Assembly (NCBI GenBank): GCA_013299105.1
Contig: JAAFJY010000036.1
Span: forward strand, 1-64,000
Reading direction: 5' to 3'
Source: Chitinophagales bacterium
Lineage (GTDB): Bacteria > Bacteroidota > Bacteroidia > Chitinophagales > Saprospiraceae
DNA: 64,000 nucleotides
Shown here one piece after another: positions 1 to 64,000 of this stretch (its first letter is position 1; the number at the start of each line of letters is the position of its first letter). The notes beneath the pieces are model-generated. The model was not told where the DNA came from, ran no database searches, and worked only from the letters and a program-made list of their open reading frames with translations. The position numbers were made by a program, and so were the translations under genes.

Positions 1-71
1 AATTTAGATTTACTTTTCCCTGTTGCGCCCTTAAACTGTCGGTCGGTTCGTATCGACTTGTAGTCAATCAT
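1..71 (-). CDS. Partial 5' end of a transposase-like gene
   Basis: An ATG at 71 opens a frame that runs off the left edge after 23 codons. The visible start, MIDYKSIRTDRQFKGATG, resembles the N-terminal helix-turn-helix part of Bacteroidota DDE transposases of the IS5/IS4-like kind, where a short MIDY/MKY start is followed by a 'T..Q(F/W)...TG.S' pattern. A good -7 promoter box (TATCTTTG on the minus strand, 89-82) sits about 10 bases before the ATG, which supports a real start. Only 23 residues are visible, so the family call is an inference from resemblance. Confidence 0.4.
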   Translation of the reverse strand, partial: MIDYKSIRTDRQFKGATGKSKSK

Positions 72-81
72 GTTTTTTACA

Positions 82-89
82 CAAAGATA
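82..89 (-). promoter_or_regulatory. Promoter -7 box for the gene at the left edge
   Basis: TATCTTTG on the minus strand matches the Bacteroidota -7 consensus TAnnTTTG exactly. It ends 10 bases before the ATG at 71, so the transcript would have almost no leader. The best upstream TTG is only 16 bases away, shorter than the usual 19-21. Confidence 0.45.
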
Positions 90-104
90 CTAAAAATTTG
101 ATTA

Positions 105-488
105 TCAAGGGTGAACAAGTCTAATATGAAGTGTCTTTTTTATTGAACATTGCAAAACATATCCTTTTGAATTGGGATGAGCCAAAAAAGTATACGAATA
201 ATAATCTCCAACAGGAAATAATTTTTCAAAAATTTGAATGTGCCCATTTGCTTCTTCTTCATTAGAAAATCCTCTCCATTCTCTAGTTACGGTGCCATCA
301 TTCCCAGTTTCATCAATGCCAATATAAAGCTCGCCACCTACTGCATTTGAAAATGCAGAAATTGTTTTAGTTAGGCTTGCTGGAGATATATCTTTAGATT
401 TTAAATCGTTAAAATGATTCTCATTTAAGGTGAGAATCTTTTCTTTTTGTTCACCTGTTATTACAATTGTTTGAATCATTTTTGTCAT
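105..488 (-). pseudogene. Truncated AlbA_2 (Schlafen-like) DNA-binding protein
   Basis: About 127 residues from the ATG at 488 (ATG at 479 is equally possible). The pattern NENHFNDLKSKD, then SAFSNAVGGELYIGID, is the AlbA_2/Schlafen AlbA signature (E..xxE/D.K, then AFANxxGGxxxIGxx). Members are usually 200-500 residues and continue after a beta strand such as VLQCSIKK into a serine/arginine-rich segment and a C-terminal domain. Here the frame stops shortly after IKK, and the next bases are the promoter of the transposase-like gene at the edge. I infer a remnant cut by a frameshift or mobile element. The AT-rich composition differs from the neighbouring genes and suggests foreign origin. Confidence 0.55.
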
Positions 489-794
489 TTTTTTGATTGC
501 CACGAACAACCGTACTACCGCAACTAACAACTATCCAAAACCCGCATTGCGTGTTTGATATACTCGTTAGTTGCGTGTATTTCCGCATCATCTTCGCTTT
601 AAACGATTATAATCGCTTAACCCTTCACCACCCTTGCAAGATACCCCCTTTCTTTAACAAAAACAAGCCACATACCAAAAAACAACCCTTAATCAAAGCT
701 AGCACCAGCCCACCACGTCCCCCCTCCTCCAAAACAGCTAAAGAACCATGGGCGAGAGACTAAACACCCCCGCCCATAGTCCAATTTTTTACCC
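489..794. other. Gene-free region with two inverted repeats
   Basis: I see no convincing gene here. Two structured elements are visible: an inverted repeat CGCAACTAAC (519-528) / GTTAGTTGCG (566-575) and a 12-base perfect palindrome CGATTATAATCG (604-615). A further stem ATGGGCG (748-754) / CGCCCAT (771-777) lies before a T6 run at 786-791 and could be a weak terminator. Strand composition is unusual, with long A/C-rich stretches from 620 to 730. Confidence 0.5.
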
Positions 795-1706
795 TCACCT
801 CCCCATTGGTTTGGGAATCGCCTTTTTCGGGTCAATTTTTACCTTCATACTCGATACCGCCGATACCCCAAAAAAGCCCAAAGGCTGGATCTTACTTTTC
901 TCGTCGCGGTTGCGGATGTTGCTGGGAATGTTGCTGGGGATGGTAGCGAAAATGCCGCCGTTGGTGGATTCGGTGCGCACGATTTGCAGGAAGAAAAATG
1001 CCTCTTGCGGGATGGAGTACAATTCCACTTTTACTTCCTCATTTTCGCGGTACAATTCAGGTGTGATGCTGGCCCGCAAAGGAATGATGAACAACAAACC
1101 ATCGGATCTGCCGCCCGCACTAAATCCCGCATCGTAAGCCACGGTGATTTGGGAAGGCTTGTTGAACAAAGTGTCATTGCGGTAAGTGCGAATCCAGTAA
1201 CAATCGCCCTCCCCCCGAAAATCACGGGCATAAAAATCGGCTTGAAAGCCTTCTTTGCGTGGATTATCGGGTGTTGCAACTGGCAATTTTTCCTTGAAAT
1301 AATTGATCGAATCAATCGGTGGCACCCGATTGACTTTGCTGATGCTGATGTACTCTTGCTTGTCGTATTGCACATACAAGAGGTATTCCTTGCCTACCGT
1401 GAGGATTTTTTCTCCAGGAAACGAAGGCTGCCAAACATACTCCCCATTGTTTTTCAAATCGCGAAAAGCATAAGGGATGCTGTCTTCCGAAACGACAAAA
1501 ACGGTGGCTCCTTTGGCTGGCACGATGGGGTTTTTGTCGAAGTAGGGCTGCGTCAGGCTCAACTTTACAGTTTGAGGCTTGGATTCATCGGTGATCCAGG
1601 CATCGATGGCCAATTGTCCGGGAGCGGCTTCGGTTTCCAGCTCAATGACATCTTCGCAGGAAAAAAATACGCTGGCGAGGAGCAGGAAGAAGAATATATT
1701 TCTCAT
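795..1706 (-). CDS. DUF4249 family outer-membrane lipoprotein
   Basis: 303 residues. The N-terminus MRNIFFFLLLASVFFSC is a lipoprotein signal with the lipobox Cys at residue 17, followed by the DUF4249 pattern (E.E...GQLAIDAWITDESKPQTVKLSLTQPYF). DUF4249 proteins are predicted periplasmic or surface lipoproteins usually encoded directly beside a TonB-dependent receptor; their substrate is unknown. It starts 31 bases after the receptor gene stop at 1738, so the two are almost certainly one operon and the protein may be a receptor-associated lipoprotein. Unlike the four relatives at 39.6-44.2 kb, it lacks the cysteine-rich motif and has only one further cysteine (GDCYW). Confidence 0.88.
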   Translation of the reverse strand: MRNIFFFLLLASVFFSCEDVIELETEAAPGQLAIDAWITDESKPQTVKLSLTQPYFDKNPIVPAKGATVFVVSEDSIPYAFRDLKNNGEYVWQPSFPGEKILTVGKEYLLYVQYDKQEYISISKVNRVPPIDSINYFKEKLPVATPDNPRKEGFQADFYARDFRGEGDCYWIRTYRNDTLFNKPSQITVAYDAGFSAGGRSDGLLFIIPLRASITPELYRENEEVKVELYSIPQEAFFFLQIVRTESTNGGIFATIPSNIPSNIRNRDEKSKIQPLGFFGVSAVSSMKVKIDPKKAIPKPMGR

Positions 1707-1737
1707 GTTGAATTTGCTTTTGGAAGTTTTACAGGAA

Positions 1738-4095
1738 TCAGAACTTGAAATTGTAAGTCACCGCCGGAATGATCGACCCAAAAACGGAGTACCTCACCGC
1801 TTCGGTTTGGCTTGGATTGTCCTCGTTTTGACGTACAAAAACCGAGAAAGGATTCCTGCGGTTGTACACGTTGTAAATCGAAAACACCCATTCGCCTTCG
1901 CCTTTGCCAAAAATCTTCTTTTTCTGTTTGATGGTAGCGGCCAAATCTAAACGGTGATAAGAAGGAATCCGAGAGTTGTTGCGCTCATCATTGAAATTGT
2001 GTGGCAGGGCAAAACCTTGCCATACGAACTTGCTGTTGGGGAAAGTAGCCGGGGTGCCCGTGCTGTAAGTGAAATTGGCTGAGAAACTAACCCTGGGCTT
2101 TAAGTCATAAATGGCAACAACATTGAGCACATGGGTTTTGTCAAAACGATTGGGGAACCAATTTGAGTTGTTGATACCGAGCACCTTGCGCTCACTACGG
2201 CTCAAAGTGTAACTGATCCAACCATTGAGTTTTCCTTTTGCTTTGCGCACGTAAAACTCGGCACCAAACGCCCTGCCTTCACCGATCAATAAATCACCCT
2301 CCACCAGTTCATTGAGCAGCAAGTCACTGTTTTGAATGTAATCCACCTGATTGCTCATGGTTTTGTGGTAAAGTTCTACACTCGCCTCGTAGGTATTGTC
2401 ATTGAAGTTTTGGAACAAACCCAGGGCCACTTGATTGGCTACTTGTGGCTTGATGTTGTTCGTAGTGGGTGTCCATACGTCCAGGGGCGACGCTGCGGCA
2501 GTGTTTGACAGCAAGTGCAGGTATTGGGCCATGCGGTTGTAACTGAACTTCATGGAGGTGGCTTTACCCAAACCCCAATTGGCCGAAAAACGCGGTTCCC
2601 AGTTTCCATAACGGGCGATGCGGTCGCCAGATTGGTAGTTGGTAGTGGTCAATGGGCTGCGGCGCTCTCCCGTTTGGGCTGGCCAGGTATAAGCCCTACC
2701 TGGGCCAATATAGTCGTACAAGGAGTAGCGAATGCCGTATTGAATGGTCAGGTTGCGCTTGAGTTTTTGCTCATTCGAGATGTAAACCGCGTTTTCAATG
2801 GCATATTTTTTCGGTAAACCCAGGTTGCGGCTCTCTCCACCAGAAATAGCTGTGGCGTTGCCTGGCTCAAAGGTGTAATAAATGCTTTGCCCACCAAAGG
2901 ATACCTTGTTCTTGGCGTTCACATACCAAGTAAAATCGGGCTTGACGCTGTAATTTTTGATGTTGGAATTCCAGCGGAAGGCGTCTTGCGGATTGGGATC
3001 CTGCAAATCGGTTTGAATGCGGTAATCATAGTTGCTGTAAAAAGCGGTCAGGTTGAGGAACAACTTGTTGCTGAAAACGTGGTTCCAGCGGGCGGTACCC
3101 GTGCCATTGCCCCAGTCAAAGCCAAATTGAGCACCAAAAACGTCCCGCCCGAAATAGCCGGACAAGAAAAAGGTGTTTTTGTCATCAATCCGAACGTTGG
3201 CTTTGGCCGAAAGGTCATAAAAATAGAAACGGCTGTCGCGCAAATCACTGTTGAGGAATGGTTTGGCCAAAACGTCGATGTAAGAGCGTCGCCCTGCTAC
3301 AATGAAAGACCCTTTTTCATTGAACAAGGGTGCCTCGATGGCCAATCGACTGAAAATGGTGCCAACACCACCACTTACATCCAGCTCCTTGGAGTTGCCC
3401 TCTTTCATGCGCACGTCCAAAATAGAAGACAAACGGCCCCCATATTCAGCAGGAATTCCTCCTTTGACCAGTTTTACATCCTTGACCGCATCGGGGTTGA
3501 ACACCGAGAAAAAACCGAACAAGTGGGAGGAGTTGAAAACTGGGGCCTCATCGAGCAAGACCAGGTTTTGGTCCACCCCTCCGCCGCGCACGTTGAAGCC
3601 CGTTGCACCTTCGCCAACGGTAGTAACACCCGGCAAAAACTGAATGCTGCGGATCACATCGACTTCGCCTAGCAAAGCAGGCATTTTTTGGATGGTTCGC
3701 ATTTCGATTTTGTTCACCGACATTTCGATGCTGCGCACGTTTTCGTCTTCGCGCTTGGCTTTTACCTCAATTACGTCCAACTCTTGGGCTTCTTCAGCTA
3801 GCTCTAGATTTAACTTCAAATCGGCATTGAGCAGGGCAACTTCTTTTTCCTGGTTGATATAACCCAGGTATGAAAAGATGAGTTTGTAGTTCCCTTTAGG
3901 CAAGGTCAAGGAATAAAATCCATAATCATTGGTGACCACACCACCGCCAATAGCAGGTACTGCAATGGCGGCACCAATCAGGGCTTCGCCGTTTTTTGCG
4001 TCTTTTACATAACCACTGATGGTCAATTTGTCTTGAGCCCAAAGGCTACTTAAACTTAAGCACATGACCAACAGTGCGAGTAGTTTTTGTGTCAT
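1738..4095 (-). CDS. TonB-dependent receptor with carboxypeptidase-like N-terminal domain
   Basis: 785 residues from the ATG at 4095; an upstream in-frame start at 4143 would put 16 residues before a normal signal peptide (MTQKLLALLVMCLSLSSLWA) and is rejected. After cleavage comes a carboxypeptidase-regulatory-like beta-sandwich (about residues 22-105: ISGYVKDAKNGEALIGAAI), a plug domain (about 110-230, with VRGGGVDQNLVLLDEAPVFN and FSVFNPDAVKDVKLVKGG), then a 22-strand-type barrel ending in an aromatic C-terminus (TYNFKF). Such receptors import ligands across the outer membrane using TonB energy. The ligand is not evident. The downstream DUF4249 gene and the paralogous locus at 37 kb show this is a standard receptor/lipoprotein cassette. 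Confidence 0.92.
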   Translation of the reverse strand: MTQKLLALLVMCLSLSSLWAQDKLTISGYVKDAKNGEALIGAAIAVPAIGGGVVTNDYGFYSLTLPKGNYKLIFSYLGYINQEKEVALLNADLKLNLELAEEAQELDVIEVKAKREDENVRSIEMSVNKIEMRTIQKMPALLGEVDVIRSIQFLPGVTTVGEGATGFNVRGGGVDQNLVLLDEAPVFNSSHLFGFFSVFNPDAVKDVKLVKGGIPAEYGGRLSSILDVRMKEGNSKELDVSGGVGTIFSRLAIEAPLFNEKGSFIVAGRRSYIDVLAKPFLNSDLRDSRFYFYDLSAKANVRIDDKNTFFLSGYFGRDVFGAQFGFDWGNGTGTARWNHVFSNKLFLNLTAFYSNYDYRIQTDLQDPNPQDAFRWNSNIKNYSVKPDFTWYVNAKNKVSFGGQSIYYTFEPGNATAISGGESRNLGLPKKYAIENAVYISNEQKLKRNLTIQYGIRYSLYDYIGPGRAYTWPAQTGERRSPLTTTNYQSGDRIARYGNWEPRFSANWGLGKATSMKFSYNRMAQYLHLLSNTAAASPLDVWTPTTNNIKPQVANQVALGLFQNFNDNTYEASVELYHKTMSNQVDYIQNSDLLLNELVEGDLLIGEGRAFGAEFYVRKAKGKLNGWISYTLSRSERKVLGINNSNWFPNRFDKTHVLNVVAIYDLKPRVSFSANFTYSTGTPATFPNSKFVWQGFALPHNFNDERNNSRIPSYHRLDLAATIKQKKKIFGKGEGEWVFSIYNVYNRRNPFSVFVRQNEDNPSQTEAVRYSVFGSIIPAVTYNFKF

Positions 4096-4189
4096 TACAA
4101 GTTTGTTTGTTTTGTAAATCGGGTGAAATGAGCTATGAATCAAGTACGAAGAAGGGTGTTCAAAAAGATGGATATGGTTTTTGTTAGGG

Positions 4190-4197
4190 CAAAAATA
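4190..4197 (-). promoter_or_regulatory. Possible -7 box for the TonB receptor operon
   Basis: TATTTTTG on the minus strand fits TAnnTTTG and lies about 95 bases before the ATG at 4095. No -33 TTG is found at the proper distance, so this is a weak call. Confidence 0.3.
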
Positions 4198-4366
4198 AGA
4201 TGCAAATGAAAGGTCACCCCCCTATTTACCTTTTGCCAACTAGGACAGTTGAAAACCGGAAATTGTTGTGCTAAAGAGCCATTTTAATGGACGAAGGACC
4301 GTTTTCTATCCTTGGAAGAGCGTTTTTATTCGACGAAAATAATTTGTTGAAATTGACGAAAATTTT

Positions 4367-5920
4367 TCAAATCCAAATCAAATGCACCTTTAAACCGTCG
4401 TGCTCAATGATCGAACGTTCACCTACTTTTTCAGGCTTGGTCATTTTTCGGTGAAAAACCACCAGGTAGCATTCTTGTACGCTCATGCGCTGGGCGTATT
4501 CGACAATTTGAGCGAGGGCTTCAGCTTGCTTGTAGTTCTTTTCAGTTTTTAACTCAAAAATAAACTTATCTGGCCCAAATTCGACCACCAGATCAATGAA
4601 ACCCAAACCAGCGGCATATTCACGGCGAATGTAGCCCCCACCATTGACAATGCGCTGCAACCAGGCCATGAAAGTAAGGTGGTGGGCTGATTCGGTGTAA
4701 GTTTTGCGTTTGGTGATCAGCTCGCCGTTTTCACGGTAAAATTCGAAGAAACGCTCCAATACGGCTTCGATACTCAGGCGGCCGTCGGTGCCGATGTACC
4801 ATTCAGGCTTGGATGCCCACATAATTTGTTGGGAATCAGTGAGGTGGCGGGGGATGACTTCCCGATAAATGGGATTGGCGATGGCCAAGCCTTGGGGCGT
4901 TTTTTTCACCAGCCCCAGGTCTTTTAAGTAACTTACATCGTCGTCGTAGGTTTCGTCGGGGGGGCTGAACGCCTCGTCTCCAGCCAAAATACGGCCAATG
5001 ACCCTGGCCACGCGGGGTTCGGACAATTTATCACCCAAGTGGTCGAGGTGGGTATCGCGGCGCAGGATGAGGGTTTCAACTGCGCGTTTTACATCATCGA
5101 GTATAATGATTGCTTTATCATTGACTTTAAAGTCTTTAAAACACATTTCCTTACCTAACGCATTGACCAGCCAAGGTTGGCCTTGGGTTTGCTCAAAAAC
5201 CAGGTCAATGGCATCTGGCGCAAATTGCTGACCCGTTTCGGCAGTATGTTGGGCATAAAGTTCGACAACTTCATCTTTGTTGAAATTCCCCATGACCAGG
5301 CTCTCATCCTTGATGTTGAAAGCCGATCCTCCAATGACAAATCGCTGTTCTTTTTCAGAAAAAATACGATAATCGCGGATGTCTCTGAGACCGATTAAGG
5401 CAACAGAATGTGGGAAGCCATTCGGCCGCAAGGCATACCCACTGCGCAATTGGCGCAAAAGGGAGAGCAAAACGTCACCAATGAGAGCATCGGCCTCATC
5501 AATAAATAAAACCAGAGGTTTGGGGAGTTCTGCACACCAATTTTGTAGGAAATCCCGGAATTGTTCCGCACCTGGTTCCGTTGCCAAAGCTTCTTTAGAT
5601 GGCCAATATTCTTTAGATAAAAAAAAACGTGCATTGCCCGCGACGGCTCTCACGAATGCATGGTTAGCCATTACAAGATCATTCCGAACAGCTTGAGCAG
5701 GTTCTACATTGGCATAAACGGCTGCATATTTCCCTTCTTTGTTTATGGCCTGTACGAAGGAAATCATCGTGGTGGTCTTGCCCGTTTGGCGAGGAGCGTG
5801 GAGGATGAAGTACCGCTTGTTTTCGACCAAACCCTGGACACTCGACAAGCGACTCATCGGGTCGATGGTGTAGTGGTCTTCAGGTTGGCATGGCCCAGCG
5901 GTATTGAAAAAACGTCCCAT
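4367..5920 (-). CDS. P-loop ATPase with C-terminal PD-(D/E)XK nuclease-like domain (copy 1)
   Basis: 517 residues. A Walker A motif APRQTGKTT lies at 42-50 and a Walker B motif LVLFIDEAD at 136-144, so the N-terminal half is an AAA/STAND-type ATPase. A winged-helix-like middle follows (about 290-370). The C-terminus carries D443 (GFIDLVVEF) and E456-L-K458 (FELK), the spacing of a PD-(D/E)XK nuclease core. Related proteins occur in large paralogous sets in Bacteroidota and other filamentous or biofilm bacteria; their function is unknown and a defence or mobile-element role has been proposed only by analogy. The next gene upstream (6171-7724) is a full-length paralog in the same orientation, 250 bases away. 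A TATCTTTG promoter lies five bases before the ATG, so the message is probably leaderless. Confidence 0.82.
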   Translation of the reverse strand: MGRFFNTAGPCQPEDHYTIDPMSRLSSVQGLVENKRYFILHAPRQTGKTTTMISFVQAINKEGKYAAVYANVEPAQAVRNDLVMANHAFVRAVAGNARFFLSKEYWPSKEALATEPGAEQFRDFLQNWCAELPKPLVLFIDEADALIGDVLLSLLRQLRSGYALRPNGFPHSVALIGLRDIRDYRIFSEKEQRFVIGGSAFNIKDESLVMGNFNKDEVVELYAQHTAETGQQFAPDAIDLVFEQTQGQPWLVNALGKEMCFKDFKVNDKAIIILDDVKRAVETLILRRDTHLDHLGDKLSEPRVARVIGRILAGDEAFSPPDETYDDDVSYLKDLGLVKKTPQGLAIANPIYREVIPRHLTDSQQIMWASKPEWYIGTDGRLSIEAVLERFFEFYRENGELITKRKTYTESAHHLTFMAWLQRIVNGGGYIRREYAAGLGFIDLVVEFGPDKFIFELKTEKNYKQAEALAQIVEYAQRMSVQECYLVVFHRKMTKPEKVGERSIIEHDGLKVHLIWI

Positions 5921-5925
5921 GTGGA

Positions 5926-5933
5926 CAAAGATA
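5926..5933 (-). promoter_or_regulatory. -7 box directly before ATPase-nuclease copy 1
   Basis: TATCTTTG on the minus strand, an exact TAnnTTTG match, ends five bases before the ATG at 5920. Transcription would begin at or next to the start codon. The paralogous gene has the same arrangement. Confidence 0.5.
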
Positions 5934-6009
5934 AGGGTTTTTTGACGGTGTTTGGGCTGTTTAGTAATGGTTCGAAAATAAACCTTTCTAATTTTTTAAT
6001 TGCTGGGGG

Positions 6010-6160
6010 TCAACATCATGGTCAACGTCATGCTGGAAATCCGTGTAGATCCGTTTAATCAGTGTCATCCGTGTTCCCATCCCGCGAAGCGGGGCAAAAA
6101 GGATTCGTGGCTACAAAGTTGCTATTTGATAAGGTTTATTCGTGGCTTGTCCTTACTGTC
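6010..6160. repeat. Bacteroidota-type intergenic repeat with GC hairpin
   Basis: The stretch between the two paralogs contains phrases such as GTGTAGATCCGTTTAATCAG and TGTCATCCGTGTTC followed by the hairpin CCCGCgaaGCGGG and GATTCGTGGCTAC. Similar phrases recur in intergenic DNA of many Bacteroidota genomes as far as I recall. Only one copy is present in this window, so the repeat status rests on recollection, not on what is visible here. Confidence 0.4.
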
Positions 6161-6170
6161 TAATGTGATT

Positions 6171-7724
6171 TCAAATCCAAATCAAATGCACCTTCAATCC
6201 ATCGTGCTCAATGATCGAACGCTCACCTACTTTTCCAGGCTTGGTCATTTTGCGGCGAAAAACCACCAGGTAACATTCTTTCACGCTCATGCGTTGGGCG
6301 TATTCGGCAATTTGGGCGAGGGCTTCGGCTGGTTTGTAGTTCTTTTCAGTTTTTAGCTCAAAAACAAACTTGTCTGGCCCAAATTCCACCGCCAAGTCGA
6401 TGAAACCCAAGCCAGCGGCATATTCGCGGCGAATGTAGCCTCCACCATTGACAATGCGTTGCAGCCAGGCCATGAAAGTAAGGTGGTGGGCCGATTCAGT
6501 GTAAGTTTTGCGTTTGGTAATCAGCTCGCCATTTTCGCGGTAAAACTCGAAGAAACGCTCCAATACGGCTTCGATCTTCAGGCGGCCGTCGGCACCGATG
6601 TACCATTCGGGCTTGGAGGCCCACATGATTTGTTGGGCATCAGTGAGGTGGCGGGGGATGACTTCCCGGTAAATGGGATTGGCGATGGCCAAGCCTTGGG
6701 TTGTTTTTTTGACCAGCCCCAGGTCTTTGAGGTAGCGCACATCATCATCATAACTCTCATCAGGGGTTTCAAAAGCTTGGTCGCCTGCAAGGATGCGTTC
6801 AATTACCCTCGCTACGCGTGGTTCAGAGAGTTTGTCACCTAAGTGGTCAAGATGCGTATCCCGACGCAGGATTAGCGTTTCAACCGCACGGTAAACATCC
6901 GCAGGCATTACAGTCGCATTGTCCTGAACCTTGAATTCACCAAAACACATTTGTTTGGCCAGCGCATTTACCAACCAGGGTTGACCTTGGCTTTGTTCAA
7001 AAACTATGGCAAGGGTTTCATCGCTGAACTGTTGACCTGTTTCGACGGTATGTTGGGCATACAATTCACGGACTTCTTCAGGCGTGAAATTGTCCATGGT
7101 TAGGCTTTCGTCTTTGATGTTAAAAGCCGAGCCGCCGATTACAAAACGCTTCTCATTCTCCGAATAGATGCGGTAATCCCGAATGTCGCGTAGACCAATC
7201 AGTGCGATTGAATGGGGAAAACCAGTAGGACGAAGCGCGTATCCACTGCGCAATTGCCGCAATAGGGAGAGCAGCGAGTCGCCAATCAAGGCATCTGCTT
7301 CATCAATGAACAATACCAGGGGTTTGGGGAGTTCCGCGCACCAGCGTTGGAGGAATTTTCTAAACTTTTCAGCACCACGCTCAATGCCTAATGCGTCTTT
7401 GGATGGCCAGTACTCTTTTGGAAGAAAAAAACGGGCATTTTCAGCAACTGCATCGACAAAAGCATTGTTGGCCAGCACAATATTGTGCCGCACCGCTTGG
7501 GCAGGTTCTACATTGGCATAAACCGCGATGTATTTTCCTTCTTTGTTTATTGATTGCACAAAGGAAATCATCGTGGTCGTTTTACCCGTTTGGCGGGGTG
7601 CGTGAAGGATGAAATACTTTTGTTGTTCCACTAATTCCCTCACGCCCGTTAAACGCCTCATAGGGTTTAGCGTGTAGTGAATATCGGGTTTACAAGGCCC
7701 AGCGGTATTGAAAAAACGTTCCAT
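6171..7724 (-). CDS. P-loop ATPase with C-terminal PD-(D/E)XK nuclease-like domain (copy 2)
   Basis: 517 residues, exactly the length of copy 1 and colinear with it without visible gaps. Walker A (APRQTGKTT, 42-50), Walker B (LFIDEAD) and the D443 / E456-x-K458 nuclease core are all intact, so both copies should be active. Differences cluster in the first 350 residues, in the DNA-binding-like middle and between functional motifs, while residues from about 355 to the end are nearly identical. This suggests tandem duplication followed by gene conversion of the 3' third, or selection on the nuclease domain. Function unknown; I infer a nucleic-acid-directed ATPase. Confidence 0.82.
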   Translation of the reverse strand: MERFFNTAGPCKPDIHYTLNPMRRLTGVRELVEQQKYFILHAPRQTGKTTTMISFVQSINKEGKYIAVYANVEPAQAVRHNIVLANNAFVDAVAENARFFLPKEYWPSKDALGIERGAEKFRKFLQRWCAELPKPLVLFIDEADALIGDSLLSLLRQLRSGYALRPTGFPHSIALIGLRDIRDYRIYSENEKRFVIGGSAFNIKDESLTMDNFTPEEVRELYAQHTVETGQQFSDETLAIVFEQSQGQPWLVNALAKQMCFGEFKVQDNATVMPADVYRAVETLILRRDTHLDHLGDKLSEPRVARVIERILAGDQAFETPDESYDDDVRYLKDLGLVKKTTQGLAIANPIYREVIPRHLTDAQQIMWASKPEWYIGADGRLKIEAVLERFFEFYRENGELITKRKTYTESAHHLTFMAWLQRIVNGGGYIRREYAAGLGFIDLAVEFGPDKFVFELKTEKNYKPAEALAQIAEYAQRMSVKECYLVVFRRKMTKPGKVGERSIIEHDGLKVHLIWI

Positions 7725-7728
7725 TTGG

Positions 7729-7736
7729 CAAAGATA
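7729..7736 (-). promoter_or_regulatory. -7 box directly before ATPase-nuclease copy 2
   Basis: TATCTTTG on the minus strand ends four bases before the ATG at 7724, as in copy 1. The transcript is predicted to be leaderless or nearly so. Confidence 0.5.
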
Positions 7737-7778
7737 CGATTTTTTATGCGCTTTGAGCGGTCCTACATTGGTGAATCA

Positions 7779-8786
7779 TCAATGCAAAACCCGGAATACC
7801 AATTCTTTCAATAATTCTCCCTCCGGTTTACCTGTCGAGTTGTAATCGACACCTTTGGATTTTAAATCGTATTCTTTGAGTAGGTTGAGGGCTTTTTCAG
7901 CGCGCTCGCGGTTGAAAAAACGCAGCGCTTCTTTGTAATCTTTCAAAAAATAGGCCGAGCGCAGTTCCAGGGTTGCGATCTGGTCTTTTTCGGGAGCATT
8001 TTGACAATAAGTCAGCAAATAAATCTTGCTAAAAAAGGTGTACAATGAAGACAAAACCACTGGCGTTGGGTTGCGCTTGGGATTGGCCGCAAAGTACTGC
8101 ACAATGCGATTGGCTTTCAACACATCGCGCTGCCCCAAGGCTTTTTGCAACTCAAAAATATTGTAGTCTTTGCTGATTCCAATGAATTCCTCGATGTGTT
8201 TGGTGTTGACCTCGGTGCCTGGGGGCAGGTTGATCGCCATTTTATCGAGTTCGTTGGCGACCTTACTCAACTCAGTACCTAAATATTCAGCCATCAAGTT
8301 GGCCGCATCGGGGCGTATGCGTAGTTTTTTCTCTACCACATAAGTCTGAATCCAATCCGGAACCTGGTTGTCGTATAAGCGCTTAGACTCCAGGACCACC
8401 GCTTTCTCCTGAACCGCTTTGCCAAATTTGGAGTTGAAATTGTACTTGCCATTTTTGTGACAAATCACCAGGATGGTCGTATCGGCTGGTTTTTCAACAT
8501 AAGATTGCAATTCCTTGAGACTTTTCATGTCTTGCGCCTCTTTGATGATCAAGACCTGGTAGCGCGACATCATGGGGTAGCGGCGGGCGATGTCGAGTAC
8601 TTGTAGGTGATCCACATCTTTACCATACACAATGGTTTGGTTAAAAGCGCGTTCGCCTTCATCCAGGACCTCCGCTTCGAGTCGATCGCTGACTATGTCG
8701 ATGAAAAAAGACTCCTCCCCGTGCAGAAAGTACAGGTTCTGGTATTTTTTCTGGTCCAGCGATTTGAGGATGTCCTGATAAGTCAT
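7779..8786 (-). CDS. holA: DNA polymerase III subunit delta
   Basis: 335 residues from the ATG at 8786 (MTYQDILKSLDQKKYQNLYF). A longer in-frame start at 8825 would overlap the preceding gene and adds residues unlike the family, so the shorter form is chosen. The sequence follows the HolA pattern: PLYFLHGEE-like start (YFLHGEESFFIDIVSDRLE), a RecA-like fold with VLIIKEAQDMKSLKEL, then the helical middle (ELSKVANELDKMAI) and the clamp-loader collar domain. Delta opens the sliding clamp within the clamp-loader complex. The P-loop is degenerate, as expected for delta, which does not hydrolyse ATP. It follows the PQQ dehydrogenase by 25 bases, probably co-transcribed without a functional link. 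Confidence 0.9.
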   Translation of the reverse strand: MTYQDILKSLDQKKYQNLYFLHGEESFFIDIVSDRLEAEVLDEGERAFNQTIVYGKDVDHLQVLDIARRYPMMSRYQVLIIKEAQDMKSLKELQSYVEKPADTTILVICHKNGKYNFNSKFGKAVQEKAVVLESKRLYDNQVPDWIQTYVVEKKLRIRPDAANLMAEYLGTELSKVANELDKMAINLPPGTEVNTKHIEEFIGISKDYNIFELQKALGQRDVLKANRIVQYFAANPKRNPTPVVLSSLYTFFSKIYLLTYCQNAPEKDQIATLELRSAYFLKDYKEALRFFNRERAEKALNLLKEYDLKSKGVDYNSTGKPEGELLKELVFRVLH

Positions 8787-8811
8787 GTACAAGTATTGAA
8801 GTGGGTTGGGC

Positions 8812-10941
8812 TTAATCCAAAGCAAAAGTCACATACCCGCCTTTGAAACCAGTACTTTGTTCTGGGCTAACACCCACACAAATATACTGCTTGCCACGCA
8901 CTGAATAAGTGGCAGGAGTCGAAGTGCCCGCGCCGGGAAGGGTAGTTTCCCATACTACTTTTCCAGTTTTTTGGTCAAAAGCCCGGAACTTGCGGTCGTA
9001 AGTAGCCGCTATGAAAACCAAGCCACCAGCCGTGACAATGCAGCCACCCCGGTTAAAATCGCCCGTGTTTTTGAGGCCAAGTGAGGCTGCTTTGGAATTT
9101 TCACCCAAAGGTACTTGCCAAAGGATTTCGCCTTTGTTCAGGTCAATCGCATTTAAGGTGCCATAAGGCGGTTGAATGGCTTTGAACCCGTCCTGGTCCT
9201 CCCAAAATCCATAGCCTGAGAAGGTGTATGGTTCAGGAGGGAGGGCGTTTTTCACCGTTTTACCTTTGTTCGCCACTTGTTCAACTGGCACTTCTTTGAG
9301 GTAGGCGACGATGGCGTCCAATTGTACCTGTGGCAGGTTTTTGAACGAGGGCATGGGCTCTACGCCTCGTCGCAGTATGCCCTCTAGCTTTTTTGCGGCA
9401 TAATTTTTGGCTTTGGTAGAAATGTCTGGGCCAATCAAATTGCCTTTTTTATCCACGCCATGACAGCTGGCACAGTATTGCTGATAGAGGTCGGCACCTG
9501 TTTTGTTGTTGTTTTGGGCCAAGCTTTTGGTTTCGACCAATTTCAAAAACCAGGGCAACTCGGTGGCATTCACAAACATCACATTGCTTTGTAGGTTGAC
9601 CGCAGCCCCGCCCCAATTGGAGCCGCCATGTGCTGCGGGCACAATCACCGAACCATTGAGATTAGGCGGTTCGTACACCCCAGTCAGGTAATTTTTGGTA
9701 GCCATTTCCTCCTTCACAAACTTTTCAGTTTCTGGTCGAACGGTACTCCAATATTCTGGCTTAAAACCTTGGCGCACAAAAGGCCCTGGTTTGGTGGGAA
9801 AGGGTTGGGTCGGCCAAGGCTTTTCGCCCGGCATTTCACTTTTGGTCGAAACGGGCACTTCTTCGATGGGGAAAATGGGTTCGCCAGTTTCCCGATTGAA
9901 GGTGTACACATAGCCGATTTTTGTAGCCAACGCTACCGCATCAATTTTTTTGCCGTTTTGTTCGACGGTCAAAAGATTGGGGGCAGAGCCGTTGTCGCGG
10001 TCCCAAAGGTCGTGGTGGGTAGTTTGAAAATGCCAAAGTCGCTTCCCTGTTTTCGCGTCAAGGGCCAAAAGGCAGTTGGCGAAGAGGTTTTGACCTTCGC
10101 GATCACCGCCGTAAAAATCGAAGGAAGGTGAGGCGGTGGGGACGTAAACAATGCCTCGTTTGTCGTCCAGGGCCATGCCGCCCCAGCAATTGGCACCACC
10201 ATTTTTCTCCCTCGCGCCAGCAGGCCAGGTGTCGTAGCCATACTCGCCAGGCTTTGGTATGGTGTGAAAAACCCAGGCCAATTTGCCTGTATAGACATTA
10301 AAAGCCCGAATATCACCAGAAGTGGAAGGCAACTCATCTGGCACTTTGCAACCAATGACCAGCAAGTCCTCGTAAACCACGCCTCCGGTGTTGTAAGTAA
10401 CGGCTACGTGCTTGCGCATTTTTTTGGGCACTGAAAGACCTGTATAAAAATCGAGCTTACCCCCTTTGCCAAACCCTGGCACCAAAGCCCCATTTGTAGC
10501 ATTTACGCGGTATAAAATCGAGCCCGCAACATAGAAAATGGCGTCAGGATGCCCATTTTTGCCGGGATGAAAAGTTACTCCTTTGGTCCAACTGATGTCT
10601 TTGTCCGGGGCATCGGGCATGAATTCCCAGAGGACCTGGCCACTGGTAGCGTCCAGGGCAACCAACTTTTGCGAAGGCATTACCACATACATTTTGCCTT
10701 TGATCTCCAGGGGATTAAACAAAATGCTGCCGCCATCGGCCTGGGTTTCTTCAAATTTCCAGGAAGATTTCAGTTGTTGTACGTTGCTGAGCTTGATTTG
10801 ATCCAGAGGCGAGTACTTGCTTTGGTTCAGATCATGACCAAAATGAGCCCAGTCAACGTCTTCGGGTGGTGCCGAAATATTGAGCAGACCTAGTCCTATG
10901 ATGGGCAAAAGCAAGGCGAAGAGGTAATGCTTTTTGTTCAT
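8812..10941 (-). CDS. PQQ-dependent dehydrogenase with inserted cytochrome c domain
   Basis: 709 residues with an N-terminal export signal (MNKKHYLFALLLPIIGLGLL). The bulk is a quinoprotein beta-propeller with repeated 'A.D..TG...W' tryptophan-docking motifs (LVALDATSGQVLWEF, LALDAKTGKRLWHF, FRAFDQKTGKVVWET). A c-type cytochrome is inserted inside the propeller, with CASCH at 490-494 and a likely axial Met at 530 (EPMPSF); the last propeller blades resume at about 575. The enzyme would oxidise a sugar or alcohol in the periplasm and pass electrons from PQQ through its own haem. The closest known type is membrane-bound glucose/quinate dehydrogenase. No PQQ biosynthesis gene is nearby. The substrate cannot be told from sequence. 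Confidence 0.88.
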   Translation of the reverse strand: MNKKHYLFALLLPIIGLGLLNISAPPEDVDWAHFGHDLNQSKYSPLDQIKLSNVQQLKSSWKFEETQADGGSILFNPLEIKGKMYVVMPSQKLVALDATSGQVLWEFMPDAPDKDISWTKGVTFHPGKNGHPDAIFYVAGSILYRVNATNGALVPGFGKGGKLDFYTGLSVPKKMRKHVAVTYNTGGVVYEDLLVIGCKVPDELPSTSGDIRAFNVYTGKLAWVFHTIPKPGEYGYDTWPAGAREKNGGANCWGGMALDDKRGIVYVPTASPSFDFYGGDREGQNLFANCLLALDAKTGKRLWHFQTTHHDLWDRDNGSAPNLLTVEQNGKKIDAVALATKIGYVYTFNRETGEPIFPIEEVPVSTKSEMPGEKPWPTQPFPTKPGPFVRQGFKPEYWSTVRPETEKFVKEEMATKNYLTGVYEPPNLNGSVIVPAAHGGSNWGGAAVNLQSNVMFVNATELPWFLKLVETKSLAQNNNKTGADLYQQYCASCHGVDKKGNLIGPDISTKAKNYAAKKLEGILRRGVEPMPSFKNLPQVQLDAIVAYLKEVPVEQVANKGKTVKNALPPEPYTFSGYGFWEDQDGFKAIQPPYGTLNAIDLNKGEILWQVPLGENSKAASLGLKNTGDFNRGGCIVTAGGLVFIAATYDRKFRAFDQKTGKVVWETTLPGAGTSTPATYSVRGKQYICVGVSPEQSTGFKGGYVTFALD

Positions 10942-11025
10942 TTCAAATATGAGTTGAGTAGAAGAGGGGTAGCCATTTTAGGCAGCGCTAAAATAGTAAA
11001 AGCCTTCGTAGGAAAAAGTCAAGAA

Positions 11026-11478
11026 TCACCAAAGCCCTGAAATCTCTATTTTTTTACCTCTGAAATCGAATTTATCGCCTTGTTTCTTTTTCATCAAAAC
11101 TTCCCCCAGGGGAGATTCAGGGGAAAGTACAAAAACCGTTTTGCCTTCCGCCTGCATTTTTCCCAGGCTTACAGCAAGGTAATACCAATCATTGCCGCAA
11201 TTAACCAGGCTGCCGATAGTGACCAAAGGAGAGGCTTGATTGGGATCCAAAATTTCTAATTGCTGATACAATTGTTGGAACTGCTCATGTTGCAGGCTGT
11301 ACTTGTCCTTTTCCATTTGCAGCATGGCTCTACTGGTTTCGTACTTGTCGCCAGCGCTGCTTTTGGTTTCATTGTTTGCGTCTTCTTGTACAGCGTCAAT
11401 GGCTTTTTGTAATCGGTCGAGGTCTTGGGCCAGACGGTCTAAACAGGCTTGATGTAAGGCAATTTTGAAGGGAAGCAT
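11026..11478 (-). CDS. GreA/GreB-like small protein
   Basis: 150 residues from the ATG at 11478; an in-frame TTG at 11493 lies further upstream but is less likely. The N-terminal half (residues about 5-75) is a charged coiled coil (ACLDRLAQDLDRLQKAIDAV) and the C-terminal half is a small beta domain (VTIGSLVNCGNDWYYLAVSLGKM, then SPESPLGEVLMKKKQGDKF) that matches the FKBP-like C-terminal domain of transcript-cleavage factors GreA/GreB, including the SPLGxALLGKKxGD-type segment. Bacteroidota relatives are often mislabelled 3-oxoacyl-ACP synthase. The acidic tip residues of true GreA are not obvious, so it may bind RNA polymerase in the secondary channel without promoting cleavage. Role inferred. 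Confidence 0.65.
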   Translation of the reverse strand: MLPFKIALHQACLDRLAQDLDRLQKAIDAVQEDANNETKSSAGDKYETSRAMLQMEKDKYSLQHEQFQQLYQQLEILDPNQASPLVTIGSLVNCGNDWYYLAVSLGKMQAEGKTVFVLSPESPLGEVLMKKKQGDKFDFRGKKIEISGLW

Positions 11479-11522
11479 GTCTTTTTGGGGCAAAATATGG
11501 CTTTTCCTTTTTTTTTAGACTA

Positions 11523-11775
11523 AACCACTTTAGGTTTTGTGCATTTCAAGCTAATTTTCTAATGTCATGGCTCACGGCAGGAACGTATAAAATAAAGATT
11601 TCAGATATCTCAAACCGTGCAAACGAGAACCTAAAGCATGACAAATTTCCCCAGCGAGCCCCTAAATCACATATCGTAAGTCGTATGTCGTCTATCGTAT
11701 TTCAAAAAACATGCCGAACAAACCAGGACTCACGTTTACCAATGATTTGCACAAAACCAGTCGCGGACGAGTATA
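11523..11775 (+). repeat. Dispersed intergenic repeat, family A copy 1
   Basis: About 250 bases nearly colinear with 49241-49583. Shared blocks include AACCACTTTAGGTT, CTAATGTCATGG, CTCAAACCGTGCAAACGAGA, TTTCCCCAGCGAGCCCC, a run of ATCGTA/GTCGTATGTCGTCTATCG phrases, and GATTTGCACAAAACCAGT. It fills the gap between the GreA-like gene and rtcB. No reading frame is conserved between copies, so it is a non-coding repeat. Confidence 0.75.
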
Positions 11776-11780
11776 TGTAG

Positions 11781-11812
11781 AAAAAAATCGGAGCCCCAGC
11801 AGAGACTCCGAT
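11781..11812 (-). terminator. rtcB terminator
   Basis: On the minus strand the stem ATCGGAG (11812-11806) / CTCCGAT (11793-11787) starts five bases after the rtcB stop and is followed by a run of seven T. A clear intrinsic terminator. Confidence 0.8.
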
Positions 11813-11816
11813 CTTA

Positions 11817-13220
11817 TCAATTGCCATCCATCCTTACGATCTTCGGCAGGAAGGAGCCCAGGATTTCCACCAAATCACTTTGGGCGGCCATCACCTGGTG
11901 GATGTCTTTGTAGGCAAATGGCGCTTCGTCCAAGCCGCCGCCGATCAGCTCAACACCCATTGAGCGCAAGTGTTTTTGCAGTTGAGCATGGGTGATGTTC
12001 TCCAATGCCTTGCGGCGCGAGAGCAAACGTCCGGCCCCGTGCGAAGCCGAGTTAAGCGAGGCCAATTGGCCTTTGCCTTTCACCACAAAAGCTGGAGCGG
12101 TCATCGAGCCTGGGATCACGCCCATAACGTCTTGGCCCGCCGGAGTAGCCCCTTTCCGGTGTACAATGTATTCTTTGCCATCGCCCAGGGTTTCTTTCCA
12201 GGCGAAGTTGTGGTGGTTTTCTACCATCGCCAAGGGCTTTTCACCCATCGCTTTGGCCAGGCGGCGGTGGATGTGGTGGTGACAAGCCGAGGCGTAATCG
12301 CCAGCCAGGTTCATGGCCAGCCAATATTCTTGCCCGGCTTCGGTGTCAAGCCCCAGCCAGGCCAGGTGCTGTGCTTCCTTGGGCAGGTGACATTGTTCCA
12401 TCGCTAATTTGGTATAGTGCTGGGCCAAATGCGCACCAAGGCCACGCGAGCCAGAGTGTGACAGTATGCCCAGGTACTTACCTGCTGGCAGGCCCAGTTG
12501 GGAGTCTTCGGCCATGATTTCGACCTCGCCAAATTCTACAAAGTGGTTGCCGGAACCTGAGGAACCGATTTGGGCCCGGGCCTTGTCGTGCAAGCTACGG
12601 ATCCGCGACACTTCCCGAAATTCGGAGCGTTCCAGTACTTCATCGTCCATCGGGTCGCTGAAGACGCTGATGCCAAAACGGGTGTTGTCCAGTAACATTT
12701 TTTTGTATTGGCTGCGGTGGGCTTCCAATATTTGAGGCTCAACGGCATACACCGACAAGCACATCCGGCAACCGATGTCCACGCCTACCGCATAAGGGAT
12801 GACCGCATTTTCAGTAGCCAAAACCCCGCCGATAGGCAAGCCATAGCCTTGGTGGGCATCGGGCATCAAGGCTCCAGCGCGGGTCACGGGCAGGCGCATA
12901 GCCGTTTGCATTTGGGTCATTGCGCCAGCTTCAATGCGGTTGGCACCATATACTTCATAGTCCAGGGCCTGGGGCAGCAATGGAATCTCTTGGGTTTCCT
13001 GTTTTTGCGGCTCGATCAGGGCTTCGGCAATACGGCTCAATACCGGATCTTCGAAAAAGTCGGCAGGATTGGCCAAGATAGACTCCAGCAGGGCTTGTAC
13101 TTCTTCCTGGCTAGCCCGCTTGTAGTGCTTGGGGATCAGGTTGATGCACAAGCCGATCGCAGGCCCTTGGGGGTAGCCCATTTTGAGGAGGTCTTTGCCG
13201 CTGATGTGTGGTTTTGCCAT
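11817..13220 (-). CDS. rtcB: RtcB family RNA ligase
   Basis: 467 residues. Signature blocks are DAHQGYGLPIGGV (121-133), PYAVGVDIGC (142-151, with the metal-binding Cys151), SGSGNHFVE (221-229), SHSGSRGLG (254-262) and YIVHRKGATPAG (351-362), in which His354 is the residue expected to be guanylylated. RtcB seals 2',3'-cyclic phosphate or 3'-phosphate RNA ends to 5'-OH ends using GTP and Mn2+. The metal motif reads GCRM where most members have GCGM. No archease (activating partner) or rtcA is adjacent, and the gene stands alone with its own terminator. Likely role is tRNA or rRNA repair. Confidence 0.93.
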   Translation of the reverse strand: MAKPHISGKDLLKMGYPQGPAIGLCINLIPKHYKRASQEEVQALLESILANPADFFEDPVLSRIAEALIEPQKQETQEIPLLPQALDYEVYGANRIEAGAMTQMQTAMRLPVTRAGALMPDAHQGYGLPIGGVLATENAVIPYAVGVDIGCRMCLSVYAVEPQILEAHRSQYKKMLLDNTRFGISVFSDPMDDEVLERSEFREVSRIRSLHDKARAQIGSSGSGNHFVEFGEVEIMAEDSQLGLPAGKYLGILSHSGSRGLGAHLAQHYTKLAMEQCHLPKEAQHLAWLGLDTEAGQEYWLAMNLAGDYASACHHHIHRRLAKAMGEKPLAMVENHHNFAWKETLGDGKEYIVHRKGATPAGQDVMGVIPGSMTAPAFVVKGKGQLASLNSASHGAGRLLSRRKALENITHAQLQKHLRSMGVELIGGGLDEAPFAYKDIHQVMAAQSDLVEILGSFLPKIVRMDGN

Positions 13221-13401
13221 TGGTTTTGTTTTGTGTAGGGTTTAGTACACTTGAATGCCATGCCAAACCGATCTGGCATGCGGTTGGTTCCCCAAGTGTC
13301 AAAAATTGGGAAAAATTGTGAAAGTTTAGGGCTATGGCTTTGTGCCCAACCGGAAGTATCGGAAACTTCAACGAGAACGAAATAATAGGCCATTGCCAAC
13401 G

Positions 13402-13508
13402 CGAATTTTTGTCTAAATCAGAATTTGCAGGATTCCAGAATTACTTGCAAGGTGTTGACCAAAACAAGAATTTAAAAGAATCAGAGAATTGTCGCGCTTC
13501 GCGCGCGT
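13402..13508 (+). repeat. Dispersed repeat, family C copy 1
   Basis: Begins near TTTTTGTCTAAATCAGAATT, continues through GCAGGATTCCAGAATTAC and AAAAGAATCAGAGAATTG and ends in the hairpin CGCGCttcGCGCG (13493-13505). The same order of phrases, in reverse orientation, is at 45115-45225. Confidence 0.7.
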
Positions 13509-13609
13509 AACAAAACACGGTCTAGGACCAGATAATGAAGGCGCGACTGGCTAGAATTTTCACCAATGAATATAAAACGTTTATTTTATTCCCAGCCAAC
13601 TAATCCTCC

Positions 13610-13628
13610 CTCTCAACTCCTCAACTTT
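13610..13628 (+). repeat. CTCAAC tract (family B1)
   Basis: CTCTCAACTCCTCAACTTTAA lies directly against the stop codon of the next minus-strand gene (13632). It shares the end CTCAACTTTAA(T/C)TTAC with the tract at 16325-16358, which also abuts a minus-strand stop. Confidence 0.6.
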
Positions 13629-13631
13629 AAT

Positions 13632-14087
13632 TTACTGCTTTCTCTTTTTCCCTTCTGCGCTCATCGTTCTTTTCACGTCCCTTTGCAGTGATTTTATATT
13701 TTCGATTTTGCGAAAACGCAGGGCACTCCAATCCTCGTCAATGGCAATCATCCGAACCCCTTCGTAGCCCAAATCTCCCAAGGCTTGCCAACTGTCGTCG
13801 CGCCCCAAATCAGTTTTGTATTTTTTGGAAGATTTTTTGGGATAAGCAAACCAGTACCCGCCGTCTTCGCTCAGGATTGGGGCCGTTGCTTGCGCCAAAG
13901 TCGCGATTTCTGCACAAGCGTACACGAAGTTGAGGATGAAGTCGTACTGCTGACCTTCTTGTGGCTTGAGGTCGATTTTGCAAAACATCCCTTGCTCCTG
14001 CATTTCAGCATCAAATTCAATTGGCGCTTTTTGAATCAGGATGACTGGCGAGTTTTTGTATTGCAGTTTTTTGAAAAGTGGAGTCAT
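13632..14087 (-). CDS. DUF3052-like protein
   Basis: 151 residues from the ATG at 14087 (MTPLFKKLQYKNSPVILIQK). An in-frame ATG at 14192 would add 35 residues (MSNWELVSVLISIQNPLF) that do not resemble the family, so the shorter form is preferred. The core is an NTF2/ferredoxin-like small domain: KNSPVILIQKAPIEF, then YDFILNFVYACAEI, then the diagnostic WFAYPKKSSKKYKTDLGR and MIAIDEDWSALRFRKI, which matches the DUF3052 pattern (WPKxSS...DL... AIDxxWSGLxFV). Members are short, soluble and uncharacterised. It is followed by a basic tail (KRTMSAEGKKRKQ). No functional partner is evident nearby. Confidence 0.68.
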   Translation of the reverse strand: MTPLFKKLQYKNSPVILIQKAPIEFDAEMQEQGMFCKIDLKPQEGQQYDFILNFVYACAEIATLAQATAPILSEDGGYWFAYPKKSSKKYKTDLGRDDSWQALGDLGYEGVRMIAIDEDWSALRFRKIENIKSLQRDVKRTMSAEGKKRKQ

Positions 14088-14414
14088 AGGTTGAAGGTTT
14101 GCGGCTTCAAAACCGCTCTGCTGGAAAGTTGCGGCTAAAAATAATGGATTTTGAATGGAAATCAAAACACTAACCAACTCCCAATTGCTCATTTGCCACC
14201 TAAAGTCTTAGCATATTGTCTAAGCCAAACACACCTAAGAGCGTTTTTAAATATTGGAGGTTTAGGCAGAAAACGTGTCGAATTTTGACTAATCAAGGCA
14301 GGAAAAGCGGAGTTATGCAATGCATAATGAGCATTTTCCTAACGAAGAGTAGTCGAAATTGGGCCGTTTTATGACAAACAAAAAATTTTAAAGATGCTCA
14401 TCATACAAGACATC
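14088..14414. other. Divergent intergenic region with a 15-base palindrome
   Basis: About 330 bases between two divergent genes. The one striking element is TTATGCAATGCATAA (14313-14327), a perfect palindrome around a central A with 7-base arms, positioned about 90 bases before the plus-strand gene. It could be a regulator site. Nothing else is recognisable. Confidence 0.45.
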
Positions 14415-15428
14415 ATGAAAAAAATCACCCTATTGAGCCTTCTAGCTTGTTTGTTTTTTTGTCCAAAAAACCACGCCCAAAACCTGGTCCAGGTGGACGC
14501 AGTGGCTTTTTTGAACCAGCTTTCTGCGCCTAGTACCCAATTGGCGGAAGCACATCAACGCATTTATCCGGTCAAAGGGCAAGGTGTAAATCCCCAGCCT
14601 TTTTACCAAAAATGGACCAGCCAGCTAGAAGTACATGTGCAGGCCATTCAAAAACTCAATGCTAGTTTTTACCAGCAAAATCCGCTGGGTTATGCGCCAA
14701 CTGCAAGCACCAACTTAAGTCCCAAAGCCAATGCTGCCCAAGAAAAAGAGATCCATGCTGCAAGTGCATCCCTGGCCCAAAAAATGTTGAGCGACCCAGC
14801 TTTTGCCCAAAAAATTGCCAACATGTCGGAATCAGAACAGCACGCTTTTATCGCCAAAGAATTGGCGAATCAGGGCCTGAAACCTGCTCAGGGAACGCCC
14901 AATATGCCCTCGAATGCTCCCGCAGGCATGGATAGAAATTGGGCCGAAATTTGCACCAATGTTTCCCAAACCTTGTCGGATTTGACTTGGATGGAAGCCC
15001 AAGAAGCCATTGAATCTCGCTACGAAAACAAGCACGCTGCTGTACAAACCTGGGCCGACGAAGCGATCAAAAAACTCCCCCTGATCCAGCAGGGGGAGTA
15101 TGGGCGCGACCACGATCCAGCTAAAGTAAAAGTTATTCAAAAGGAAGCTCTGGTCAAGCACCGCGAATTGGCCCAAGCCATGCTGAGCGAGATGAATCCT
15201 TTGCTGTTGTCTTTTCGCAAACAATACCAGGAAAAGGTAAGTGCCTTAAATGAGGCCATCAAAAGAGTGAATTTTGGCCAAAACTACAATTTTGGCATTT
15301 TTTACACCCAGGTTTTGCAAGCCCAGGGCATGATGCTCATGGCGCAGGAAAATTTGATGAAAAATGAGGTCACGGTATTGGAAAAGTTGGCGTATTGGGA
15401 AGACCAACTGGTGCATTTTGGGAAATGA
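14415..15428 (+). CDS. Secreted alpha-helical protein of unknown function
   Basis: 337 residues from the ATG at 14415; an in-frame ATG at 14394 would add seven residues before a good signal peptide (MKKITLLSLLACLFFCPKNHA). The mature protein is strongly helical and rich in Ala, Gln, Glu and Lys (ANAAQEKEIHAASASLAQKM, FAQKIANMSESEQHAFIAKE), suggesting a periplasmic coiled-coil or helical-bundle protein. I recognise no family. It is the only plus-strand gene in the first 27 kb, and its stop codon (15426-15428) touches the stop codon of the convergent acetyltransferase gene with no base between. Confidence 0.7.
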   Translation: MKKITLLSLLACLFFCPKNHAQNLVQVDAVAFLNQLSAPSTQLAEAHQRIYPVKGQGVNPQPFYQKWTSQLEVHVQAIQKLNASFYQQNPLGYAPTASTNLSPKANAAQEKEIHAASASLAQKMLSDPAFAQKIANMSESEQHAFIAKELANQGLKPAQGTPNMPSNAPAGMDRNWAEICTNVSQTLSDLTWMEAQEAIESRYENKHAAVQTWADEAIKKLPLIQQGEYGRDHDPAKVKVIQKEALVKHRELAQAMLSEMNPLLLSFRKQYQEKVSALNEAIKRVNFGQNYNFGIFYTQVLQAQGMMLMAQENLMKNEVTVLEKLAYWEDQLVHFGK

Positions 15429-15956
15429 TTACTCCAAGGTGCAAAGCATGGTTGTAATCCCATCGAATTCCGGTTTCATCTCCGGGAAATGCAGCATTTC
15501 CGATTCCAGGGCCACAAAACCAACTTTTTCGTAAACCCTACGCGATTCAGCGTTTTGCACCATGACCCTGAGCCAGAGGTGTTTTGCACTTGCGTCAAGG
15601 CTGGTTGTTTTGGCAAAATCAATCGACATGCGGCCCAGCCCTTGGCCTTTTAAGTGCGGGTACAGGTAAATTTTGTCTAGGCAAACGGCATGATGGATCG
15701 GCTGACCATGCACTTGAGTATCGAATAGCAACTTCATGAACCCTGCGATTTCACCATTATCCAGGTAAATTAGGTAATAATGGCTATTGGGATTGGCCAA
15801 CTCGGCCTCAAGATGAGCTGTGTTGCTGATCCGTTCCTTGTACATTTCACCACCATCGAACCAGTAATGGCTGAAATTGGCTAGGTAAGTTTCCTGGATG
15901 ACGCGCTGAAGCACGGGGATTTGGGCGGGATATTGGATGCGGATAATGGTTGGCAT
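15429..15956 (-). CDS. GNAT family N-acetyltransferase
   Basis: 175 residues covering one GNAT fold. The acetyl-CoA binding motif A is at about residues 94-110 (KIYLYPHLKGQGLGRMSID, with the Q/RxxGxG/A-type GQGLGR), and motif B follows (WLRVMVQNAESRRVYEKVGF). GNAT enzymes transfer an acetyl group from acetyl-CoA to amines; the similarity to spermidine/peptide-type members is not strong enough to name a substrate. The start has in-frame MPTIIRIQYP close to the family's usual beginning. Convergent and touching the preceding gene. Confidence 0.85.
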   Translation of the reverse strand: MPTIIRIQYPAQIPVLQRVIQETYLANFSHYWFDGGEMYKERISNTAHLEAELANPNSHYYLIYLDNGEIAGFMKLLFDTQVHGQPIHHAVCLDKIYLYPHLKGQGLGRMSIDFAKTTSLDASAKHLWLRVMVQNAESRRVYEKVGFVALESEMLHFPEMKPEFDGITTMLCTLE

Positions 15957-15990
15957 GATTAGGTAAGATAAGCTGAGTTGTGGATGGTTG

Positions 15991-16061
15991 TTTTTTTGAC
16001 TTACGACTTACGAGTGACGAGTGACGACTTACGAAGTGGAGCTCGCTGGCAAGATTTCAGG
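15991..16061 (-). repeat. Dispersed repeat, family A copy 5 (degenerate)
   Basis: Read on the minus strand: CCAGCGAGCTCC, then TCGTAAGTCGTCACTCGTC and GTAAGTCGTAAGTCAAAAAA. This follows the same order as family A copy 1 (CCAGCGAGCCCC ... ATCGTAAGTCGTATGTCGTC ... TCAAAAAAC). It lies upstream of the acetyltransferase gene. Confidence 0.55.
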
Positions 16062-16133
16062 TTTCTTGAGCATCTGGTTGCACGGTTTTGGATTTTTGAA
16101 ATATAAAATTTACAAACTACTGCCAGTAAAGAT

Positions 16134-16167
16134 AAAAAAGCCTGCCTCGACATTTGTCCAGGCAGGC
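16134..16167 (-). terminator. Terminator of the aromatic amino acid operon
   Basis: On the minus strand the 8-base stem GCCTGCCT (16167-16160) / AGGCAGGC (16147-16140) precedes TTTTTT (16139-16134). It lies about 200 bases after the stop of the DAHP synthase/chorismate mutase gene, the last gene of the operon. There is no T-run on the plus side, so it works only for the minus strand. Confidence 0.8.
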
Positions 16168-16324
16168 TTACGCAAAAAAAGTATGCGAGTTCAGGGCTGT
16201 GTATAGAGGTTCAAAAGAGGAAAAGGATTTGATTCAATCTGCCTTTTAGTCTTGAAACCGAAGTTACTTGACCGTTTAAGCATGTTGCAAAGCTAAATAC
16301 CCTAACCATTCGCACAAGTCCCCC

Positions 16325-16358
16325 TTCTCAACTCCTCAACATCTCAACCCCTCAACTT
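16325..16358 (+). repeat. CTCAAC tract (family B2)
   Basis: Four imperfect 8-9 base units (TCTCAACTC, CTCAACATC, TCAACCCC, TCAACTTTAA) immediately next to the stop codon at 16363. Same end sequence as tract B1. Confidence 0.65.
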
Positions 16359-16362
16359 TAAC

Positions 16363-17451
16363 TTACTCCCCGTGCATGATGCGGATCTGGTGGTTGATCG
16401 ACTCGTCGTGGATGGCTTTCAAAACTACGGTCACAAACTCCTCGCTAAGGCCTTTTTTGCTGCCAATTTCCACCGACTTGCCGAGGATTTCATTCCAGCG
16501 GGTGGTTTGCAAAACGGGCAAGTTATTGGCCTTTTTGTACTCGCCAATTTTCTCCGCGATTTTCATGCGGCGGCTGAGTAAATTGATCAATTCCTGGTCG
16601 ATCTCGTCAATGTCACCGCGCAAGTGGCTTATGCCTTCAACCGAAGAAGGGACCTCTGCATCAGCTGCCGGGAATGTCATGGACTTTATCATCGCCGTGT
16701 ACTGGGCTGGGGTGATTTGCTGAGCGGCGTCGCTCCAAGCCTTGTCAGGATCGGGGTGAACTTCGGTCATCAGGCCGTCAAAGTTGAGGTCCATCGCCTT
16801 CTGGGCCACATCCTGCAGGATGTCGCGGCGACCACAAATGTGGCTGTTGTCGCAAATGATCTCCAGGTCAGGGAAGTTGCGCTTCAGGTCGATGGCGATC
16901 TGCCAATGGGGTACGTTGCGGTACTTGGTATCGCCATGAAAAGAGAAGCCGCGGTGAATAGCTGCGATACGAGTGATCCCAGCTTTGTAGATACGCTCGA
17001 TGCCACCCATCCACAATTTTAGGTCTGGGTTGACCGGGTTTTTCACGATCACTGGGATGTCAACTCCTTTGAGGGCGTCGGCCACTTCCTGGATCGAAAA
17101 TGGGTTAACGGTGGTACGGGCACCGATCCACAGGATGTCAATGCCTGCTTTTAGGGCTTCAAAAACGTGGTCCTTGTTGCCCACCTCAGTGGTCACTTTC
17201 AGCCCTGTTTCTTGTTTCACGCGCTTCAACCAAGGCAAACCGATGGCCCCTACGCCTTCAAATTCTCCTGGTCGGGTACGGGGTTTCCAGATTCCAGCAC
17301 GGAATACGTCGATTTGTTTGGCATCCGCTAGTTCACGAGCGGTTTGCATTACTTGTTCTTCTGATTCAGCGCTGCATGGACCAGCAATCAGAATGGGTCT
17401 TTTGCCTTCGCGCTCCAGAATGGGTTTAAACGTCATGGACATGGCAGTCAA
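16363..17451 (-). CDS. Bifunctional DAHP synthase / chorismate mutase (type II)
   Basis: 362 residues. Residues 1 to about 265 are a KDO8P/DAHP-synthase-type TIM barrel with AGPCSAES (23-30), the GIWKPRTRP phosphate loop, IGARTTVNPFSIQ, KNPVNPDLKLWMGG and ICDNSHICGRR. Residues about 270-362 are an AroQ chorismate mutase (LRGDIDEIDQELINLLSRRM, KIGEYKK). The two halves catalyse the first shikimate step (PEP plus erythrose-4-phosphate) and chorismate to prephenate. This fusion is typical of Bacteroidota, where the mutase domain lets prephenate feed back on the synthase. It is the last gene of the pheA operon, 36 bases after tyrA, so it shares the Phe/Tyr leader control. Confidence 0.93.
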   Translation of the reverse strand: MTAMSMTFKPILEREGKRPILIAGPCSAESEEQVMQTARELADAKQIDVFRAGIWKPRTRPGEFEGVGAIGLPWLKRVKQETGLKVTTEVGNKDHVFEALKAGIDILWIGARTTVNPFSIQEVADALKGVDIPVIVKNPVNPDLKLWMGGIERIYKAGITRIAAIHRGFSFHGDTKYRNVPHWQIAIDLKRNFPDLEIICDNSHICGRRDILQDVAQKAMDLNFDGLMTEVHPDPDKAWSDAAQQITPAQYTAMIKSMTFPAADAEVPSSVEGISHLRGDIDEIDQELINLLSRRMKIAEKIGEYKKANNLPVLQTTRWNEILGKSVEIGSKKGLSEEFVTVVLKAIHDESINHQIRIMHGE

Positions 17452-17487
17452 TTTTTGGGCTTTTACCTAGGGACAGCTCTTCCAGGC

Positions 17488-18330
17488 TCAAGCGATTATT
17501 TTACGAATTTGATTGGCTTCTTCAATGAGCTGGTAAAAGGTCTCGAAGTCCTTCTTAATCAACAAGCTGCGAAACCTGGACAATTGGTTGATGTGCTCAT
17601 CCAAAACGTCCAGCACATTGTCGCGGTTTTGTCGAAATATGGGAACCCAAGTGTCAGGCGAACTCTTCGCCAGGCGCACTGTAGAGCCGAAACCCGAGGA
17701 GGCCAACTCAAAAATGCGCTCTTCGTCGTGCTCTTTGGCCAGTACCGTAAGGGCCAGTGCAAAAGAGCTGATGTGTGAGATGTGCGACACGTAAGCCGTG
17801 TGTACATCATGCGTTGCACCCTCAAAATGGGTGATTTTCATGGGGATCGACAAGTACATTTTTTCTACCAATTCCACTGCATCGGCGTCACTTGACTCTG
17901 GGTCACAAATGACTGTGTATTTGTGGTCGAACAGGTTGGGGATGGCCGCTTCTGGTCCCGAATACTCCGTTCCAGCCATTGGGTGAGTGGCCACAAAACG
18001 ATTGCGCTTGGGGTGATTTTTCACCGCTTCGAGCAAAGCACTTTTGGTCGAACCAACGTCAATCACTACTTGTTGATCGTTGATGAGGTGCAGCACCTGG
18101 GGGGCCACTTTGGTCAGGGCATCCACCGGAGTTGCGATGATGATCAAGTCCGACTGGTTAACGGCATTTTCCAGGGGCAGAATCTCGTCGGCTAAGCGGC
18201 GGTGCATGGCTTTGGCCGCGTTGTCCGCATTGGCTTCCACCCCGATGATTTTTTTAGCAAAACCATTTTCGCGCAATGAAATGGCCAAAGAGCCGCCAAT
18301 CAAACCCAAACCGATGATACTAATCGTCAT
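17488..18330 (-). CDS. tyrA: Prephenate dehydrogenase
   Basis: 280 residues. The N-terminal Rossmann fold has GLGLIGGSLA at 7-16 and an acidic residue at the end of the second strand (IIGVEANA), indicating NAD rather than NADP. The catalytic His sits in ATHPMAGTEYSGP. A helical C-terminal domain follows (TAYVSHISHISSFALALTVL, ASSGFGSTVRLAKSSPDTW). It oxidatively decarboxylates prephenate to 4-hydroxyphenylpyruvate for tyrosine. No ACT domain is present, so tyrosine feedback may act elsewhere or only through transcription. Starts three bases after the aminotransferase stop: same transcript. Confidence 0.93.
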   Translation of the reverse strand: MTISIIGLGLIGGSLAISLRENGFAKKIIGVEANADNAAKAMHRRLADEILPLENAVNQSDLIIIATPVDALTKVAPQVLHLINDQQVVIDVGSTKSALLEAVKNHPKRNRFVATHPMAGTEYSGPEAAIPNLFDHKYTVICDPESSDADAVELVEKMYLSIPMKITHFEGATHDVHTAYVSHISHISSFALALTVLAKEHDEERIFELASSGFGSTVRLAKSSPDTWVPIFRQNRDNVLDVLDEHINQLSRFRSLLIKKDFETFYQLIEEANQIRKIIA

Positions 18331-18333
18331 TTT

Positions 18334-19530
18334 TTAGGCATTTTGAGGTTTGAAAGGAGATTTAGCCTTGTAAGCCGCAACCCGTTCGCGAGCCTCACGA
18401 AAGGTAGCGACCTCGCTGCACAAGGAGATGCGCACGTAAGCATTGCCTTTGGAGCCGAAAATGCCACCTGGTGTGATGAACACGTCTGTTGCCTCCAAAA
18501 TCGCATCCGACAATTGGTAAGCATCTGCATAATAAGCCGGAATTTTGGCCCAAACGAACATGCCAACTTGATTGTGGTCGTAGCTACAATCCAGCAAGTC
18601 GAGCAGGCCATATACCTCGCGGCGGCGCTCGGCATAAATGCTGTTCAATTCATCGTACCAAGATTTAGGATTATTTAGTGCCTTTACTGCAGCCACTTGT
18701 AGGGGCTTGAACATGCCCGAATCTTGGTTGCTTTTGAAACGAATCACAGGCTCCAGGTAAGCCTTAGCTCCAGCCAGCATCCCCACGCGCCAGCCTGCCA
18801 TGTTGTGCGATTTGCTGAGCGAGTTCAACTCCAAGGCTACTTCCATCGCTCCAGGCTGGGCCAACAGGCTCTGGGGCCGCTCGTTGAGGATAAAAGCGTA
18901 GGGGTTGTCGTTGACGATCAGGATATTATTTTGCTTGGCAAAAGTGATTAGGTCTTTGAAAAAACCAGCATCGGCCTGCGCTCCGGTGGGCATATTGGGG
19001 TAGTTGACCCACATGAGTTTTACTTTACTCAGGTCGTTTTTGGCCCATTCATCCAAGTCGGGTTGCCAGTTGCGCTCGGCTTTCAACTCATATGATCTTA
19101 CCCCAGCACCTGTCAACAGAGTCACTGCGCTGTAGGCGGGATAACCTGGATTGGGAACCAGTACTTCGTCGCCGGCCTCTACATAACTCATCGAAACGTG
19201 CATGATGCCTTCCTTTGAGCCCATCAAGGGCAGGATTTCGTCATCTGGATGGAGCTGTACACCCAAATATTTCCAGTACCAATCGGCAAAAGCTCGCCTC
19301 AATTCTGGAATACCCTGGTAGCCTTGGTAAGCATGGGTGTCGGTCCGGCGCGAGGATTCAGACAAGGCGTCGATAGTACCCTGATTGGGTGGCAAGTCTG
19401 GGCTGCCGATCCCCAGGTTCAATACCTTGTGGCCTGCGGCACGCAATTGAGCAATTTGCCGCAGTTTCATCGAAAAATAGTATTCTTCAACATTTCCAAG
19501 CCTAGAGGCTGGTTGAATGATCGTTTGCAT
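18334..19530 (-). CDS. Class I/II PLP-dependent aminotransferase of the aromatic operon
   Basis: 398 residues from the ATG at 19530; a TTG-initiated extension at 19551 is rejected. Fold-type I features: NLGIGSPDLPPNQ at the N-terminus, NPGYPAYSAVT, WVNYPNMPTGAQA, IVNDNPYAFI, and the PLP lysine in SLSKSHNMAGWRVG. Resembles aspartate/aromatic and LL-diaminopimelate aminotransferases. Placed between pheA and tyrA, it most probably transaminates phenylpyruvate and hydroxyphenylpyruvate to Phe and Tyr, or prephenate to arogenate. Location is the main evidence for the substrate. It follows pheA by 24 bases. Confidence 0.85.
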   Translation of the reverse strand: MQTIIQPASRLGNVEEYYFSMKLRQIAQLRAAGHKVLNLGIGSPDLPPNQGTIDALSESSRRTDTHAYQGYQGIPELRRAFADWYWKYLGVQLHPDDEILPLMGSKEGIMHVSMSYVEAGDEVLVPNPGYPAYSAVTLLTGAGVRSYELKAERNWQPDLDEWAKNDLSKVKLMWVNYPNMPTGAQADAGFFKDLITFAKQNNILIVNDNPYAFILNERPQSLLAQPGAMEVALELNSLSKSHNMAGWRVGMLAGAKAYLEPVIRFKSNQDSGMFKPLQVAAVKALNNPKSWYDELNSIYAERRREVYGLLDLLDCSYDHNQVGMFVWAKIPAYYADAYQLSDAILEATDVFITPGGIFGSKGNAYVRISLCSEVATFREARERVAAYKAKSPFKPQNA

Positions 19531-19554
19531 AATCAATGGGTAACTCGTCAAAAT

Positions 19555-20442
19555 TTAATCCACCATCAAACCCTGGCGGTAAGCACCCAGGAGTTTCAGG
19601 TCGTGGGTAATGGGCCGAATGGCCTCAAAAGCTTGTTCACAAGGCACGTTGCCTTCGGCCACATAATCCACAAAAAGGCGGTATTCCCAAGGACGGCCAA
19701 TGATGGGGGCCGATTGGATTTTGGTCATGTTGAAATTGTAGGCCGACAAAATGGCCAAAACCTTGTGCAAACTTCCAGGAGCGTGGTCCACATCAAAGCT
19801 GATCGAATACTTGTCAGGCTTGGGCACCGCGATTGCTTTTTCGGTAGGCTGAATCACCAAAAAACGGGTATAGTTTTTCTTGTTGGTTTCAATCCCTTTT
19901 GCCAACAAGGGCAATTTATACATCTCAGCAGCCAAGGTGCTGGCAATGGCACCGATATGTTTCAGCCCCAATTCTTGGATTTTTTTAGCAGCCAGCGCAG
20001 TATCCTCGGTTTGCACCAATCGGATATGCGGGTAGGCCCGGAAAAAATCCAGGCACTGTTCAATGGCGATCGGGTGAGAGTGCACCTCGTGCAAGTCTTC
20101 GATGCCCTGATCAGGCAGGGCCATGAGGTTTTGTTTGACCCTCAGGTAAACTTCACCTACAATTTGCACCGGGTATTCGTCCAGCAAGCGGTAGTTGCCC
20201 ATCAAGCTGCCCGCGAGGGTATTTTCGATGGCCATCAGCGCTACATCCATCACTTTTCCTTCGACCAATTGTTGGATCATGGTCTCAAAAGTCAAAGCTG
20301 GAACAATGTGGAGTTTTCTGTCCTGGAAACACTGACGGGCCGCAATTTCATGAAAGGCCCCCGGATAACCCTGAATACCAATGCGCAGGGCTTTCTGGGT
20401 TTGCCCACTATCCGATGCTGTATCGCTCATTAAAGCTTGCAT
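19555..20442 (-). CDS. pheA: Prephenate dehydratase
   Basis: 295 residues. A PBP-like catalytic domain (about 18-200) has IGIQGYPGAFHEIAA, ALMAIENTLAGSL, and NYTRFLVIQP with the catalytic Thr of the TRF motif. An ACT domain follows (about 210-285: SISFDVDHAPGSLHKVLAIL, ESRP-like segment AEGNVPCEQ). It converts prephenate to phenylpyruvate and is normally inhibited by phenylalanine bound to the ACT domain. No chorismate mutase domain is present; that activity is in the last gene of the operon. First structural gene after the Phe/Tyr leader; the ATG at 20442 is about 165 bases after the terminator stem. Confidence 0.93.
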   Translation of the reverse strand: MQALMSDTASDSGQTQKALRIGIQGYPGAFHEIAARQCFQDRKLHIVPALTFETMIQQLVEGKVMDVALMAIENTLAGSLMGNYRLLDEYPVQIVGEVYLRVKQNLMALPDQGIEDLHEVHSHPIAIEQCLDFFRAYPHIRLVQTEDTALAAKKIQELGLKHIGAIASTLAAEMYKLPLLAKGIETNKKNYTRFLVIQPTEKAIAVPKPDKYSISFDVDHAPGSLHKVLAILSAYNFNMTKIQSAPIIGRPWEYRLFVDYVAEGNVPCEQAFEAIRPITHDLKLLGAYRQGLMVD

Positions 20443-20608
20443 GCTTGCTGTAGTTTTTGTTCTTCACATTAAATACATACCCTCTTCGCCCCTGACAAGT
20501 GGGTGAAAATGAGGTTTCCCGAAAAGATTTAGCCTTGTTTAGTGGCTAAACCCTTTGCCGCAGACTTGGATAATTTGGTTAGGCAAAAAAGTGCAGAAAA
20601 GTTGGGGC

Positions 20609-20634
20609 AAAAAAAAAGTCCCGCGTGGCGGGAC
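20609..20634 (-). terminator. Attenuator terminator of the pheA operon leader
   Basis: On the minus strand GTCCCGC (20634-20628), a three-base loop, GCGGGAC (20624-20618), then nine T (20617-20609). A strong intrinsic terminator sitting between the leader peptide and pheA. The upstream segment GGGAC (20687-20683), just after the leader stop codon, can pair with GTCCC of the 5' arm and would then prevent the terminator from forming. Confidence 0.85.
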
Positions 20635-20688
20635 CCTTTATTTTTGACATCTTCAGTTGTTCTGAAAACCTAAAATGATAGAGTCCCT

Positions 20689-20748
20689 TTACGATTGACC
20701 GTAAAAGTAAAAGCTACCAAAATAGAAAAACGAACGATTAAAAGACAT
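20689..20748 (-). CDS. Phe/Tyr-rich leader peptide of the pheA operon
   Basis: A 19-residue frame from ATG (20748) to TAA (20689): MSFNRSFFYFGSFYFYGQS. Six of the 19 residues are Phe and three are Tyr, and nine of the fourteen residues from position 3 to 16 are aromatic. It begins 15 bases after the predicted transcription start and is followed by an intrinsic terminator and then by genes for Phe and Tyr synthesis. This is exactly the layout of a ribosome-stalling attenuator: with scarce charged tRNA-Phe or tRNA-Tyr the ribosome stalls, an antiterminator forms and pheA is transcribed. The peptide is too short for ordinary gene finding. The control is inferred, not shown. Confidence 0.85.
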   Translation of the reverse strand: MSFNRSFFYFGSFYFYGQS

Positions 20749-20769
20749 AACGTTTCTGTTGTGTTGATG

Positions 20770-20800
20770 CAAACGTAGGCAATTGCGCATTGAAATGCAA
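20770..20800 (-). promoter_or_regulatory. Promoter of the pheA operon
   Basis: On the minus strand TTG (20800-20798), 20 bases, then TACGTTTG (20777-20770), an exact match to the Bacteroidota -33/-7 pattern. Transcription should start near 20763, giving a leader RNA of about 320 nt before pheA that includes the Phe/Tyr peptide and the attenuator. Confidence 0.75.
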
Positions 20801-20864
20801 GCCACTGGGTTTAATTTTTTGGACTTTTTTACGATTTGTAAAGCTGCTGAAAAAATCCGTTGCC

Positions 20865-21497
20865 TTATTTGCTCATGGCCTCAACCAACTCAATCACTCC
20901 GCCAATCATCATTTGCACGCCAATGGACATGACGATGAAGCCCATGATGCGCGACAGGGCTTTCAAGCCCGCCTCGCCCAAAATGCGGTAAACCAAGGGT
21001 GCCGAACGCAAAATCAGGTAAACGATGATCCCCAAAACCACCACCACGCCGCTGATGGCCAGCCGCGCTTCCCATGTAGGGTGCTCGTTGTATTGCGAGA
21101 TCAAATACGAAATCGAACCCGGTCCTGACAACAAAGGCATGGCCAGTGGGGCAAAGGAGATGTCCTGCTTTTGCCGGGCCTCCTCTTCCACTTCCTGATT
21201 CACCGAGCGGTTTTCGGCGAATTTTCCGCTGATCAGGCCGTAACCAGAGCTCAATACCATCATGCCGCCTGCAATGCGCATGGCGTCGATGTTGATGCCA
21301 AAAAACTTGAGGATCAAAGCGCCACCAAAAAAGAAAACCAACAAAATGAGGGTGAAATAGATGCCCGTGTTGCGGGCGGTCTGGCGGCGCTCTGGCTCAG
21401 TGTATTCCGGGGTCATGGCCAAGAAAACGGGAACCGCGCCAAGCGGATTGACCACCGAAAACAAAGCTACCAATGCCGAAAAGCATAACTCGATCAT
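20865..21497 (-). CDS. MarC family membrane protein
   Basis: 210 residues with six predicted membrane helices. The family motif near the N-terminus is ALFSVVNPLGAVPVFLAMTP, and the second half has PLAMPLLSGPGSISYLI, the usual inverted-repeat counterpart (P(L)xxGPG). MarC/UPF0056 proteins are inner-membrane proteins of unknown transport role; the old link to multiple antibiotic resistance has been withdrawn. The gene stands alone between the pheA promoter and a DegT-type gene. A charged loop (residues about 98-115) separates helices 3 and 4. Confidence 0.9.
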   Translation of the reverse strand: MIELCFSALVALFSVVNPLGAVPVFLAMTPEYTEPERRQTARNTGIYFTLILLVFFFGGALILKFFGINIDAMRIAGGMMVLSSGYGLISGKFAENRSVNQEVEEEARQKQDISFAPLAMPLLSGPGSISYLISQYNEHPTWEARLAISGVVVVLGIIVYLILRSAPLVYRILGEAGLKALSRIMGFIVMSIGVQMMIGGVIELVEAMSK

Positions 21498-21547
21498 AGC
21501 GGGAGGTTAGATGTCCCGAAAAGATAAACCATATTTCTCATTCAGGT

Positions 21548-22654
21548 TCATTTTTGGCCAAAAAATGCCTTTATCCCTTCAATGACCTGGGCTTGATGAG
21601 CGGCATCCATGCCAGGAAACAAAGGTAGGCTCAGGCATTCAGTGGCCATTTTTTCAGCCAGGGGAAATTGGCCTTTTTGATAGCCAACATCTTGGTATGC
21701 TTTTTGCAAATGAGGCGGCAGGGGATAATGAATGAGGGTTTGAATGCCTTTTTGGGCCAAAAAAGCTTGCAAAGCATCGCGTTTGGGTGTTGTAATCACA
21801 AACAAGTGCCAAACGTGGGTAGCGCCTTCCTGGCAATGCGGCAATTGGATCGCATCAAGATCGGCAAGTGCATCCAAATACCGCTGGGCCAACATGCTCC
21901 GTTCTTCATTCCATTGGTGCAAGTAGCGAAGTTTGACCCGTAAAATAGCTGCTTGCAATTCATCCAGACGAGAATTTGTGCCTTGCATTTCATTGTAATA
22001 CCGCACTTTGGAGCCATAGTTGCGAAACGTGTGGGCAAAATCGGCAAAATCCTCCTCGTTGCAAGTCACCGCGCCCGCGTCGCCCAAAGCACCCAGGTTT
22101 TTGGTGGGGTAAAAACTATGGGCGTTGATTTGGCCAAAGGTGCCCGTTTTTTGGCCATTCCAGGTAGCCCCATGGGCTTGGGCATTGTCTTCTACCACTT
22201 TAAAGCCATGTTTTTGGGCCAATTCCATGATTGATCCCATTTCACAAGCCTGGCCATACAAATGTACAGGCATGATGGCCTTGGTTTGTGGGGTGATGGC
22301 GGCTTCAATACGCCGGGGATCCAGGTTCCAACTTCGGGAATCGGGCTCGACGGGCACCGGTTTGGCCCCCGTCTGCGAAACACCCAACCAAGAGGCGATG
22401 TAAGTATTGGAAGGTACAATCACTTCGTCGCCAGGTCCAATGCCTAGTGCCCGCAGACTGATGTGCAAGGCATCCAATCCGTTGGCGACACCGATGCAGT
22501 GTTTTGCACCAATCCACGAGGCGTAATCCGCTTCGAATGCTTTGACCTCTGTTCCCAAAACGTAATAGTTGGAAGCATAAAACCGCTGCCAAGCCACCTG
22601 AATCTCAGCATTTAATGTATCATGGACCGTTTTGGAAGAAAAAAATGGCAACAT
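21548..22654 (-). CDS. DegT/DnrJ/EryC1/StrS family aminotransferase
   Basis: 368 residues from the ATG at 22654 (MLPFFSSKTVHDTLNAE). A longer frame back to 22759 would overlap the tRNA promoter and is rejected. PLP-binding features: GVANGLDALHISLRALGIGPGDEVIVPSNTY, PVHLYGQACEMGSI, EDNAQAHGATW, and the lysine in SFYPTKNLGALGDAG. These enzymes aminate keto-sugars (for example dTDP-3-oxo or UDP-4-keto sugars) for surface polysaccharides. No other polysaccharide genes are nearby, so the substrate is open. It is divergent from tRNA-Arg. Confidence 0.9.
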   Translation of the reverse strand: MLPFFSSKTVHDTLNAEIQVAWQRFYASNYYVLGTEVKAFEADYASWIGAKHCIGVANGLDALHISLRALGIGPGDEVIVPSNTYIASWLGVSQTGAKPVPVEPDSRSWNLDPRRIEAAITPQTKAIMPVHLYGQACEMGSIMELAQKHGFKVVEDNAQAHGATWNGQKTGTFGQINAHSFYPTKNLGALGDAGAVTCNEEDFADFAHTFRNYGSKVRYYNEMQGTNSRLDELQAAILRVKLRYLHQWNEERSMLAQRYLDALADLDAIQLPHCQEGATHVWHLFVITTPKRDALQAFLAQKGIQTLIHYPLPPHLQKAYQDVGYQKGQFPLAEKMATECLSLPLFPGMDAAHQAQVIEGIKAFFGQK

Positions 22655-22736
22655 AAACGAGACTGCATTTGGACAAAAGTAATGGCAAATGTGGCTAAAA
22701 TTTAGGTATGGAACTTTCTTTCCCAAAAAAACCTTG

Positions 22737-22744
22737 TATCTTTG
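22737..22744 (+). promoter_or_regulatory. tRNA-Arg promoter -7 box
   Basis: TATCTTTG, an exact TAnnTTTG match, 24 bases before the tRNA. Transcription should begin near 22751. The -33 element is weak (CTTT near 22714). Confidence 0.65.
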
Positions 22745-22768
22745 CAGCCCGGAAATCAAATTTCTTTT

Positions 22769-22840
22769 GGTCCCATAGTAGAATGGATACTACGTAGGTC
22801 TCCGGAACCTAAGATGCAGGTTCGATTCCCGCTGGGACCA
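22769..22840 (+). tRNA. tRNA-Arg (anticodon CCG)
   Basis: A complete cloverleaf: acceptor GGTCCCA / TGGGACC, D-stem GTAG / CTAC, anticodon stem TAGGT / ACCTA with loop CTCCGGA, giving anticodon CCG (22802-22804) that reads CGG. The T-arm is GCAGG-TTCGATT-CCCGC with one A.C mismatch in the stem. The discriminator is A at 22840 and CCA is not encoded. A terminator follows 10 bases later. Confidence 0.95.
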
Positions 22841-22849
22841 CTTCTGATC

Positions 22850-22887
22850 AAAAAAGGGCAAACCGCGATTGCGTGTTTGCCCTTTTT
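22850..22887. terminator. Bidirectional terminator between tRNA-Arg and ilvN
   Basis: GGGCAAAC (22856-22863) pairs with GTTTGCCC (22875-22882), with A6 on the left and T5 on the right. It ends the tRNA transcript on the plus strand and the ilvDBN transcript on the minus strand. Confidence 0.85.
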
Positions 22888-22915
22888 CATCGGTTAAAAA
22901 AGAAAAGAAGAAGAC

Positions 22916-23452
22916 TTACGCCTCCTGCATCTCCTTTTCAAGGTCTCGCAGGTACTTATTCAGTCGTTCCATCGGCCTTGGAATGGCTACCCGGCCTGAC
23001 CGCACAAATTCGTAAATGTTTGGGCCCAATTCTTTCAGCAAGGCTTCAGTCTCTTCGGCGTGACCAGTTTTTTCGATCACGATGTACTCTTTTTCGATTT
23101 CCAGAACCCTGGCGTTGTGCTTTCGGATCAAGTCTTCCATTTTGTTGCCCTCCCAAAAGAACTTGGTGGGCACTTTGTAAAGGGCAATTTCCTGATAAAC
23201 GAGTGCATCGTTTTCATCGTAAAAAGCTTTGAGCACATCAATTTGCTTTTCCAATTGCGCACAAAGCTTTTGGGCTGTTTCCTCATTCGTCTTGATTACG
23301 ATGGTGAAACGATGTACCCCCGGCATGGAAGACTTGGAAGTCGTCAAGCTTTCGATATTGATGTAGCGGCGCGTGAATACCGAAACTACTCTCGACAACA
23401 TGCCTGTGGTGTGTTCGGTAAAAACCGTCAGCGTATATACTTTAGGATCCAT
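22916..23452 (-). CDS. ilvN: Acetolactate synthase small (regulatory) subunit
   Basis: 178 residues. An N-terminal ACT domain (TLTVFTEHTTGMLSRVVSVFTRRYINIESLT written in part: residues 7-37) is followed by the second ferredoxin-like domain (about 85-165). The subunit binds valine or other branched-chain amino acids and regulates the catalytic subunit encoded 14 bases upstream. Length matches the usual 160-180 residues. Last gene of the ilvD-ilvB-ilvN operon, followed by a terminator at 22882-22850. Confidence 0.93.
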   Translation of the reverse strand: MDPKVYTLTVFTEHTTGMLSRVVSVFTRRYINIESLTTSKSSMPGVHRFTIVIKTNEETAQKLCAQLEKQIDVLKAFYDENDALVYQEIALYKVPTKFFWEGNKMEDLIRKHNARVLEIEKEYIVIEKTGHAEETEALLKELGPNIYEFVRSGRVAIPRPMERLNKYLRDLEKEMQEA

Positions 23453-23466
23453 GATGATGGGGTTTT

Positions 23467-25203
23467 TTATTCGAGTCTGATTTCATCCACCGCAGCACCA
23501 GCTGGTACCATTGGGAAAACGTTGTCTTCTTTTTCAACCCGAACGTGGAGCAAATAAGCACCCGGATAGTTCAACATCTCGGATACTGCACCTTTGAGTT
23601 CTTCCGCTTTGGAGATGGTCTTGCCTTTTACGCCAAAGCCCTCGGCAATTTTCACAAAATCAGGATTTTGCAATTCCACTGAGGAGTAGCGACGGTCAAA
23701 AAACAACTGCTGCCACTGCCGCACCATGCCCAGGAAGTTGTTGTCGAGGATCACAATTTTGACCCTCACATCCCATTGGGTACACATGCCCAGTTCCTGC
23801 AAGGTCATTTGGAAGCCTCCATCGCCGATGAAAGTAACTACTTCTTTATCTGGCTGCGCAAACTTTGCCCCGATAGCAGCGGGCAAACCGTAGCCCATTG
23901 TGCCCGCACCACCAGAGGATACCCACTGGTTGGTATCCTGGAATTCGTAGTATCGGGCTGCGGCCATCTGGTGCTGTCCCACGTCGGTGGCCACGATGGC
24001 TTTGCCTTGGGTTTGGCGTGAAATCTCACGCACCACCATGCCCATGCGCATTTCGCCCTTGTCGTTGGCACGCATGTCGCGGTCGATGACTTTTTCCTTT
24101 TCCATGCGGTCGCATTCGTCAAACTCGGCGTGCCATTCCGGGTAACGTTTTTCGTTTACCAGTGGCAGGAGCTTGGTCAAAGCAGCCTTTGCATCAGCAA
24201 GGATAGGCACATCTGCGTGTACGTTCTTATTGATCTCGGAGGGGTCAATTTCGATGTGGATGACCTTGGCCTGTTTGGCGTACTTGTCTAGGCGTCCTGT
24301 TACCCGGTCGTCAAAACGCATGCCGATGGCGATGAGTACATCGCAGGAATTTTGCTTGACATTTGGGCCATAATTGCCGTGCATACCCAGCATACCCCGA
24401 TTCATGGGGTGGTCACTGGGCAGTGAGGAAAGGCCGTGCAAAGTGCAACCTACTGGAATACCTGTTTTTTCAACAAAAGCCTTAAACACCTCCTGTGCGT
24501 GGGCAATTTGGATGCCATGCCCTGCCAAGATCATGGGTTTTTTGGCATTGTTGATCAAGTCCGCTGCGTCTCTGATGGCATCCATATCTGGTTTTGGAAG
24601 TGGATGGTAGCTGCGGATGTGGTTGACTTTTTCGTAGTGGTAATCGAAAAACTCGTTTTGGGCGTTTTTGGTGATGTCCACCAATACCGGACCCGGACGA
24701 CCAGAGTTGGCGATGTAAAATGCCTTGGCGATGGCTTCAGGAATTTGATTGGCACGCGTCACCTGGATGTTCCATTTGGTAACCGGCATGGTGGTATTGA
24801 TCACGTCGGTTTCTTGGAATGCATCAGTGCCTAGGAGGTGATAAAACACTTGGCCAGTGATTGCTACCACTGGGGTTGAATCCAGCAGGGCATCAGCCAG
24901 GCCAGTCACTAGGTTCATGGCACCGGGACCAGAAGTAGCGAAGGCTACCCCAGTTTTACGGGTAGCACGGGCGTAGCCCTCGGCGGCGTGGATACCACCT
25001 TGCTCGTGGCGCGGCAAGATATGCCTGAGGCGGTCGAGGTAGTGGTACATCGCATCGTAGATGGGCATGATGGCCCCCCCCGGGTAGCCAAAAATAGTGT
25101 CAACACCTTCTTCCAACAAGCAACGCATCACGGCTTCTGCACCAGTGATGTGGTTGTTCACCGCTGGGGCTATTGGTTCGGGAGATGGATTCGTGTTGTG
25201 CAT
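23467..25203 (-). CDS. ilvB: Acetolactate synthase large (catalytic) subunit
   Basis: 578 residues from the ATG at 25203; a TTG-started extension from 25251 is rejected. Three ThDP-enzyme domains are present: the PYR domain with the catalytic Glu in [16 protein letters not shown], the central FAD/TH3 domain, and the PP domain with [14 protein letters not shown] ... LDNN, the Mg-ThDP motif. GYPGG near residue 37 is typical. It joins two pyruvates to acetolactate (valine, leucine) or pyruvate and 2-ketobutyrate to acetohydroxybutyrate (isoleucine). It lies between ilvD and ilvN. The other isoleucine gene, ilvA, is 6 kb away. Confidence 0.95.
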
Positions 25204-25268
25204 GGTTTTATTATTTGGTATGCTCTGGGCCAAAATACCCAGTGTTTTCAAGCTTTCAACTTCTTATT

Positions 25269-26945
25269 CTAAACTTCGTCGGTCACGCAGCCTTCGCTGG
25301 CCGATGAGACCATGTAAGCGTATTTGCGCAAGATACCTGATGTCGCTTTGGACTGAGGAGCCACCCAACCGCTTCGACGCAGCACCAATTCGTCGTCATC
25401 GACGTCCAAATGTAGGACTCTATTTTTGGCATCAATGGTGATCATGTCGCCATTTTGCACCAGCGCGATATTGCCACCTACGGCTGCTTCAGGGGTGATG
25501 TGGCCAACTACAAAGCCATGTGTACCACCAGAGAAACGACCATCGGTAATCAGTGCAACTTTGTCGCCCAAGCCTTGGCCCATGATGGCGGAGGTGGGTT
25601 TAAGCATTTCAGGCATACCAGGACCGCCTTTGGGGCCGGAGTAACGGATCACCACTACATCTCCAGCTTGAATTTCACGCTGGTGAATGGCTGCGTTGGT
25701 TTCGTCCTCGCTATTGAACACTCGGGCAGGGCCTTTGAAGTATTCACCTTCTTTGCCTGTGATCTTGGCCACCGAACCTTTTTCAGCCAAATTCCCAAAA
25801 AGGATTTGGATGTGGCCACTGGGTTTGATCGGATTGCTCAAGTCGCGCACGATGGCCTGGCCTTCGTGCAGGGCAGGCACACTGGCTAGGTTTTCAGCCA
25901 GGGTTTGGCCTGTACATGTCATGCAATCACCGTGCAACATGCCTTCGGCGAGCAGCATTTTCATGACCGCAGGCACGCCACCGATTTTGTACAGGTCCTC
26001 CATCACGTATTTGCCGCTGGGCTTCAAATCGGCGATGAAAGGCGTGCGGTCACTGAGGTATTGGAAGTCTTGGATGGTCAAAGAAACCCCTACCGAGCGG
26101 GCAATGGCCAGCAAGTGCAAAACTGCGTTGGTAGACCCCCCCAAGGCAATGATGGTGATGATGGCATTTTCGAAGGCCTCGCGGGTCATGATATCACGGG
26201 GCTTGATGTCTTTAGCCAACAAGTTGCGGATTGCTTTGCCAATGCTGTGGCAATCGTTCAGCTTTTCCGGGTGATTGCCAGGAATTGACGAGTTGTAAGG
26301 TAGGGCCATGCCCATCGCCTCAATAGCCGTTGCCATCGTATTGGCAGTATACATACCTCCACAGGCACCGGGGCCAGGGCAGGCATTTTGGATGATGCCT
26401 TGGTATTCCTCGTCGTCAATTTGGCCAGTGCTGTGTTTGCCGTAAGCCTCAAAGGCAGAAATGATGTCCAGTTTTTGTTCTTGGTAAAAACCAGGGCTGA
26501 TCGTGCCGCCATACACCACAATACCTGGTCGATTCAATCGACCCAAGGCGATCATAGCTCCAGGCATGTTTTTGTCACAGCCCACTACGGGCACTATCGC
26601 ATCATAAAACTGTGCTCCAGCCACTGTTTCGATTGAATCAGCAATGATGTCGCGGGAGGGCAGGGAAAAACGCATCCCTTCGGTTCCGTTCGACATGCCG
26701 TCGCTCACGCCGATGGTGTGGAAAATCAAGCCCACCAAATCGGCTTCTTTTACGCCTTGCTTTACGATGTCGGCCAAGCCATTCAGGTGCATGTTGCAAG
26801 TGTTGCCTTCCCAGCCCGTGCTGACAATTCCTACTTGTGCTTTTTGTAAGTCTTCGGTCGTAAGTCCTAGGCCGTACAACATTGCTTGTGCTCCTGGTAG
26901 CGTAGGATCTTGGGTCAGCCTTTTGCTGTATTTGTTCAACTCCAT
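25269..26945 (-). CDS. ilvD: Dihydroxy-acid dehydratase
   Basis: 558 residues, the normal IlvD length. Three conserved Fe-S/Mg cysteine blocks are visible: [10 protein letters not shown] (about 44-53), [14 protein letters not shown] (about 120-133) and [17 protein letters not shown] (about 190-206), plus the C-terminal [19 protein letters not shown]. It removes water from dihydroxy-isovalerate and dihydroxy-methylvalerate. First gene of the ilvD-ilvB-ilvN operon. A TATCTTTG promoter lies about 112 bases upstream. ilvC and leuA, commonly in the same operon in relatives, are absent from the window. Confidence 0.95.
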
Positions 26946-27418
26946 TGAAAAAGGATACGGTGCTTCGTGAAAAAGTTTGGGTTAGCGGACTGCACATTTA
27001 ACTAGTTATCCAATGAAATTGGAACGATAAAGTTTAGCCCAACTTTAGAATTGTTTCAAAGATATGGTATAAGGTCTTATGCTGCTAAACCTATTTACAG
27101 TGAACTTACCACTCAGTAATTTGGATGTTTTTTGAATAAAAAATTGATTATCTGATGTTTGTGAAGTGTTTTCTTACGAACTAAAGGCGGAAATGGCAAT
27201 GTTTGTGGATTTGGTTTTTGTCCGATTCTTCACCTGCTTCATTTAAAGTAACCAATTCCAGTAAAGCCATATACCTAATATTAGGGATCAGGGTAGTGAG
27301 GGAGATACGAATTTTAGGTATTTATTTGTATTTAGTCTAAATAGGCTTTTGTTTTTGCTCCTGTAGCCCTAGTTTTGAGCCACGAAATCGTGTAAGTGCT
27401 CAAAAACTAGTAAAAGTG
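26946..27418. other. Divergent intergenic region (ilvD / siderophore receptor)
   Basis: About 470 bases holding the ilvDBN promoter on the minus side. On the plus side, before the receptor, there are AT-rich stretches but no confident -7 box, iron-regulator site or riboswitch that I can recognise. Confidence 0.5.
27057..27064 (-). promoter_or_regulatory. ilvDBN promoter -7 box
   Basis: TATCTTTG on the minus strand matches TAnnTTTG exactly; TTTAG at about 22 bases upstream may serve as the -33. The predicted leader is about 105 nt and can fold (CCAATgaaATTGG at 27010-27022), but I find no leader peptide rich in Ile, Leu or Val, unlike the pheA operon. Confidence 0.55.
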
Positions 27419-29800
27419 ATGAAACCTATTCTCAGCTTCTTATTTACCTTGTGCTGCTGGAACCTTGAGGCCCAATTAGCTACCGGGCAGATCAATGGCA
27501 AAGTCAACGACCAAAAAGGTCATGCGCTGCCCTACGCCCACCTGATCGTAAAGGGCACCTCCATCGGAACAGTTAGCAATGAGACAGGCTATTTTAGCAT
27601 GAAAGTACCTGTTGGGCAAGTGATTGTGAAAATATCCAGTATTGGATACCAAGACCAGGAATTGACTTTAGAGGTCCAGGCTCAACAAGCGGCTGAAGTA
27701 GTGGTTGAAATGACTGAAAATGCCGCTGCACTTGCAGCGTACGTGGTCAACGCCAATGACTTGCGACAAAAATCATACGTCAGTGTTTTGCCATCACAAT
27801 CTTTGCGCCTGAACGCTCCTTTGATTGAAGTGCCGCAAAATATCGCAGTGATCAATCGCCAAATGATGCAAGACTTTGGGGTGCTAGGAACTGCCGAAAT
27901 GGCTCGCATGACCAGTGGCGTAACCCGAAGGTATGGCAGCGCCAACGATTTTGCCTTCAACATTCGGGGCACCGATGCCACCAATAACAACTTTCGCAAC
28001 GGAGTTGGGGGCTACTGGTGGAATCAACAAGCAGATGCTTTCATGCTCGACCGGGTAGAGTTTGTAAAAGGTCCTGCGGGTTTCATGATCGGCAATGCCG
28101 AACCAGGCGGCATGCTCAATGAAGTGACCAAACAGGCCGATGGCCGCGAAGTCCGTGAGCTGGAATTGGGAGCAGGCTCCTGGAATTTATTCAGGGCTGG
28201 TGTGGACTTGGGCGGGAAATTCAGCGCCAATAGCAAATTCAGTTATCGCCTTGTTGCAGGTGGGCAACACACCAATTCTTTTTTTGATTTTTACCGTTCC
28301 TACCGAACTTATGTACTGCCGTCTTTGCGCTACACGTATGCAACGGGCTCTTACCTCCAAGCCGAAATGATTAGGATGGACGGTCATGTTCTGGCCGACA
28401 ATGCCAACAACATCAGTCGCGATGGCTACGAGGCCCTTTTACCACGCCACTTCAACGCCAGCGACCCCAAAGCGCTACAAGGTGTAGAGACCGACGATCA
28501 ATACTTTCGACTGTCGCACGTACACCAATTGGGACGCGGCTGGCAACTCAAATCACAATTTGCCCAAGTGGACGGTATTTTCCGAGGGGATGGGATGTAC
28601 GTTAGCCGATTTACGCCCAATTTAGACACCCTGTACCGAGAATATTGGTACACCAATTGGCGCAATCAATTGAGCACTGCCCAGTCTTTTATCGATGGCA
28701 AAATCAAGCAAGGTGCGCATTTAGAACACAGCATTTTGATCGGCCTTGATTATGGAAAAACCTCGGTAAACTCAGCCTACGCCGACCTGAACCCTGACGA
28801 TTGGGGCAATCAATTCCCCATTGCAGTCAACAACCCGATTTACAGTCTCGAACCCCAAGCTTTTGCCGACACTATTCAATACCCTGCCGATGATTGGGGG
28901 ACGGAATGGCTGGCCCTTTACGCCCAGGATCACTTGAAAATGTTCAATAAGGTAGTGCTGACCCTAGCTGGACGCTTGTCGCGCACCCGCGCTTGGGCCT
29001 CTTATGACAGCACCACAGTGGTGGATTTGAAATTCACACCGCGCTTGGGTTTGACCTACTTATTGGGTAAAAATGCTTCTATTTACACCCTTTATGACGA
29101 AGCTTTCCTGCCGCAAACGGGCCGCAAAGCCGACCGTACCAATGCCCGCCCGCTGACGGGGAGCAACCTGGAATTGGGTTTCAAAGCACAATTGATGCGC
29201 CAAAAACTCGCCTTGAACGCTGCTTTGTTTCGCACCATCAAAAACAATGTGCTGGTCCAGAATCCCCAAACCCAGTTTTACGAAGAGCGCGGCCAAATCA
29301 CCAGCCAGGGGTTTGAAGTGGATTTGATGGGTAATTTGGGGACCAATTGGTTGATTAGCGCCAATTACACCTATACTTTGGCTGAAATTACCCAAGACGC
29401 GGATTCCAATTTGGTAGGTTTTCCCAATTATGCGGTTGCTCCACACGCAGGGAATGCAATGCTGCGTTATCGCTTTACCAAGGGCAGATTAGAAGGGTTC
29501 TCACTGGGTTTGGGCGCTCAATTCATGGGGCCACGCAGTGCAGTGTGGGCGGGTTGGACCAATCCCGAAGACAAGGCCAAAAGTGCACCTGCTTATACCC
29601 TGTTCGACTTTAATGCAGCATATGAAACTAAAAAGTGGGCCATTCGCCTGAATTGCTTTAACCTTTTCAATCGTCAATTTATGGACAATGCCTGGTGGAA
29701 TTCAGCTGCTGAAGAGGGGGAACAGGGCTACTTCAACTTCACGCCCAATCAACCTTTCAATTTCAGGTTGTCGTTTCAATACCGCCTTTTGAAGGGGTAA
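27419..29800 (+). CDS. TonB-dependent siderophore receptor
   Basis: 793 residues from the ATG at 27419 (a GTG immediately before it is also in frame). Signal peptide MKPILSFLFTLCCWNLEA, then a carboxypeptidase-like domain (about 23-100: GQINGKVNDQKGHALPYAHL, GTVSNETGYFSMKVPVG), a plug (about 125-245: APLIEVPQNIAVINRQMM, FNIRGTDATNNN, VKGPAGFMIGNAEPGGMLN) and a barrel ending in FRLSFQYRLLKG. The plug wording (PQ.I.V...M..Q, GP.G...G...PGG.(I/L)N) is that of the ferric-siderophore receptor group (FhuA/FpvA). The next gene, a PepSY membrane protein, and the esterase beyond it fit iron uptake. No siderophore synthesis genes are present, so it may import foreign siderophores. Confidence 0.9.
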   Translation: MKPILSFLFTLCCWNLEAQLATGQINGKVNDQKGHALPYAHLIVKGTSIGTVSNETGYFSMKVPVGQVIVKISSIGYQDQELTLEVQAQQAAEVVVEMTENAAALAAYVVNANDLRQKSYVSVLPSQSLRLNAPLIEVPQNIAVINRQMMQDFGVLGTAEMARMTSGVTRRYGSANDFAFNIRGTDATNNNFRNGVGGYWWNQQADAFMLDRVEFVKGPAGFMIGNAEPGGMLNEVTKQADGREVRELELGAGSWNLFRAGVDLGGKFSANSKFSYRLVAGGQHTNSFFDFYRSYRTYVLPSLRYTYATGSYLQAEMIRMDGHVLADNANNISRDGYEALLPRHFNASDPKALQGVETDDQYFRLSHVHQLGRGWQLKSQFAQVDGIFRGDGMYVSRFTPNLDTLYREYWYTNWRNQLSTAQSFIDGKIKQGAHLEHSILIGLDYGKTSVNSAYADLNPDDWGNQFPIAVNNPIYSLEPQAFADTIQYPADDWGTEWLALYAQDHLKMFNKVVLTLAGRLSRTRAWASYDSTTVVDLKFTPRLGLTYLLGKNASIYTLYDEAFLPQTGRKADRTNARPLTGSNLELGFKAQLMRQKLALNAALFRTIKNNVLVQNPQTQFYEERGQITSQGFEVDLMGNLGTNWLISANYTYTLAEITQDADSNLVGFPNYAVAPHAGNAMLRYRFTKGRLEGFSLGLGAQFMGPRSAVWAGWTNPEDKAKSAPAYTLFDFNAAYETKKWAIRLNCFNLFNRQFMDNAWWNSAAEEGEQGYFNFTPNQPFNFRLSFQYRLLKG

Positions 29801-29827
29801 GTTCCCGCTAATTCCAAATACAATACC

Positions 29828-30988
29828 ATGCGTATCAAAAAATTAATGGGTAAAATTCACTTGATTTTAGGGCTGGCTTCCAGCCTGGTGGTTTTTATTG
29901 TGGCGATTACTGGGGCGATCTGGGCTTTTGAGTCCGAAATCTCTGATTTGCTGCAACCTTACCGCAAGGTGGCTGCACGCGAGCAAGCTTTCGTACAACC
30001 CAGTCAACTCAAAGTCCTGGCTCAACCATATTTCAAAAAGCAGCACATTGATGGCATTGAGTACGCAGGTAAAAATCGGGCTGCCATCGTCAGGTCTTGG
30101 AAAAAACAAGGAGATCGTTACATTCCCACCTCAGCTTATTTCAACCCCTATGATGGCACTTTGTTGAAAATCAAACAAGGGCGAGGCTTCTTTGATATAG
30201 TCATCGACTTGCACATCAACCTTCTTTTGGGCAATGTGGGCAGAGAAATTGTAGATTATGCGACCTTGATTTTTGTTGTCATGCTCATCTCCGGAATCGT
30301 TTTATGGTGGCCTAAAAACCGCAAAGCTCGCTCACAAAGGTTTCGCTTTGATTGGAAAAATAGTACTAAATGGCGGCGCAAAAATTACGATTTGCACAAT
30401 GTATTAGGCTTTTATGCCTCTTGGATCGCAATTTTTATTGCCCTTACTGGTTTGGCTTGGGGCTTTGATTGGGTCAACAAAGCCATTTATTACACCTTCA
30501 GTGGCGGGGCCGATTACGTAGAATGGATGGAAGTGCGTTCAAAGTCAAAAAAGGATCTTGCCGTTTTACCCAATATCGAAGATCGGGTGTACGAACAAGC
30601 CCTTGCAGCTTATGGGAAACCTTTCGCCAACCTGAGTTTGTACTTCCCCAATGACGCCAAATCAGCGATTTCTTGCTACATCAACCCTTCGGCCAAAACT
30701 TTTTATCGCAGTGCAACTTACTATTACGATGCCCGTAATGCCCAGCCTTTGGGTGAGGAAAAGTTCGAAGCAATGAACACGGGGCAACAAGTACGCAGCA
30801 TGTATTACGATATTCACATTGGCAAGATCCTGGGCTTCCCTGGACAGGTATTGGTCTTTTTGGCCAGTCTGATTGTGGCCAGTTTGCCAGTTACGGGTGT
30901 CATTATCTATTTTGGGCGCAAGCGCAAGCAGGTCAGTAAAGCAAATTCAAGCATCCCCGCCAAAACGATGAAGGCTGAGGCCATTTAA
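29828..30988 (+). CDS. PepSY-associated transmembrane protein (PiuB-type)
   Basis: 386 residues. Four membrane segments are evident: about 9-30 (IHLILGLASSLVVFIVAITG), about 140-160 (ATLIFVVMLISGIVLWW), about 198-218 (GFYASWIAIFIALTGLAWGF) and about 337-360 (GQVLVFLASLIVASLPVTGV). This is the PepSY_TM layout of PiuB/FoxB-like inner-membrane proteins, several of which reduce or help release ferric siderophores in the periplasm. It starts 27 bases after the siderophore receptor and is co-transcribed with it. Histidines near membrane segments (HLILG, HINLLLGNVG, HNVLGFY, HIGKILGF) could ligate haem. Confidence 0.88.
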   Translation: MRIKKLMGKIHLILGLASSLVVFIVAITGAIWAFESEISDLLQPYRKVAAREQAFVQPSQLKVLAQPYFKKQHIDGIEYAGKNRAAIVRSWKKQGDRYIPTSAYFNPYDGTLLKIKQGRGFFDIVIDLHINLLLGNVGREIVDYATLIFVVMLISGIVLWWPKNRKARSQRFRFDWKNSTKWRRKNYDLHNVLGFYASWIAIFIALTGLAWGFDWVNKAIYYTFSGGADYVEWMEVRSKSKKDLAVLPNIEDRVYEQALAAYGKPFANLSLYFPNDAKSAISCYINPSAKTFYRSATYYYDARNAQPLGEEKFEAMNTGQQVRSMYYDIHIGKILGFPGQVLVFLASLIVASLPVTGVIIYFGRKRKQVSKANSSIPAKTMKAEAI

Positions 30989-31052
30989 GGGAGTGAGTAA
31001 ATAAAAACATACCCAAGGCGTAAGTTCATGTTTTCACTAAAACCCTATGGTA

Positions 31053-31087
31053 GTTGAAAAGTTGAAGGGTTGAAATGTTGAAAAGAG
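31053..31087 (-). repeat. TTCAAC tract (family B6)
   Basis: On the minus strand, units of CTTTTCAACATTTCAACCC TTCAACTTTTCAAC type. Nearly identical over more than 30 bases to the tract at 59380-59430. Lies between two convergent genes. Confidence 0.65.
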
Positions 31088-31154
31088 TCCACCAAGACGG
31101 TATCAAAGCATCGTGGATTTGGGTAGCTTATTTTTTGTTTCTCCCCTAAAGTCC

Positions 31155-32051
31155 TCATCTCCCCAAGGCCCAGCGCAAAAAATCTTCCATCACTACTTTC
31201 CAGGTGCCTTGGTTGTGCTGGCCGCCTTGTACTTCCAGGTAATGGATGTCGCGCTCGCGCTGGTAGCCTTTTTTCTCCAGTTCTTTGATCAAGTCCAGGG
31301 TGTCGTCGATGGAGTCGATGATGCCGTTGTGGTTGCGGTCGTCGGTTTCGTCCTCAGTACCTGTTTGCAGCCAAAACTTGAGTTGAGGTTGGTAAGCCTT
31401 TTGTCGAATTTGGGCATGCATGATGCGGTCGGTATCGTCATTGTAGCCATCATCCAACCCTTTGGAGCGCCACCAAAAAGAACCTGAAAACACGCCGACC
31501 TGGTGGAAATGGTTGGGGTGATTCCATACCATGTCGATGGCCGAAAGCCCACCCAGGCTAAAACCCGCAAAACTGCTGAACTCCGGGCCGCGTTTGGTGC
31601 GGAAATGATGATCGATATAGGGCTTTAATTCTTCGAGCACAAACTGTGAATAAGCCCCTGCTTTGGCCCCTCGACCTACATAATCAGCCTGGGCTGCCAC
31701 GCCGTATTCCTGCAAACGTTGCTCATTGGCATGTATGGCCACTAAAATGAAGGATTTGACCACTTTGGACCGAATCAGGCGATCCATCGTAGCATTGAGT
31801 CCGAGTGCAGGTAGGTCTTGGCCATCGTTGAGGTACAAAACCCGGTAACGGCTGAAGAAAAAAGAAGAGTGGTAAGCAGGCGGCAGGATAACCGTCACTT
31901 TAACCGTTCTTTGTAGGTGTTGGGACTTAATTTCGAGGTATTTTTCAGTACACATTGCGTGAGTTTGCAGGCTAAACAGGGCGCAAAGAAAGGGCAAAAA
32001 CTGTGGAATCAGACGGTTTTTTTGAAAAAATCCTTCGAACATTGTTTTCAT
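31155..32051 (-). CDS. Esterase D / enterochelin-esterase-like alpha/beta hydrolase
   Basis: 298 residues. A signal-like N-terminus (FLPFLCALFSLQTHA) precedes the hydrolase fold. RYRVLYLNDGQDL is the oxyanion-region strand, SFAGFSLGGLSAID carries the nucleophile Ser in GxSxG, and a His near the end (QGGQHNQGTW) completes the triad. This is the Fes/IroE/EstD 'putative esterase' group, which includes ferric-siderophore and feruloyl esterases. Placed convergent with the receptor/PepSY pair, it could hydrolyse a ferric siderophore, an inference from context. It also contains a perfect EF-hand-like loop (DRNHNGIIDSID), suggesting bound calcium. Confidence 0.82.
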   Translation of the reverse strand: MKTMFEGFFQKNRLIPQFLPFLCALFSLQTHAMCTEKYLEIKSQHLQRTVKVTVILPPAYHSSFFFSRYRVLYLNDGQDLPALGLNATMDRLIRSKVVKSFILVAIHANEQRLQEYGVAAQADYVGRGAKAGAYSQFVLEELKPYIDHHFRTKRGPEFSSFAGFSLGGLSAIDMVWNHPNHFHQVGVFSGSFWWRSKGLDDGYNDDTDRIMHAQIRQKAYQPQLKFWLQTGTEDETDDRNHNGIIDSIDDTLDLIKELEKKGYQRERDIHYLEVQGGQHNQGTWKVVMEDFLRWALGR

Positions 32052-32138
32052 AAAACTCGGTTTTTTACGCCAACAAGAAAGAAAAAAATTGACTTTATCC
32101 CCAAAAAACCTGTACTATTGGGGACAATTTCCCTGACC

Positions 32139-33410
32139 ATGACCAAAGATTCGATCGCCAAACAAAAACTCATCTCGGTAGAAAACATCTACAAGGCCAA
32201 AGTGCGACTGAAAGGCGTAGCTGAACACACGCCCTTGATGTTCAACCAAAACCTCTCGGAGCAATACGACTGTAAAATCTTCCTCAAGCGCGAGGATTTA
32301 CAACCAGTACGCTCTTATAAAATTAGGGGAGCTTACAATAAAATGGCTACTTTATCCAAGGAGATACTGACCAAAGGAGTGGTATGTGCCAGTGCGGGCA
32401 ATCATGCCCAAGGGGTTGCATTTGCTTGCCGCTCGATGAAGGTCAAAGGCAAAATTTTCATGCCCAGGGTAACTCCCCAACAGAAAGTCAGCAAGGTCAA
32501 ATTTTTTGGAAAGGAATACGTGGAGGTTGTTTTGGTAGGGGATACTTTCGACGATGCCTTTGCCGAAGCCAAGCGCTATTGTGAGGAAAATCAAAAGGCT
32601 TTTATTCACCCTTTTGACGACGAACGCATCATCGAAGGCCAGGGCACGGTGGGCTTGGAAATATTGGAAGACTGTTTGGAACCCATTGATTACCTGTTTG
32701 TTGCAATTGGCGGTGGCGGCTTGTTGGCGGGCTTAGGGTCTTGTTTTAAACAGATCAGCCCCAATACCAAAATCATCGGCGTAGAGCCTACTGGAGCCCC
32801 GGCCATGCAAGAAGCCCTGAAGCAAGGCCAAGTGGTGACCCTAGACAAAATTGACAGCTTTGCCGATGGCGCGGCGGTGAAAAGGGTAGGGGAGATCACT
32901 TTCCAGATTGCCCAGCAAGTGGTCAAGGAAGTGGTTTTGGTGGATGAGGGAAAAATTTGCACCACCATTTTGCAATTGTACAACGAAGAAGGAATCGTAG
33001 TAGAACCTGCCGGAGCCCTGACCATTGCTGTGTTGGACCAATACCGCGAACAGATCAAGGGCAAAACCATCGTGTGTGTGGTGAGTGGCAGCAACAACGA
33101 CATCACCCGCACCGAGGAAATCAAAGAACGCTCGCTCTTGTACGAGGGCTTGAAGCACTACTTCATCATCCAGTTTCCACAAAGAGCCGGAGCCTTGCGC
33201 GATTTTCTGAACAACGTCTTGGGGCCGAATGATGATATTACCGACTTTGAGTACACCAAAAAACACAACCGCGAGCACGGCCCGGCTGTGGTAGGCATAC
33301 AAGTACGCAAAAAAGAGGACTATCATGGCCTGCTCGAACGCATGAAGGCTGCCAATTACAATTACCAAATTTTAGAGGAAAACCGGGGTCTGTTCGAGCT
33401 CTTGATCTAA
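32139..33410 (+). CDS. ilvA: Threonine dehydratase (ammonia-lyase), biosynthetic
   Basis: 423 residues from the ATG at 32139. The frame stays open upstream to 31917 but that part overlaps the esterase gene in antisense and is unlike IlvA, so it is excluded. The PLP lysine is K61 in RSYKIRGAYNK; the phosphate-binding glycine loop is AIGGGGLLAGLG; SAGNHAQGVAFAC is also typical. A single C-terminal ACT-like regulatory domain (about 335-420: FIIQFPQRAGALRDFLN) is present, as in the short Bacteroidota/Gram-positive enzymes. It makes 2-ketobutyrate for isoleucine, feeding ilvB. Followed by a CTCAAC tract and a DinB-like gene. Confidence 0.93.
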   Translation: MTKDSIAKQKLISVENIYKAKVRLKGVAEHTPLMFNQNLSEQYDCKIFLKREDLQPVRSYKIRGAYNKMATLSKEILTKGVVCASAGNHAQGVAFACRSMKVKGKIFMPRVTPQQKVSKVKFFGKEYVEVVLVGDTFDDAFAEAKRYCEENQKAFIHPFDDERIIEGQGTVGLEILEDCLEPIDYLFVAIGGGGLLAGLGSCFKQISPNTKIIGVEPTGAPAMQEALKQGQVVTLDKIDSFADGAAVKRVGEITFQIAQQVVKEVVLVDEGKICTTILQLYNEEGIVVEPAGALTIAVLDQYREQIKGKTIVCVVSGSNNDITRTEEIKERSLLYEGLKHYFIIQFPQRAGALRDFLNNVLGPNDDITDFEYTKKHNREHGPAVVGIQVRKKEDYHGLLERMKAANYNYQILEENRGLFELLI

Positions 33411-33416
33411 ATATTT

Positions 33417-33454
33417 AAACTCCTCAACTTCTCACTTTTGAACTCCTCAACTAA
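33417..33454 (+). repeat. CTCAAC tract (family B3)
   Basis: ACTCCTCAACTTCTCACTT and GAACTCCTCAACT fill almost the whole gap between the ilvA stop (33410) and the next start (33457). Confidence 0.6.
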
Positions 33455-33456
33455 AA

Positions 33457-33975
33457 ATGGTTGACCAATCTTTTCTTCAGTTTTTTCTGACTGAATTTCG
33501 CCGTCGCTTGTACGACGAGTCGATGATACGCATTGAAAAATGCTTGGCTTTACTCAACGAATCGGAGGTTTGGTACCGTCCCAATGACAATTCAAATAGC
33601 ATTGGCAACCTTATTTTGCACCTCTGCGGCAATGCGCAGCAGTACATTGTAGCTGGTTTGGGTGAGGCCCTTGACCAGCGTAACCGCCAAAGTGAATTTG
33701 ACGAACGAGGCCCCATTTCCAAGGCTGAACTGTGGCAAAAAGTAGTGAATTTGAAAGAAAGAATCGAGGTGGTGTTGCAAAACTTACAAACCACCGATTT
33801 AGAACGACCTGTCCTAGTGCAGGGTTTTCAGGAAACTGGCTTGAGCATTTTGGTGCATGTGGTCGAGCATTTTTCTTACCACACGGGCCAAATCACCTAC
33901 ATCGTCAAGGCTGCAAAGGACCTGCAAACCAATTATTATGCGGGGTTTGATTTGAACAGTACGGTTCAGGGGTAA
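33457..33975 (+). CDS. DinB superfamily (DUF1572-like) protein
   Basis: 172 residues forming a predicted four-helix bundle. The metal-binding His pattern of the DinB/YfiT superfamily is visible: one His in IGNLILHLCGNAQQYI (about residue 53) and two in HVVEHFSYHTGQI (about 129-137). NSIGNLxLHLxGN is the DUF1572 wording. Members include thiol transferases and uncharacterised stress proteins; the reaction is unknown. It shares a transcript with ilvA, from which it is separated only by a repeat tract, and ends at a bidirectional terminator. Confidence 0.82.
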   Translation: MVDQSFLQFFLTEFRRRLYDESMIRIEKCLALLNESEVWYRPNDNSNSIGNLILHLCGNAQQYIVAGLGEALDQRNRQSEFDERGPISKAELWQKVVNLKERIEVVLQNLQTTDLERPVLVQGFQETGLSILVHVVEHFSYHTGQITYIVKAAKDLQTNYYAGFDLNSTVQG

Positions 33976-33980
33976 AAAAC

Positions 33981-34011
33981 AAAAAGGGTGGCCATTTTGA
34001 CCACCCTTTTT
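33981..34011. terminator. Bidirectional terminator
   Basis: GGGTGG (33986-33991) pairs with CCACCC (34001-34006), with A5 on the left and T5 on the right. It serves the DinB-like gene (plus) and the DUF5723 gene (minus), which converge here. Confidence 0.85.
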
Positions 34012-34019
34012 GCTGTGTC

Positions 34020-36389
34020 TCAATTCTCTTTCACCAAATGCTTGGCTTTTACATAACCAGTTTCGCCGCGGAAACGGATCATCCACCATTCAGGATTGGA
34101 TTTGTCGAGTAACTCCACGCGGAAACCAGGGTTGATCTTCAGCAAAGTAGCTGCACTTTCATCGGCTTCACTCAACAAATTGCAGGCCGAAACAATGGTG
34201 AATACACCTTGTGATTTCAAGTTCGAGGCATTTGGTATGGGATTGGGCTTGGCAGGTTCAGATGAAACCTTGTTTGAAGTAGGCGATCCTGTATTGCTTG
34301 GTTGCGTGCTTGGCGCGAACGGGGTAGCGCTGGGCTGATCGCTAAAAGGCTCAGGAGTAGCAGTTTTTGCTTTATCAGGGGCAGTACTTTGCAATTCGCT
34401 TACTTGGGGTTTGTCAATAGCCACCGGTTCTGGATCAGCCACGCCGGTAGGCAAGTAAAAATCCTGTACTACTTCAGAAACACCTTGCATGTTTTGGCTC
34501 AAAATCATGGCTTCCACAGAGCGATAACCGTGTTTACGCACCACAATTTTGTAATTTTTGTTTCGATCAAGTACCAGGTTAATGCTTTCGCTGGGGTTGG
34601 AGCGGATGAAGGCCATGCGGTCTTTTCCTTCTTTCATTTCAAAAACCTCAATCACAGTACCTCTTAGTTGCTCCTTACTTTCCTTCACAAAGGCGGAACC
34701 GTGCAAGTTTACATTGGGGCGTAAGGTTGCGGCAATGGCTTCTGGAGTACTTGGATTTGACAATTTGCGGGCTTTCGGATCAGGCATCTCATCGGCGGGG
34801 CGATTGGGTTTGCTGTTTGTTTTATTTCTTGTATCAGAATCAGGCTCTTTGGGCTCGATCTTTGATTTGGCTGGTTTTTCGGCTACTAAAACAGAATCTT
34901 TTTGCACTTTTTGCGCATCAGCGAGGGCTTTTTCTGCCTGCATCTTTTCCTGCTTGGCTTTTTCTTCTTCGCTGAGGTCTTTTTTGGATTGCCCAGGCCC
35001 TCTGCCGAAAGTGAAATTGATACCAGAATGTATTTGGAAGCGAATCGTTCCAGAGTTGCCAAACAAACCTAAGACATTGTCAGTAACGGCAAAAACCTGC
35101 ACGGGGCCGGCTTGAGAGACCAGGCCATAGCCCAGTTTAATTTTTTCGCCCGCTGCTTTTGACACATTGAGCGAGGTTTGTAAGCCCCGACCCGCTCTAA
35201 AAGTGGCTTGGGCCGAATAAGCTGCCGTGGTATTGCCATTGATGGTGAGGGTATTTACCAAAACTCCAGCGGAGAATTTTCTGCCCAACAAAAAATTACC
35301 ACCGAAATAAGCATTCATGGGCAGAGAAGTGACCAATTCACCAGCGGTTTCATTCTTTTCAGGTTTGGTTGCGAACTCAATCAAGCCACTGACCGCTTTG
35401 TCGGCTGCATTTTTGTCTTCGAGCGAAAAGGCCAGATACTTGGTGCGGTAGCTGTAGTTTTGCACGCCAGAGCCCCAAGTGATTTTGCCAAAATTGACAA
35501 AGCTGGCCAAGAGCTCAATGTTTTTAGTCGGTCGGAACTGCACTCCAGCGTCAAAACCGAGGCCATTGTTGCCGCTGCCCAACAAGTAATTGCCTACACT
35601 GCCGCCATCAAAAGCATTTTGGATGCCTGCAAGGGTCATAGACAATTCACCTTCAATGCCCAGAATGCCTTGGCTAAGGTCGCCAACGATTTCCAAGCCT
35701 TTGTTTTCGGTGATGACCCGACCGATGCCCGACAGGGCTTTGACCCTTGCACCCACCGAAAGTTTCTGAGGAACTACGTCAACAGTCATACCCAAACCAT
35801 AAGTACGGAAATGATTCAAAGACAAACCTAGATCGTCGGCTGAATTGCTGATCGGAAAACGGCGTGGGCCCGCGTAGAAGCTGTCCACAGTCATTTTTTG
35901 GGCTCTTAGGGCTGTTTCAAACAAGGTATTTGCAAAGGTTGCCTGCCCATGAATGTTTTCAGTCGAAGTGATGTTGAAATAAAACTTTCGTACCCGAAAC
36001 CCTAGGTCGAGGATATTGGTGTTGAAGTCGAAATTGATGGTGTTTTTGGGGCTCAACAAGCTTAGAGTTTGGGAAAAATCACGCTCAAAAAACTCTTCCG
36101 GTTTGTTGGGATCGGTAGGTACATCGATGATGTTGCGGAGATTTTTAAGTTGAAATCCACTCAAGCCTACGCCAAAATTGAAGTTGCTGATCAGCGGCAA
36201 GCCCAAATGAAAACTGCGATCAGGCATCCGACCCACATTCAACTGATACGCCAATGGGGTATTGGACATGTTGTACAAGGTCATATTGCGCTGGGCACTC
36301 ATGGGCAAGTACAGTGCGCAAGCAAATAGCAGGGCAAAAATGAAGCGAATCATGGCCTTGGCCAAGTTGCGGGACGCTGTTTTTCTCAT
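34020..36389 (-). CDS. DUF5723-type outer-membrane protein with C-terminal SH3 domain
   Basis: 789 residues (an ATG at 36353 directly before the signal peptide MIRFIFALLFACALYLPMSA is equally likely). Residues about 35-490 are a predicted beta-barrel of the DUF5723 kind (MTLYNMSNTPLAYQLNVGRM, FHLGLPLISNFNFGVGLSGF, and barrel strands ending in SGINFTFGRGPG). Then comes a charged helical, proline-poor linker (about 495-575: KKDLSEEEKAKQEKMQAEKA), a small beta-sandwich (about 590-660: RGTVIEVFEMKEGKDRM, YKIVVRKHGYRS) like the domains attached to OmpA/PorE proteins, a Pro/Ser/Thr-rich spacer (about 675-720) and a bacterial SH3 domain (about 725-789: WWMIRFRGETGYVKAKHLV). I infer a barrel that reaches peptidoglycan or surface glycans through the SH3 end. 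Function unknown. Confidence 0.78.
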   Translation of the reverse strand: MRKTASRNLAKAMIRFIFALLFACALYLPMSAQRNMTLYNMSNTPLAYQLNVGRMPDRSFHLGLPLISNFNFGVGLSGFQLKNLRNIIDVPTDPNKPEEFFERDFSQTLSLLSPKNTINFDFNTNILDLGFRVRKFYFNITSTENIHGQATFANTLFETALRAQKMTVDSFYAGPRRFPISNSADDLGLSLNHFRTYGLGMTVDVVPQKLSVGARVKALSGIGRVITENKGLEIVGDLSQGILGIEGELSMTLAGIQNAFDGGSVGNYLLGSGNNGLGFDAGVQFRPTKNIELLASFVNFGKITWGSGVQNYSYRTKYLAFSLEDKNAADKAVSGLIEFATKPEKNETAGELVTSLPMNAYFGGNFLLGRKFSAGVLVNTLTINGNTTAAYSAQATFRAGRGLQTSLNVSKAAGEKIKLGYGLVSQAGPVQVFAVTDNVLGLFGNSGTIRFQIHSGINFTFGRGPGQSKKDLSEEEKAKQEKMQAEKALADAQKVQKDSVLVAEKPAKSKIEPKEPDSDTRNKTNSKPNRPADEMPDPKARKLSNPSTPEAIAATLRPNVNLHGSAFVKESKEQLRGTVIEVFEMKEGKDRMAFIRSNPSESINLVLDRNKNYKIVVRKHGYRSVEAMILSQNMQGVSEVVQDFYLPTGVADPEPVAIDKPQVSELQSTAPDKAKTATPEPFSDQPSATPFAPSTQPSNTGSPTSNKVSSEPAKPNPIPNASNLKSQGVFTIVSACNLLSEADESAATLLKINPGFRVELLDKSNPEWWMIRFRGETGYVKAKHLVKEN

Positions 36390-36684
36390 TGTTAGTATGT
36401 ATGTTTGTCGAAACAGAGGTTTTTGGAAAAAGTCGGGAAAACGCTAGCATTGTTTAGGAGACCTCAACAAGCAGTAGTACCATTACAAGGACTCAAGGAT
36501 AAAGCCATGATGAGCAGGAAATCCGAGCCAAAATTTGAATTTGTGAAGGTCGATCGAGGTAAAAAAGAAGCAATCTCAAAGCCTGTGTCAGGAAGTTGTG
36601 CATTAGACTTTTGCAAGCGCTAGCAAAAATAGTAAATTTATTGAATTGCAAGCTGAAGACGGTTTTTTGTGCAGCTCGATGTAC

Positions 36685-36791
36685 AAAACAAAAAAGGTGA
36701 ACCAAAACGGTTCACCCCAGTACCAGTAAGCAACAAAGAGGGGTTCAACTACCCCTGTATCTTGACACAAAATTATGTTTCTTGCGAAGAG
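36685..36791 (-). ncRNA. Candidate small RNA, about 107 nt
   Basis: On the minus strand a -7 box TAAATTTG (36805-36798) is followed by about 75 bases with a hairpin AGGGG/CCCCT (36756-36739) and then a strong terminator, GGTGAACC (36716-36709) / GGTTCACC (36703-36696) with an interrupted T-run to about 36684. The next minus-strand gene starts only at 36389, beyond the terminator. No open frame with codon-like composition fits inside. A -33 box is not evident. It could be a free small RNA, or the 5' leader of the DUF5723 gene with early termination. Confidence 0.45.
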
Positions 36792-36835
36792 ATGATGCAA
36801 ATTTAGTCCTGCGATCAGCTCTAATGGTGGAAAAG

Positions 36836-37124
36836 TTATTCACACTAAGTGGAAAACGTTTGTAAAATACTGATAGTCAAAGATGATCTGCTGTTAATAA
36901 CCTGAATTTGAATGTTAATAACTGTGAGTAAAAATGATGAAAATGTTGAAAACTTTTTGACTTATCCACAAGAAAGTGGTTTTTGGGCTTTTTTGGAGTA
37001 TTGATGTGGATAACTTTTTAATCGACTTTTTAGGCCAAATTCTTTTGAAGCAAGCATTTTACCGACTTATTTGGCCTATCAGTCGACAAAAGTGGAAAAA
37101 TATGTGAACAAAAGCTGTGAATAC
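36836..37124. other. Candidate replication origin: cluster of DnaA boxes
   Basis: Three perfect matches to TTATNCACA lie within about 180 bases: TTATTCACA (36836-36844), TTATCCACA (36962-36970) and its inverse TGTGGATAA (37005-37013). Three more have one mismatch: TGTGAGTAA (36923), TGTGAACAA (37103) and TGTGAATAC (37116). The intervening DNA is strongly AT-rich (GTTAATAACCTGAATTTGAA and GTTAATAACTG) as expected for an unwinding element, and a 10-base inverted repeat TAGGCCAAAT / ATTTGGCCTA is at 37031-37040 / 37069-37078. Genes left of the region run mostly leftward. dnaA itself is not here, which is common in Bacteroidota. Confidence 0.6.
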
Positions 37125-37190
37125 ATATTTTGTGGGCGGTTCATTGGTTAACCCAACATTTACGCAAGCCACATCCGTCTGTACCATATC

Positions 37191-39608
37191 ATGAAGCATC
37201 GCTACTTTAAATTTTTACTGCTGCTGTGTGTACTCAGCCTTTTCATGGCTGATCTTAGCGCGCAGGGCAATCGGCCTCAGTTTTTCACCATTTATGGCAC
37301 CATCGGCGATTCCATCAGTGGCGAGCCCTTGGATGGCGCAGCGGTTTTTATTCCTGAAAAGAAAATTGGGACTTATACTGACAAAAAAGGCTTTTATGCC
37401 ATTAGTGTACCGCCGGGTGATTTTACCATTCGCATCAGTTTGTTGGGCTATAACGCAAAAAGCTTGCCGATCAAAGTCGATCAGAACAAGATATTAGACG
37501 CTGTAATCATCAAAGACCAAAAGTTTTTGGAAGAGGTAACAGTCACCAGTTCCCGCCCGGAGGAAAACATCAAAAGTACCGAAAGTGGGGTGTCAAAGTT
37601 GAGTATTCGCAGCATCCGCAAAATCCCGGCATTTATGGGTGAAATTGATGTAGTGCGCTCTTTGCAAATGTTGCCAGGGGTGAGTTCGGTGGGAGAAGGT
37701 ACCACGGGCATCAATGTACGTGGAGGTAGCATCGACCAAAATTTGGTGTTGATGGATGATGCACCTGTTTATAACAGTTCGCATTTATTTGGTTTCTTCA
37801 GTGTTTTCAATCCTGATGCGGTGCGCGATGTGACCCTTTACCGTGGAGGGATTTCGGCACAATTCGCAGGCCGTACTTCCGCGGTTTTGGATGTAAAGCT
37901 TAAAGATCCCGACCTTGACAAACGCTCAATTTATGGGGGGATAGGCCTGGTGTCCAATCGTTTTGGCATCGAAATGCCCCTGATCAAGAACAAATTGGCC
38001 ATTTCATTGGCTGGCCGGGGCTCTTTCAATGATTTTTTGTTCAAACTCGGCCCGCGTTCCATCGAGAATACAGTAGCTAATTTTTATGACCTTACAGGTA
38101 AAGTGTTGTTCAAGCCCAGTGAAAAAACCCGCTTGACTTACACTGGTTATTACAGCTACGATGTGTTCAAATTGCCCTCTGATTCGCTGAGTAGTGTAGA
38201 TGTGAACGCCAGCTCTTCGACCTTCAAGTACCGGACATTTAACCAGACCCTGCGTTTCAACTGGTTTTTAAAAGATAAAACTTCGCTGACCTTTAGCGCG
38301 GTACAAAGCCGCTACCTGGCCAATACTGCGGCCCAGGATTCCTCCATTGCATTTGACATGGATTCTGGCATTCGCCTGCGTTCGCTCAAAGGGCGGTATT
38401 TTTCCGAAACGGATAAAAACAGCTTTTCTTTTGGGGCAGAAGCGAATAGTTATGTGATAACCCCTAACCAATTGGTGCCGGGTCCTTTTTCTAACCTGAG
38501 GCCCATCACTATTCAAGAAGAATTTGCACGAGAACTAGGGGTTTTTATAGAGGATGAGTGGAAACTAAGCAAGCGTTTTTCCATGTTGGCGGGCTTGCGC
38601 TTTTCTTATTTCCAACGCCTTGGGCCAGACACCATTTTCACCTATCGTGAAAATGCGATTCGCAGGGATGAAAATGTAAGTGAAACCACACTCATTGATA
38701 AAGGGGAAAGCAGTCAAAATTATAGTGGTGTGGAGCCTCGACTTTCGCTCAAATACGAACTAAACGACAACACCTCACTGAAAATGAGCTACAATCGGAT
38801 GCGACAATACATTCAGCTCATTTCCAACACTACCGCAGCTTTACCTACCGCTCGTTGGGGCAGCAGCGACCGCAACATCAATCCACAAGTGGCAGACCAG
38901 GTTACCTTGGGTTTTTTCAAAAACATCAAGGACAACAAATGGGAAACCTCTGCTGAAGTATATTACAAACTGACTGAGGGTTTTCCTGATTACAAAGACC
39001 TCGCTGATTTGCAATTTTCACGCAACCTGGAGCAGGAAGTCATCCAAGGCCAGGGCAAAGCGTATGGTTTGGAGCTGATGCTGCGCAAAAACACGGGTTT
39101 TCTCACGGGCTGGTTGAGTTATACGTTCGCCCGTACCTTGATTAAGGTGGACGAGCGTTTTGAACCCATTCACAATTATGCAGGAGCCTGGTATCCCGCC
39201 AATTATGATAAACCTCACACCGTAAACGCGATGATGAATTACCGCATGTCGCGTACCGTTACTTTTTCTGCAAATTTTACATACAGCACGGGCCGCCCTG
39301 GTACTTTCCCAGCTGGGAAATTTGAAGTAAATGGCAACATAGTACCCATTTTCCCTGACCGAAACTTGCAACGCATACCAGATTATCATCGCCTTGACTT
39401 GGCCTTGATCATCGATCCCAACCCGGATCGCGTCAAAAAAATCCAAGGTAGTTGGATCATCAGTATCTACAATGTGTACAGCCGCAACAACGCCTATTCG
39501 ATCTTTTTTGACCTGAATCCTGCGTTGCAAACCAATTCTTATAAACTGGCCATTTTTGGCTCGGTGTTCCCATCGCTGACTTATAATTTTAAAATTGGTG
39601 GGCGATGA
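37191..39608 (+). CDS. TonB-dependent receptor with carboxypeptidase-like N-terminal domain
   Basis: 805 residues. Signal peptide (MKHRYFKFLLLLCVLSLFMADLSA), carboxypeptidase-like domain (about 33-110: FTIYGTIGDSISGEPLDGAA, DKKGFYAISVPPG), plug (about 118-235: EVTVTSSRPEENIKSTESG, GINVRGGSIDQNLVLMDDAP, FSVFNPDAVRDVTLYRGG) and a barrel ending in LTYNFKIGG. It is a clear paralog of the receptor at 1.7-4.1 kb, sharing plug phrases such as SSHLFGFFSVFNPDAV. Its stop codon overlaps the start of the first of four DUF4249 genes (ATGA), so receptor and lipoproteins are translationally coupled. Substrate unknown. Confidence 0.93.
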   Translation: MKHRYFKFLLLLCVLSLFMADLSAQGNRPQFFTIYGTIGDSISGEPLDGAAVFIPEKKIGTYTDKKGFYAISVPPGDFTIRISLLGYNAKSLPIKVDQNKILDAVIIKDQKFLEEVTVTSSRPEENIKSTESGVSKLSIRSIRKIPAFMGEIDVVRSLQMLPGVSSVGEGTTGINVRGGSIDQNLVLMDDAPVYNSSHLFGFFSVFNPDAVRDVTLYRGGISAQFAGRTSAVLDVKLKDPDLDKRSIYGGIGLVSNRFGIEMPLIKNKLAISLAGRGSFNDFLFKLGPRSIENTVANFYDLTGKVLFKPSEKTRLTYTGYYSYDVFKLPSDSLSSVDVNASSSTFKYRTFNQTLRFNWFLKDKTSLTFSAVQSRYLANTAAQDSSIAFDMDSGIRLRSLKGRYFSETDKNSFSFGAEANSYVITPNQLVPGPFSNLRPITIQEEFARELGVFIEDEWKLSKRFSMLAGLRFSYFQRLGPDTIFTYRENAIRRDENVSETTLIDKGESSQNYSGVEPRLSLKYELNDNTSLKMSYNRMRQYIQLISNTTAALPTARWGSSDRNINPQVADQVTLGFFKNIKDNKWETSAEVYYKLTEGFPDYKDLADLQFSRNLEQEVIQGQGKAYGLELMLRKNTGFLTGWLSYTFARTLIKVDERFEPIHNYAGAWYPANYDKPHTVNAMMNYRMSRTVTFSANFTYSTGRPGTFPAGKFEVNGNIVPIFPDRNLQRIPDYHRLDLALIIDPNPDRVKKIQGSWIISIYNVYSRNNAYSIFFDLNPALQTNSYKLAIFGSVFPSLTYNFKIGGR

Positions 39609-40684
39609 AAATAAAATCGGCCCTGGGATGGGGATTCCTTTTGTTTTTGAGCTTGATCGGCTGCATCCAGCCCTATGAAGCTGAAGTAGCTGAGCCTTCA
39701 AAAGGCATTGCGGTATTGGCCACATTGACCAATATCCCTAAAGAGCAAAGGATCGAAATTCGCACCCTGGCCGAGTTCAACACCATTGCCCTGAACTTGG
39801 CGGTGCGCAATGCCCAGGTTTGGATCAGCGATGCTGACAACAAGCGCCACGAGTTTTCTGAAAGTGGCCCAATTGGAGTTTATGGACCAGTTGACCCCAA
39901 TTTTGTGGGTAAAATTGGCCAAACTTACGTATTGCACATCAAAACTGCTGATGGCCGCGAATACCAATCGCAAACTGAGACCATGAAAGCCGTAGCACCA
40001 GTAGAAAAGGTCTATGCTGAGCCAAAAATCATCAATCAGGTGCCTTTTGGTGAGATTTTGACGGGTTTTGATGTGATGATCGACGCCCAAGACCCGCTTG
40101 AGGAGGGAAATTACTATCGCTGGACCTGGACCCACTACTACAATACACCTTATTGTGAGATCTATTATGGCACGCCATTTGGTCAAAACCAGGCTGGTTT
40201 CATTGGAATTCCCTGCTGTGAGCAGCCTTGTTGGCTCATTGAGCGTTGTTTGCAAAACTGTACCAACATTGGCAGCGATGCATTCATCAACGGAAAAAAA
40301 ATCTCCAGGCGTTTCATCACCACGATACCTTATTGCTTTGAGGATTATTACATCGAAGTGCAGCAACGGTCTATTACCCGAGAAGCTTATGATTTTTGGA
40401 ATTCAGTGGTCACTTTGTCCAAAAATACAGGCAGCATGTTCGATGTGGCTCCCTCCAAGGTCAGGGGCAATCTGGTTTGTGTGAGCGACCCAGAGGAATT
40501 GGTCCAGGGCTTTTTTGAAGTGTCAGCAGTGCAAGAGATTGGCACTTTTGTGAAGCGAAACCCGGGAAGTGCACAAGCCATATTGAACTGCCCGCCTGCG
40601 GTAAGTGCCGACCCTCTGACCTGTGTACCATGCTCAGAATCGAATATCCGCACCAAGGCTAAACCCAAATTTTGGAACCGTTAG
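39605..40684 (+). CDS. DUF4249 lipoprotein, cysteine-rich, array member 1
   Basis: 359 residues. Lipoprotein signal with lipobox LSLIGC, then IQPYEAEVAEPSKG. Immunoglobulin-like N-terminal half (VLATLTNIPKEQRIEIRTLA, VWISDADNKRHEF), then NYYRWTW and the cysteine motif CCxxPCxxxxxCxxNCxN (PCCEQPCWLIERCLQNCTN), YYIEVQQRS, and a C-terminal CVPC ... KPKFW. Ten cysteines besides the lipobox are conserved in all four array members, enough for five disulfides. Start overlaps the receptor stop by four bases (ATGA). Probably a surface or periplasmic partner of the receptor. Confidence 0.88.
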   Translation: MKIKSALGWGFLLFLSLIGCIQPYEAEVAEPSKGIAVLATLTNIPKEQRIEIRTLAEFNTIALNLAVRNAQVWISDADNKRHEFSESGPIGVYGPVDPNFVGKIGQTYVLHIKTADGREYQSQTETMKAVAPVEKVYAEPKIINQVPFGEILTGFDVMIDAQDPLEEGNYYRWTWTHYYNTPYCEIYYGTPFGQNQAGFIGIPCCEQPCWLIERCLQNCTNIGSDAFINGKKISRRFITTIPYCFEDYYIEVQQRSITREAYDFWNSVVTLSKNTGSMFDVAPSKVRGNLVCVSDPEELVQGFFEVSAVQEIGTFVKRNPGSAQAILNCPPAVSADPLTCVPCSESNIRTKAKPKFWNR

Positions 40685-40712
40685 TGCTAAATTTTTACCA
40701 ACAAACAAACCA

Positions 40713-41801
40713 ATGCTACAACGCTTTTTGAATTTTACCTTTTTATTGGGCTTGTTGCTAAGTTTGAGTACTTGCATCAGCCCTTTCCAGGCCGATGTTC
40801 CCCAATCGGTAGGTGGCCTGTTTGTGCAAAGCAGCATTACCACCAAAAAGGGCTTGCAATTGATCCAGTTGACCCGCCCTTCAGTGTTTGAAACCAAGTC
40901 CATTACTGTGGCCGTGCGCAATGCCAAAGTATGGGTGAGTGACAAAGATGGACAACGCTTCGATTTCAAGGAAGACACCGTCAATCGGGGCTTTTACCTC
41001 CCCATTAACCCTGAATTTGTGGCGATAGTGGGCAAAACCTACCGCTTACACATCAATACTGCCGAAAACGAATCTTATCAGTCTGATCCAGAAACCATTA
41101 CTCCAGTAGCACCGATTGATCGCATTTATACCGAGCAGCGCTTTGTGAATGACCCCGTGCAAGGGCGGGTATTAGATGGCTACAACGTATTATTGGATAC
41201 TCAAGACCCTGCTCAAACCGGCAATTATTACCGTTGGTCTTGGCTGCATTTCAACGACATTAGCTTTTGTAGGGTGCGCTACCGCATTCCACTTTTTCGG
41301 CGAGAACCAGAATTCATTAGCGATCCTTGTTGTGACCGCCCTTGTTGGGATGTTGAGGCATGCACCAAAAACTGTGTGAACGTAATGTCGGATCGCCTGG
41401 TCAATGGTAAAAAAATCAGTCGGCAGTTCATTAGTTCGATTGTACATTGCAACAAGGACTATTACATCGAAGTACAACAACGATCCATCTCACAAGGGGC
41501 TTATGACTACTTGCGCACCGTGGACCAATTGTCCGCGAACTCAGGATCAGTATTCGACGTAGCCCCCTCGGCGATCCGGGGCAATATCCGTAGTTTGAGT
41601 AATCCCGAAGAAAAAGTCTATGGCTATTTTGAAGCCTCGGATGTAGCCGAGGTAGGGGTTTATATCAATCGCAGCAACATCAACGTGCCTGCTTTGCAAC
41701 GTTGCACTCCACCGCCAATTTTTGTGGAGCCACTGGATTGTTACCCTTGTATCGAAAGTGCATTTCGTACCAAGGTGAAGCCTAAGTTCTGGACGAAATA
41801 A
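40713..41801 (+). CDS. DUF4249 lipoprotein, cysteine-rich, array member 2
   Basis: 362 residues from the ATG at 40713 (MLQRFLNFTFLLGLLLSLSTC); a longer frame from 40623 would overlap member 1 and is rejected. Lipobox LSTC, then ISPFQADVPQ. Same architecture as member 1: VWVSDKDGQRFDF, GNYYRWSW, PCCDRPCWDVEACTKNCVN, YYIEVQQRS, FDVAPSAIRGNI, CYPC and KPKFW. The chain between the second and third motifs differs most from its neighbours (FCRVRYRIPLFRREPEFISD). 28 bases after member 1. Confidence 0.88.
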   Translation: MLQRFLNFTFLLGLLLSLSTCISPFQADVPQSVGGLFVQSSITTKKGLQLIQLTRPSVFETKSITVAVRNAKVWVSDKDGQRFDFKEDTVNRGFYLPINPEFVAIVGKTYRLHINTAENESYQSDPETITPVAPIDRIYTEQRFVNDPVQGRVLDGYNVLLDTQDPAQTGNYYRWSWLHFNDISFCRVRYRIPLFRREPEFISDPCCDRPCWDVEACTKNCVNVMSDRLVNGKKISRQFISSIVHCNKDYYIEVQQRSISQGAYDYLRTVDQLSANSGSVFDVAPSAIRGNIRSLSNPEEKVYGYFEASDVAEVGVYINRSNINVPALQRCTPPPIFVEPLDCYPCIESAFRTKVKPKFWTK

Positions 41802-41909
41802 GCTGCGATAACTGCTTTTTTGCTTTTTAAGTTGATGCTTGCATGATGCTTAAACAATTCATTTACCAGTTTGTTGTGCTGTAATTGCTCACCTGGCTCA
41901 CTGCTTGCC

Positions 41910-42983
41910 ATGATGAAGAAGTTTTTACCTTTTTTGTTGTACGCCAGCTTATTGATCGGAATAGTTTCCTGCATCACTCCTTTCGAAGCAGAAGTGCCTG
42001 ACGATGAGCGCAGCTTAACTGTACAGGCTTACCTCAGCAATATTGTGGGCGATACCAGGGTGGTTTTACAGCGGGCGGCCCCTTTTACAACCCAATCCTT
42101 GTTGGTGTCGGAAATAGGTGCTCAAGTCTGGGTCAGTGACCTAGAGGGCTCAAGGATTGAATTTTCAGAGGTGGAAAGGGGCCTTTACTTACCGCTTGAT
42201 CCAGGTTTTGTGGCCTTGCAAAATGGGCAATACACCCTTAACATCAACACCAGAGATGGTAAAAGCTATCGGTCAACTGCGGAACGATTACCCACACTTG
42301 TGCCCATCGAAAAAGTGTACCGAGAGCCAAGGTTTGAAGACCGGATAGTGGAGGGCCTTATCCAAACTTCCTGGGATGTGCTTCTAGATGCCCAAGATCC
42401 AGTTGAGCTGGGCAATTATTACCGTTGGTCCTGGGTGCATTATCTCACCGTACCTTTTTGTCAAATCGTTTTTGGCCCTCCTTTTGGAGGTGGCCCTGAC
42501 CGCCTGAATGGTTACCCTTGCTGTGATCAGCCCTGTTATGAAAAAGTTGTTTGTACGCAAAATTGCCTCAACTTGGGCCGGGATGCCCTCATCAACGGCA
42601 AAAAACTATCGCGCATCTTTATTCAAACCATTCCCCATTGCATCACCGAATATTATGTGGAGGTCCAGCAGCGTTCCATTTCGCAGGGTGCATATGATTA
42701 TTGGAGTACGGTACAACAATTGAGCGCCAATACCGGGGGCATGTTTGATGTGGCACCAGCTGCGGTGCGAGGCAATATTCGCAATTTGAGCGACCCACAG
42801 GATAAAGTATACGGGTATTTTGAGGTATCCAATGTGGCAGAAGTAGGTCTATTTTTAGACCGCACTCCTCAGGGGGCTGCATTGTTGTTTTGTGGACCCA
42901 CGGTGACGCCTTTTCCACTGGGCTGCTTTCCCTGCCAGGGTTTGAATCGCAGTACGGTCAAGCCTCGGTACTGGACCAAGTGA
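41910..42983 (+). CDS. DUF4249 lipoprotein, cysteine-rich, array member 3
   Basis: 357 residues from the first ATG of a double start at 41910/41913 (MMKKFLPFLLYASLLIGIVSC); an earlier in-frame ATG at 41871 precedes a non-signal segment. Lipobox IVSC, then ITPFEAEVPDD. Motifs: VWVSDLEGSRIEF, GNYYRWSWVHY, FGPPFGGGPDRLNG, PCCDQPCYEKVVCTQNCLN, YYVEVQQRSIS, CFPC and KPRYW. More similar to member 4 than to members 1 and 2, pointing to a later duplication of the 3-4 pair. Confidence 0.88.
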   Translation: MMKKFLPFLLYASLLIGIVSCITPFEAEVPDDERSLTVQAYLSNIVGDTRVVLQRAAPFTTQSLLVSEIGAQVWVSDLEGSRIEFSEVERGLYLPLDPGFVALQNGQYTLNINTRDGKSYRSTAERLPTLVPIEKVYREPRFEDRIVEGLIQTSWDVLLDAQDPVELGNYYRWSWVHYLTVPFCQIVFGPPFGGGPDRLNGYPCCDQPCYEKVVCTQNCLNLGRDALINGKKLSRIFIQTIPHCITEYYVEVQQRSISQGAYDYWSTVQQLSANTGGMFDVAPAAVRGNIRNLSDPQDKVYGYFEVSNVAEVGLFLDRTPQGAALLFCGPTVTPFPLGCFPCQGLNRSTVKPRYWTK

Positions 42984-43042
42984 TTCTGTTGTCATTGGCC
43001 GTGTTGCCAAAGTTTTTAAAACGCTATTACAAATCTTAATCA

Positions 43043-44152
43043 ATGTTCAGATCTAAATATTTTTGTGTGTCCAATGTGCCAAGAAGAATTCTAATTCCAC
43101 TTGTGCTTGGTGTAGTCTTATTGGTCAGTATTCATGCTTGCGTCACTCCCTTTGAAGCAGAAGTACCTTTTGCTGAAAACAGCTTGAGTGTACAAGCTTA
43201 TCTGAGTAATATATCGGGTGATAGTAAGGTGATTTTACAACGAATCGCCCCATACACGGTCGATGCGCTTTTGATTGGGGAGGCAAAAGCCCAGGTTTGG
43301 GTCAGTGATCTAACAGGGAAAAGAATCAATTTTTTGGAAAAAGAACGTGGTGTTTATTTCCCCATTGACCCCGATTTCATAGCAAAATCAGATGAACAAT
43401 ACACTTTGAGTTTCAGTACCAGTGATGGTCAAAACTATCGGTCATCTACTGAAAATATGCCAGTCTCCATCCCCATCAGCAAAGTTTATTACGAACCCAG
43501 GTACGAAAACAGAATAGTGGAAGGGCGAATTCAGACTGCTTGGGATGTTTTATTGGACACTCAAGACCCTGTGGAGCTAGGAAATTATTACCGTTGGGAT
43601 TGGGTGCATTATGAAACTACTCCCTTCTGCGACACCTATTTTGGGCGAGGTTTCGGAGGCGGCCCAGATCAACTTAATGGTATATCTTGTTGCCAGCAGC
43701 CTTGTTACGAAAAACAGGCCTGCACTCAAAATTGTGTAAACATTGGTAACGATGTGTTGTTCAACGGCAAAAAACTGTCGCGTATCCCTATCCAAACCAT
43801 TCCACATTGTGTCATTGAATATTATATCGAAGTCCAGCAGCGCTCTATCAATCAAGGCGCTTATGATTATTGGAAAGCCGTAGCACAATTGAGTGCCAAT
43901 ACGGGCGGGGTTTTTGATATAGCGCCAGCAGCCGTTCGAAGCAATATCCGCAATTTGAGTGAGCCCAATAAAAAGGTATATGGCTACTTTGAAGTATCAA
44001 ATGTGGTTGAAGTAGGATTGTTTTTGAATCGAATTGCCCCAGGCCCAGCTTTGCTGAGTTGTAAACCATACCCAATCCCTCAGCCCTTTGGCTGTGCACC
44101 TTGCCAGGGGGTGAATCGCAGCACGATCAAGCCCCGGTATTGGATCAAATGA
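43043..44152 (+). CDS. DUF4249 lipoprotein, cysteine-rich, array member 4
   Basis: 369 residues. Longer N-terminus (MFRSKYFCVSNVPRRILIPL) before the hydrophobic core and lipobox IHAC, then VTPFEAEVPFAENSLSVQAY. Shares with member 3 the segments YLSNI.GD..V(I/V)LQR, NRIVEGRIQTAWDVLLDTQDP, GFGGGPDQLNG, the CCxxPC...NC motif and CAPC with KPRYW. Its stop is one base from the stop of the convergent gene at 44154. No terminator is evident between them. Confidence 0.87.
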   Translation: MFRSKYFCVSNVPRRILIPLVLGVVLLVSIHACVTPFEAEVPFAENSLSVQAYLSNISGDSKVILQRIAPYTVDALLIGEAKAQVWVSDLTGKRINFLEKERGVYFPIDPDFIAKSDEQYTLSFSTSDGQNYRSSTENMPVSIPISKVYYEPRYENRIVEGRIQTAWDVLLDTQDPVELGNYYRWDWVHYETTPFCDTYFGRGFGGGPDQLNGISCCQQPCYEKQACTQNCVNIGNDVLFNGKKLSRIPIQTIPHCVIEYYIEVQQRSINQGAYDYWKAVAQLSANTGGVFDIAPAAVRSNIRNLSEPNKKVYGYFEVSNVVEVGLFLNRIAPGPALLSCKPYPIPQPFGCAPCQGVNRSTIKPRYWIK

Positions 44153-44153
44153 C

Positions 44154-44879
44154 TTATTTTTCACTTCCTTGTAAAGCTTTTTGGTCCGCAGCCAATTTCT
44201 CTTTACGGGCAATCTTTTGGTCGTTGTTGCTTTCGTAAATGGTATAAGCTTCGTACTTGGTAGGGTCTTTTTCGGCCCAGAGGTCTTTGCCAATGTTGCA
44301 AAGCACGATCAGTTCGGCATACAATTTATTGCCCTGCTCAATGCGGCGTTCTACTGAGATGTCGCGGTCGGCTACTTTGTCTTGTTGGATGTTCATGGCC
44401 GTTTCAAAGTCTTGGTGGGCATCCACCACTCTTTTGATCAAGGTTTCATTCACCCCCACTTCGGCCAAAAAGTCGATTTGCTGACGGGCTACCCTGACTG
44501 CCCGTCGGCCACAAAACAGCAACTGTGGATCACTCATGTCGCCCATTTTGGCGGTGCCAAACTTGCGGTAGCGGCCCGTGCGGTCGCTGTATTTGAGGGC
44601 TACACGGGTCATTAGGCTGCGGATGGCAGTCTTCAGTTTTTCAGCTGCTTCGTCCTTTTTTTCGGTCATCAACATTTGGTCACCCACCAGTTCGTCGTCG
44701 TCGGGCAGGCGATTGAATTGCTCACATTGCTGGCGAAAACCCTGCAAGCGGTGCAAATCATAACCATATTGTTCAAATAGTTTTTGATCCCGGTGTGCAT
44801 CGCGGATGCGTTCCATACACAACACATACAAGTCGGCATCGGGAAAGTTGTATTGGCGTTGAGAAGATTGCTTCTTCAT
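44154..44879 (-). CDS. Helical protein of unknown function
   Basis: 241 residues from the ATG at 44879 (MKKQSSQRQYNFPDADLYVL); an ATG at 44906 would start upstream of the mapped promoter -7 box and is rejected. Sequence is mostly amphipathic helix with charged stretches (TEKKDEAAEKLKTAIRSLMT, NQKIARKEKLAADQKA), with a glycine-rich short loop in the middle (KYSDRTGRYRKFGTAKMGDM). No signal peptide, so cytoplasmic. I recognise no family; similar roughly 240-residue proteins with TGRYRKFG are, to my memory, annotated hypothetical in Saprospiraceae. A good promoter (TTTG, 20 bases, TAAATTTG) precedes it. Confidence 0.68.
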   Translation of the reverse strand: MKKQSSQRQYNFPDADLYVLCMERIRDAHRDQKLFEQYGYDLHRLQGFRQQCEQFNRLPDDDELVGDQMLMTEKKDEAAEKLKTAIRSLMTRVALKYSDRTGRYRKFGTAKMGDMSDPQLLFCGRRAVRVARQQIDFLAEVGVNETLIKRVVDAHQDFETAMNIQQDKVADRDISVERRIEQGNKLYAELIVLCNIGKDLWAEKDPTKYEAYTIYESNNDQKIARKEKLAADQKALQGSEK

Positions 44880-44903
44880 AGTTGCTTGTTTATCTGGTAG
44901 GTA

Positions 44904-44935
44904 CAAATTTAAAGGGTAATATTGAAAAAAGCAAA
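44904..44935 (-). promoter_or_regulatory. Promoter of the helical protein gene
   Basis: On the minus strand TTTG (44935-44932), 20 bases, TAAATTTG (44911-44904): both boxes match the Bacteroidota consensus at the correct spacing. It ends 25 bases before the ATG at 44879 and decides that start. Confidence 0.75.
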
Positions 44936-45114
44936 TGTTTTGGTCAAAAAATAATAAAACTTATGTTAGGATTGATTTTACTCAGACTTAATTTTCTCTA
45001 TTTTAAAAATGTAACTAAAAAAGTGAAAAACATGAACTAGTAGACTAAGAACAAAACAACTGTCAATATTTTTGGTGAAATCCTACCAATTCAGAACTTC
45101 AGCATCCATGCCCC

Positions 45115-45225
45115 GACCGCGTAGCGGGCCAATTCTCTAATTCTTTCAAATTCTGGTTTTGTCAAAATCACACAAGAAATTCTGTAATGCTGTAATCCTG
45201 AAAATTCTGGTTTAGACAAACAAAT
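45115..45225 (-). repeat. Dispersed repeat, family C copy 2
   Basis: Read on the minus strand: TTTGTCTAAACCAGAATT, CAGGATTACAGCATTACAGA, then TTTGAAAGAATTAGAGAATT, and the hairpin CCGCtacGCGG (45127-45117). Same order of blocks as 13402-13508. Confidence 0.7.
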
Positions 45226-45269
45226 GCCTTGTTCGACTCTTGAGATTACGTTTCTCTGAAATTTTCAGT

Positions 45270-45300
45270 AAAAAAAGGGTAGGAGAATGGCCTCCTACCC
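45270..45300 (-). terminator. Terminator of the beta-barrel protein gene
   Basis: GGGTAGGAG (45277-45285) pairs with CTCCTACCC (45292-45300), nine perfect pairs. On the minus strand it is followed by seven T (45276-45270). It lies 34 bases after the stop at 45334. Confidence 0.85.
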
Positions 45301-45333
45301 AATAATTTTTCAGGCATATGGTATTTTACCAGC

Positions 45334-45987
45334 TTAATCCTGCGCAAAAATTAAGTAATTGACATGCAATCCTGCCAAAGCGTACCAATCCATGCGTACA
45401 ACGGGGGTGGCAGTCATCAGCCCATCAAGGTAATCGTGCATAGCCGGACGAAAACCCAATTCGGCGTCAAACAAAATGCGTTTGCCAAATTCTCGGCGAT
45501 AACCCATTCCAAAACTCATGATCAAATTGTGGTGAGATTGGGGCACTTTGTTTTTCTCCAAGTGCACCCCCACTTTGGAACGGCTGCTCAAAAAGCCCAT
45601 GCCGCCAAAAAAGTAAGGCTCTTTAACATTGCGTTCCAGGTAAGTGAAGCTGCGGCGCGGCCCTGCAAAAGGATGCCACTCCAGTTGGGTGCTCAATTCA
45701 GTAAACTGGGTGTTGAAACTAAAATTGCGCGTTTGATTGCGGGTGTATTGATCCGAACCCGAAAGACTTCCTTGGATCAACTGCGCTCGAAACGAAACTT
45801 TGGGTGAAGAGAAATAACGTAAATTCAAACCAAAAGCTGGTTTGGTTTGGCTTAAAACGGGCAAATCGGGTGCCAAATCGCCTAAATAATGGGTGCTGGA
45901 GAGAAACAAGCCTGCATCGAGGCTTTTTTGGGCAAAAATGGTGCTGAAGCTTGCCAAAACGCAAGCAATGATCAATGAACGTTGCAT
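45334..45987 (-). CDS. DUF6089-like outer-membrane beta-barrel protein
   Basis: 217 residues from the ATG at 45987 (MQRSLIIACVLASFSTIFA signal peptide); an ATG at 46011 adds eight residues before it. The mature protein starts with the barrel wording DAGLFLSSTHYLGDLAPD, typical of DUF6089 and related 8-strand barrels ('GVxxGxxxYxGDL'). Alternating hydrophobic/polar strands follow (FGLNLRYFSSPKVSFRAQLI, YFFGGMGFLSSRSKVGV, LIMSFGMGYRREF). Function unknown; some relatives belong to gliding or secretion complexes, which cannot be claimed here. A TATATTTG promoter box lies 88 bases upstream. Confidence 0.75.
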   Translation of the reverse strand: MQRSLIIACVLASFSTIFAQKSLDAGLFLSSTHYLGDLAPDLPVLSQTKPAFGLNLRYFSSPKVSFRAQLIQGSLSGSDQYTRNQTRNFSFNTQFTELSTQLEWHPFAGPRRSFTYLERNVKEPYFFGGMGFLSSRSKVGVHLEKNKVPQSHHNLIMSFGMGYRREFGKRILFDAELGFRPAMHDYLDGLMTATPVVRMDWYALAGLHVNYLIFAQD

Positions 45988-46074
45988 GAAATGTGGTTTA
46001 GTTGTAAACAATAGTCACAACTCGACATGCAAGATCGAACTGAAATCAGTGGAGATGAAATTAGGTGTATAATG

Positions 46075-46082
46075 CAAATATA
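46075..46082 (-). promoter_or_regulatory. -7 box for the beta-barrel gene
   Basis: TATATTTG on the minus strand is an exact TAnnTTTG match. No clear -33 at standard distance. Confidence 0.4.
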
Positions 46083-46185
46083 CAAAGTAATTTTGAACCA
46101 TGTATACTTTGATCGAAATTTTTTTCAACTACCGCCTTATCTTGCACCCGATCATCAACAGCTTCAAGCCTTAACCTAAGTAAAC

Positions 46186-47301
46186 ATGAGCTCAAACAAT
46201 TGGTACCAACTGAGCAATGAAAACCAGGTAGATTCGCCTTCCTTGCTGGTTTATCCTGAGCGCATTGCCCAAAACATCCAGCACATGTTGGATTTAGCTG
46301 GTTCAGCATCCCGTTTGATGCCGCACGTGAAGACCTACAAAATGCAGGAGGTGATCGAAATGATGCTACAAGCGGGCATCCGCCAGTTCAAAGCAGCCAC
46401 AATTGCCGAAGCAGAGCTTTGTGGCATGGCTGGGGTAGACCAGGTTTTGGTGGCCCACCAGTTGGTTGGGCCTAAGCTTGAGCGCTTGATAAAGTTGATC
46501 CATGCTTATCCGACCACTCGTTTTTGCTCGCTCATCGACAATCTCGATTCGGCCCAGTGGCACCAGGATTGGTATGCGCATTACGGCTTGGTAGGCCAGG
46601 TTTGGATCGACGTCAACAACGCAATGGACCGTTCCGGGCATCCGATGGATGGCGAATTGCTTGGATTTTACCAGGCGGCGAGTAAAATGCCCAACCTCAA
46701 AGTCCGGGGCCTACATGTGTACGATGGTGGGTTTCGCCAAACCGATTTTGAAGCCCGTAAAAAAGCCAGCGACGCCGCTTTCGAGGGTGTTTTTGCCTTA
46801 ATTGATCAAATCGAAAAAGCAGGTTTGCCCAAGCCCGAAGTGGTGGCTGGTGGTTCGCCTGCCTTCACAGTACACCGTTTGCGCAAAGGCATCATTTGCA
46901 GTCCGGGCACTTGCCTGATTTGGGATTATGGCTATGGCGACGGCCTACCAGATCAGCCTTTTGTATGGGCGGGCTTGGTGCTGACCCGCATCATTTCCAA
47001 ACCCAAAACGGGCTATATTACCCTGGATTTGGGCCACAAAGCCATCGCTTCCGAAAACCCAATCGACAAAAGGGTGCGTTTTTTGGACCGTAGTGACTAC
47101 AAATTCATTTCTCAAAGCGAGGAGCACCTGGTTTTGGAGGTCAGCGATTGGGAGAAACATAAAGTTGGTGAAATTTGGTATGGAGTGCCCTATCATATTT
47201 GTCCTACCATCAATTTGTATGAAGAAGCGGTGCTGGTGGAGAACAAGCGTGCCTTGGGAAACTGGCAGGTAATTGCCAGGAAGCGGAAGATCAGTATATA
47301 A
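46186..47301 (+). CDS. D-threonine aldolase-like PLP enzyme
   Basis: 371 residues. Alanine-racemase-type N-terminal barrel with the PLP lysine K49 in MPHVKTYK, and a C-terminal D-serine-dehydratase-like domain whose metal-binding His and Cys are in GVPYHICPTINLYEEAVL. This is the D-TA / DSD family (fold-type III), which cleaves D-threonine to glycine and acetaldehyde or dehydrates D-serine. Both use PLP and a divalent metal. The exact substrate is not decided by sequence. It precedes the methyltransferase gene by only six bases and shares its transcript. Confidence 0.88.
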   Translation: MSSNNWYQLSNENQVDSPSLLVYPERIAQNIQHMLDLAGSASRLMPHVKTYKMQEVIEMMLQAGIRQFKAATIAEAELCGMAGVDQVLVAHQLVGPKLERLIKLIHAYPTTRFCSLIDNLDSAQWHQDWYAHYGLVGQVWIDVNNAMDRSGHPMDGELLGFYQAASKMPNLKVRGLHVYDGGFRQTDFEARKKASDAAFEGVFALIDQIEKAGLPKPEVVAGGSPAFTVHRLRKGIICSPGTCLIWDYGYGDGLPDQPFVWAGLVLTRIISKPKTGYITLDLGHKAIASENPIDKRVRFLDRSDYKFISQSEEHLVLEVSDWEKHKVGEIWYGVPYHICPTINLYEEAVLVENKRALGNWQVIARKRKISI

Positions 47302-47307
47302 ATAGGT

Positions 47308-48243
47308 ATGGAAGAATTCATCAATCGCCTAAACAAGGTCAATCGCCATGTCAGCAAGTGGGCCCGCAAGCAAGGCATCACTTGCTACCGTATTTACGAT
47401 GACGACCTGACCAACTTCCCCTTTGTCATCGACCGTTACGAGCACGCCTTGCACGTGGCCGAATACCAGCGCAAGCACAACCTGAGTGAAGAAGAACACG
47501 AACTCAAAATCCAGCAATGCCTGGCTGTGATGGCCGAAGTGTTGGAAGTACAGCCCCAGGACGTTCACCTCAAAGAACGCCGCCGACAGAAGGGCTTGAG
47601 CCAATACGAAAAAGTAGATGCCAGCCAAAACCGCTTTTTGGTGCAAGAAAATGACTTGAGTTTCCTCGTCAATTTGAGCGATTACCTGGATACTGGTTTG
47701 TTTCTCGACCACCGCAATACCCGTCAATTGGTACGCGATCAAGCCCAGAACAAGCGATTTTTGAATCTTTTTGCCTACACAGGTTCTTTTACGGTGTATG
47801 CCATTGCAGGCGGGGCCAGCGAAACGGTCACCGTGGACCTTTCCAATACTTATTTGGACTGGGCAAAATCCAACTTGGCCGCCAATGGCTGGGCCAAAGA
47901 CATCGACAAAAAACACCATTTCATCAGAGCAGATGTGAAGGATTTCCTTTTTGGCCCCAATCCAGGTCTTTTTGACTTGGTGGTGGTCGATCCGCCTACT
48001 TTTTCGAATAGTAAAATGATGGATGACATTTTTGATGTACAGCGCGACCACGTGGGCTTGTTGAACCAAGTATTGCGCCTCACTGCGCCTGATGGCATCA
48101 TTTACTTTTCAACCAACCAACGCAGTTTTAAATTGCAAACGGAAGAAATCCGCGCTTCCAAAATCCAGAACATCAGCAATATAAGCGTGCCGCAGGATTT
48201 TCGGGACAAGAAAATTCACCAATGTTTTCGGATTTTTAAGTAA
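47308..48243 (+). CDS. Class I SAM-dependent methyltransferase, RlmK-like
   Basis: 311 residues. Begins with an RlmK/RlmI-type small domain (FINRLNKVNRHVSKWARKQG, CYRIYDDDLTNFPFVIDRYE), then a Rossmann methyltransferase fold with the SAM motif NLFAYTGSFTVYA (153-165) and the catalytic-type DPPTFSNS (228-235), plus FSTNQRSFK. In gamma-proteobacteria this is the C-terminal half of RlmKL, which makes m7G2069 in 23S rRNA; here it is a stand-alone protein, as in many Bacteroidota. The N-terminal RlmL half is not adjacent. Substrate by analogy. Confidence 0.85.
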   Translation: MEEFINRLNKVNRHVSKWARKQGITCYRIYDDDLTNFPFVIDRYEHALHVAEYQRKHNLSEEEHELKIQQCLAVMAEVLEVQPQDVHLKERRRQKGLSQYEKVDASQNRFLVQENDLSFLVNLSDYLDTGLFLDHRNTRQLVRDQAQNKRFLNLFAYTGSFTVYAIAGGASETVTVDLSNTYLDWAKSNLAANGWAKDIDKKHHFIRADVKDFLFGPNPGLFDLVVVDPPTFSNSKMMDDIFDVQRDHVGLLNQVLRLTAPDGIIYFSTNQRSFKLQTEEIRASKIQNISNISVPQDFRDKKIHQCFRIFK

Positions 48244-48271
48244 CATTGGGGCGTAAAATTCAAGGAAAATC

Positions 48272-49216
48272 ATGGTAGATTTACTTAGACCAGAGAAGAT
48301 AAAACCTTTGCAGCATCCTATTTTGGAAGCTCTCTTCGAATATGGCCCATCGCTGCCAGACCAAATCTTGGGAAAGCTACTCGACTTGCCGAGAGAATCG
48401 GCGATAGAAGACCTTGTAACAGTTATTCAATTCAGCGTTCGAAAGTTCGATAAAAATGGTAAAGAATGGGGATATGATTTTTCAGTGATCCATGCCTTAC
48501 TCTTATTATCATATTTTAGGGCAGAAGAAAAATTGCCTTTTCTGTCAGCGCTTTTTCATGAAGGTGATGACTGGATAGAGCATTTGATTTACGATTTTCT
48601 TACAGAAGATATGCCGCTAGTATTTTATTGTTGTGGCCAAAATCAAGTCCCAGCTTTAACGGCATATATCAAAGATTTCAGTGCTAAAAACGTATATTCT
48701 AAAAGTGCGGTCCTCGATGCTATGATATTGACAGCCCGAAAAAATCCGGATAGGAAATCAGAAATCCAAGAAGCAATCCATGATTTATTCGATTTTGTAT
48801 TGTCACAGGATGACGAAAATTTGATCGAAACTGATGATTTTATCTTTGTTTGTACTGATTTGACTGGCGTAGTCCAAGGATTCGGAGATCAGCGCTTTTT
48901 AGAAAAAGTAAAAATGCTGTATGACAAGGGCTGGATAGATCCATCCATGTATGGTACTTGGGAAGATTATGGAAAAAACTTCAATAAAATCCACTATATC
49001 AAGTCCTATGATGACATTTATGATTGGTATCAGGGGACAGGGAAATCATGGGCTCAATCAATTGAAAAGAGTGAACTTGCGGCTGCTTCAAAGTCTAATG
49101 GTAACAATTCTGCCTCAAGCCACAGCCCCATCAAAGCCGAGCCCAAAGTAGGCCGCAACGCCCCTTGTCCCTGCGGAAGCGGCAAAAAATACAAAAAATG
49201 CCACGGAAAGGCTTGA
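48272..49216 (+). CDS. DUF1186-like protein with C-terminal SEC-C zinc motif
   Basis: 314 residues. Helical-repeat (HEAT-like) main body about 1-230: [53 protein letters not shown] Ser/Asn-rich spacer (about 275-295) leads to a SEC-C motif at the end: [16 protein letters not shown], four-ligand zinc binding (CxCx8CH). SEC-C tags occur on SecA and many proteins of unknown function; this one may bind ribosome or other partners. Base composition is clearly more AT-rich than that of the neighbours, which suggests more recent acquisition. Partners are not evident. Confidence 0.8.
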
Positions 49217-49240
49217 TTTGAGAGGGAAGAGTGCTATACT

Positions 49241-49583
49241 CAACCACTTTAGGTTATTGGCATTTCAGACTACCTTTCTAATGTCATGGCCCATGCAGCG
49301 CGTGAGCGGTGGCATGGTAGTATGACTAAAGCGAATGCTGAGAAAAAGAGGTTGTTTCTCAAGAGTTTACTCCAAAGAACAAGCGAGAACTAATCAATTT
49401 TAAATTTGAAAAAATCTCAAACCGTGCAAACGAGAACCTAAAACATGTCAAATTTCCCCAGCAAGCCCCTAAATCATATTTCGTAAGTCGTATGTCGTCT
49501 ATCGTATGTCAAAAAAATATGCCCAACAAGCCAGAGCTCATTTTGACTACTGATTTGCACAAAACCAGTAGTGGACGAGCATA
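49241..49583 (+). repeat. Dispersed intergenic repeat, family A copy 2
   Basis: Matches copy 1 (11523-11775) in order: AACCACTTTAGGTT, TTTCTAATGTCATGGC, an insertion of about 100 bases (about 49300-49400), CTCAAACCGTGCAAACGAGA, TTTCCCCAGCAAGCCCC, TCGTAAGTCGTATGTCGTCT, GATTTGCACAAAACCAGT. It fills the gap between two convergent genes and ends at the stop codon of the ROK gene. Confidence 0.75.
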
Positions 49584-49585
49584 AA

Positions 49586-50764
49586 TTACCCCTCCTCCGG
49601 CTGAAACACCTGCTCAAAAACCACCGCAAAAGCCCCCAGCATTTCGGCCCGGTCGCCCAGTTCTGATACTTTGATCTCACAATCGGTGGCCAATTGCGGC
49701 AGGCTGTGCAAGCTGATGCCCTTGTCAATGGCCGAACGCACGATGTCGCCCACAGTACTGAAGCCACCTCCTACTACGATCAGTTCTGGGTTGAAAATGT
49801 CGATCAAAACGGCCAGGGAGCGTCCCAATTGTTCGCCCATCGCGGCCATGATTTCGCGCAGTTCTTGATCGCCTTTTTCGGCCAGGTGAATGATCTGGCG
49901 GTAATGCAGGCGCTCGCCACGCAAAGCTTGGTAAGCATTTTCCAGGGCCTGACCGGAAACCACAGTTTCCAGGCAGCCTTTTTTGCCACAAACGCAACGC
50001 TTGTCATTGTTGGCAGCAAAAATATGCCCCAATTCACCCGCAAATCCCGAATGCCCCTGGTGCAATTGGTTGTTGGAAAAAATACCCGCTCCGAGCCCTC
50101 GACCAATGTTGAGGTAGATCACATCTTTCTTGCCTTGGGCCAGGCCAAAAGCTTTTTCACCCCTGGCCATGAGGTGGGTATCGTTGTGCAGGAAAACCGG
50201 GATTTTCCATTCGTCATAGAGCATTTTTGACAAAGGTTCTGCAAAATTCAAATAGGAATAACTGATGCCCTGTTTGGGGTCAACCCGTCCCGTGATGCCG
50301 ATGCAAATACCCAGAATTTTTTCTCTTGGCAGTTGTTTTTCCCGGATGATTTGGCTTACTTTTTGGGTCAAAAAGGCAAAGGATTCCGTTTTGTCGGCAA
50401 TGTTGAAATCATCGTTTTCGTACTCAAAAACGACTTCGTGCAACAAGTTGACGATGGTCAGTCGAAAAGAGCGCAACAGCAACTCAACGCCAATCACGTA
50501 GCCCTGGTTGGGATTGAGTGCATACATATTTGGTCGCCTGCCGCCAGAAGAATCGCGTTTTCCGCTGTCAACCAGGATGTTTTGTGCCAACATTTCTTCG
50601 ACTAATTTTGCACCAGTAGGCACACTCAAGCGGGTATGTGTACACAATTCAGGAATAGATTTGGCCCCCTCATTGAGCAAGAACCGAATCATGGCCCTTT
50701 TAATCTTTTTTTGCTTGACGTGGGTTGCGCTGTCATCTGGGTTTTCGAAGAAAGTCCAAATCAT
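49586..50764 (-). CDS. ROK family transcriptional regulator (NagC/XylR type)
   Basis: 392 residues. N-terminal winged helix (about 20-75: KKIKRAMIRFLLNEGAKSIPEL, SVPTGAKLVEEML) followed by a ROK sugar-kinase fold. The ROK zinc motif CVCGKKGC is present after GELGHIF, and ATP-site wording IGRGLGAGIF. Such proteins repress sugar-uptake or amino-sugar catabolism and respond to a sugar or its phosphate. It is divergent from the symporter/DUF4434/epimerase operon at 50974-55022, with operator-like palindromes between, so it most probably controls that operon. Whether the kinase activity survives is not decided. Confidence 0.88.
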   Translation of the reverse strand: MIWTFFENPDDSATHVKQKKIKRAMIRFLLNEGAKSIPELCTHTRLSVPTGAKLVEEMLAQNILVDSGKRDSSGGRRPNMYALNPNQGYVIGVELLLRSFRLTIVNLLHEVVFEYENDDFNIADKTESFAFLTQKVSQIIREKQLPREKILGICIGITGRVDPKQGISYSYLNFAEPLSKMLYDEWKIPVFLHNDTHLMARGEKAFGLAQGKKDVIYLNIGRGLGAGIFSNNQLHQGHSGFAGELGHIFAANNDKRCVCGKKGCLETVVSGQALENAYQALRGERLHYRQIIHLAEKGDQELREIMAAMGEQLGRSLAVLIDIFNPELIVVGGGFSTVGDIVRSAIDKGISLHSLPQLATDCEIKVSELGDRAEMLGAFAVVFEQVFQPEEG

Positions 50765-50796
50765 GTTTTTCGTTTGTTGGTAATTTGCAGGCTAGA

Positions 50797-50816
50797 TGTT
50801 TACAAGTTTATAAACA
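50797..50816. promoter_or_regulatory. Candidate ROK operator 1
   Basis: TGTTTA (50797-50802), eight bases, TAAACA (50811-50816); inside it lies the perfect 10-base palindrome GTTTATAAAC (50806-50815). Located between the divergent ROK gene and the symporter gene. Assignment to the regulator is by position. Confidence 0.45.
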
Positions 50817-50914
50817 ATTCGCAAATTATATTCTATTTTTTGTGCGATCGCCGTCTTTTACATGGCAAAGTAAAAGTAGAATGAAATTATTTAAGTTTTA
50901 GAAATACTTTTACT

Positions 50915-50930
50915 AAGTTTATGAATAATT
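50915..50930. promoter_or_regulatory. Candidate ROK operator 2
   Basis: AAGTTTATGAATAATT repeats the core of operator 1 (AAGTTTATAAACAATT) with two differences. It lies 45 bases before the symporter start, where a bound repressor would block transcription. Confidence 0.4.
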
Positions 50931-50973
50931 TTAGGATTCCAGCAGAAACAATGTCATCGGTAAAAACAAACGT

Positions 50974-52839
50974 ATGGGCCTCGCAGTGATCGACCTGATC
51001 ATCATTTTTGCTTACATCTTGTTCAGCGTCTTCTTAGGCGTTTGGATTTCTCGAAAAGCTTCCCCTCATTTGCGCGATTATTTCTTGGGCAACAATAGTC
51101 TGAAATGGTACTGGTTGGGATTCAGCAACAGTTCAGGTATGTTCGACATCAACGGGGCGGCCTGGCGGGTAGCTATGTTGATGGTCTATGGGATGCAAAG
51201 TGTATGGATTCCCTGGATCTGGCCAGTTTGGAACCAGGTATTCGTGATGGTTTTTTTAGCGGCCTGGATCCGGCGCAGTGGTGCCATGACGGGGGCGGAA
51301 TGGATCGGTTTTCGTTTCGGACAAGGTTTGGGTGCGCAATTGAGCCACATCATCGTGGTCCTGTTTGCGGTGTTGGCGGTAATTTCCAACATCGCTTATT
51401 TTTTCAAGGGCATTGGACCGTTTGCGGCCCAGCTTTTACCCTGGGATTTGAGCTTTTCCCTGGTGGGTTTTTCTTTCAGTTCGGCACAAGCTTATGCCAT
51501 TGTGATTTGCTTTTTGACCACGCTTTACACCATCAAAGGCGGTTTGTACAGCGTGGTTGCCACCGAGGTCATGCAGTATTTCCTCATGTTACTCAGCTGT
51601 ATTTTGATCGTCTTTTTTTGTGTAAAAACCGTTGATTTTGCTGAAATAACGGCCCTTTTACCCAAAGGTTGGTTTCGTTTCTGGCCGGAAAAACAAATCA
51701 GCATCGACTGGCAAAACAGCCTGCCTTATGCCAATACCCAAATGCTCAAAGACGGGTTCAAAGCCTTCAATGCCCTGGTAATGATGATGATTGCCAAAGG
51801 CGTGCTGGCGAGCCTCGCAGGCCCGCTGCCGGGTTTCGATATGCAGCGCGTGTTGAGCGCCCAAAGCCCCAAAGACGCATCCAAAATGGCCGCATTCACC
51901 ATCCTGGTTTTGTTCATTCCGCTGTATTTGATGGTGGGTGGGCTGACCATCCTGGCCTTCAAATTTGTGATGCCGATGCTGCAAAGCCAAGCTGAACCCA
52001 ATTTTGAAGAAGTGCTCAGTATCGTCATCAGCCAATACCTGCCGCTGGGGCTCAAGGGATTGATGATTGCGGGCTTGTTGGCGGCTTTCATGAGTACGTT
52101 CAGCGCTTTTGTCAACGTGGCTCCGGCCTACTTGATCAACGATTTTTACAAAAAATACTTCCACCGGGGCCAATCCGAAAAGCATTACGTCAACTGGAGT
52201 TACATCAGCTCAATCATCATTGTTATTGTAGGCATGATTGCAGGTTTGTTCGTAGAATCGCTCAACAGCATCACCGTTTGGATCACCTCGGCTCTGGCTG
52301 GGGGTTACGCTGCTGCCAATGTACTCAAGTGGATTTGGTGGCGCTTCAATGGTTGGGGCTATTTCTGCGGTATGGTGAGTGGCATGGCGGCTGCTGTATT
52401 TGCACCTGACATGTTGGTTTGGCTGGTCAACACCTTTTTTCCAGCTCATGCTGACATCGTAAAATCCGCCGCATCTCCACTTTATGGATTCTTCATCATT
52501 TTGCTGGTTTCTACAATTGGCTGTATCATTGGCTGCTTGTTGAGCTCGGTAGACTGGCAAACCACCAAGGATTTTTACCAAAAAACCAAACCTTGGGGCT
52601 TTTGGGGGCCAATCAAGGCAGCGGTGATGAAGGAACAAGCCGATTTTGAACCCAATAAGAATTTTTGGGCCGATTTTGTCAACGTTTTGGCAGGCATTTC
52701 CTGGCAAATGAGCATGGTCGCATTGCCCTTGTTCTTGGTGTTCCACCGCTGGCAGGATACTTTTTGGGCCTTGTTGGTTTTGGTGCTTACTACAATTTGG
52801 CTAAAATTGCGCTGGTACGATCGCTTGGCAGAAAGCTAA
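50974..52839 (+). CDS. Sodium:solute symporter (SSS family)
   Basis: 621 residues with about 13-14 membrane segments, the length and layout of SSS (SGLT-like) transporters. Starts with MGLAVIDLIIIFAYILFSVFLG (TM1), has GNNSLKWYWLGFSNSSGMFD as the family's Ser/Asn substrate/Na region, and IAGLLAAFMSTFSAFVN as the TM8 Na2-site wording. It should import a sugar or sialic acid with Na+. As first gene of the ROK-controlled operon with an AGE epimerase two genes down, an N-acetylated or plain hexose, or sialic acid, is the likely substrate. Confidence 0.92.
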   Translation: MGLAVIDLIIIFAYILFSVFLGVWISRKASPHLRDYFLGNNSLKWYWLGFSNSSGMFDINGAAWRVAMLMVYGMQSVWIPWIWPVWNQVFVMVFLAAWIRRSGAMTGAEWIGFRFGQGLGAQLSHIIVVLFAVLAVISNIAYFFKGIGPFAAQLLPWDLSFSLVGFSFSSAQAYAIVICFLTTLYTIKGGLYSVVATEVMQYFLMLLSCILIVFFCVKTVDFAEITALLPKGWFRFWPEKQISIDWQNSLPYANTQMLKDGFKAFNALVMMMIAKGVLASLAGPLPGFDMQRVLSAQSPKDASKMAAFTILVLFIPLYLMVGGLTILAFKFVMPMLQSQAEPNFEEVLSIVISQYLPLGLKGLMIAGLLAAFMSTFSAFVNVAPAYLINDFYKKYFHRGQSEKHYVNWSYISSIIIVIVGMIAGLFVESLNSITVWITSALAGGYAAANVLKWIWWRFNGWGYFCGMVSGMAAAVFAPDMLVWLVNTFFPAHADIVKSAASPLYGFFIILLVSTIGCIIGCLLSSVDWQTTKDFYQKTKPWGFWGPIKAAVMKEQADFEPNKNFWADFVNVLAGISWQMSMVALPLFLVFHRWQDTFWALLVLVLTTIWLKLRWYDRLAES

Positions 52840-52861
52840 GGGACAACGACGAGAACCCACA

Positions 52862-52895
52862 CTTTTCAACATTTCAACGCTTCAACATTTCAACG
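52862..52895 (+). repeat. TTCAAC tract (family B4)
   Basis: CTTTTCAACATTTCAACGC TTCAACATTTCAACG lies between the symporter stop (52839) and the next start (52905). Confidence 0.65.
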
Positions 52896-52904
52896 AAAAA
52901 CCAC

Positions 52905-53837
52905 ATGTTGCCCATCACAGGTACATTTTTGGATGAAATCTCACACGACATTCCGCACCAAAACTGGGGCAGGGTAGAGTGGGACCAGGATTTTGCCCAC
53001 ATGCGGGCCATTGGCATTGACACCGTGATCCTCATCCGCAGCGGGTATCGGCGTTTTTTGACCTATCCATCTGCTTATTTGCAAAGTCATTACGGCTGCT
53101 ATCAGCCGCCTGTGGATTTGGTGCAGATGTTCCTGGAGTTGGCCGAAAAATACAGCATGAGCTTTTACTTTGGCTTGTACGACAGCGGGAAATACTGGGA
53201 TACGGGTGATTTGCGCCACGAAATCGAGAGCAATCGCTTTGTGATTGACGAGGTTTGGAAAAACTACGGTCATTTTAGCAGTTTCAAAGGCTGGTACCTG
53301 AGCATGGAGATCAGCCGCCGCACCATTGGCGCAGTCGAGGCTTTTCGGACCCTGGGCCTACAATGCAAAGAGCTGAGTGGAGGCTTGCCAACCTTCATTT
53401 CTCCTTGGATCGACGGTAAAAAGGCCGTAATGGCGGTCTCAGATCAATTGACAAAAGAAGATGCTGTTTCGTTGGAGGTCCACGAGCGGGAATGGAGCGA
53501 GATTTTTTCCGGAGTGCAAGGCGCGGTTGATGCGGTGGCATTCCAGGATGGCCACATCGACTACTATGAACTCGATGATTTCTTTCGGGTAAACAAAATA
53601 ATGGCCGACCGTTACGGCTTAAAATGCTGGACCAACGCCGAGACTTTTGACCGCGACATGCCGATCAAGTTTTTGCCGATCAAATTTGAGAAACTGAAAC
53701 TAAAACTTGATGCTGCGGCCCGTGCTGGCTACGAAAAAGCCATCACCTTTGAATTCTCCCATTTTATGAGTCCCCAAAGTGCTTATTTGCAGGCGGGACA
53801 CTTGTACAATCGCTACCGCGAAAACCCGTCCCTTTAG
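52905..53837 (+). CDS. DUF4434-like TIM-barrel protein
   Basis: 310 residues from the ATG at 52905 (MLPITGTFLDEISHDIPHQN). The frame is open back to 52665 inside the symporter gene, but that stretch is not protein-like. The pattern TGTFLDEI...NWG...W..DF..MRAIGIDTVILIRSGY is the DUF4434 family opening, a TIM barrel related to glycosidases; PWIDGKK, QDGHIDYYELDDFF and KCWTNAETFD follow. Acidic residues in QDGHIDYYELDD and NAETFD could be catalytic. No signal peptide is seen, so it would act in the cytoplasm on the imported sugar. Reaction unknown. Confidence 0.78.
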   Translation: MLPITGTFLDEISHDIPHQNWGRVEWDQDFAHMRAIGIDTVILIRSGYRRFLTYPSAYLQSHYGCYQPPVDLVQMFLELAEKYSMSFYFGLYDSGKYWDTGDLRHEIESNRFVIDEVWKNYGHFSSFKGWYLSMEISRRTIGAVEAFRTLGLQCKELSGGLPTFISPWIDGKKAVMAVSDQLTKEDAVSLEVHEREWSEIFSGVQGAVDAVAFQDGHIDYYELDDFFRVNKIMADRYGLKCWTNAETFDRDMPIKFLPIKFEKLKLKLDAAARAGYEKAITFEFSHFMSPQSAYLQAGHLYNRYRENPSL

Positions 53838-53867
53838 TCTTTTTCCCGAAACTATAAACAAACGATC

Positions 53868-55022
53868 ATGAAACAGTATGCAGAACTCTACCGAAACGAA
53901 CTGCTCGAAAATGTCATCCCTTTTTGGCTAAAACACAGCCGAGATGAGGAAAATGGGGGCTATTTCACCTGCTTGGACCGCTATGGCAAGGTTTTCGACC
54001 ATGACAAGTTCATGTGGCTGCAAGGGCGGGAAGTTTGGTGTTTCAGCATGTTGTACGACAAGGTCGAAAAGCGACCAGAATGGCTGGATATGGCCACCCA
54101 CGGGGCAAAATTCATGGAAAAATACGGCCGTGATGCCGAAGGCAACTGGTATTTCAGCACCACCGCCGAGGGACGCCCCTTGGTCCAACCTTACAATATT
54201 TTCAGCGATTGTTTTGCGGTGATGGCTTTCGCTGCTTTGGATAAGGTAAGCCCTAACGATGTTTATCGCAAGATCGCCGCCGATACTTTTGCTAACATCC
54301 TGCGCAGGCAAAACGACTGGAAAGGCACCTACAGCAAGGCTTACCCTAGCACCCGCCCCTTGAAGAACTTTTCCCTGCCGATGATCCTTTGCAACCTCAG
54401 CCTGGAGGCCGAGCACATTCTGGGTAGCCACAAAGTCGATGAATTCATCCCCACGGTGATTCACGAGGTAATGGAAGTGTTTTATCAGTCGGATACAGGC
54501 TTGATTTTGGAAAATGTACAACCCGACGGCAGCTTTTCCGATTCTTTTGAAGGCCGTTTGCTCAATCCGGGTCACACCATCGAGGCCATGTGGTTTGTGA
54601 TGGACCTGGGCCGTCGCATCGGCGATGAAGCTTTGGTCAAACGCGCCGTGGACATCATGCTGCGCACCCTAGAGCACGGCTGGGACAAACAATACGGCGG
54701 TATTTTCTACTTCTTGGACTACCACGGCCACCCGCCCCAACAACTGGAATGGGACCAAAAACTGTGGTGGGTACACGTTGAATCCCTGGTAGCCCTGGCG
54801 CGGGGCTACGTCTATACGGGCGACGAACGCTGCAAAACTTGGTTTGAAACCCTGCACGAATACACTTGGCAGCATTTCAAAGACCCCGAATACAACGAAT
54901 GGTTTGGTTACCTCAATCGCCGGGGAGAAGTGCTTTTACCCCTGAAAGGAGGGAAGTGGAAGGGCTGTTTTCATGTGCCGAGGGCTTTGTACCAGGTTTG
55001 GAAGAGTTTGGAGGGAGTTTAG
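53868..55022 (+). CDS. N-acylglucosamine 2-epimerase family protein (AGE)
   Basis: 384 residues forming an (alpha/alpha)6 barrel. Typical stretches: NGGYFTCLDRYGKVFDHDKF, WLQGREVWCFSMLYDKV, RLLNPGHTIEAMWFVMDLG, WWVHVESLVALARGY, GCFHVPRALYQVW. Conserved His in LNPGHTIE and GCFHVPR are the family's catalytic His pair. AGE-type enzymes interconvert GlcNAc and ManNAc or glucose/mannose/cellobiose at C2. Its place in an operon with an SSS transporter and a ROK regulator points to amino-sugar, sialic acid or beta-mannan use. Ends at a repeat of family A. Confidence 0.9.
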   Translation: MKQYAELYRNELLENVIPFWLKHSRDEENGGYFTCLDRYGKVFDHDKFMWLQGREVWCFSMLYDKVEKRPEWLDMATHGAKFMEKYGRDAEGNWYFSTTAEGRPLVQPYNIFSDCFAVMAFAALDKVSPNDVYRKIAADTFANILRRQNDWKGTYSKAYPSTRPLKNFSLPMILCNLSLEAEHILGSHKVDEFIPTVIHEVMEVFYQSDTGLILENVQPDGSFSDSFEGRLLNPGHTIEAMWFVMDLGRRIGDEALVKRAVDIMLRTLEHGWDKQYGGIFYFLDYHGHPPQQLEWDQKLWWVHVESLVALARGYVYTGDERCKTWFETLHEYTWQHFKDPEYNEWFGYLNRRGEVLLPLKGGKWKGCFHVPRALYQVWKSLEGV

Positions 55023-55023
55023 T

Positions 55024-55140
55024 GTTTAGTAAACATACGATAGACGACATACAATAGACGATATATGATTTATTGGGCTCGCTAGGGAGATTTGTCGGGG
55101 TGGGAGGGGGAATACGGTTTTCCGTTTTGGGTTTGTTAAA
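55024..55140 (-). repeat. Dispersed repeat, family A copy 3
   Basis: Read on the minus strand: CCAAAACGGAAAACCGTATT, CTCCCTAGCGAGCCCAATAA, ATCATATATCGTCTATTGTA, TGTCGTCTATCGTATG. It starts one base after the epimerase stop. It shares the CGGAAAACCG hairpin and the following block with copy 4 at 56232-56365. Confidence 0.7.
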
Positions 55141-55275
55141 ATGCCGACTTGGCAACGAAAACGGATACTACGTCTATTCTTTGAGTTCATAGTTGATTGA
55201 GTGAAACAAGTGTTTTGCAAAACTAGCATTGATCAAATTACTTGGTCAGCTGTTTTGTCAAAGAACCACCATTTC

Positions 55276-55986
55276 TTACTGTTTGATCACATTGATCTCA
55301 TAAAGATTGCTGTCAACCCGCGTAACAACTTCTTTAAAGATACCATTTTTCAGGATGCTGAAATAGCCTTCTTTGATGTTGTATTGAGTGGTGTCGTGCG
55401 TTCCATTGCTGAGAAAGCTTTCGCCCCAAATGTGCGAAGATAGATACCGATACTGGTCTACTTTTTTTACAAAAGGATCAACAAAATCACCAGCGTCGCC
55501 ACATGAACTAAAGGCATTGTGGAATGCAATAGCTTTTTTATCTCCCCCAATAGAAGCCAATAGAACACTTTGACACCAAGATTCCTGATAGTTCAAGAAA
55601 ATCAGCACCTTGGGCATGTCTGTTGAGGTTTTGAGACTGCCAAGCAGAAAGACTTCATCAAAAAGAATGGCACTTTCGGCCATATTGGGCGTTTGAATTT
55701 TGTCTTTTCCCAAATCAACCTTTAATAGGTGCTCTTTATATAGGTAGGCTGAATCTAAACGAGAAAGAATGAACTCCAGGTCTTCAACATCCCGATACCT
55801 AAAATAAGGCGCAAGCACCTCAAAATCTATCTTATCAACGCTCAGTGGAAGCACATACTCTTTTTGGCTTGAATCGACCACTTCAGCTTGGGTTTCTTCT
55901 GCCAGCGCAGCCCAATCGGTTCTTTTGTTGGAATTGCAAGCCCAAAGCACGGCTAGAAAGCCAAGAATTAAGTAATTTTTCATCAT
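55276..55986 (-). CDS. Lipoprotein of unknown function
   Basis: 236 residues from the double start at 55986/55983 (MMKNYLILGFLAVLWAC). Lipobox LWAC gives the lipidated Cys, followed by NSNKRTDWAALAEETQAE. The mature protein is polar with alternating strands (VLPLSVDKIDFEVLAPYFRY, AYLYKEHLLKVDLGKDKI, PKVLIFLNYQESWCQSVLLA). I recognise no family. An upstream in-frame stretch to 56052 has no lipoprotein character and begins before the promoter -7 box at 56013-56006. Slightly AT-richer than its neighbours. Confidence 0.72.
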   Translation of the reverse strand: MMKNYLILGFLAVLWACNSNKRTDWAALAEETQAEVVDSSQKEYVLPLSVDKIDFEVLAPYFRYRDVEDLEFILSRLDSAYLYKEHLLKVDLGKDKIQTPNMAESAILFDEVFLLGSLKTSTDMPKVLIFLNYQESWCQSVLLASIGGDKKAIAFHNAFSSCGDAGDFVDPFVKKVDQYRYLSSHIWGESFLSNGTHDTTQYNIKEGYFSILKNGIFKEVVTRVDSNLYEINVIKQ

Positions 55987-56005
55987 TGAGGTCAGGTTTT
56001 GCCAA

Positions 56006-56013
56006 CAAAGATA
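56006..56013 (-). promoter_or_regulatory. -7 box for the lipoprotein gene
   Basis: TATCTTTG on the minus strand, 19 bases before the first ATG. It fixes the start at 55986/55983. Confidence 0.5.
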
Positions 56014-56053
56014 AGCCCGCTTGGAATGTCGCGCTTTACAAGTTTTGGCCAAT

Positions 56054-56093
56054 AAAAAACCTCTTTGAACGGATCAGTCCAAAGAGGTTTTTT
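56054..56093. terminator. Bidirectional terminator
   Basis: AACCTCTTTG (56058-56067) pairs with CAAAGAGGTT (56080-56089), ten pairs, flanked by A-run and T-run on both sides. On the minus strand it is the terminator of the M20 amidohydrolase gene, about 280 bases after its stop. Confidence 0.85.
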
Positions 56094-56231
56094 CAACACT
56101 AAAGCTAAGATGCAGCTGATGGATAGATGCAAGATGTGAATGTGTGGGCTTCGGTTGTCCCCGGACTGAAGTCCAGGGTTACACGATGCAGAATGTGTTT
56201 ACGGTTTTAGATTTGGCTCCCAAATACGCAT

Positions 56232-56365
56232 CCAAATCCAAATCGGAAAACCGAATTCCTCCTCAAACACAGGACTTTCCAGCGAGCCCCCAAATCATAT
56301 ATCGTATATCATCTATCGTCTATTGTATGTTAAAAAGTCCAACATACCCAGAACGCGGATAAATT
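56232..56365 (+). repeat. Dispersed repeat, family A copy 4
   Basis: CCAAATCGGAAAACCGAATT, CTTTCCAGCGAGCCCCCAAA, TCATATATCGTATATCATCT, ATCGTCTATTGTATGT, ending AACGCGGATAAATTCC at the M20 stop codon. The order of blocks matches copies 1, 2 and 3. Confidence 0.7.
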
Positions 56366-56369
56366 CCAC

Positions 56370-57671
56370 TTACTTCAGCGCTCCCTCCCGCAAGTAATCC
56401 AGCGCCATGTTGCAATGCAGCCGCACGCCTAGTTTCAAGCCGCTTTCGTCGATGTAAAAGTCAGGTGTGTGGTGCGGCGGCGCGGTTTTGGGGTCCTGGC
56501 CTTTTTTCATGCCGCCCAGGAACATGAACACGCCGGGCACTTCATTGGCGAAGAAAGAAAAGTCTTCTGCGCCCATGATGGGTTTGGTCACGATCACGTT
56601 GTCTTCGCCTGCTACCCGCTTGAGGGTGGGCCCCATGCGCTGGGTAAGGGCTGGGTTGTTGGCGGTGATGGGTACGTGTTTTACTACTTCTACTTCGGCA
56701 GTAGCGCCAGCCGATTCGGCGATGTTTACGGCGGTGGTTTTCATGCGGGCGTGTACTTCGTCCTGCATTTTGGGGTCGAGGCAGCGGATGGTCCCTTCGA
56801 GTTCCACTTCTTCAGGGATGATGTTGTTGCGCACCCCGCCGCTGATTTTACCCACACTGATCACCACTGGAGCCTCGCTGATATCCACCTGACGGCTCAC
56901 GATGTTTTGCAAGCCCAAGATGATCTGAGCCGAAACCGTTACCGGGTCAATGCCGCCCCAAGGCATCGAGCCGTGGGTTTGTTTGCCTTTTACCTTGATC
57001 ACAAAACGGTCGGCAGAGGCCTGCAAGCTGCCCGCTTTGAGGCGCACCGTGCCTACTTCGTTGGCCGAGCCAATGTGGATGCCAAATACGGCAGATACCC
57101 CGTGTCTTTTCAAAACGCCTTCTTCTACCATCAGTTTGGCACCGCCTTTTTCTCCTGGAGGAGCGCCCTCTTCAGCGGGTTGGAAGAGGAAAATTACGGT
57201 CCCAGGCAGGTCCTTTTTCATACCCGCCAATACGCTGGCTGCACCCATCAGCATAGCCACATGGGTGTCGTGTCCACAAGCGTGCATCACGCCTACTTGC
57301 TCGCCGCGGTAGTCACTTTTTACCTTTGAAGCAAAAGGCAGGTTTACCCGTTCTACCACGGGCAGGGCGTCCATGTCGGCGCGCAATGCCACCACTGGGC
57401 CTGGCTTGTCGCCTTTCAAAATACCCACAACCCCGGTGAGGGCCACTTTGGTTTCCACAGCAATACCCAGGCTTTTCAAGTGGGCGGCCACTTTTTCAGC
57501 GGTTTTGAACTCGCGGTTGCTCAACTCAGGATTTTGGTGGATGTCCCTGCGCCAAGTAATCACTTGTTGTTCGATGGCATCGGCTTGCTTGTCGATGAGC
57601 GCATACAGGTTGGTTTGGGCCAAAAGTGCGAATGGACTGCCCAAAGCAAGTGTTAACAATAGTTTTTTCAT
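56370..57671 (-). CDS. M20D amidohydrolase (N-acyl amino acid / hippurate hydrolase type), secreted
   Basis: 433 residues. Signal peptide MKKLLLTLALGSPFALLA then a long helix. M20D metal site: DIHQNPELSNREF (first), MHACGHDTHVAMLMG, PAEEGAPPGEKGGA with the catalytic Glu, and HHTPDFYIDE with the last His. A dimerisation domain lies at about 215-335. These enzymes cleave N-acyl or N-benzoyl amino acids, or auxin-type conjugates. Export suggests it acts in the periplasm on peptides or acylated amino acids. Transcribed in the same direction as the next dipeptidase but separated by about 150 bases and a TTCAAC tract. Confidence 0.9.
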   Translation of the reverse strand: MKKLLLTLALGSPFALLAQTNLYALIDKQADAIEQQVITWRRDIHQNPELSNREFKTAEKVAAHLKSLGIAVETKVALTGVVGILKGDKPGPVVALRADMDALPVVERVNLPFASKVKSDYRGEQVGVMHACGHDTHVAMLMGAASVLAGMKKDLPGTVIFLFQPAEEGAPPGEKGGAKLMVEEGVLKRHGVSAVFGIHIGSANEVGTVRLKAGSLQASADRFVIKVKGKQTHGSMPWGGIDPVTVSAQIILGLQNIVSRQVDISEAPVVISVGKISGGVRNNIIPEEVELEGTIRCLDPKMQDEVHARMKTTAVNIAESAGATAEVEVVKHVPITANNPALTQRMGPTLKRVAGEDNVIVTKPIMGAEDFSFFANEVPGVFMFLGGMKKGQDPKTAPPHHTPDFYIDESGLKLGVRLHCNMALDYLREGALK

Positions 57672-57779
57672 GTCCAGATCCGATAAGTTTAGGAAAAAAT
57701 GTCTTGAACCGGGTTTGAAATGGCCAAATTAGAAAAGCTTGATTACTGATGAAAGCCCTGGAATACCCAAAGCGTCCCA

Positions 57780-57816
57780 TCTTTTCAACCCTTCAACATT
57801 TCAACATTTCAACCAA
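57780..57816 (+). repeat. TTCAAC tract (family B5)
   Basis: CTTTTCAACCCTTCAACATT followed by TCAACATTTCAACCAACCC, touching the stop codon of the dipeptidase gene at 57819. Confidence 0.65.
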
Positions 57817-57818
57817 CC

Positions 57819-59204
57819 CTACTTCAACTTCGTGTAGTTTTGGAAAAAATAAGGAATGGTTTCGATGCCTTTGTAGTAGTTGAACAGGCCATAATGCTCA
57901 TTTGGCGAGTGGATGCTGTCGCTGTCGAGTCCAAAGCCCATCAGCACAGTTTTTACCCCTAACACCTGCTCGAACAAAGCCACGATCGGGATGCTGCCCC
58001 CGCCGCGTTGGGGAATGGGGTCTTTGCCAAAAGTAGTTTTCATGGCTTCGGCGGCTGCTTGGTATTCTGGTGTGTCGGTGGGGGTCACTACGGGGAGCCC
58101 ACCATGGTGCGCGTGTACTTCCACCTGAACCGAAGGCGGCGCAATGGCTTTGAAATGACGGGCAAAAAGCTCGGTGATTTTATCGGGGTCTTGGTTGGGC
58201 ACCAGGCGCATGCTGATTTTGGCAAAAGCCTTGGAAGGCAAAACTGTTTTGGCCCCTTCGCCAGTATAGCCGCCCCAAATGCCGTTCACGTCCAGGGTTG
58301 GGCGAATGGAGGTGCGTTCCAAGGTGGTAAAACCCGCTTCGCCGTGGATGGAGGCGATCCCTAAGTCGTTCAAATAGGCTTTTTCGCTGAAGGGTGCCTC
58401 GTTCATCGCGCTGCGTTCCTGGGTGTCCACTTCCAGCACATCGGCATAAAAGCCTGGGATGGTGATGTGGTTGTTTTCGTCCTGCATTGAGGCGATCATC
58501 TTGCTCAAGATGTTGATCGGGTTGGCTACCGCCCCTCCATACACGCCGGAATGCAAGTCGCGGTTGGGTCCAGTGACGGCCACTTCCACGTAGCTCAAGC
58601 CACGCAAGCCTATGGTAATTGAGGGCGTATCGTTGGCAATGATGCCCGTATCGGATACCAGGATCACGTCACAACCCAATCTTTCTTTATTGGCCTTGAG
58701 GAAAGTGCCGAGATTCACAGAGCCTACTTCTTCTTCGCCTTCGATCATGAATTTGACGTTGCAAGGCAGTTCTCCGCTGGCCAACATCGCCTCAAATGCC
58801 TTGAGGTGCATGTAAAATTGCCCCTTGTCGTCGGCTGAACCGCGGGCGAAAATCGCACCATCGGGGTGCAAGTCAGTGGTTTTGATCACGGGATCAAATG
58901 GCCCAGAGGTCCACAAGTCCAGCGGGTCAGCAGGCTGCACGTCGTAGTGACCGTAAACCAAAACGGTGGGCTTGGTCGGGTCGATGAGTTTTTCGCCATA
59001 AACAATCGGATGGCCAGCCGTTGGCACCACTTCTACCTTGTCGGCACCTGCCTGGCGCAGTTTTTCGGCCACAAAATCGGCATTGCGGCTCACTTCTTCT
59101 TTGTACTTCGGATCTGCGCTGATCGATGCAATGCGCAGCATATCAAGCAGTTCATCCAAAAATCGCTGCTTGTTGGCTTGAATATAAGCTTGGGTCTTTT
59201 GCAT
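57819..59204 (-). CDS. M20 family dipeptidase (CNDP/PepV-like)
   Basis: 461 residues, no signal peptide. Metal-binding and catalytic motifs of the M20 family: VYGHYDVQPADPLDLW, ARGSADDKGQFYMHLKA, MIEGEEEVGS with the catalytic Glu pair, SDTG and GFGLDSDSIHSPNEHYGL at the end. The large inserted lid domain (about 210-360) is that of carnosinase/cytosolic nonspecific dipeptidases. Probably an intracellular di-zinc dipeptidase. Confidence 0.92.
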   Translation of the reverse strand: MQKTQAYIQANKQRFLDELLDMLRIASISADPKYKEEVSRNADFVAEKLRQAGADKVEVVPTAGHPIVYGEKLIDPTKPTVLVYGHYDVQPADPLDLWTSGPFDPVIKTTDLHPDGAIFARGSADDKGQFYMHLKAFEAMLASGELPCNVKFMIEGEEEVGSVNLGTFLKANKERLGCDVILVSDTGIIANDTPSITIGLRGLSYVEVAVTGPNRDLHSGVYGGAVANPINILSKMIASMQDENNHITIPGFYADVLEVDTQERSAMNEAPFSEKAYLNDLGIASIHGEAGFTTLERTSIRPTLDVNGIWGGYTGEGAKTVLPSKAFAKISMRLVPNQDPDKITELFARHFKAIAPPSVQVEVHAHHGGLPVVTPTDTPEYQAAAEAMKTTFGKDPIPQRGGGSIPIVALFEQVLGVKTVLMGFGLDSDSIHSPNEHYGLFNYYKGIETIPYFFQNYTKLK

Positions 59205-59379
59205 ATCATTCAGTTAGGGAGCGTAAAAAATAAAGTAAACGGATTTGGGTTTAGTGAAAAAAGATAAACAACTGACTGAAAGGAAGTTGTGTTCTTTTTT
59301 TGCTAAACCTCAAAAGCAAATTTGTTTACTTTATTTTAGCTCAAATACTTAGGAGCCCGGAAGATAGGCAAAAGATCAT

Positions 59380-59430
59380 TGTAGTTGAAAAGTTGAAGGG
59401 TTGAAATGTTGAAAAGTTGAGGAATTGAGA
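59380..59430 (-). repeat. TTCAAC tract (family B7)
   Basis: On the minus strand units of CAACTTTTCAACATTTCAACC. Almost identical to tract B6 (31053-31087). It abuts the stop of the VOC gene at 59437. Confidence 0.65.
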
Positions 59431-59436
59431 AGGTGC

Positions 59437-59811
59437 CTAATCCAACCTCCAAGGTGGATCCTTGCGGTTTTTTCCAGCATAGAACAAAATCAATTGGTTC
59501 CCATCCGGGTCGGGCAAGTGGGCTTCGCGCCAGAGCCAGGCCTGGTCCACAGGTTCCAGCGTAAAAACAATGCCTTTGGCTTGGAGCTCACTCACGCGCT
59601 CATCCAAATTTTCACATTCAAAATAAACGACTACACCCGCTTGAATTGGCGCATCGCTCAGGTGCAGCGAAAACGTAGCATCGCCCTCTGGACACAAAAA
59701 GCGGGCGTACCTGGGTTGGGCTTCAACGATCAGCTTTAGGCCCAGGTTTTTGTAAAAAGCGATGCTGCGGGTGAGGTTGGTACAGGGGACGGTGACTTGG
59801 TTGAGGTTCAT
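59437..59811 (-). CDS. VOC family protein (glyoxalase/dioxygenase fold)
   Basis: 124 residues, one pair of beta-alpha-beta-beta-beta modules. MNLNQVTVPCTNLTRSIAFYKNLG starts with the usual 'V.V.DL..S..FY...LG', then FECENLDERVSELQAKGI, and LPDPDGNQLILFYAGK with the metal-binding Glu/His region replaced by PDG-N-Q-L. No substrate can be named. Starts eight bases after the permease stop at 59820 and is probably in its operon. Confidence 0.85.
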   Translation of the reverse strand: MNLNQVTVPCTNLTRSIAFYKNLGLKLIVEAQPRYARFLCPEGDATFSLHLSDAPIQAGVVVYFECENLDERVSELQAKGIVFTLEPVDQAWLWREAHLPDPDGNQLILFYAGKNRKDPPWRLD

Positions 59812-59819
59812 GTTGATTC

Positions 59820-62192
59820 CTAGTCATTGTTTTTCAAACTATGGCTCAACTGCACATTGGCCACTTTCCAGCTTTGGCGGCCAACGGCGATGGCTGCGGT
59901 GAAAACCACAATCAGGTTGGCCAAAACGTAAGACAAGATTTTAGGCTGGTAGTTGCCGATGAATTCTTGGGCTTGACCGATGGCCAATTGTGCAATAGAA
60001 AAACAAATCACAGTTGATAAAACTCCTGCAATGGCCAGTAGGATAATGAACTCTCGATTTACCAGCAGCACAACCTGCTTGACGGAAGCACCCAATACTT
60101 TTCGCACACTGATCTCTTTCAAGCGGCGGGCAAAATGCTGCGCAGCCAAGCCGTACAAACCCATACAAGCAATCAATAAGGCCAATCCTGAAATGTAGCC
60201 AAAAGCATTGGCAAGCTTTAAAACACTTGAATTGAAGTTGTCAAAGACCTCATTTTGTTGAAAATAGCTCAATCCAGCATAAGGGAAAAGGCTTTTCCAA
60301 CTGCTTTCCAAGTCTTTGATGCCACTTGAAACTGAATTGGGGTCAACTTTTGCGAGCAAATAGTTGTAATTGTTGGCTTTTGCGGCAAAAAACACCAAGG
60401 GACGGCTTACCCCGGTGCCAAAAAATTTGAAATCTTTGACCACCCCAACGATGGTGTACACCTGATCATTTGCTTTGATGGTTTTTCCAATCGCGGTTTC
60501 GCCCCAGTTTTTGCTATTTACAAAAGTTTCGTTGACCACTACATTTTGTGAAGCTTCGGATCTGCCAATGCCTTCAAGCGGCTGGCCATACAAGGGCACC
60601 AGATTCATGACTTTGAGGTAATCGGGGCCAATGTTGAAGCGCATGGCGCGTATCTCCTGGCCTTCAATTTCAAAATTTTCGGGCAAGAGGCTTTCTCCAA
60701 TGTGCATTTCGGCCCCAGTGAGCGCTTTGAATTGGGGATTTTTGATCAAATCGGCATGGAGTTTGCCATATTGCAAAGTGTCGGTCAAGCGGACTGCCAG
60801 TAAACCATCGGGGCGATAACCCCAATCTTGTTTTTTCCAATCTTTTCCCATTCCATAAACAAGCACACTACCCAAAACCGCCAAAAATGCCAGCATAAAC
60901 TGGGTAGTGAGTAAAACTTTCCTGAAAAGGCTTTTGTGCGTAACATTCAATCGCCCTGCAAAAACCGCCAAGGGCTGGAATGAAGAAACATACAAAGCCG
61001 GATAAGCCCCGGAAGCAAGGGCGGTGAACCCCAAAATGCCAAGCAAAAAGAGCCATAATTGTGGATATTTTCCAAAATCAAGGGAAATGGTCATGGTCAT
61101 TACGTCATTGAAAAGCGGCACCAAAAATGCAGCAGTGACCAGCAAGGCCAACAACAAGGCACCAAAACACAAAAGCAGGTTTTCGGCCATGAATTGCCCA
61201 ATGAGTTGAGCTCTCGTGCCGCCGATGACTTTTCGGATACCGATTTCTTTGAGGCGGCGGTTGACACTGCCCAAGGAGATATTGATGTAGTTGAAGCAAG
61301 ACAAGCCCATCATCATCAAAGCCATGCCCCCAAATATGATGCTGATCATGGGATGGTTGGCTTCGGCTGGTCGGCGCGATACCTCATGGGCAGTGGGAGA
61401 GGGGTTGCGCAAATTATCGAGCTGAAAAGACTGGATGGGGGAAGCAGGATTGCTTTTGTTGTAAACGCCAAGGTAATTTGACAACTGTTTTTGGACCAGT
61501 TTTTCGTTTTTTGAAACGTTCAATTCCACAAAAACGGCTGAAACATGTGAAGTCCAGTCCTGGTTTTTTAAATTGGCATAAATGGGTAAGTAACTGCAAA
61601 GGAACTCAAATTTGAATCCAGTATTGTCGGGGAATTCGCTAGCAACTCCACGAACAGTGAATTGTTTTTGTTCGCGATTGCTGAGCAACAAATTCAAGGT
61701 TTTGCCTATGGCCATTTGGCCTGGGAAGTATTTATCTGCCATTTTTTGGCTCAAAATCAAGGCATTGGGGTCTTTGAGGATATCATTGGCCGAGCCGTAT
61801 TGCAAAGGAAAGTCAAAGGTTTCAAAAAAATCGGCATCCACAAAGGTCATCAATTCATCGATAAGGGTGTTTTTGTGAAAAACGGTGATGCCATCCCGAT
61901 CCATTCTGACGCAGCGCTTGACTTGTGGCAAGTCGCGTTCCAATACCTCAGCCATTAGTGCAGGCGCATCGCCATAGTTTCGAGTTTGATCGTTTTCTGT
62001 TTTGCTGTATTCAAGCATGTAAATACGATCGCCTTTGCTGTGAAAATCATCGAGGGTCCAGAAGTTCTTCAAGACCAAAAAAACGGTGATGCAGCAAGCC
62101 ACCGCAATCGACAAGCCAAAGATATTGATCAGCGAAGTCAACTTATTGGCAACGAGATGGCGATAAGCCAGGATAAAGTAGTTGGATAACAT
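59820..62192 (-). CDS. ABC transporter permease, FtsX/MacB type
   Basis: 790 residues. Two copies of the MacB-periplasmic-core plus FtsX module: TM1 about 20-40 (LINIFGLSIAVACCITVFLV), periplasmic domain 45-275, FtsX block about 285-420 (FGGMALMMMGLSCFNYINIS, INRRLKEIGIRKVIGG), then a second periplasmic domain (about 450-670) and FtsX block (about 680-785) ending in RLKEISVRKVLGAS and ALLVNREFII-like segments. The RLKEIGIRKVxGG and RLKEISVRKVLGA loops are the typical coupling helices. No ATP-binding subunit is next to it, as is frequent for these large Bacteroidota permeases. Role may be efflux or envelope stress. Confidence 0.9.
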   Translation of the reverse strand: MLSNYFILAYRHLVANKLTSLINIFGLSIAVACCITVFLVLKNFWTLDDFHSKGDRIYMLEYSKTENDQTRNYGDAPALMAEVLERDLPQVKRCVRMDRDGITVFHKNTLIDELMTFVDADFFETFDFPLQYGSANDILKDPNALILSQKMADKYFPGQMAIGKTLNLLLSNREQKQFTVRGVASEFPDNTGFKFEFLCSYLPIYANLKNQDWTSHVSAVFVELNVSKNEKLVQKQLSNYLGVYNKSNPASPIQSFQLDNLRNPSPTAHEVSRRPAEANHPMISIIFGGMALMMMGLSCFNYINISLGSVNRRLKEIGIRKVIGGTRAQLIGQFMAENLLLCFGALLLALLVTAAFLVPLFNDVMTMTISLDFGKYPQLWLFLLGILGFTALASGAYPALYVSSFQPLAVFAGRLNVTHKSLFRKVLLTTQFMLAFLAVLGSVLVYGMGKDWKKQDWGYRPDGLLAVRLTDTLQYGKLHADLIKNPQFKALTGAEMHIGESLLPENFEIEGQEIRAMRFNIGPDYLKVMNLVPLYGQPLEGIGRSEASQNVVVNETFVNSKNWGETAIGKTIKANDQVYTIVGVVKDFKFFGTGVSRPLVFFAAKANNYNYLLAKVDPNSVSSGIKDLESSWKSLFPYAGLSYFQQNEVFDNFNSSVLKLANAFGYISGLALLIACMGLYGLAAQHFARRLKEISVRKVLGASVKQVVLLVNREFIILLAIAGVLSTVICFSIAQLAIGQAQEFIGNYQPKILSYVLANLIVVFTAAIAVGRQSWKVANVQLSHSLKNND

Positions 62193-62563
62193 GTTGATTA
62201 TTTTTTAACAATGAGTCTATCGCCCATGCTATGAGAAACCAATGGCTATGTTTAATTAGAAAATTTATCTCGACTATATTTGGAAAGTGTAGACACAAAG
62301 ATCTTGCTAATTTTCAAGCTAAAATCATGCCAGCTTACCAATTAACTGACAATCAAGTGGCTGTAAAAATGTAACTTGGGCCATTCTGTCCACTTTTGGA
62401 CATTAATGTGCGAATTTGTACGCCATGGGTTACCAAAACTCGACTTTTTGCACTAAATTGCAAAAGAGCCAGATCAGTAACTTATCTTTGTAGTCATTTT
62501 TTCGCCCTGGACACGTTTTTAGGTGTAAACTGCAATTTGGAAACAACCAGGAAAGCAATTGGT
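62193..62563. other. Divergent intergenic region with phosphatase promoter
   Basis: About 370 bases containing the promoter of the alkaline phosphatase gene on the plus strand. No phosphate box could be recognised. Confidence 0.45.
62483..62490 (+). promoter_or_regulatory. -7 box for the alkaline phosphatase gene
   Basis: TATCTTTG, an exact match. A TTG lies 22 bases upstream (62458-62460). Transcription near 62497 makes a start earlier than the ATG at 62564 impossible. Confidence 0.6.
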
Positions 62564-63715
62564 ATGAAAAATTCAGCATGGGCAATCGGCCTTTGCATCA
62601 TTTTGAGTGCTTGTGGATCGCCAACGCCATTGACAACGGTAGTGGAAACGCCACAATCTGAAAAACCAAAGAACATCATTTTGATCATTGGTGATGGCAT
62701 GGGTTTGTCGCAAATCAGCACGGCCCTTTACAGCAACAATGGGCACCTGAATTTGGAGCAATTCCCCATTACGGGCCTACACAAATCATATTCTTTCGAC
62801 GATTTGGTCACTGACTCGGCTGCCGGAGCCACGGCTTTTGCTTGTGGCTGCAAAACCTTCAATGGAGCCATTGGCCTCACCAAAGATTCCATTCCCTGCA
62901 AAACCATCCTTGAAGAAGCCGAAGAAAGAGGCTTGGCTACGGGATTGATCGCCACTTCTACCATCGTTCACGCCACTCCAGCTGCTTTTATTTCGCATGT
63001 CGTTTCGCGCGAGCAATACGAGGAAATTGCCATAGACATGGCCAAAACCGAGGTTGATCTCCTGATCGGGGGGGGCAAAAAATACTTTGACCGCCGCGAT
63101 ATGGATGAGCGCAACCTGTACAAGGAGTTTGAGAAAAAAGGCTATTACGTCAGCGATTACAGCTACGAAGAGATCGGCAGTTTGCGTTTCGATCCCAACA
63201 AAAATTTGCTTTACCTGACCGCCGACAAGCATCCGCTTAATGTAGAAGCGGGCCGCGACTACCTGAGTTATGCCACCCGCAGGTCATTGGAATACCTCGA
63301 AAAAAAATCGGGTGACAAGGGCTTTTTCCTGATGGTTGAAGGCTCGCAAATCGACTGGGCTTGTCACGCCAATGATTACCGCCTGGCCATCAAAGAAACC
63401 CTGGACCTGGACCGTGCCATCGGCGAAGCCCTGACTTTTGCCAAAAACCGGGGCAATACCCTGGTAATTGTCACCGCCGACCACGAATGCGGCGGTTTGG
63501 CCCTCAATCCAGGCTCCAAAATGAACCGCGTTGACGGTGCTTTTACGACCATCAACCACACCGCTAGCCTGATTCCCGTATTTGCCTTTGGGCCCCAAGC
63601 CAAAAAATTTGCAGGCATTTACGAAAATACCGCGATCCACGAAAAAATGCGCCGCGCCCTGAGTTTTGACAACAAGGACGATAAGAATAGCAAGGCTAGT
63701 AGTGGGTCGAATTGA
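62564..63715 (+). CDS. phoA: Alkaline phosphatase, lipoprotein
   Basis: 383 residues from the ATG at 62564 (MKNSAWAIGLCIILSAC, lipobox LSAC). An upstream frame to 62396 starts before the promoter. Motifs of the alkaline phosphatase superfamily: LIIGDGMGLSQI with the metal-binding Asp, DSAAGATAFACG with the nucleophile Ser, THATPA-like VHATPAAFISHV, DWACHANDYRLA and VTADHECGGLAL with metal-binding His. It releases phosphate from monoesters outside the cytoplasm, tethered by lipid. The product is shorter than E. coli PhoA (about 450) and matches the compact PhoA form. Confidence 0.92.
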   Translation: MKNSAWAIGLCIILSACGSPTPLTTVVETPQSEKPKNIILIIGDGMGLSQISTALYSNNGHLNLEQFPITGLHKSYSFDDLVTDSAAGATAFACGCKTFNGAIGLTKDSIPCKTILEEAEERGLATGLIATSTIVHATPAAFISHVVSREQYEEIAIDMAKTEVDLLIGGGKKYFDRRDMDERNLYKEFEKKGYYVSDYSYEEIGSLRFDPNKNLLYLTADKHPLNVEAGRDYLSYATRRSLEYLEKKSGDKGFFLMVEGSQIDWACHANDYRLAIKETLDLDRAIGEALTFAKNRGNTLVIVTADHECGGLALNPGSKMNRVDGAFTTINHTASLIPVFAFGPQAKKFAGIYENTAIHEKMRRALSFDNKDDKNSKASSGSN

Positions 63716-64000
63716 AAAACGACGCTACCCCAAACCTGGTATTTACAGCACAATTCTCAATGAAACCAACCGTTTACCCGCCTTGTTAAACATTTTTCTT
63801 TACCTGATAAAGATTTTTTCTCTATTTTTATCCCGTTGATCAACAAGATAAGTGAAAAAATGGGGAATTTTACTTCAAGCTTTGCTTACCTTTGAGGATC
63901 AATAGCTGTTATCTGCTACCAACAAACTACACAATCCGTTCAGAAAGAGGATGTTTGAGTTCCAGGCTCAACTGAGATTCAAACATGCCAAAAGGAATAC
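63716..64000. other. Gene-free end of window with a promoter-like box and hairpin
   Basis: TACCTTTG (63887-63894) fits the -7 consensus on the plus strand. A hairpin follows: ATGTTTGA (63951-63958) / TCAAACAT (63979-63986). An ATG at 63951 or 63985 could start a gene that continues past the window, but too little is visible to say. Confidence 0.35.

Follow-up and report, generated by a model that had tools for sequence, protein, structure and literature searches.

The window analysed here, a 64,000-nt stretch of DNA from a genome of 7.67 Mb that belongs to the Saprospiraceae, includes a four-gene operon on its minus strand (Table 1). The initial annotation had described these genes as making Phe and Tyr, and the gene names hold when compared with Pfam. 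The operon comprises, in addition to pheA, an aminotransferase gene and tyrA, a gene encoding DAHP synthase, the first shikimate step. Searches with tblastn recover the four genes, identically arranged, from other loci of Saprospiraceae and from several further groups. Many loci of Bacteroidales deviate: either tyrA or the aminotransferase gene was not found in the DNA examined, or the gene order is different.

Table 1. Operon genes, leader elements and predicted RNA segments at the pheA locus of the window
Feature	Position	Strand	Basis or detail
DAHP synthase-chorismate mutase fusion	16363..17451	-	PF00793, PF01817
Prephenate dehydrogenase (tyrA)	17488..18330	-	PF02153, PF20463
Aminotransferase class I/II	18334..19551	-	PF00155
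pheA, prephenate dehydratase with ACT domain	19555..20442	-	PF00800, PF01842
Weak hairpin GGGUUUAGCC...GGCUAAAUCU with short U tract	20525..20553	-	Fold, -11.6 kcal/mol; place of the second attenuator in relatives
Predicted intrinsic terminator GUCCCGC-CAC-GCGGGAC plus nine U (segments 3:4)	20609..20634	-	Hairpin 20634-20618, nine T 20617-20609
Segment 3, AGGGUCCC, predicted 3' strand of the antiterminator	20630..20637	-	Overlaps 5' arm of the terminator, 20634-20628
Segment 2, 3' strand of the predicted 1:2 hairpin	20676..20693	-	Fold and duplex
GGGACUCU in segment 2, predicted 5' strand of the antiterminator	20687-20680	-	Duplex
Segment 1, 5' strand of the predicted 1:2 hairpin (codons SFYFYG and preceding bases)	20700..20719	-	Fold; covariation
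Leader peptide MSFNRSFFYFGSFYFYGQS with stop	20689..20748	-	ATG 20748, stop TAA 20691-20689
Promoter TTG-N20-TACGTTTG	20770..20800	-	TTG 20800-20798, 20-nt spacer, TACGTTTG 20777-20770

Upstream of pheA, the initial annotation had listed a promoter, a 19-codon frame, a strand able to act as antiterminator behind its stop, and a terminator followed by nine T, and all of them are present on the minus strand. The promoter is of the Bacteroidota -33/-7 type. Translation of the window gives a leader peptide with six Phe and three Tyr among its 19 codons. Codons F13, Y14, F15 and Y16 start at 20712, 20709, 20706 and 20703, the stop codon at 20691, and AGGGACTC adjoins the stop directly on its 3' side. 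The terminator stem, of 7 pairs, is located between the leader and the first gene of the operon. Folding of nucleotides 20755-20595 yields -42.3 kcal/mol (z -4.28), and none of 200 shuffled sequences folds equally low.

When both strands of the 64-kb window were scanned, 16 matches to the promoter pattern were obtained. Three of them precede a short frame with an ATG start and a T-tract hairpin, and the pheA leader is the only one of these three sets that encodes an amino-acid-biased peptide. The region upstream of ilvD gave no match in this window-wide scan for promoter, frame and hairpin. Past the last gene of the operon, at 16130-16317 on the minus strand, there is a promoter pattern with a 30-codon frame (MLKRSSNFGFK...) and a strong T-tract hairpin (-24.1 kcal/mol); amino-acid bias was looked for in this frame and none was found, and the hairpin is perhaps the operon's own terminator.

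Conservation of the Phe/Tyr codons and of the terminator in relatives had been proposed as a test in the initial annotation. We assembled 120 genomes of the family, 81 of which had a dehydratase match, and read the DNA upstream of 79, two partial matches being left out. A locus was scored when it had a frame 14-30 codons long in which five or more codons, and no less than 28%, were for Phe or Tyr, followed by a terminator 17-55 nt further on. Such a leader with terminator precedes the dehydratase gene at 68 of the 79 loci, compared with 0-4 of 79 loci when the 500 upstream bases were dinucleotide-shuffled in 20 rounds. All five genomes from the genus of the window, which is very probably Haliscomenobacter, have the leader. 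Among the 11 loci at which no leader was detected, two had less than 120 nt of upstream DNA and two carry a stop inside the gene.

The promoter pattern (TTG-N17-22-TAnnTTTG, searched up to 130 nt upstream of the first leader) precedes the first leader at 51 of the 68 loci, with a shuffled null of 0.6%. These include 26 of the 30 loci scored as tandem, i.e., with two leader-terminator modules in series, and 25 of the 38 scored as single. At locus L008, a match to the pattern was also seen between leader 1 and terminator 1. These data bear on the reading that the hairpin is merely the terminator of an upstream marC-like gene and the short frame a T-rich by-product. A MarC-family gene, as identified with Pfam, does end at 20865, upstream of the leader and on the same strand, and T-rich stretches yield Phe codons. 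However, a promoter pattern is situated between this gene and the hairpin, leader and terminator recur at a frequency that shuffled sequences do not approach, and the antiterminator covaries (see below), so that we regard this reading as very improbable.

A second set consisted of the best 80 of at least 582 relatives with named genomes; it leans to close dehydratases, and six of its loci come from genomes also present in the family set. The rule was in this case at least five Phe or Tyr codons, 25% and 12 codons, plus a terminator. Leader and terminator were found at 75 of these best 80 loci, including those of Bacteroides, Phocaeicola, Parabacteroides, Alistipes, Chitinophaga, Hymenobacter, Portibacter, Neolewinella and Phaeodactylibacter; two loci titled Flavobacteriaceae (L199 and L225) also have Phe/Tyr leaders. 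Control windows of 600 bases taken elsewhere in the named loci, on both strands and with coding DNA included, scored in 19 of 1881 cases, and none with two. The five loci without a leader are L167, with 72 nt of upstream DNA, L173, L210 and L226, at which the neighbourhood of the dehydratase gene yielded none of the other operon genes, and L207, at which the operon is present. L180 resembles L173, L210 and L226 in that no further gene of the operon was detected nearby, and the leader is present there. The Phe/Tyr codons and the terminator are hence kept in both sets of relatives, as the proposed test had called for.

Both Phe and Tyr codons occur in every one of the 99 leader candidates with a terminator, a number that includes two TTG frames (the second of L022 and the third of L036) which we rejected by hand as modules, as they overlap a hairpin or another leader. 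Compared by frame, the share of Phe/Tyr codons is 0.62 versus 0.22 and 0.27, a difference that is partly built in, the frames having been chosen for Phe and Tyr.

With respect to the range of the leader in the phylum, a dehydratase was found in 215 of 247 sampled genomes, and 70 loci were examined, 30 of them being the best-scoring. In this sample, leader and terminator were present at 2 of 2 loci of family f2, 2 of 2 of f3 and 11 of 11 of f5 (seven of these from one genus). No leader with terminator was found among the three loci of f4 or the three of f8, each representing one genus, and outside the class one of 49 loci had both. Judged from these sequences, the putative Phe/Tyr attenuator characterizes a large part of the class, and not the phylum. 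A model built from first modules only (R1) gave a single match at E<=1 in the whole genome of the window, the pheA leader. When run on 61 genomes, some of which supplied the model, it gave 38 matches at E<=0.002, all of them just before a dehydratase gene when their places were compared by eye. Weak matches (E 0.005-0.023) were also obtained on contigs other than those of pheA, namely G058:C28:17599-17689, G052:C107:11324-11412, G034:C70, and G053:C170 and C19; these are likely T-rich terminators, and less probably further Phe/Tyr leaders.

Three alternative helices are predicted for the leader RNA, the antiterminator (2:3) and the 1:2 hairpin being mutually exclusive. The predicted 1:2 hairpin spans 20719 to 20676, with the FYFY codons and the stop inside, and GGGACUCU pairs with AGGGUCCC (helix 2:3) in the window through eight pairs at -14.7 kcal/mol (shuffle p 0.02). 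For the analysis of covariation we aligned, by sequence alone, 28 of 67 first modules, mostly the closer ones, and picked the helix columns from L001 and L002. Changes on both sides were found in 6 of 7 tested pairs of helix 1:2 and in 7 of 8 pairs of helix 3:4. For these two helices together, 86.1% of the cells are paired, 13 of 15 pairs have both-side changes (reached by 0 of 500 shuffles), and 53 cells are changed on both sides compared with 18.1 after shuffling, a value reached by 0 of 500 shuffles; these shuffle counts, and those that follow, do not represent probabilities, the sequences being related. In helix 2:3, 89.9% of the cells are paired, 5 of 6 pairs have changed on both sides (a level reached by 10 of 500 shuffles), and 16 cells are changed on both sides versus 4.0 after shuffling (0 of 500). 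Further pair types in helix 2:3 showed no excess, 374 of 500 shuffles reaching the observed number. The outer 1:2 pairs of the window itself mostly fail in the fixed columns; its fold uses a register one base off. Compensatory changes in the aligned modules support the three predicted alternative helices (1:2, 2:3 and 3:4).

Considering all 99 modules, the cognate 2:3 duplex has a mean of -11.28 kcal/mol versus -8.28 kcal/mol for swapped strands. Antiterminator pairing at shuffle p<=0.05 was obtained for only 66 of 99 modules when the search for segment 2 began at the last Phe/Tyr codon. An earlier search, covering bases from the stop codon onward, had given 63 of 99 with p<0.05, and it was restarted at the last Phe/Tyr codon, since the reading frame of some leaders extends through segment 2. 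At least half of segment 2 is paired with coding bases in the fold of 81 of the 99 modules.

In the same 66 modules, the distance between the first base of the last core Phe/Tyr codon and the start of segment 2 is 15.0 +/- 2.7 nt, a closeness that is partly built in, as the search started just past that codon, whereas the position of segment 2 relative to the stop is 0.3 +/- 6.2 nt; duplexes with shuffled bases in all 99 modules gave a distance of 20.9 +/- 11.9 nt. In the window the distance from Y16 is 16 nt. A ribosome with a codon in its A site extends about 12-13 nt downstream, so that at a distance of about 15 nt segment 2 would be just free. This fairly steady distance of 15 nt between the last Phe/Tyr codon and the antiterminator may report the leading edge of the ribosome in organisms that make little use of Shine-Dalgarno pairing.

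Taking into account the conservation and the covariation of the three helices, which support the ribosome-stalling architecture proposed in the initial annotation, and the spacing, which fits it, we consider that the pheA operon carries a ribosome-mediated transcription attenuator reading charged tRNA-Phe and tRNA-Tyr, a reading to which we assign a probability of roughly 0.9. The transcript would begin shortly upstream of the leader frame, which a ribosome would translate. When Phe- or Tyr-tRNA is scarce, the ribosome would halt on the FYFY codons 13-16, covering segment 1 and leaving segment 2 free to pair with segment 3, and the terminator would be blocked and the four-gene operon read. When both are plentiful, the ribosome would either cover segment 2 at the stop codon or depart and let helix 1:2 form, and in both cases segments 3 and 4 would form the terminator. 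From the frame, promoter pattern, terminator, three alternative helices, spacing and tandem copies that the comparison shows, we infer translation, stalling, termination, a response to both amino acids and, for tandem modules, multiplicative gating. Such a device would probably restrict synthesis of the two amino acids to times of shortage, and the locus would provide a concrete, testable Phe/Tyr sensor for Bacteroidia.

The ribosome might alternatively be stalled by an arrest peptide, i.e., by the leader's own sequence upon binding of free Phe or Tyr, and not by empty tRNAs. The TnaC peptide stalls the ribosome with Trp in this manner. The peptide end is rather constant in close relatives (SFYFYGQP), for which helix 1:2 nevertheless accounts in part, and Pro is common before the stop: it directly precedes it in 12 of 30 first, 16 of 30 second and 9 of 38 single leaders. 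In the window leader (last codon and stop, 20689-20694) this residue is Ser. Against an arrest peptide, the 80 named loci keep only the richness in Phe and Tyr and neither residues nor order, and the distance of segment 2 is steadier from the last Phe/Tyr codon than from the stop; we therefore hold this mechanism to be improbable. Termination is slow at a Pro-stop, and under the attenuation model a pause there could prolong the coverage of segment 2 by the ribosome and make the terminator more effective. A riboswitch or T-box responding to Phe or Tyr, with no need for translation, would likewise display a structured leader with a terminator. Nonetheless, no Rfam family reaches its gathering score in the leader region, the covarying helices are those around the frame, and a Phe/Tyr frame with its own start and stop is conserved, which leaves such an element with very little probability.

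The initial annotation had envisaged a single leader; this picture has to be amended, since by sequence many relatives carry two predicted attenuators in series. Two complete leader-terminator modules are found at 31 of the 79 family loci, a count that corresponds to 30 obtained by rule, one removed (L022) and two added by hand (L012 and L044). The second leaders of the latter two lie just under the family cut for Phe/Tyr and pass the looser cut of the named set, in which they appear as L150 and L159. L022 was kept among the 30 tandem loci in the promoter and Pro-stop counts given above. In the named set (best 80 of at least 582), nine of the 80 loci are tandem, two of them being the genomes of L012 and L044; they include Phaeodactylibacter xiamenensis, Chitinophaga sp. 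CF418, Hymenobacter mucosus and two Bacteroidales bins. A GTG frame at L178 was left out of the count of second leaders. Second leaders start with a codon of their own, ATG except at L048, mostly 74-113 nt past the first stop. Model R1 gave two matches at E<=0.002 in 10 of the 61 genomes, the second one lying at the place of the second module. The 30 tandem loci tested lack a match to the promoter pattern in the interval from terminator 1 to leader 2, and both modules are probably on one transcript. RNA polymerase would then have to pass two gates, and the simplest expectation is that read-through multiplies.

Alignment scores were used to compare the modules. In 27 of 28 cases a first module is closer to its counterpart in another genome than to the second module of the same genome, and second modules are likewise closer to another genome's second in 23 of 28. 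Similarity of modules within a genome (13.5) exceeds that of second to second modules between genomes (8.3). An old duplication with some later copying is a possible origin of this pattern. On a quick dehydratase tree of 109 rows, in which 36 of 106 inner branches are poorly supported, the tandem label requires 13 changes versus a shuffled mean of 24.3, a count of 5 being forced by the starred branches alone.

A single branch without tandem (support 99) unites the five Haliscomenobacter genomes, and it is nested within a nine-row group that includes three tandems (support 84). Between leader and gene, the minus strand of the window contains no second Phe/Tyr frame, and R1 gives at most 2.4 bits there; the weak hairpin at 20525..20553 occupies the place of the second attenuator. 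A plus-strand R1 match of 22 bits in the same interval was discarded as a mirror of the terminator. In four of the five Haliscomenobacter genomes (L002, L230, L231 and L232), several 20-base palindromes such as CCCACGGATTCATCCGTGGG are found at the second-module place, between terminator and gene. Resembling REP elements, they may have taken the place of a second attenuator. Going by its position on the tree, the window's genus probably lost the second module.

We think it likely that much of Bacteroidia uses a Phe/Tyr attenuator which has repeatedly become two same-signal gates in series on one transcript, read-through being their product, with a lower leak and a steeper response, and that gains and losses can be traced within families, the window's genus representing a loss. 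The tandem form would offer a natural experiment in which one-gate and two-gate relatives are compared with regard to why same-signal attenuators should stand in series.

The enterobacterial pheA leader works by the logic of ribosome position. It shares with the window leader a Phe-rich leader peptide and a terminator ahead of pheA. Its Rfam model (RF01859, Phe_leader) scores 22.0 bits against the window leader (E 0.27), a weak similarity well below the gathering score of 55. Unlike RF01859, the window leader has Phe and Tyr, a Bacteroidota-type promoter and a four-gene operon that includes tyrA and DAHP synthase. A comparative study by Vitreschak et al. from 2004 reportedly predicted classical attenuation at amino-acid operons, also in Bacteroidetes/Chlorobi, and may overlap with the class-level part of our result.

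The initial annotation had called this architecture best known from proteobacteria, and was not aware of a named Phe/Tyr version in this group. None was found in the accessible portions of the literature searched, but a precedent for attenuation as such does exist in the phylum. In Flavobacterium psychrophilum, a structured 5' element conserved in Flavobacteriaceae is located upstream of pheA, and amino-acid operons give strong clues for leader-peptide attenuation (PMC9723704). Phylum and gene are the same as here; the main text of that report, in its available part, names no Phe/Tyr codons, antiterminator or tandem. For Bacteroides thetaiotaomicron, frames "reminiscent of leader peptides" have been mentioned (PMC7366714). 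In the accessible portions of the literature searched, leader-peptide attenuation in Bacteroidia received only brief mentions.

Two short frames in one leader, mgtM and mgtP, each control transcription of Salmonella mgtCBR, which has been called a singular example of tandem attenuators whose signals differ, these being ATP and proline (PMC3641672). In contrast, both modules have here Phe and Tyr codons and each its own predicted terminator, as two like gates. Two leader peptides also precede ermB, in that case for translational attenuation induced by antibiotic and not for a transcriptional response to amino-acid supply (PMC8274638). In Acholeplasma, the short frame uORFC-13-1 upstream of aroF, with at least one Phe codon and a terminator, has been proposed to act by attenuation, with 24 examples (PMC8632094). 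It likewise stands before a DAHP synthase gene, but in another phylum, and the available portion of that source mentions neither Tyr nor tandem. Within the extent of the sources available, the literature searched for precedent contained no Phe/Tyr leader in the phylum and no same-signal tandem transcription attenuators; on that basis leader-peptide attenuation and the conserved Flavobacteriaceae pheA element are already published, and the same-signal tandem is new.

Trp codons are also present in some leaders (L006, L010, L013, L044 and others; e.g., MPNQTKRFWDFYWFYFYGTP). Over all leaders Trp accounts for 1.1-1.7%, and in a few cases the attenuator may sense Phe, Tyr and Trp alike.
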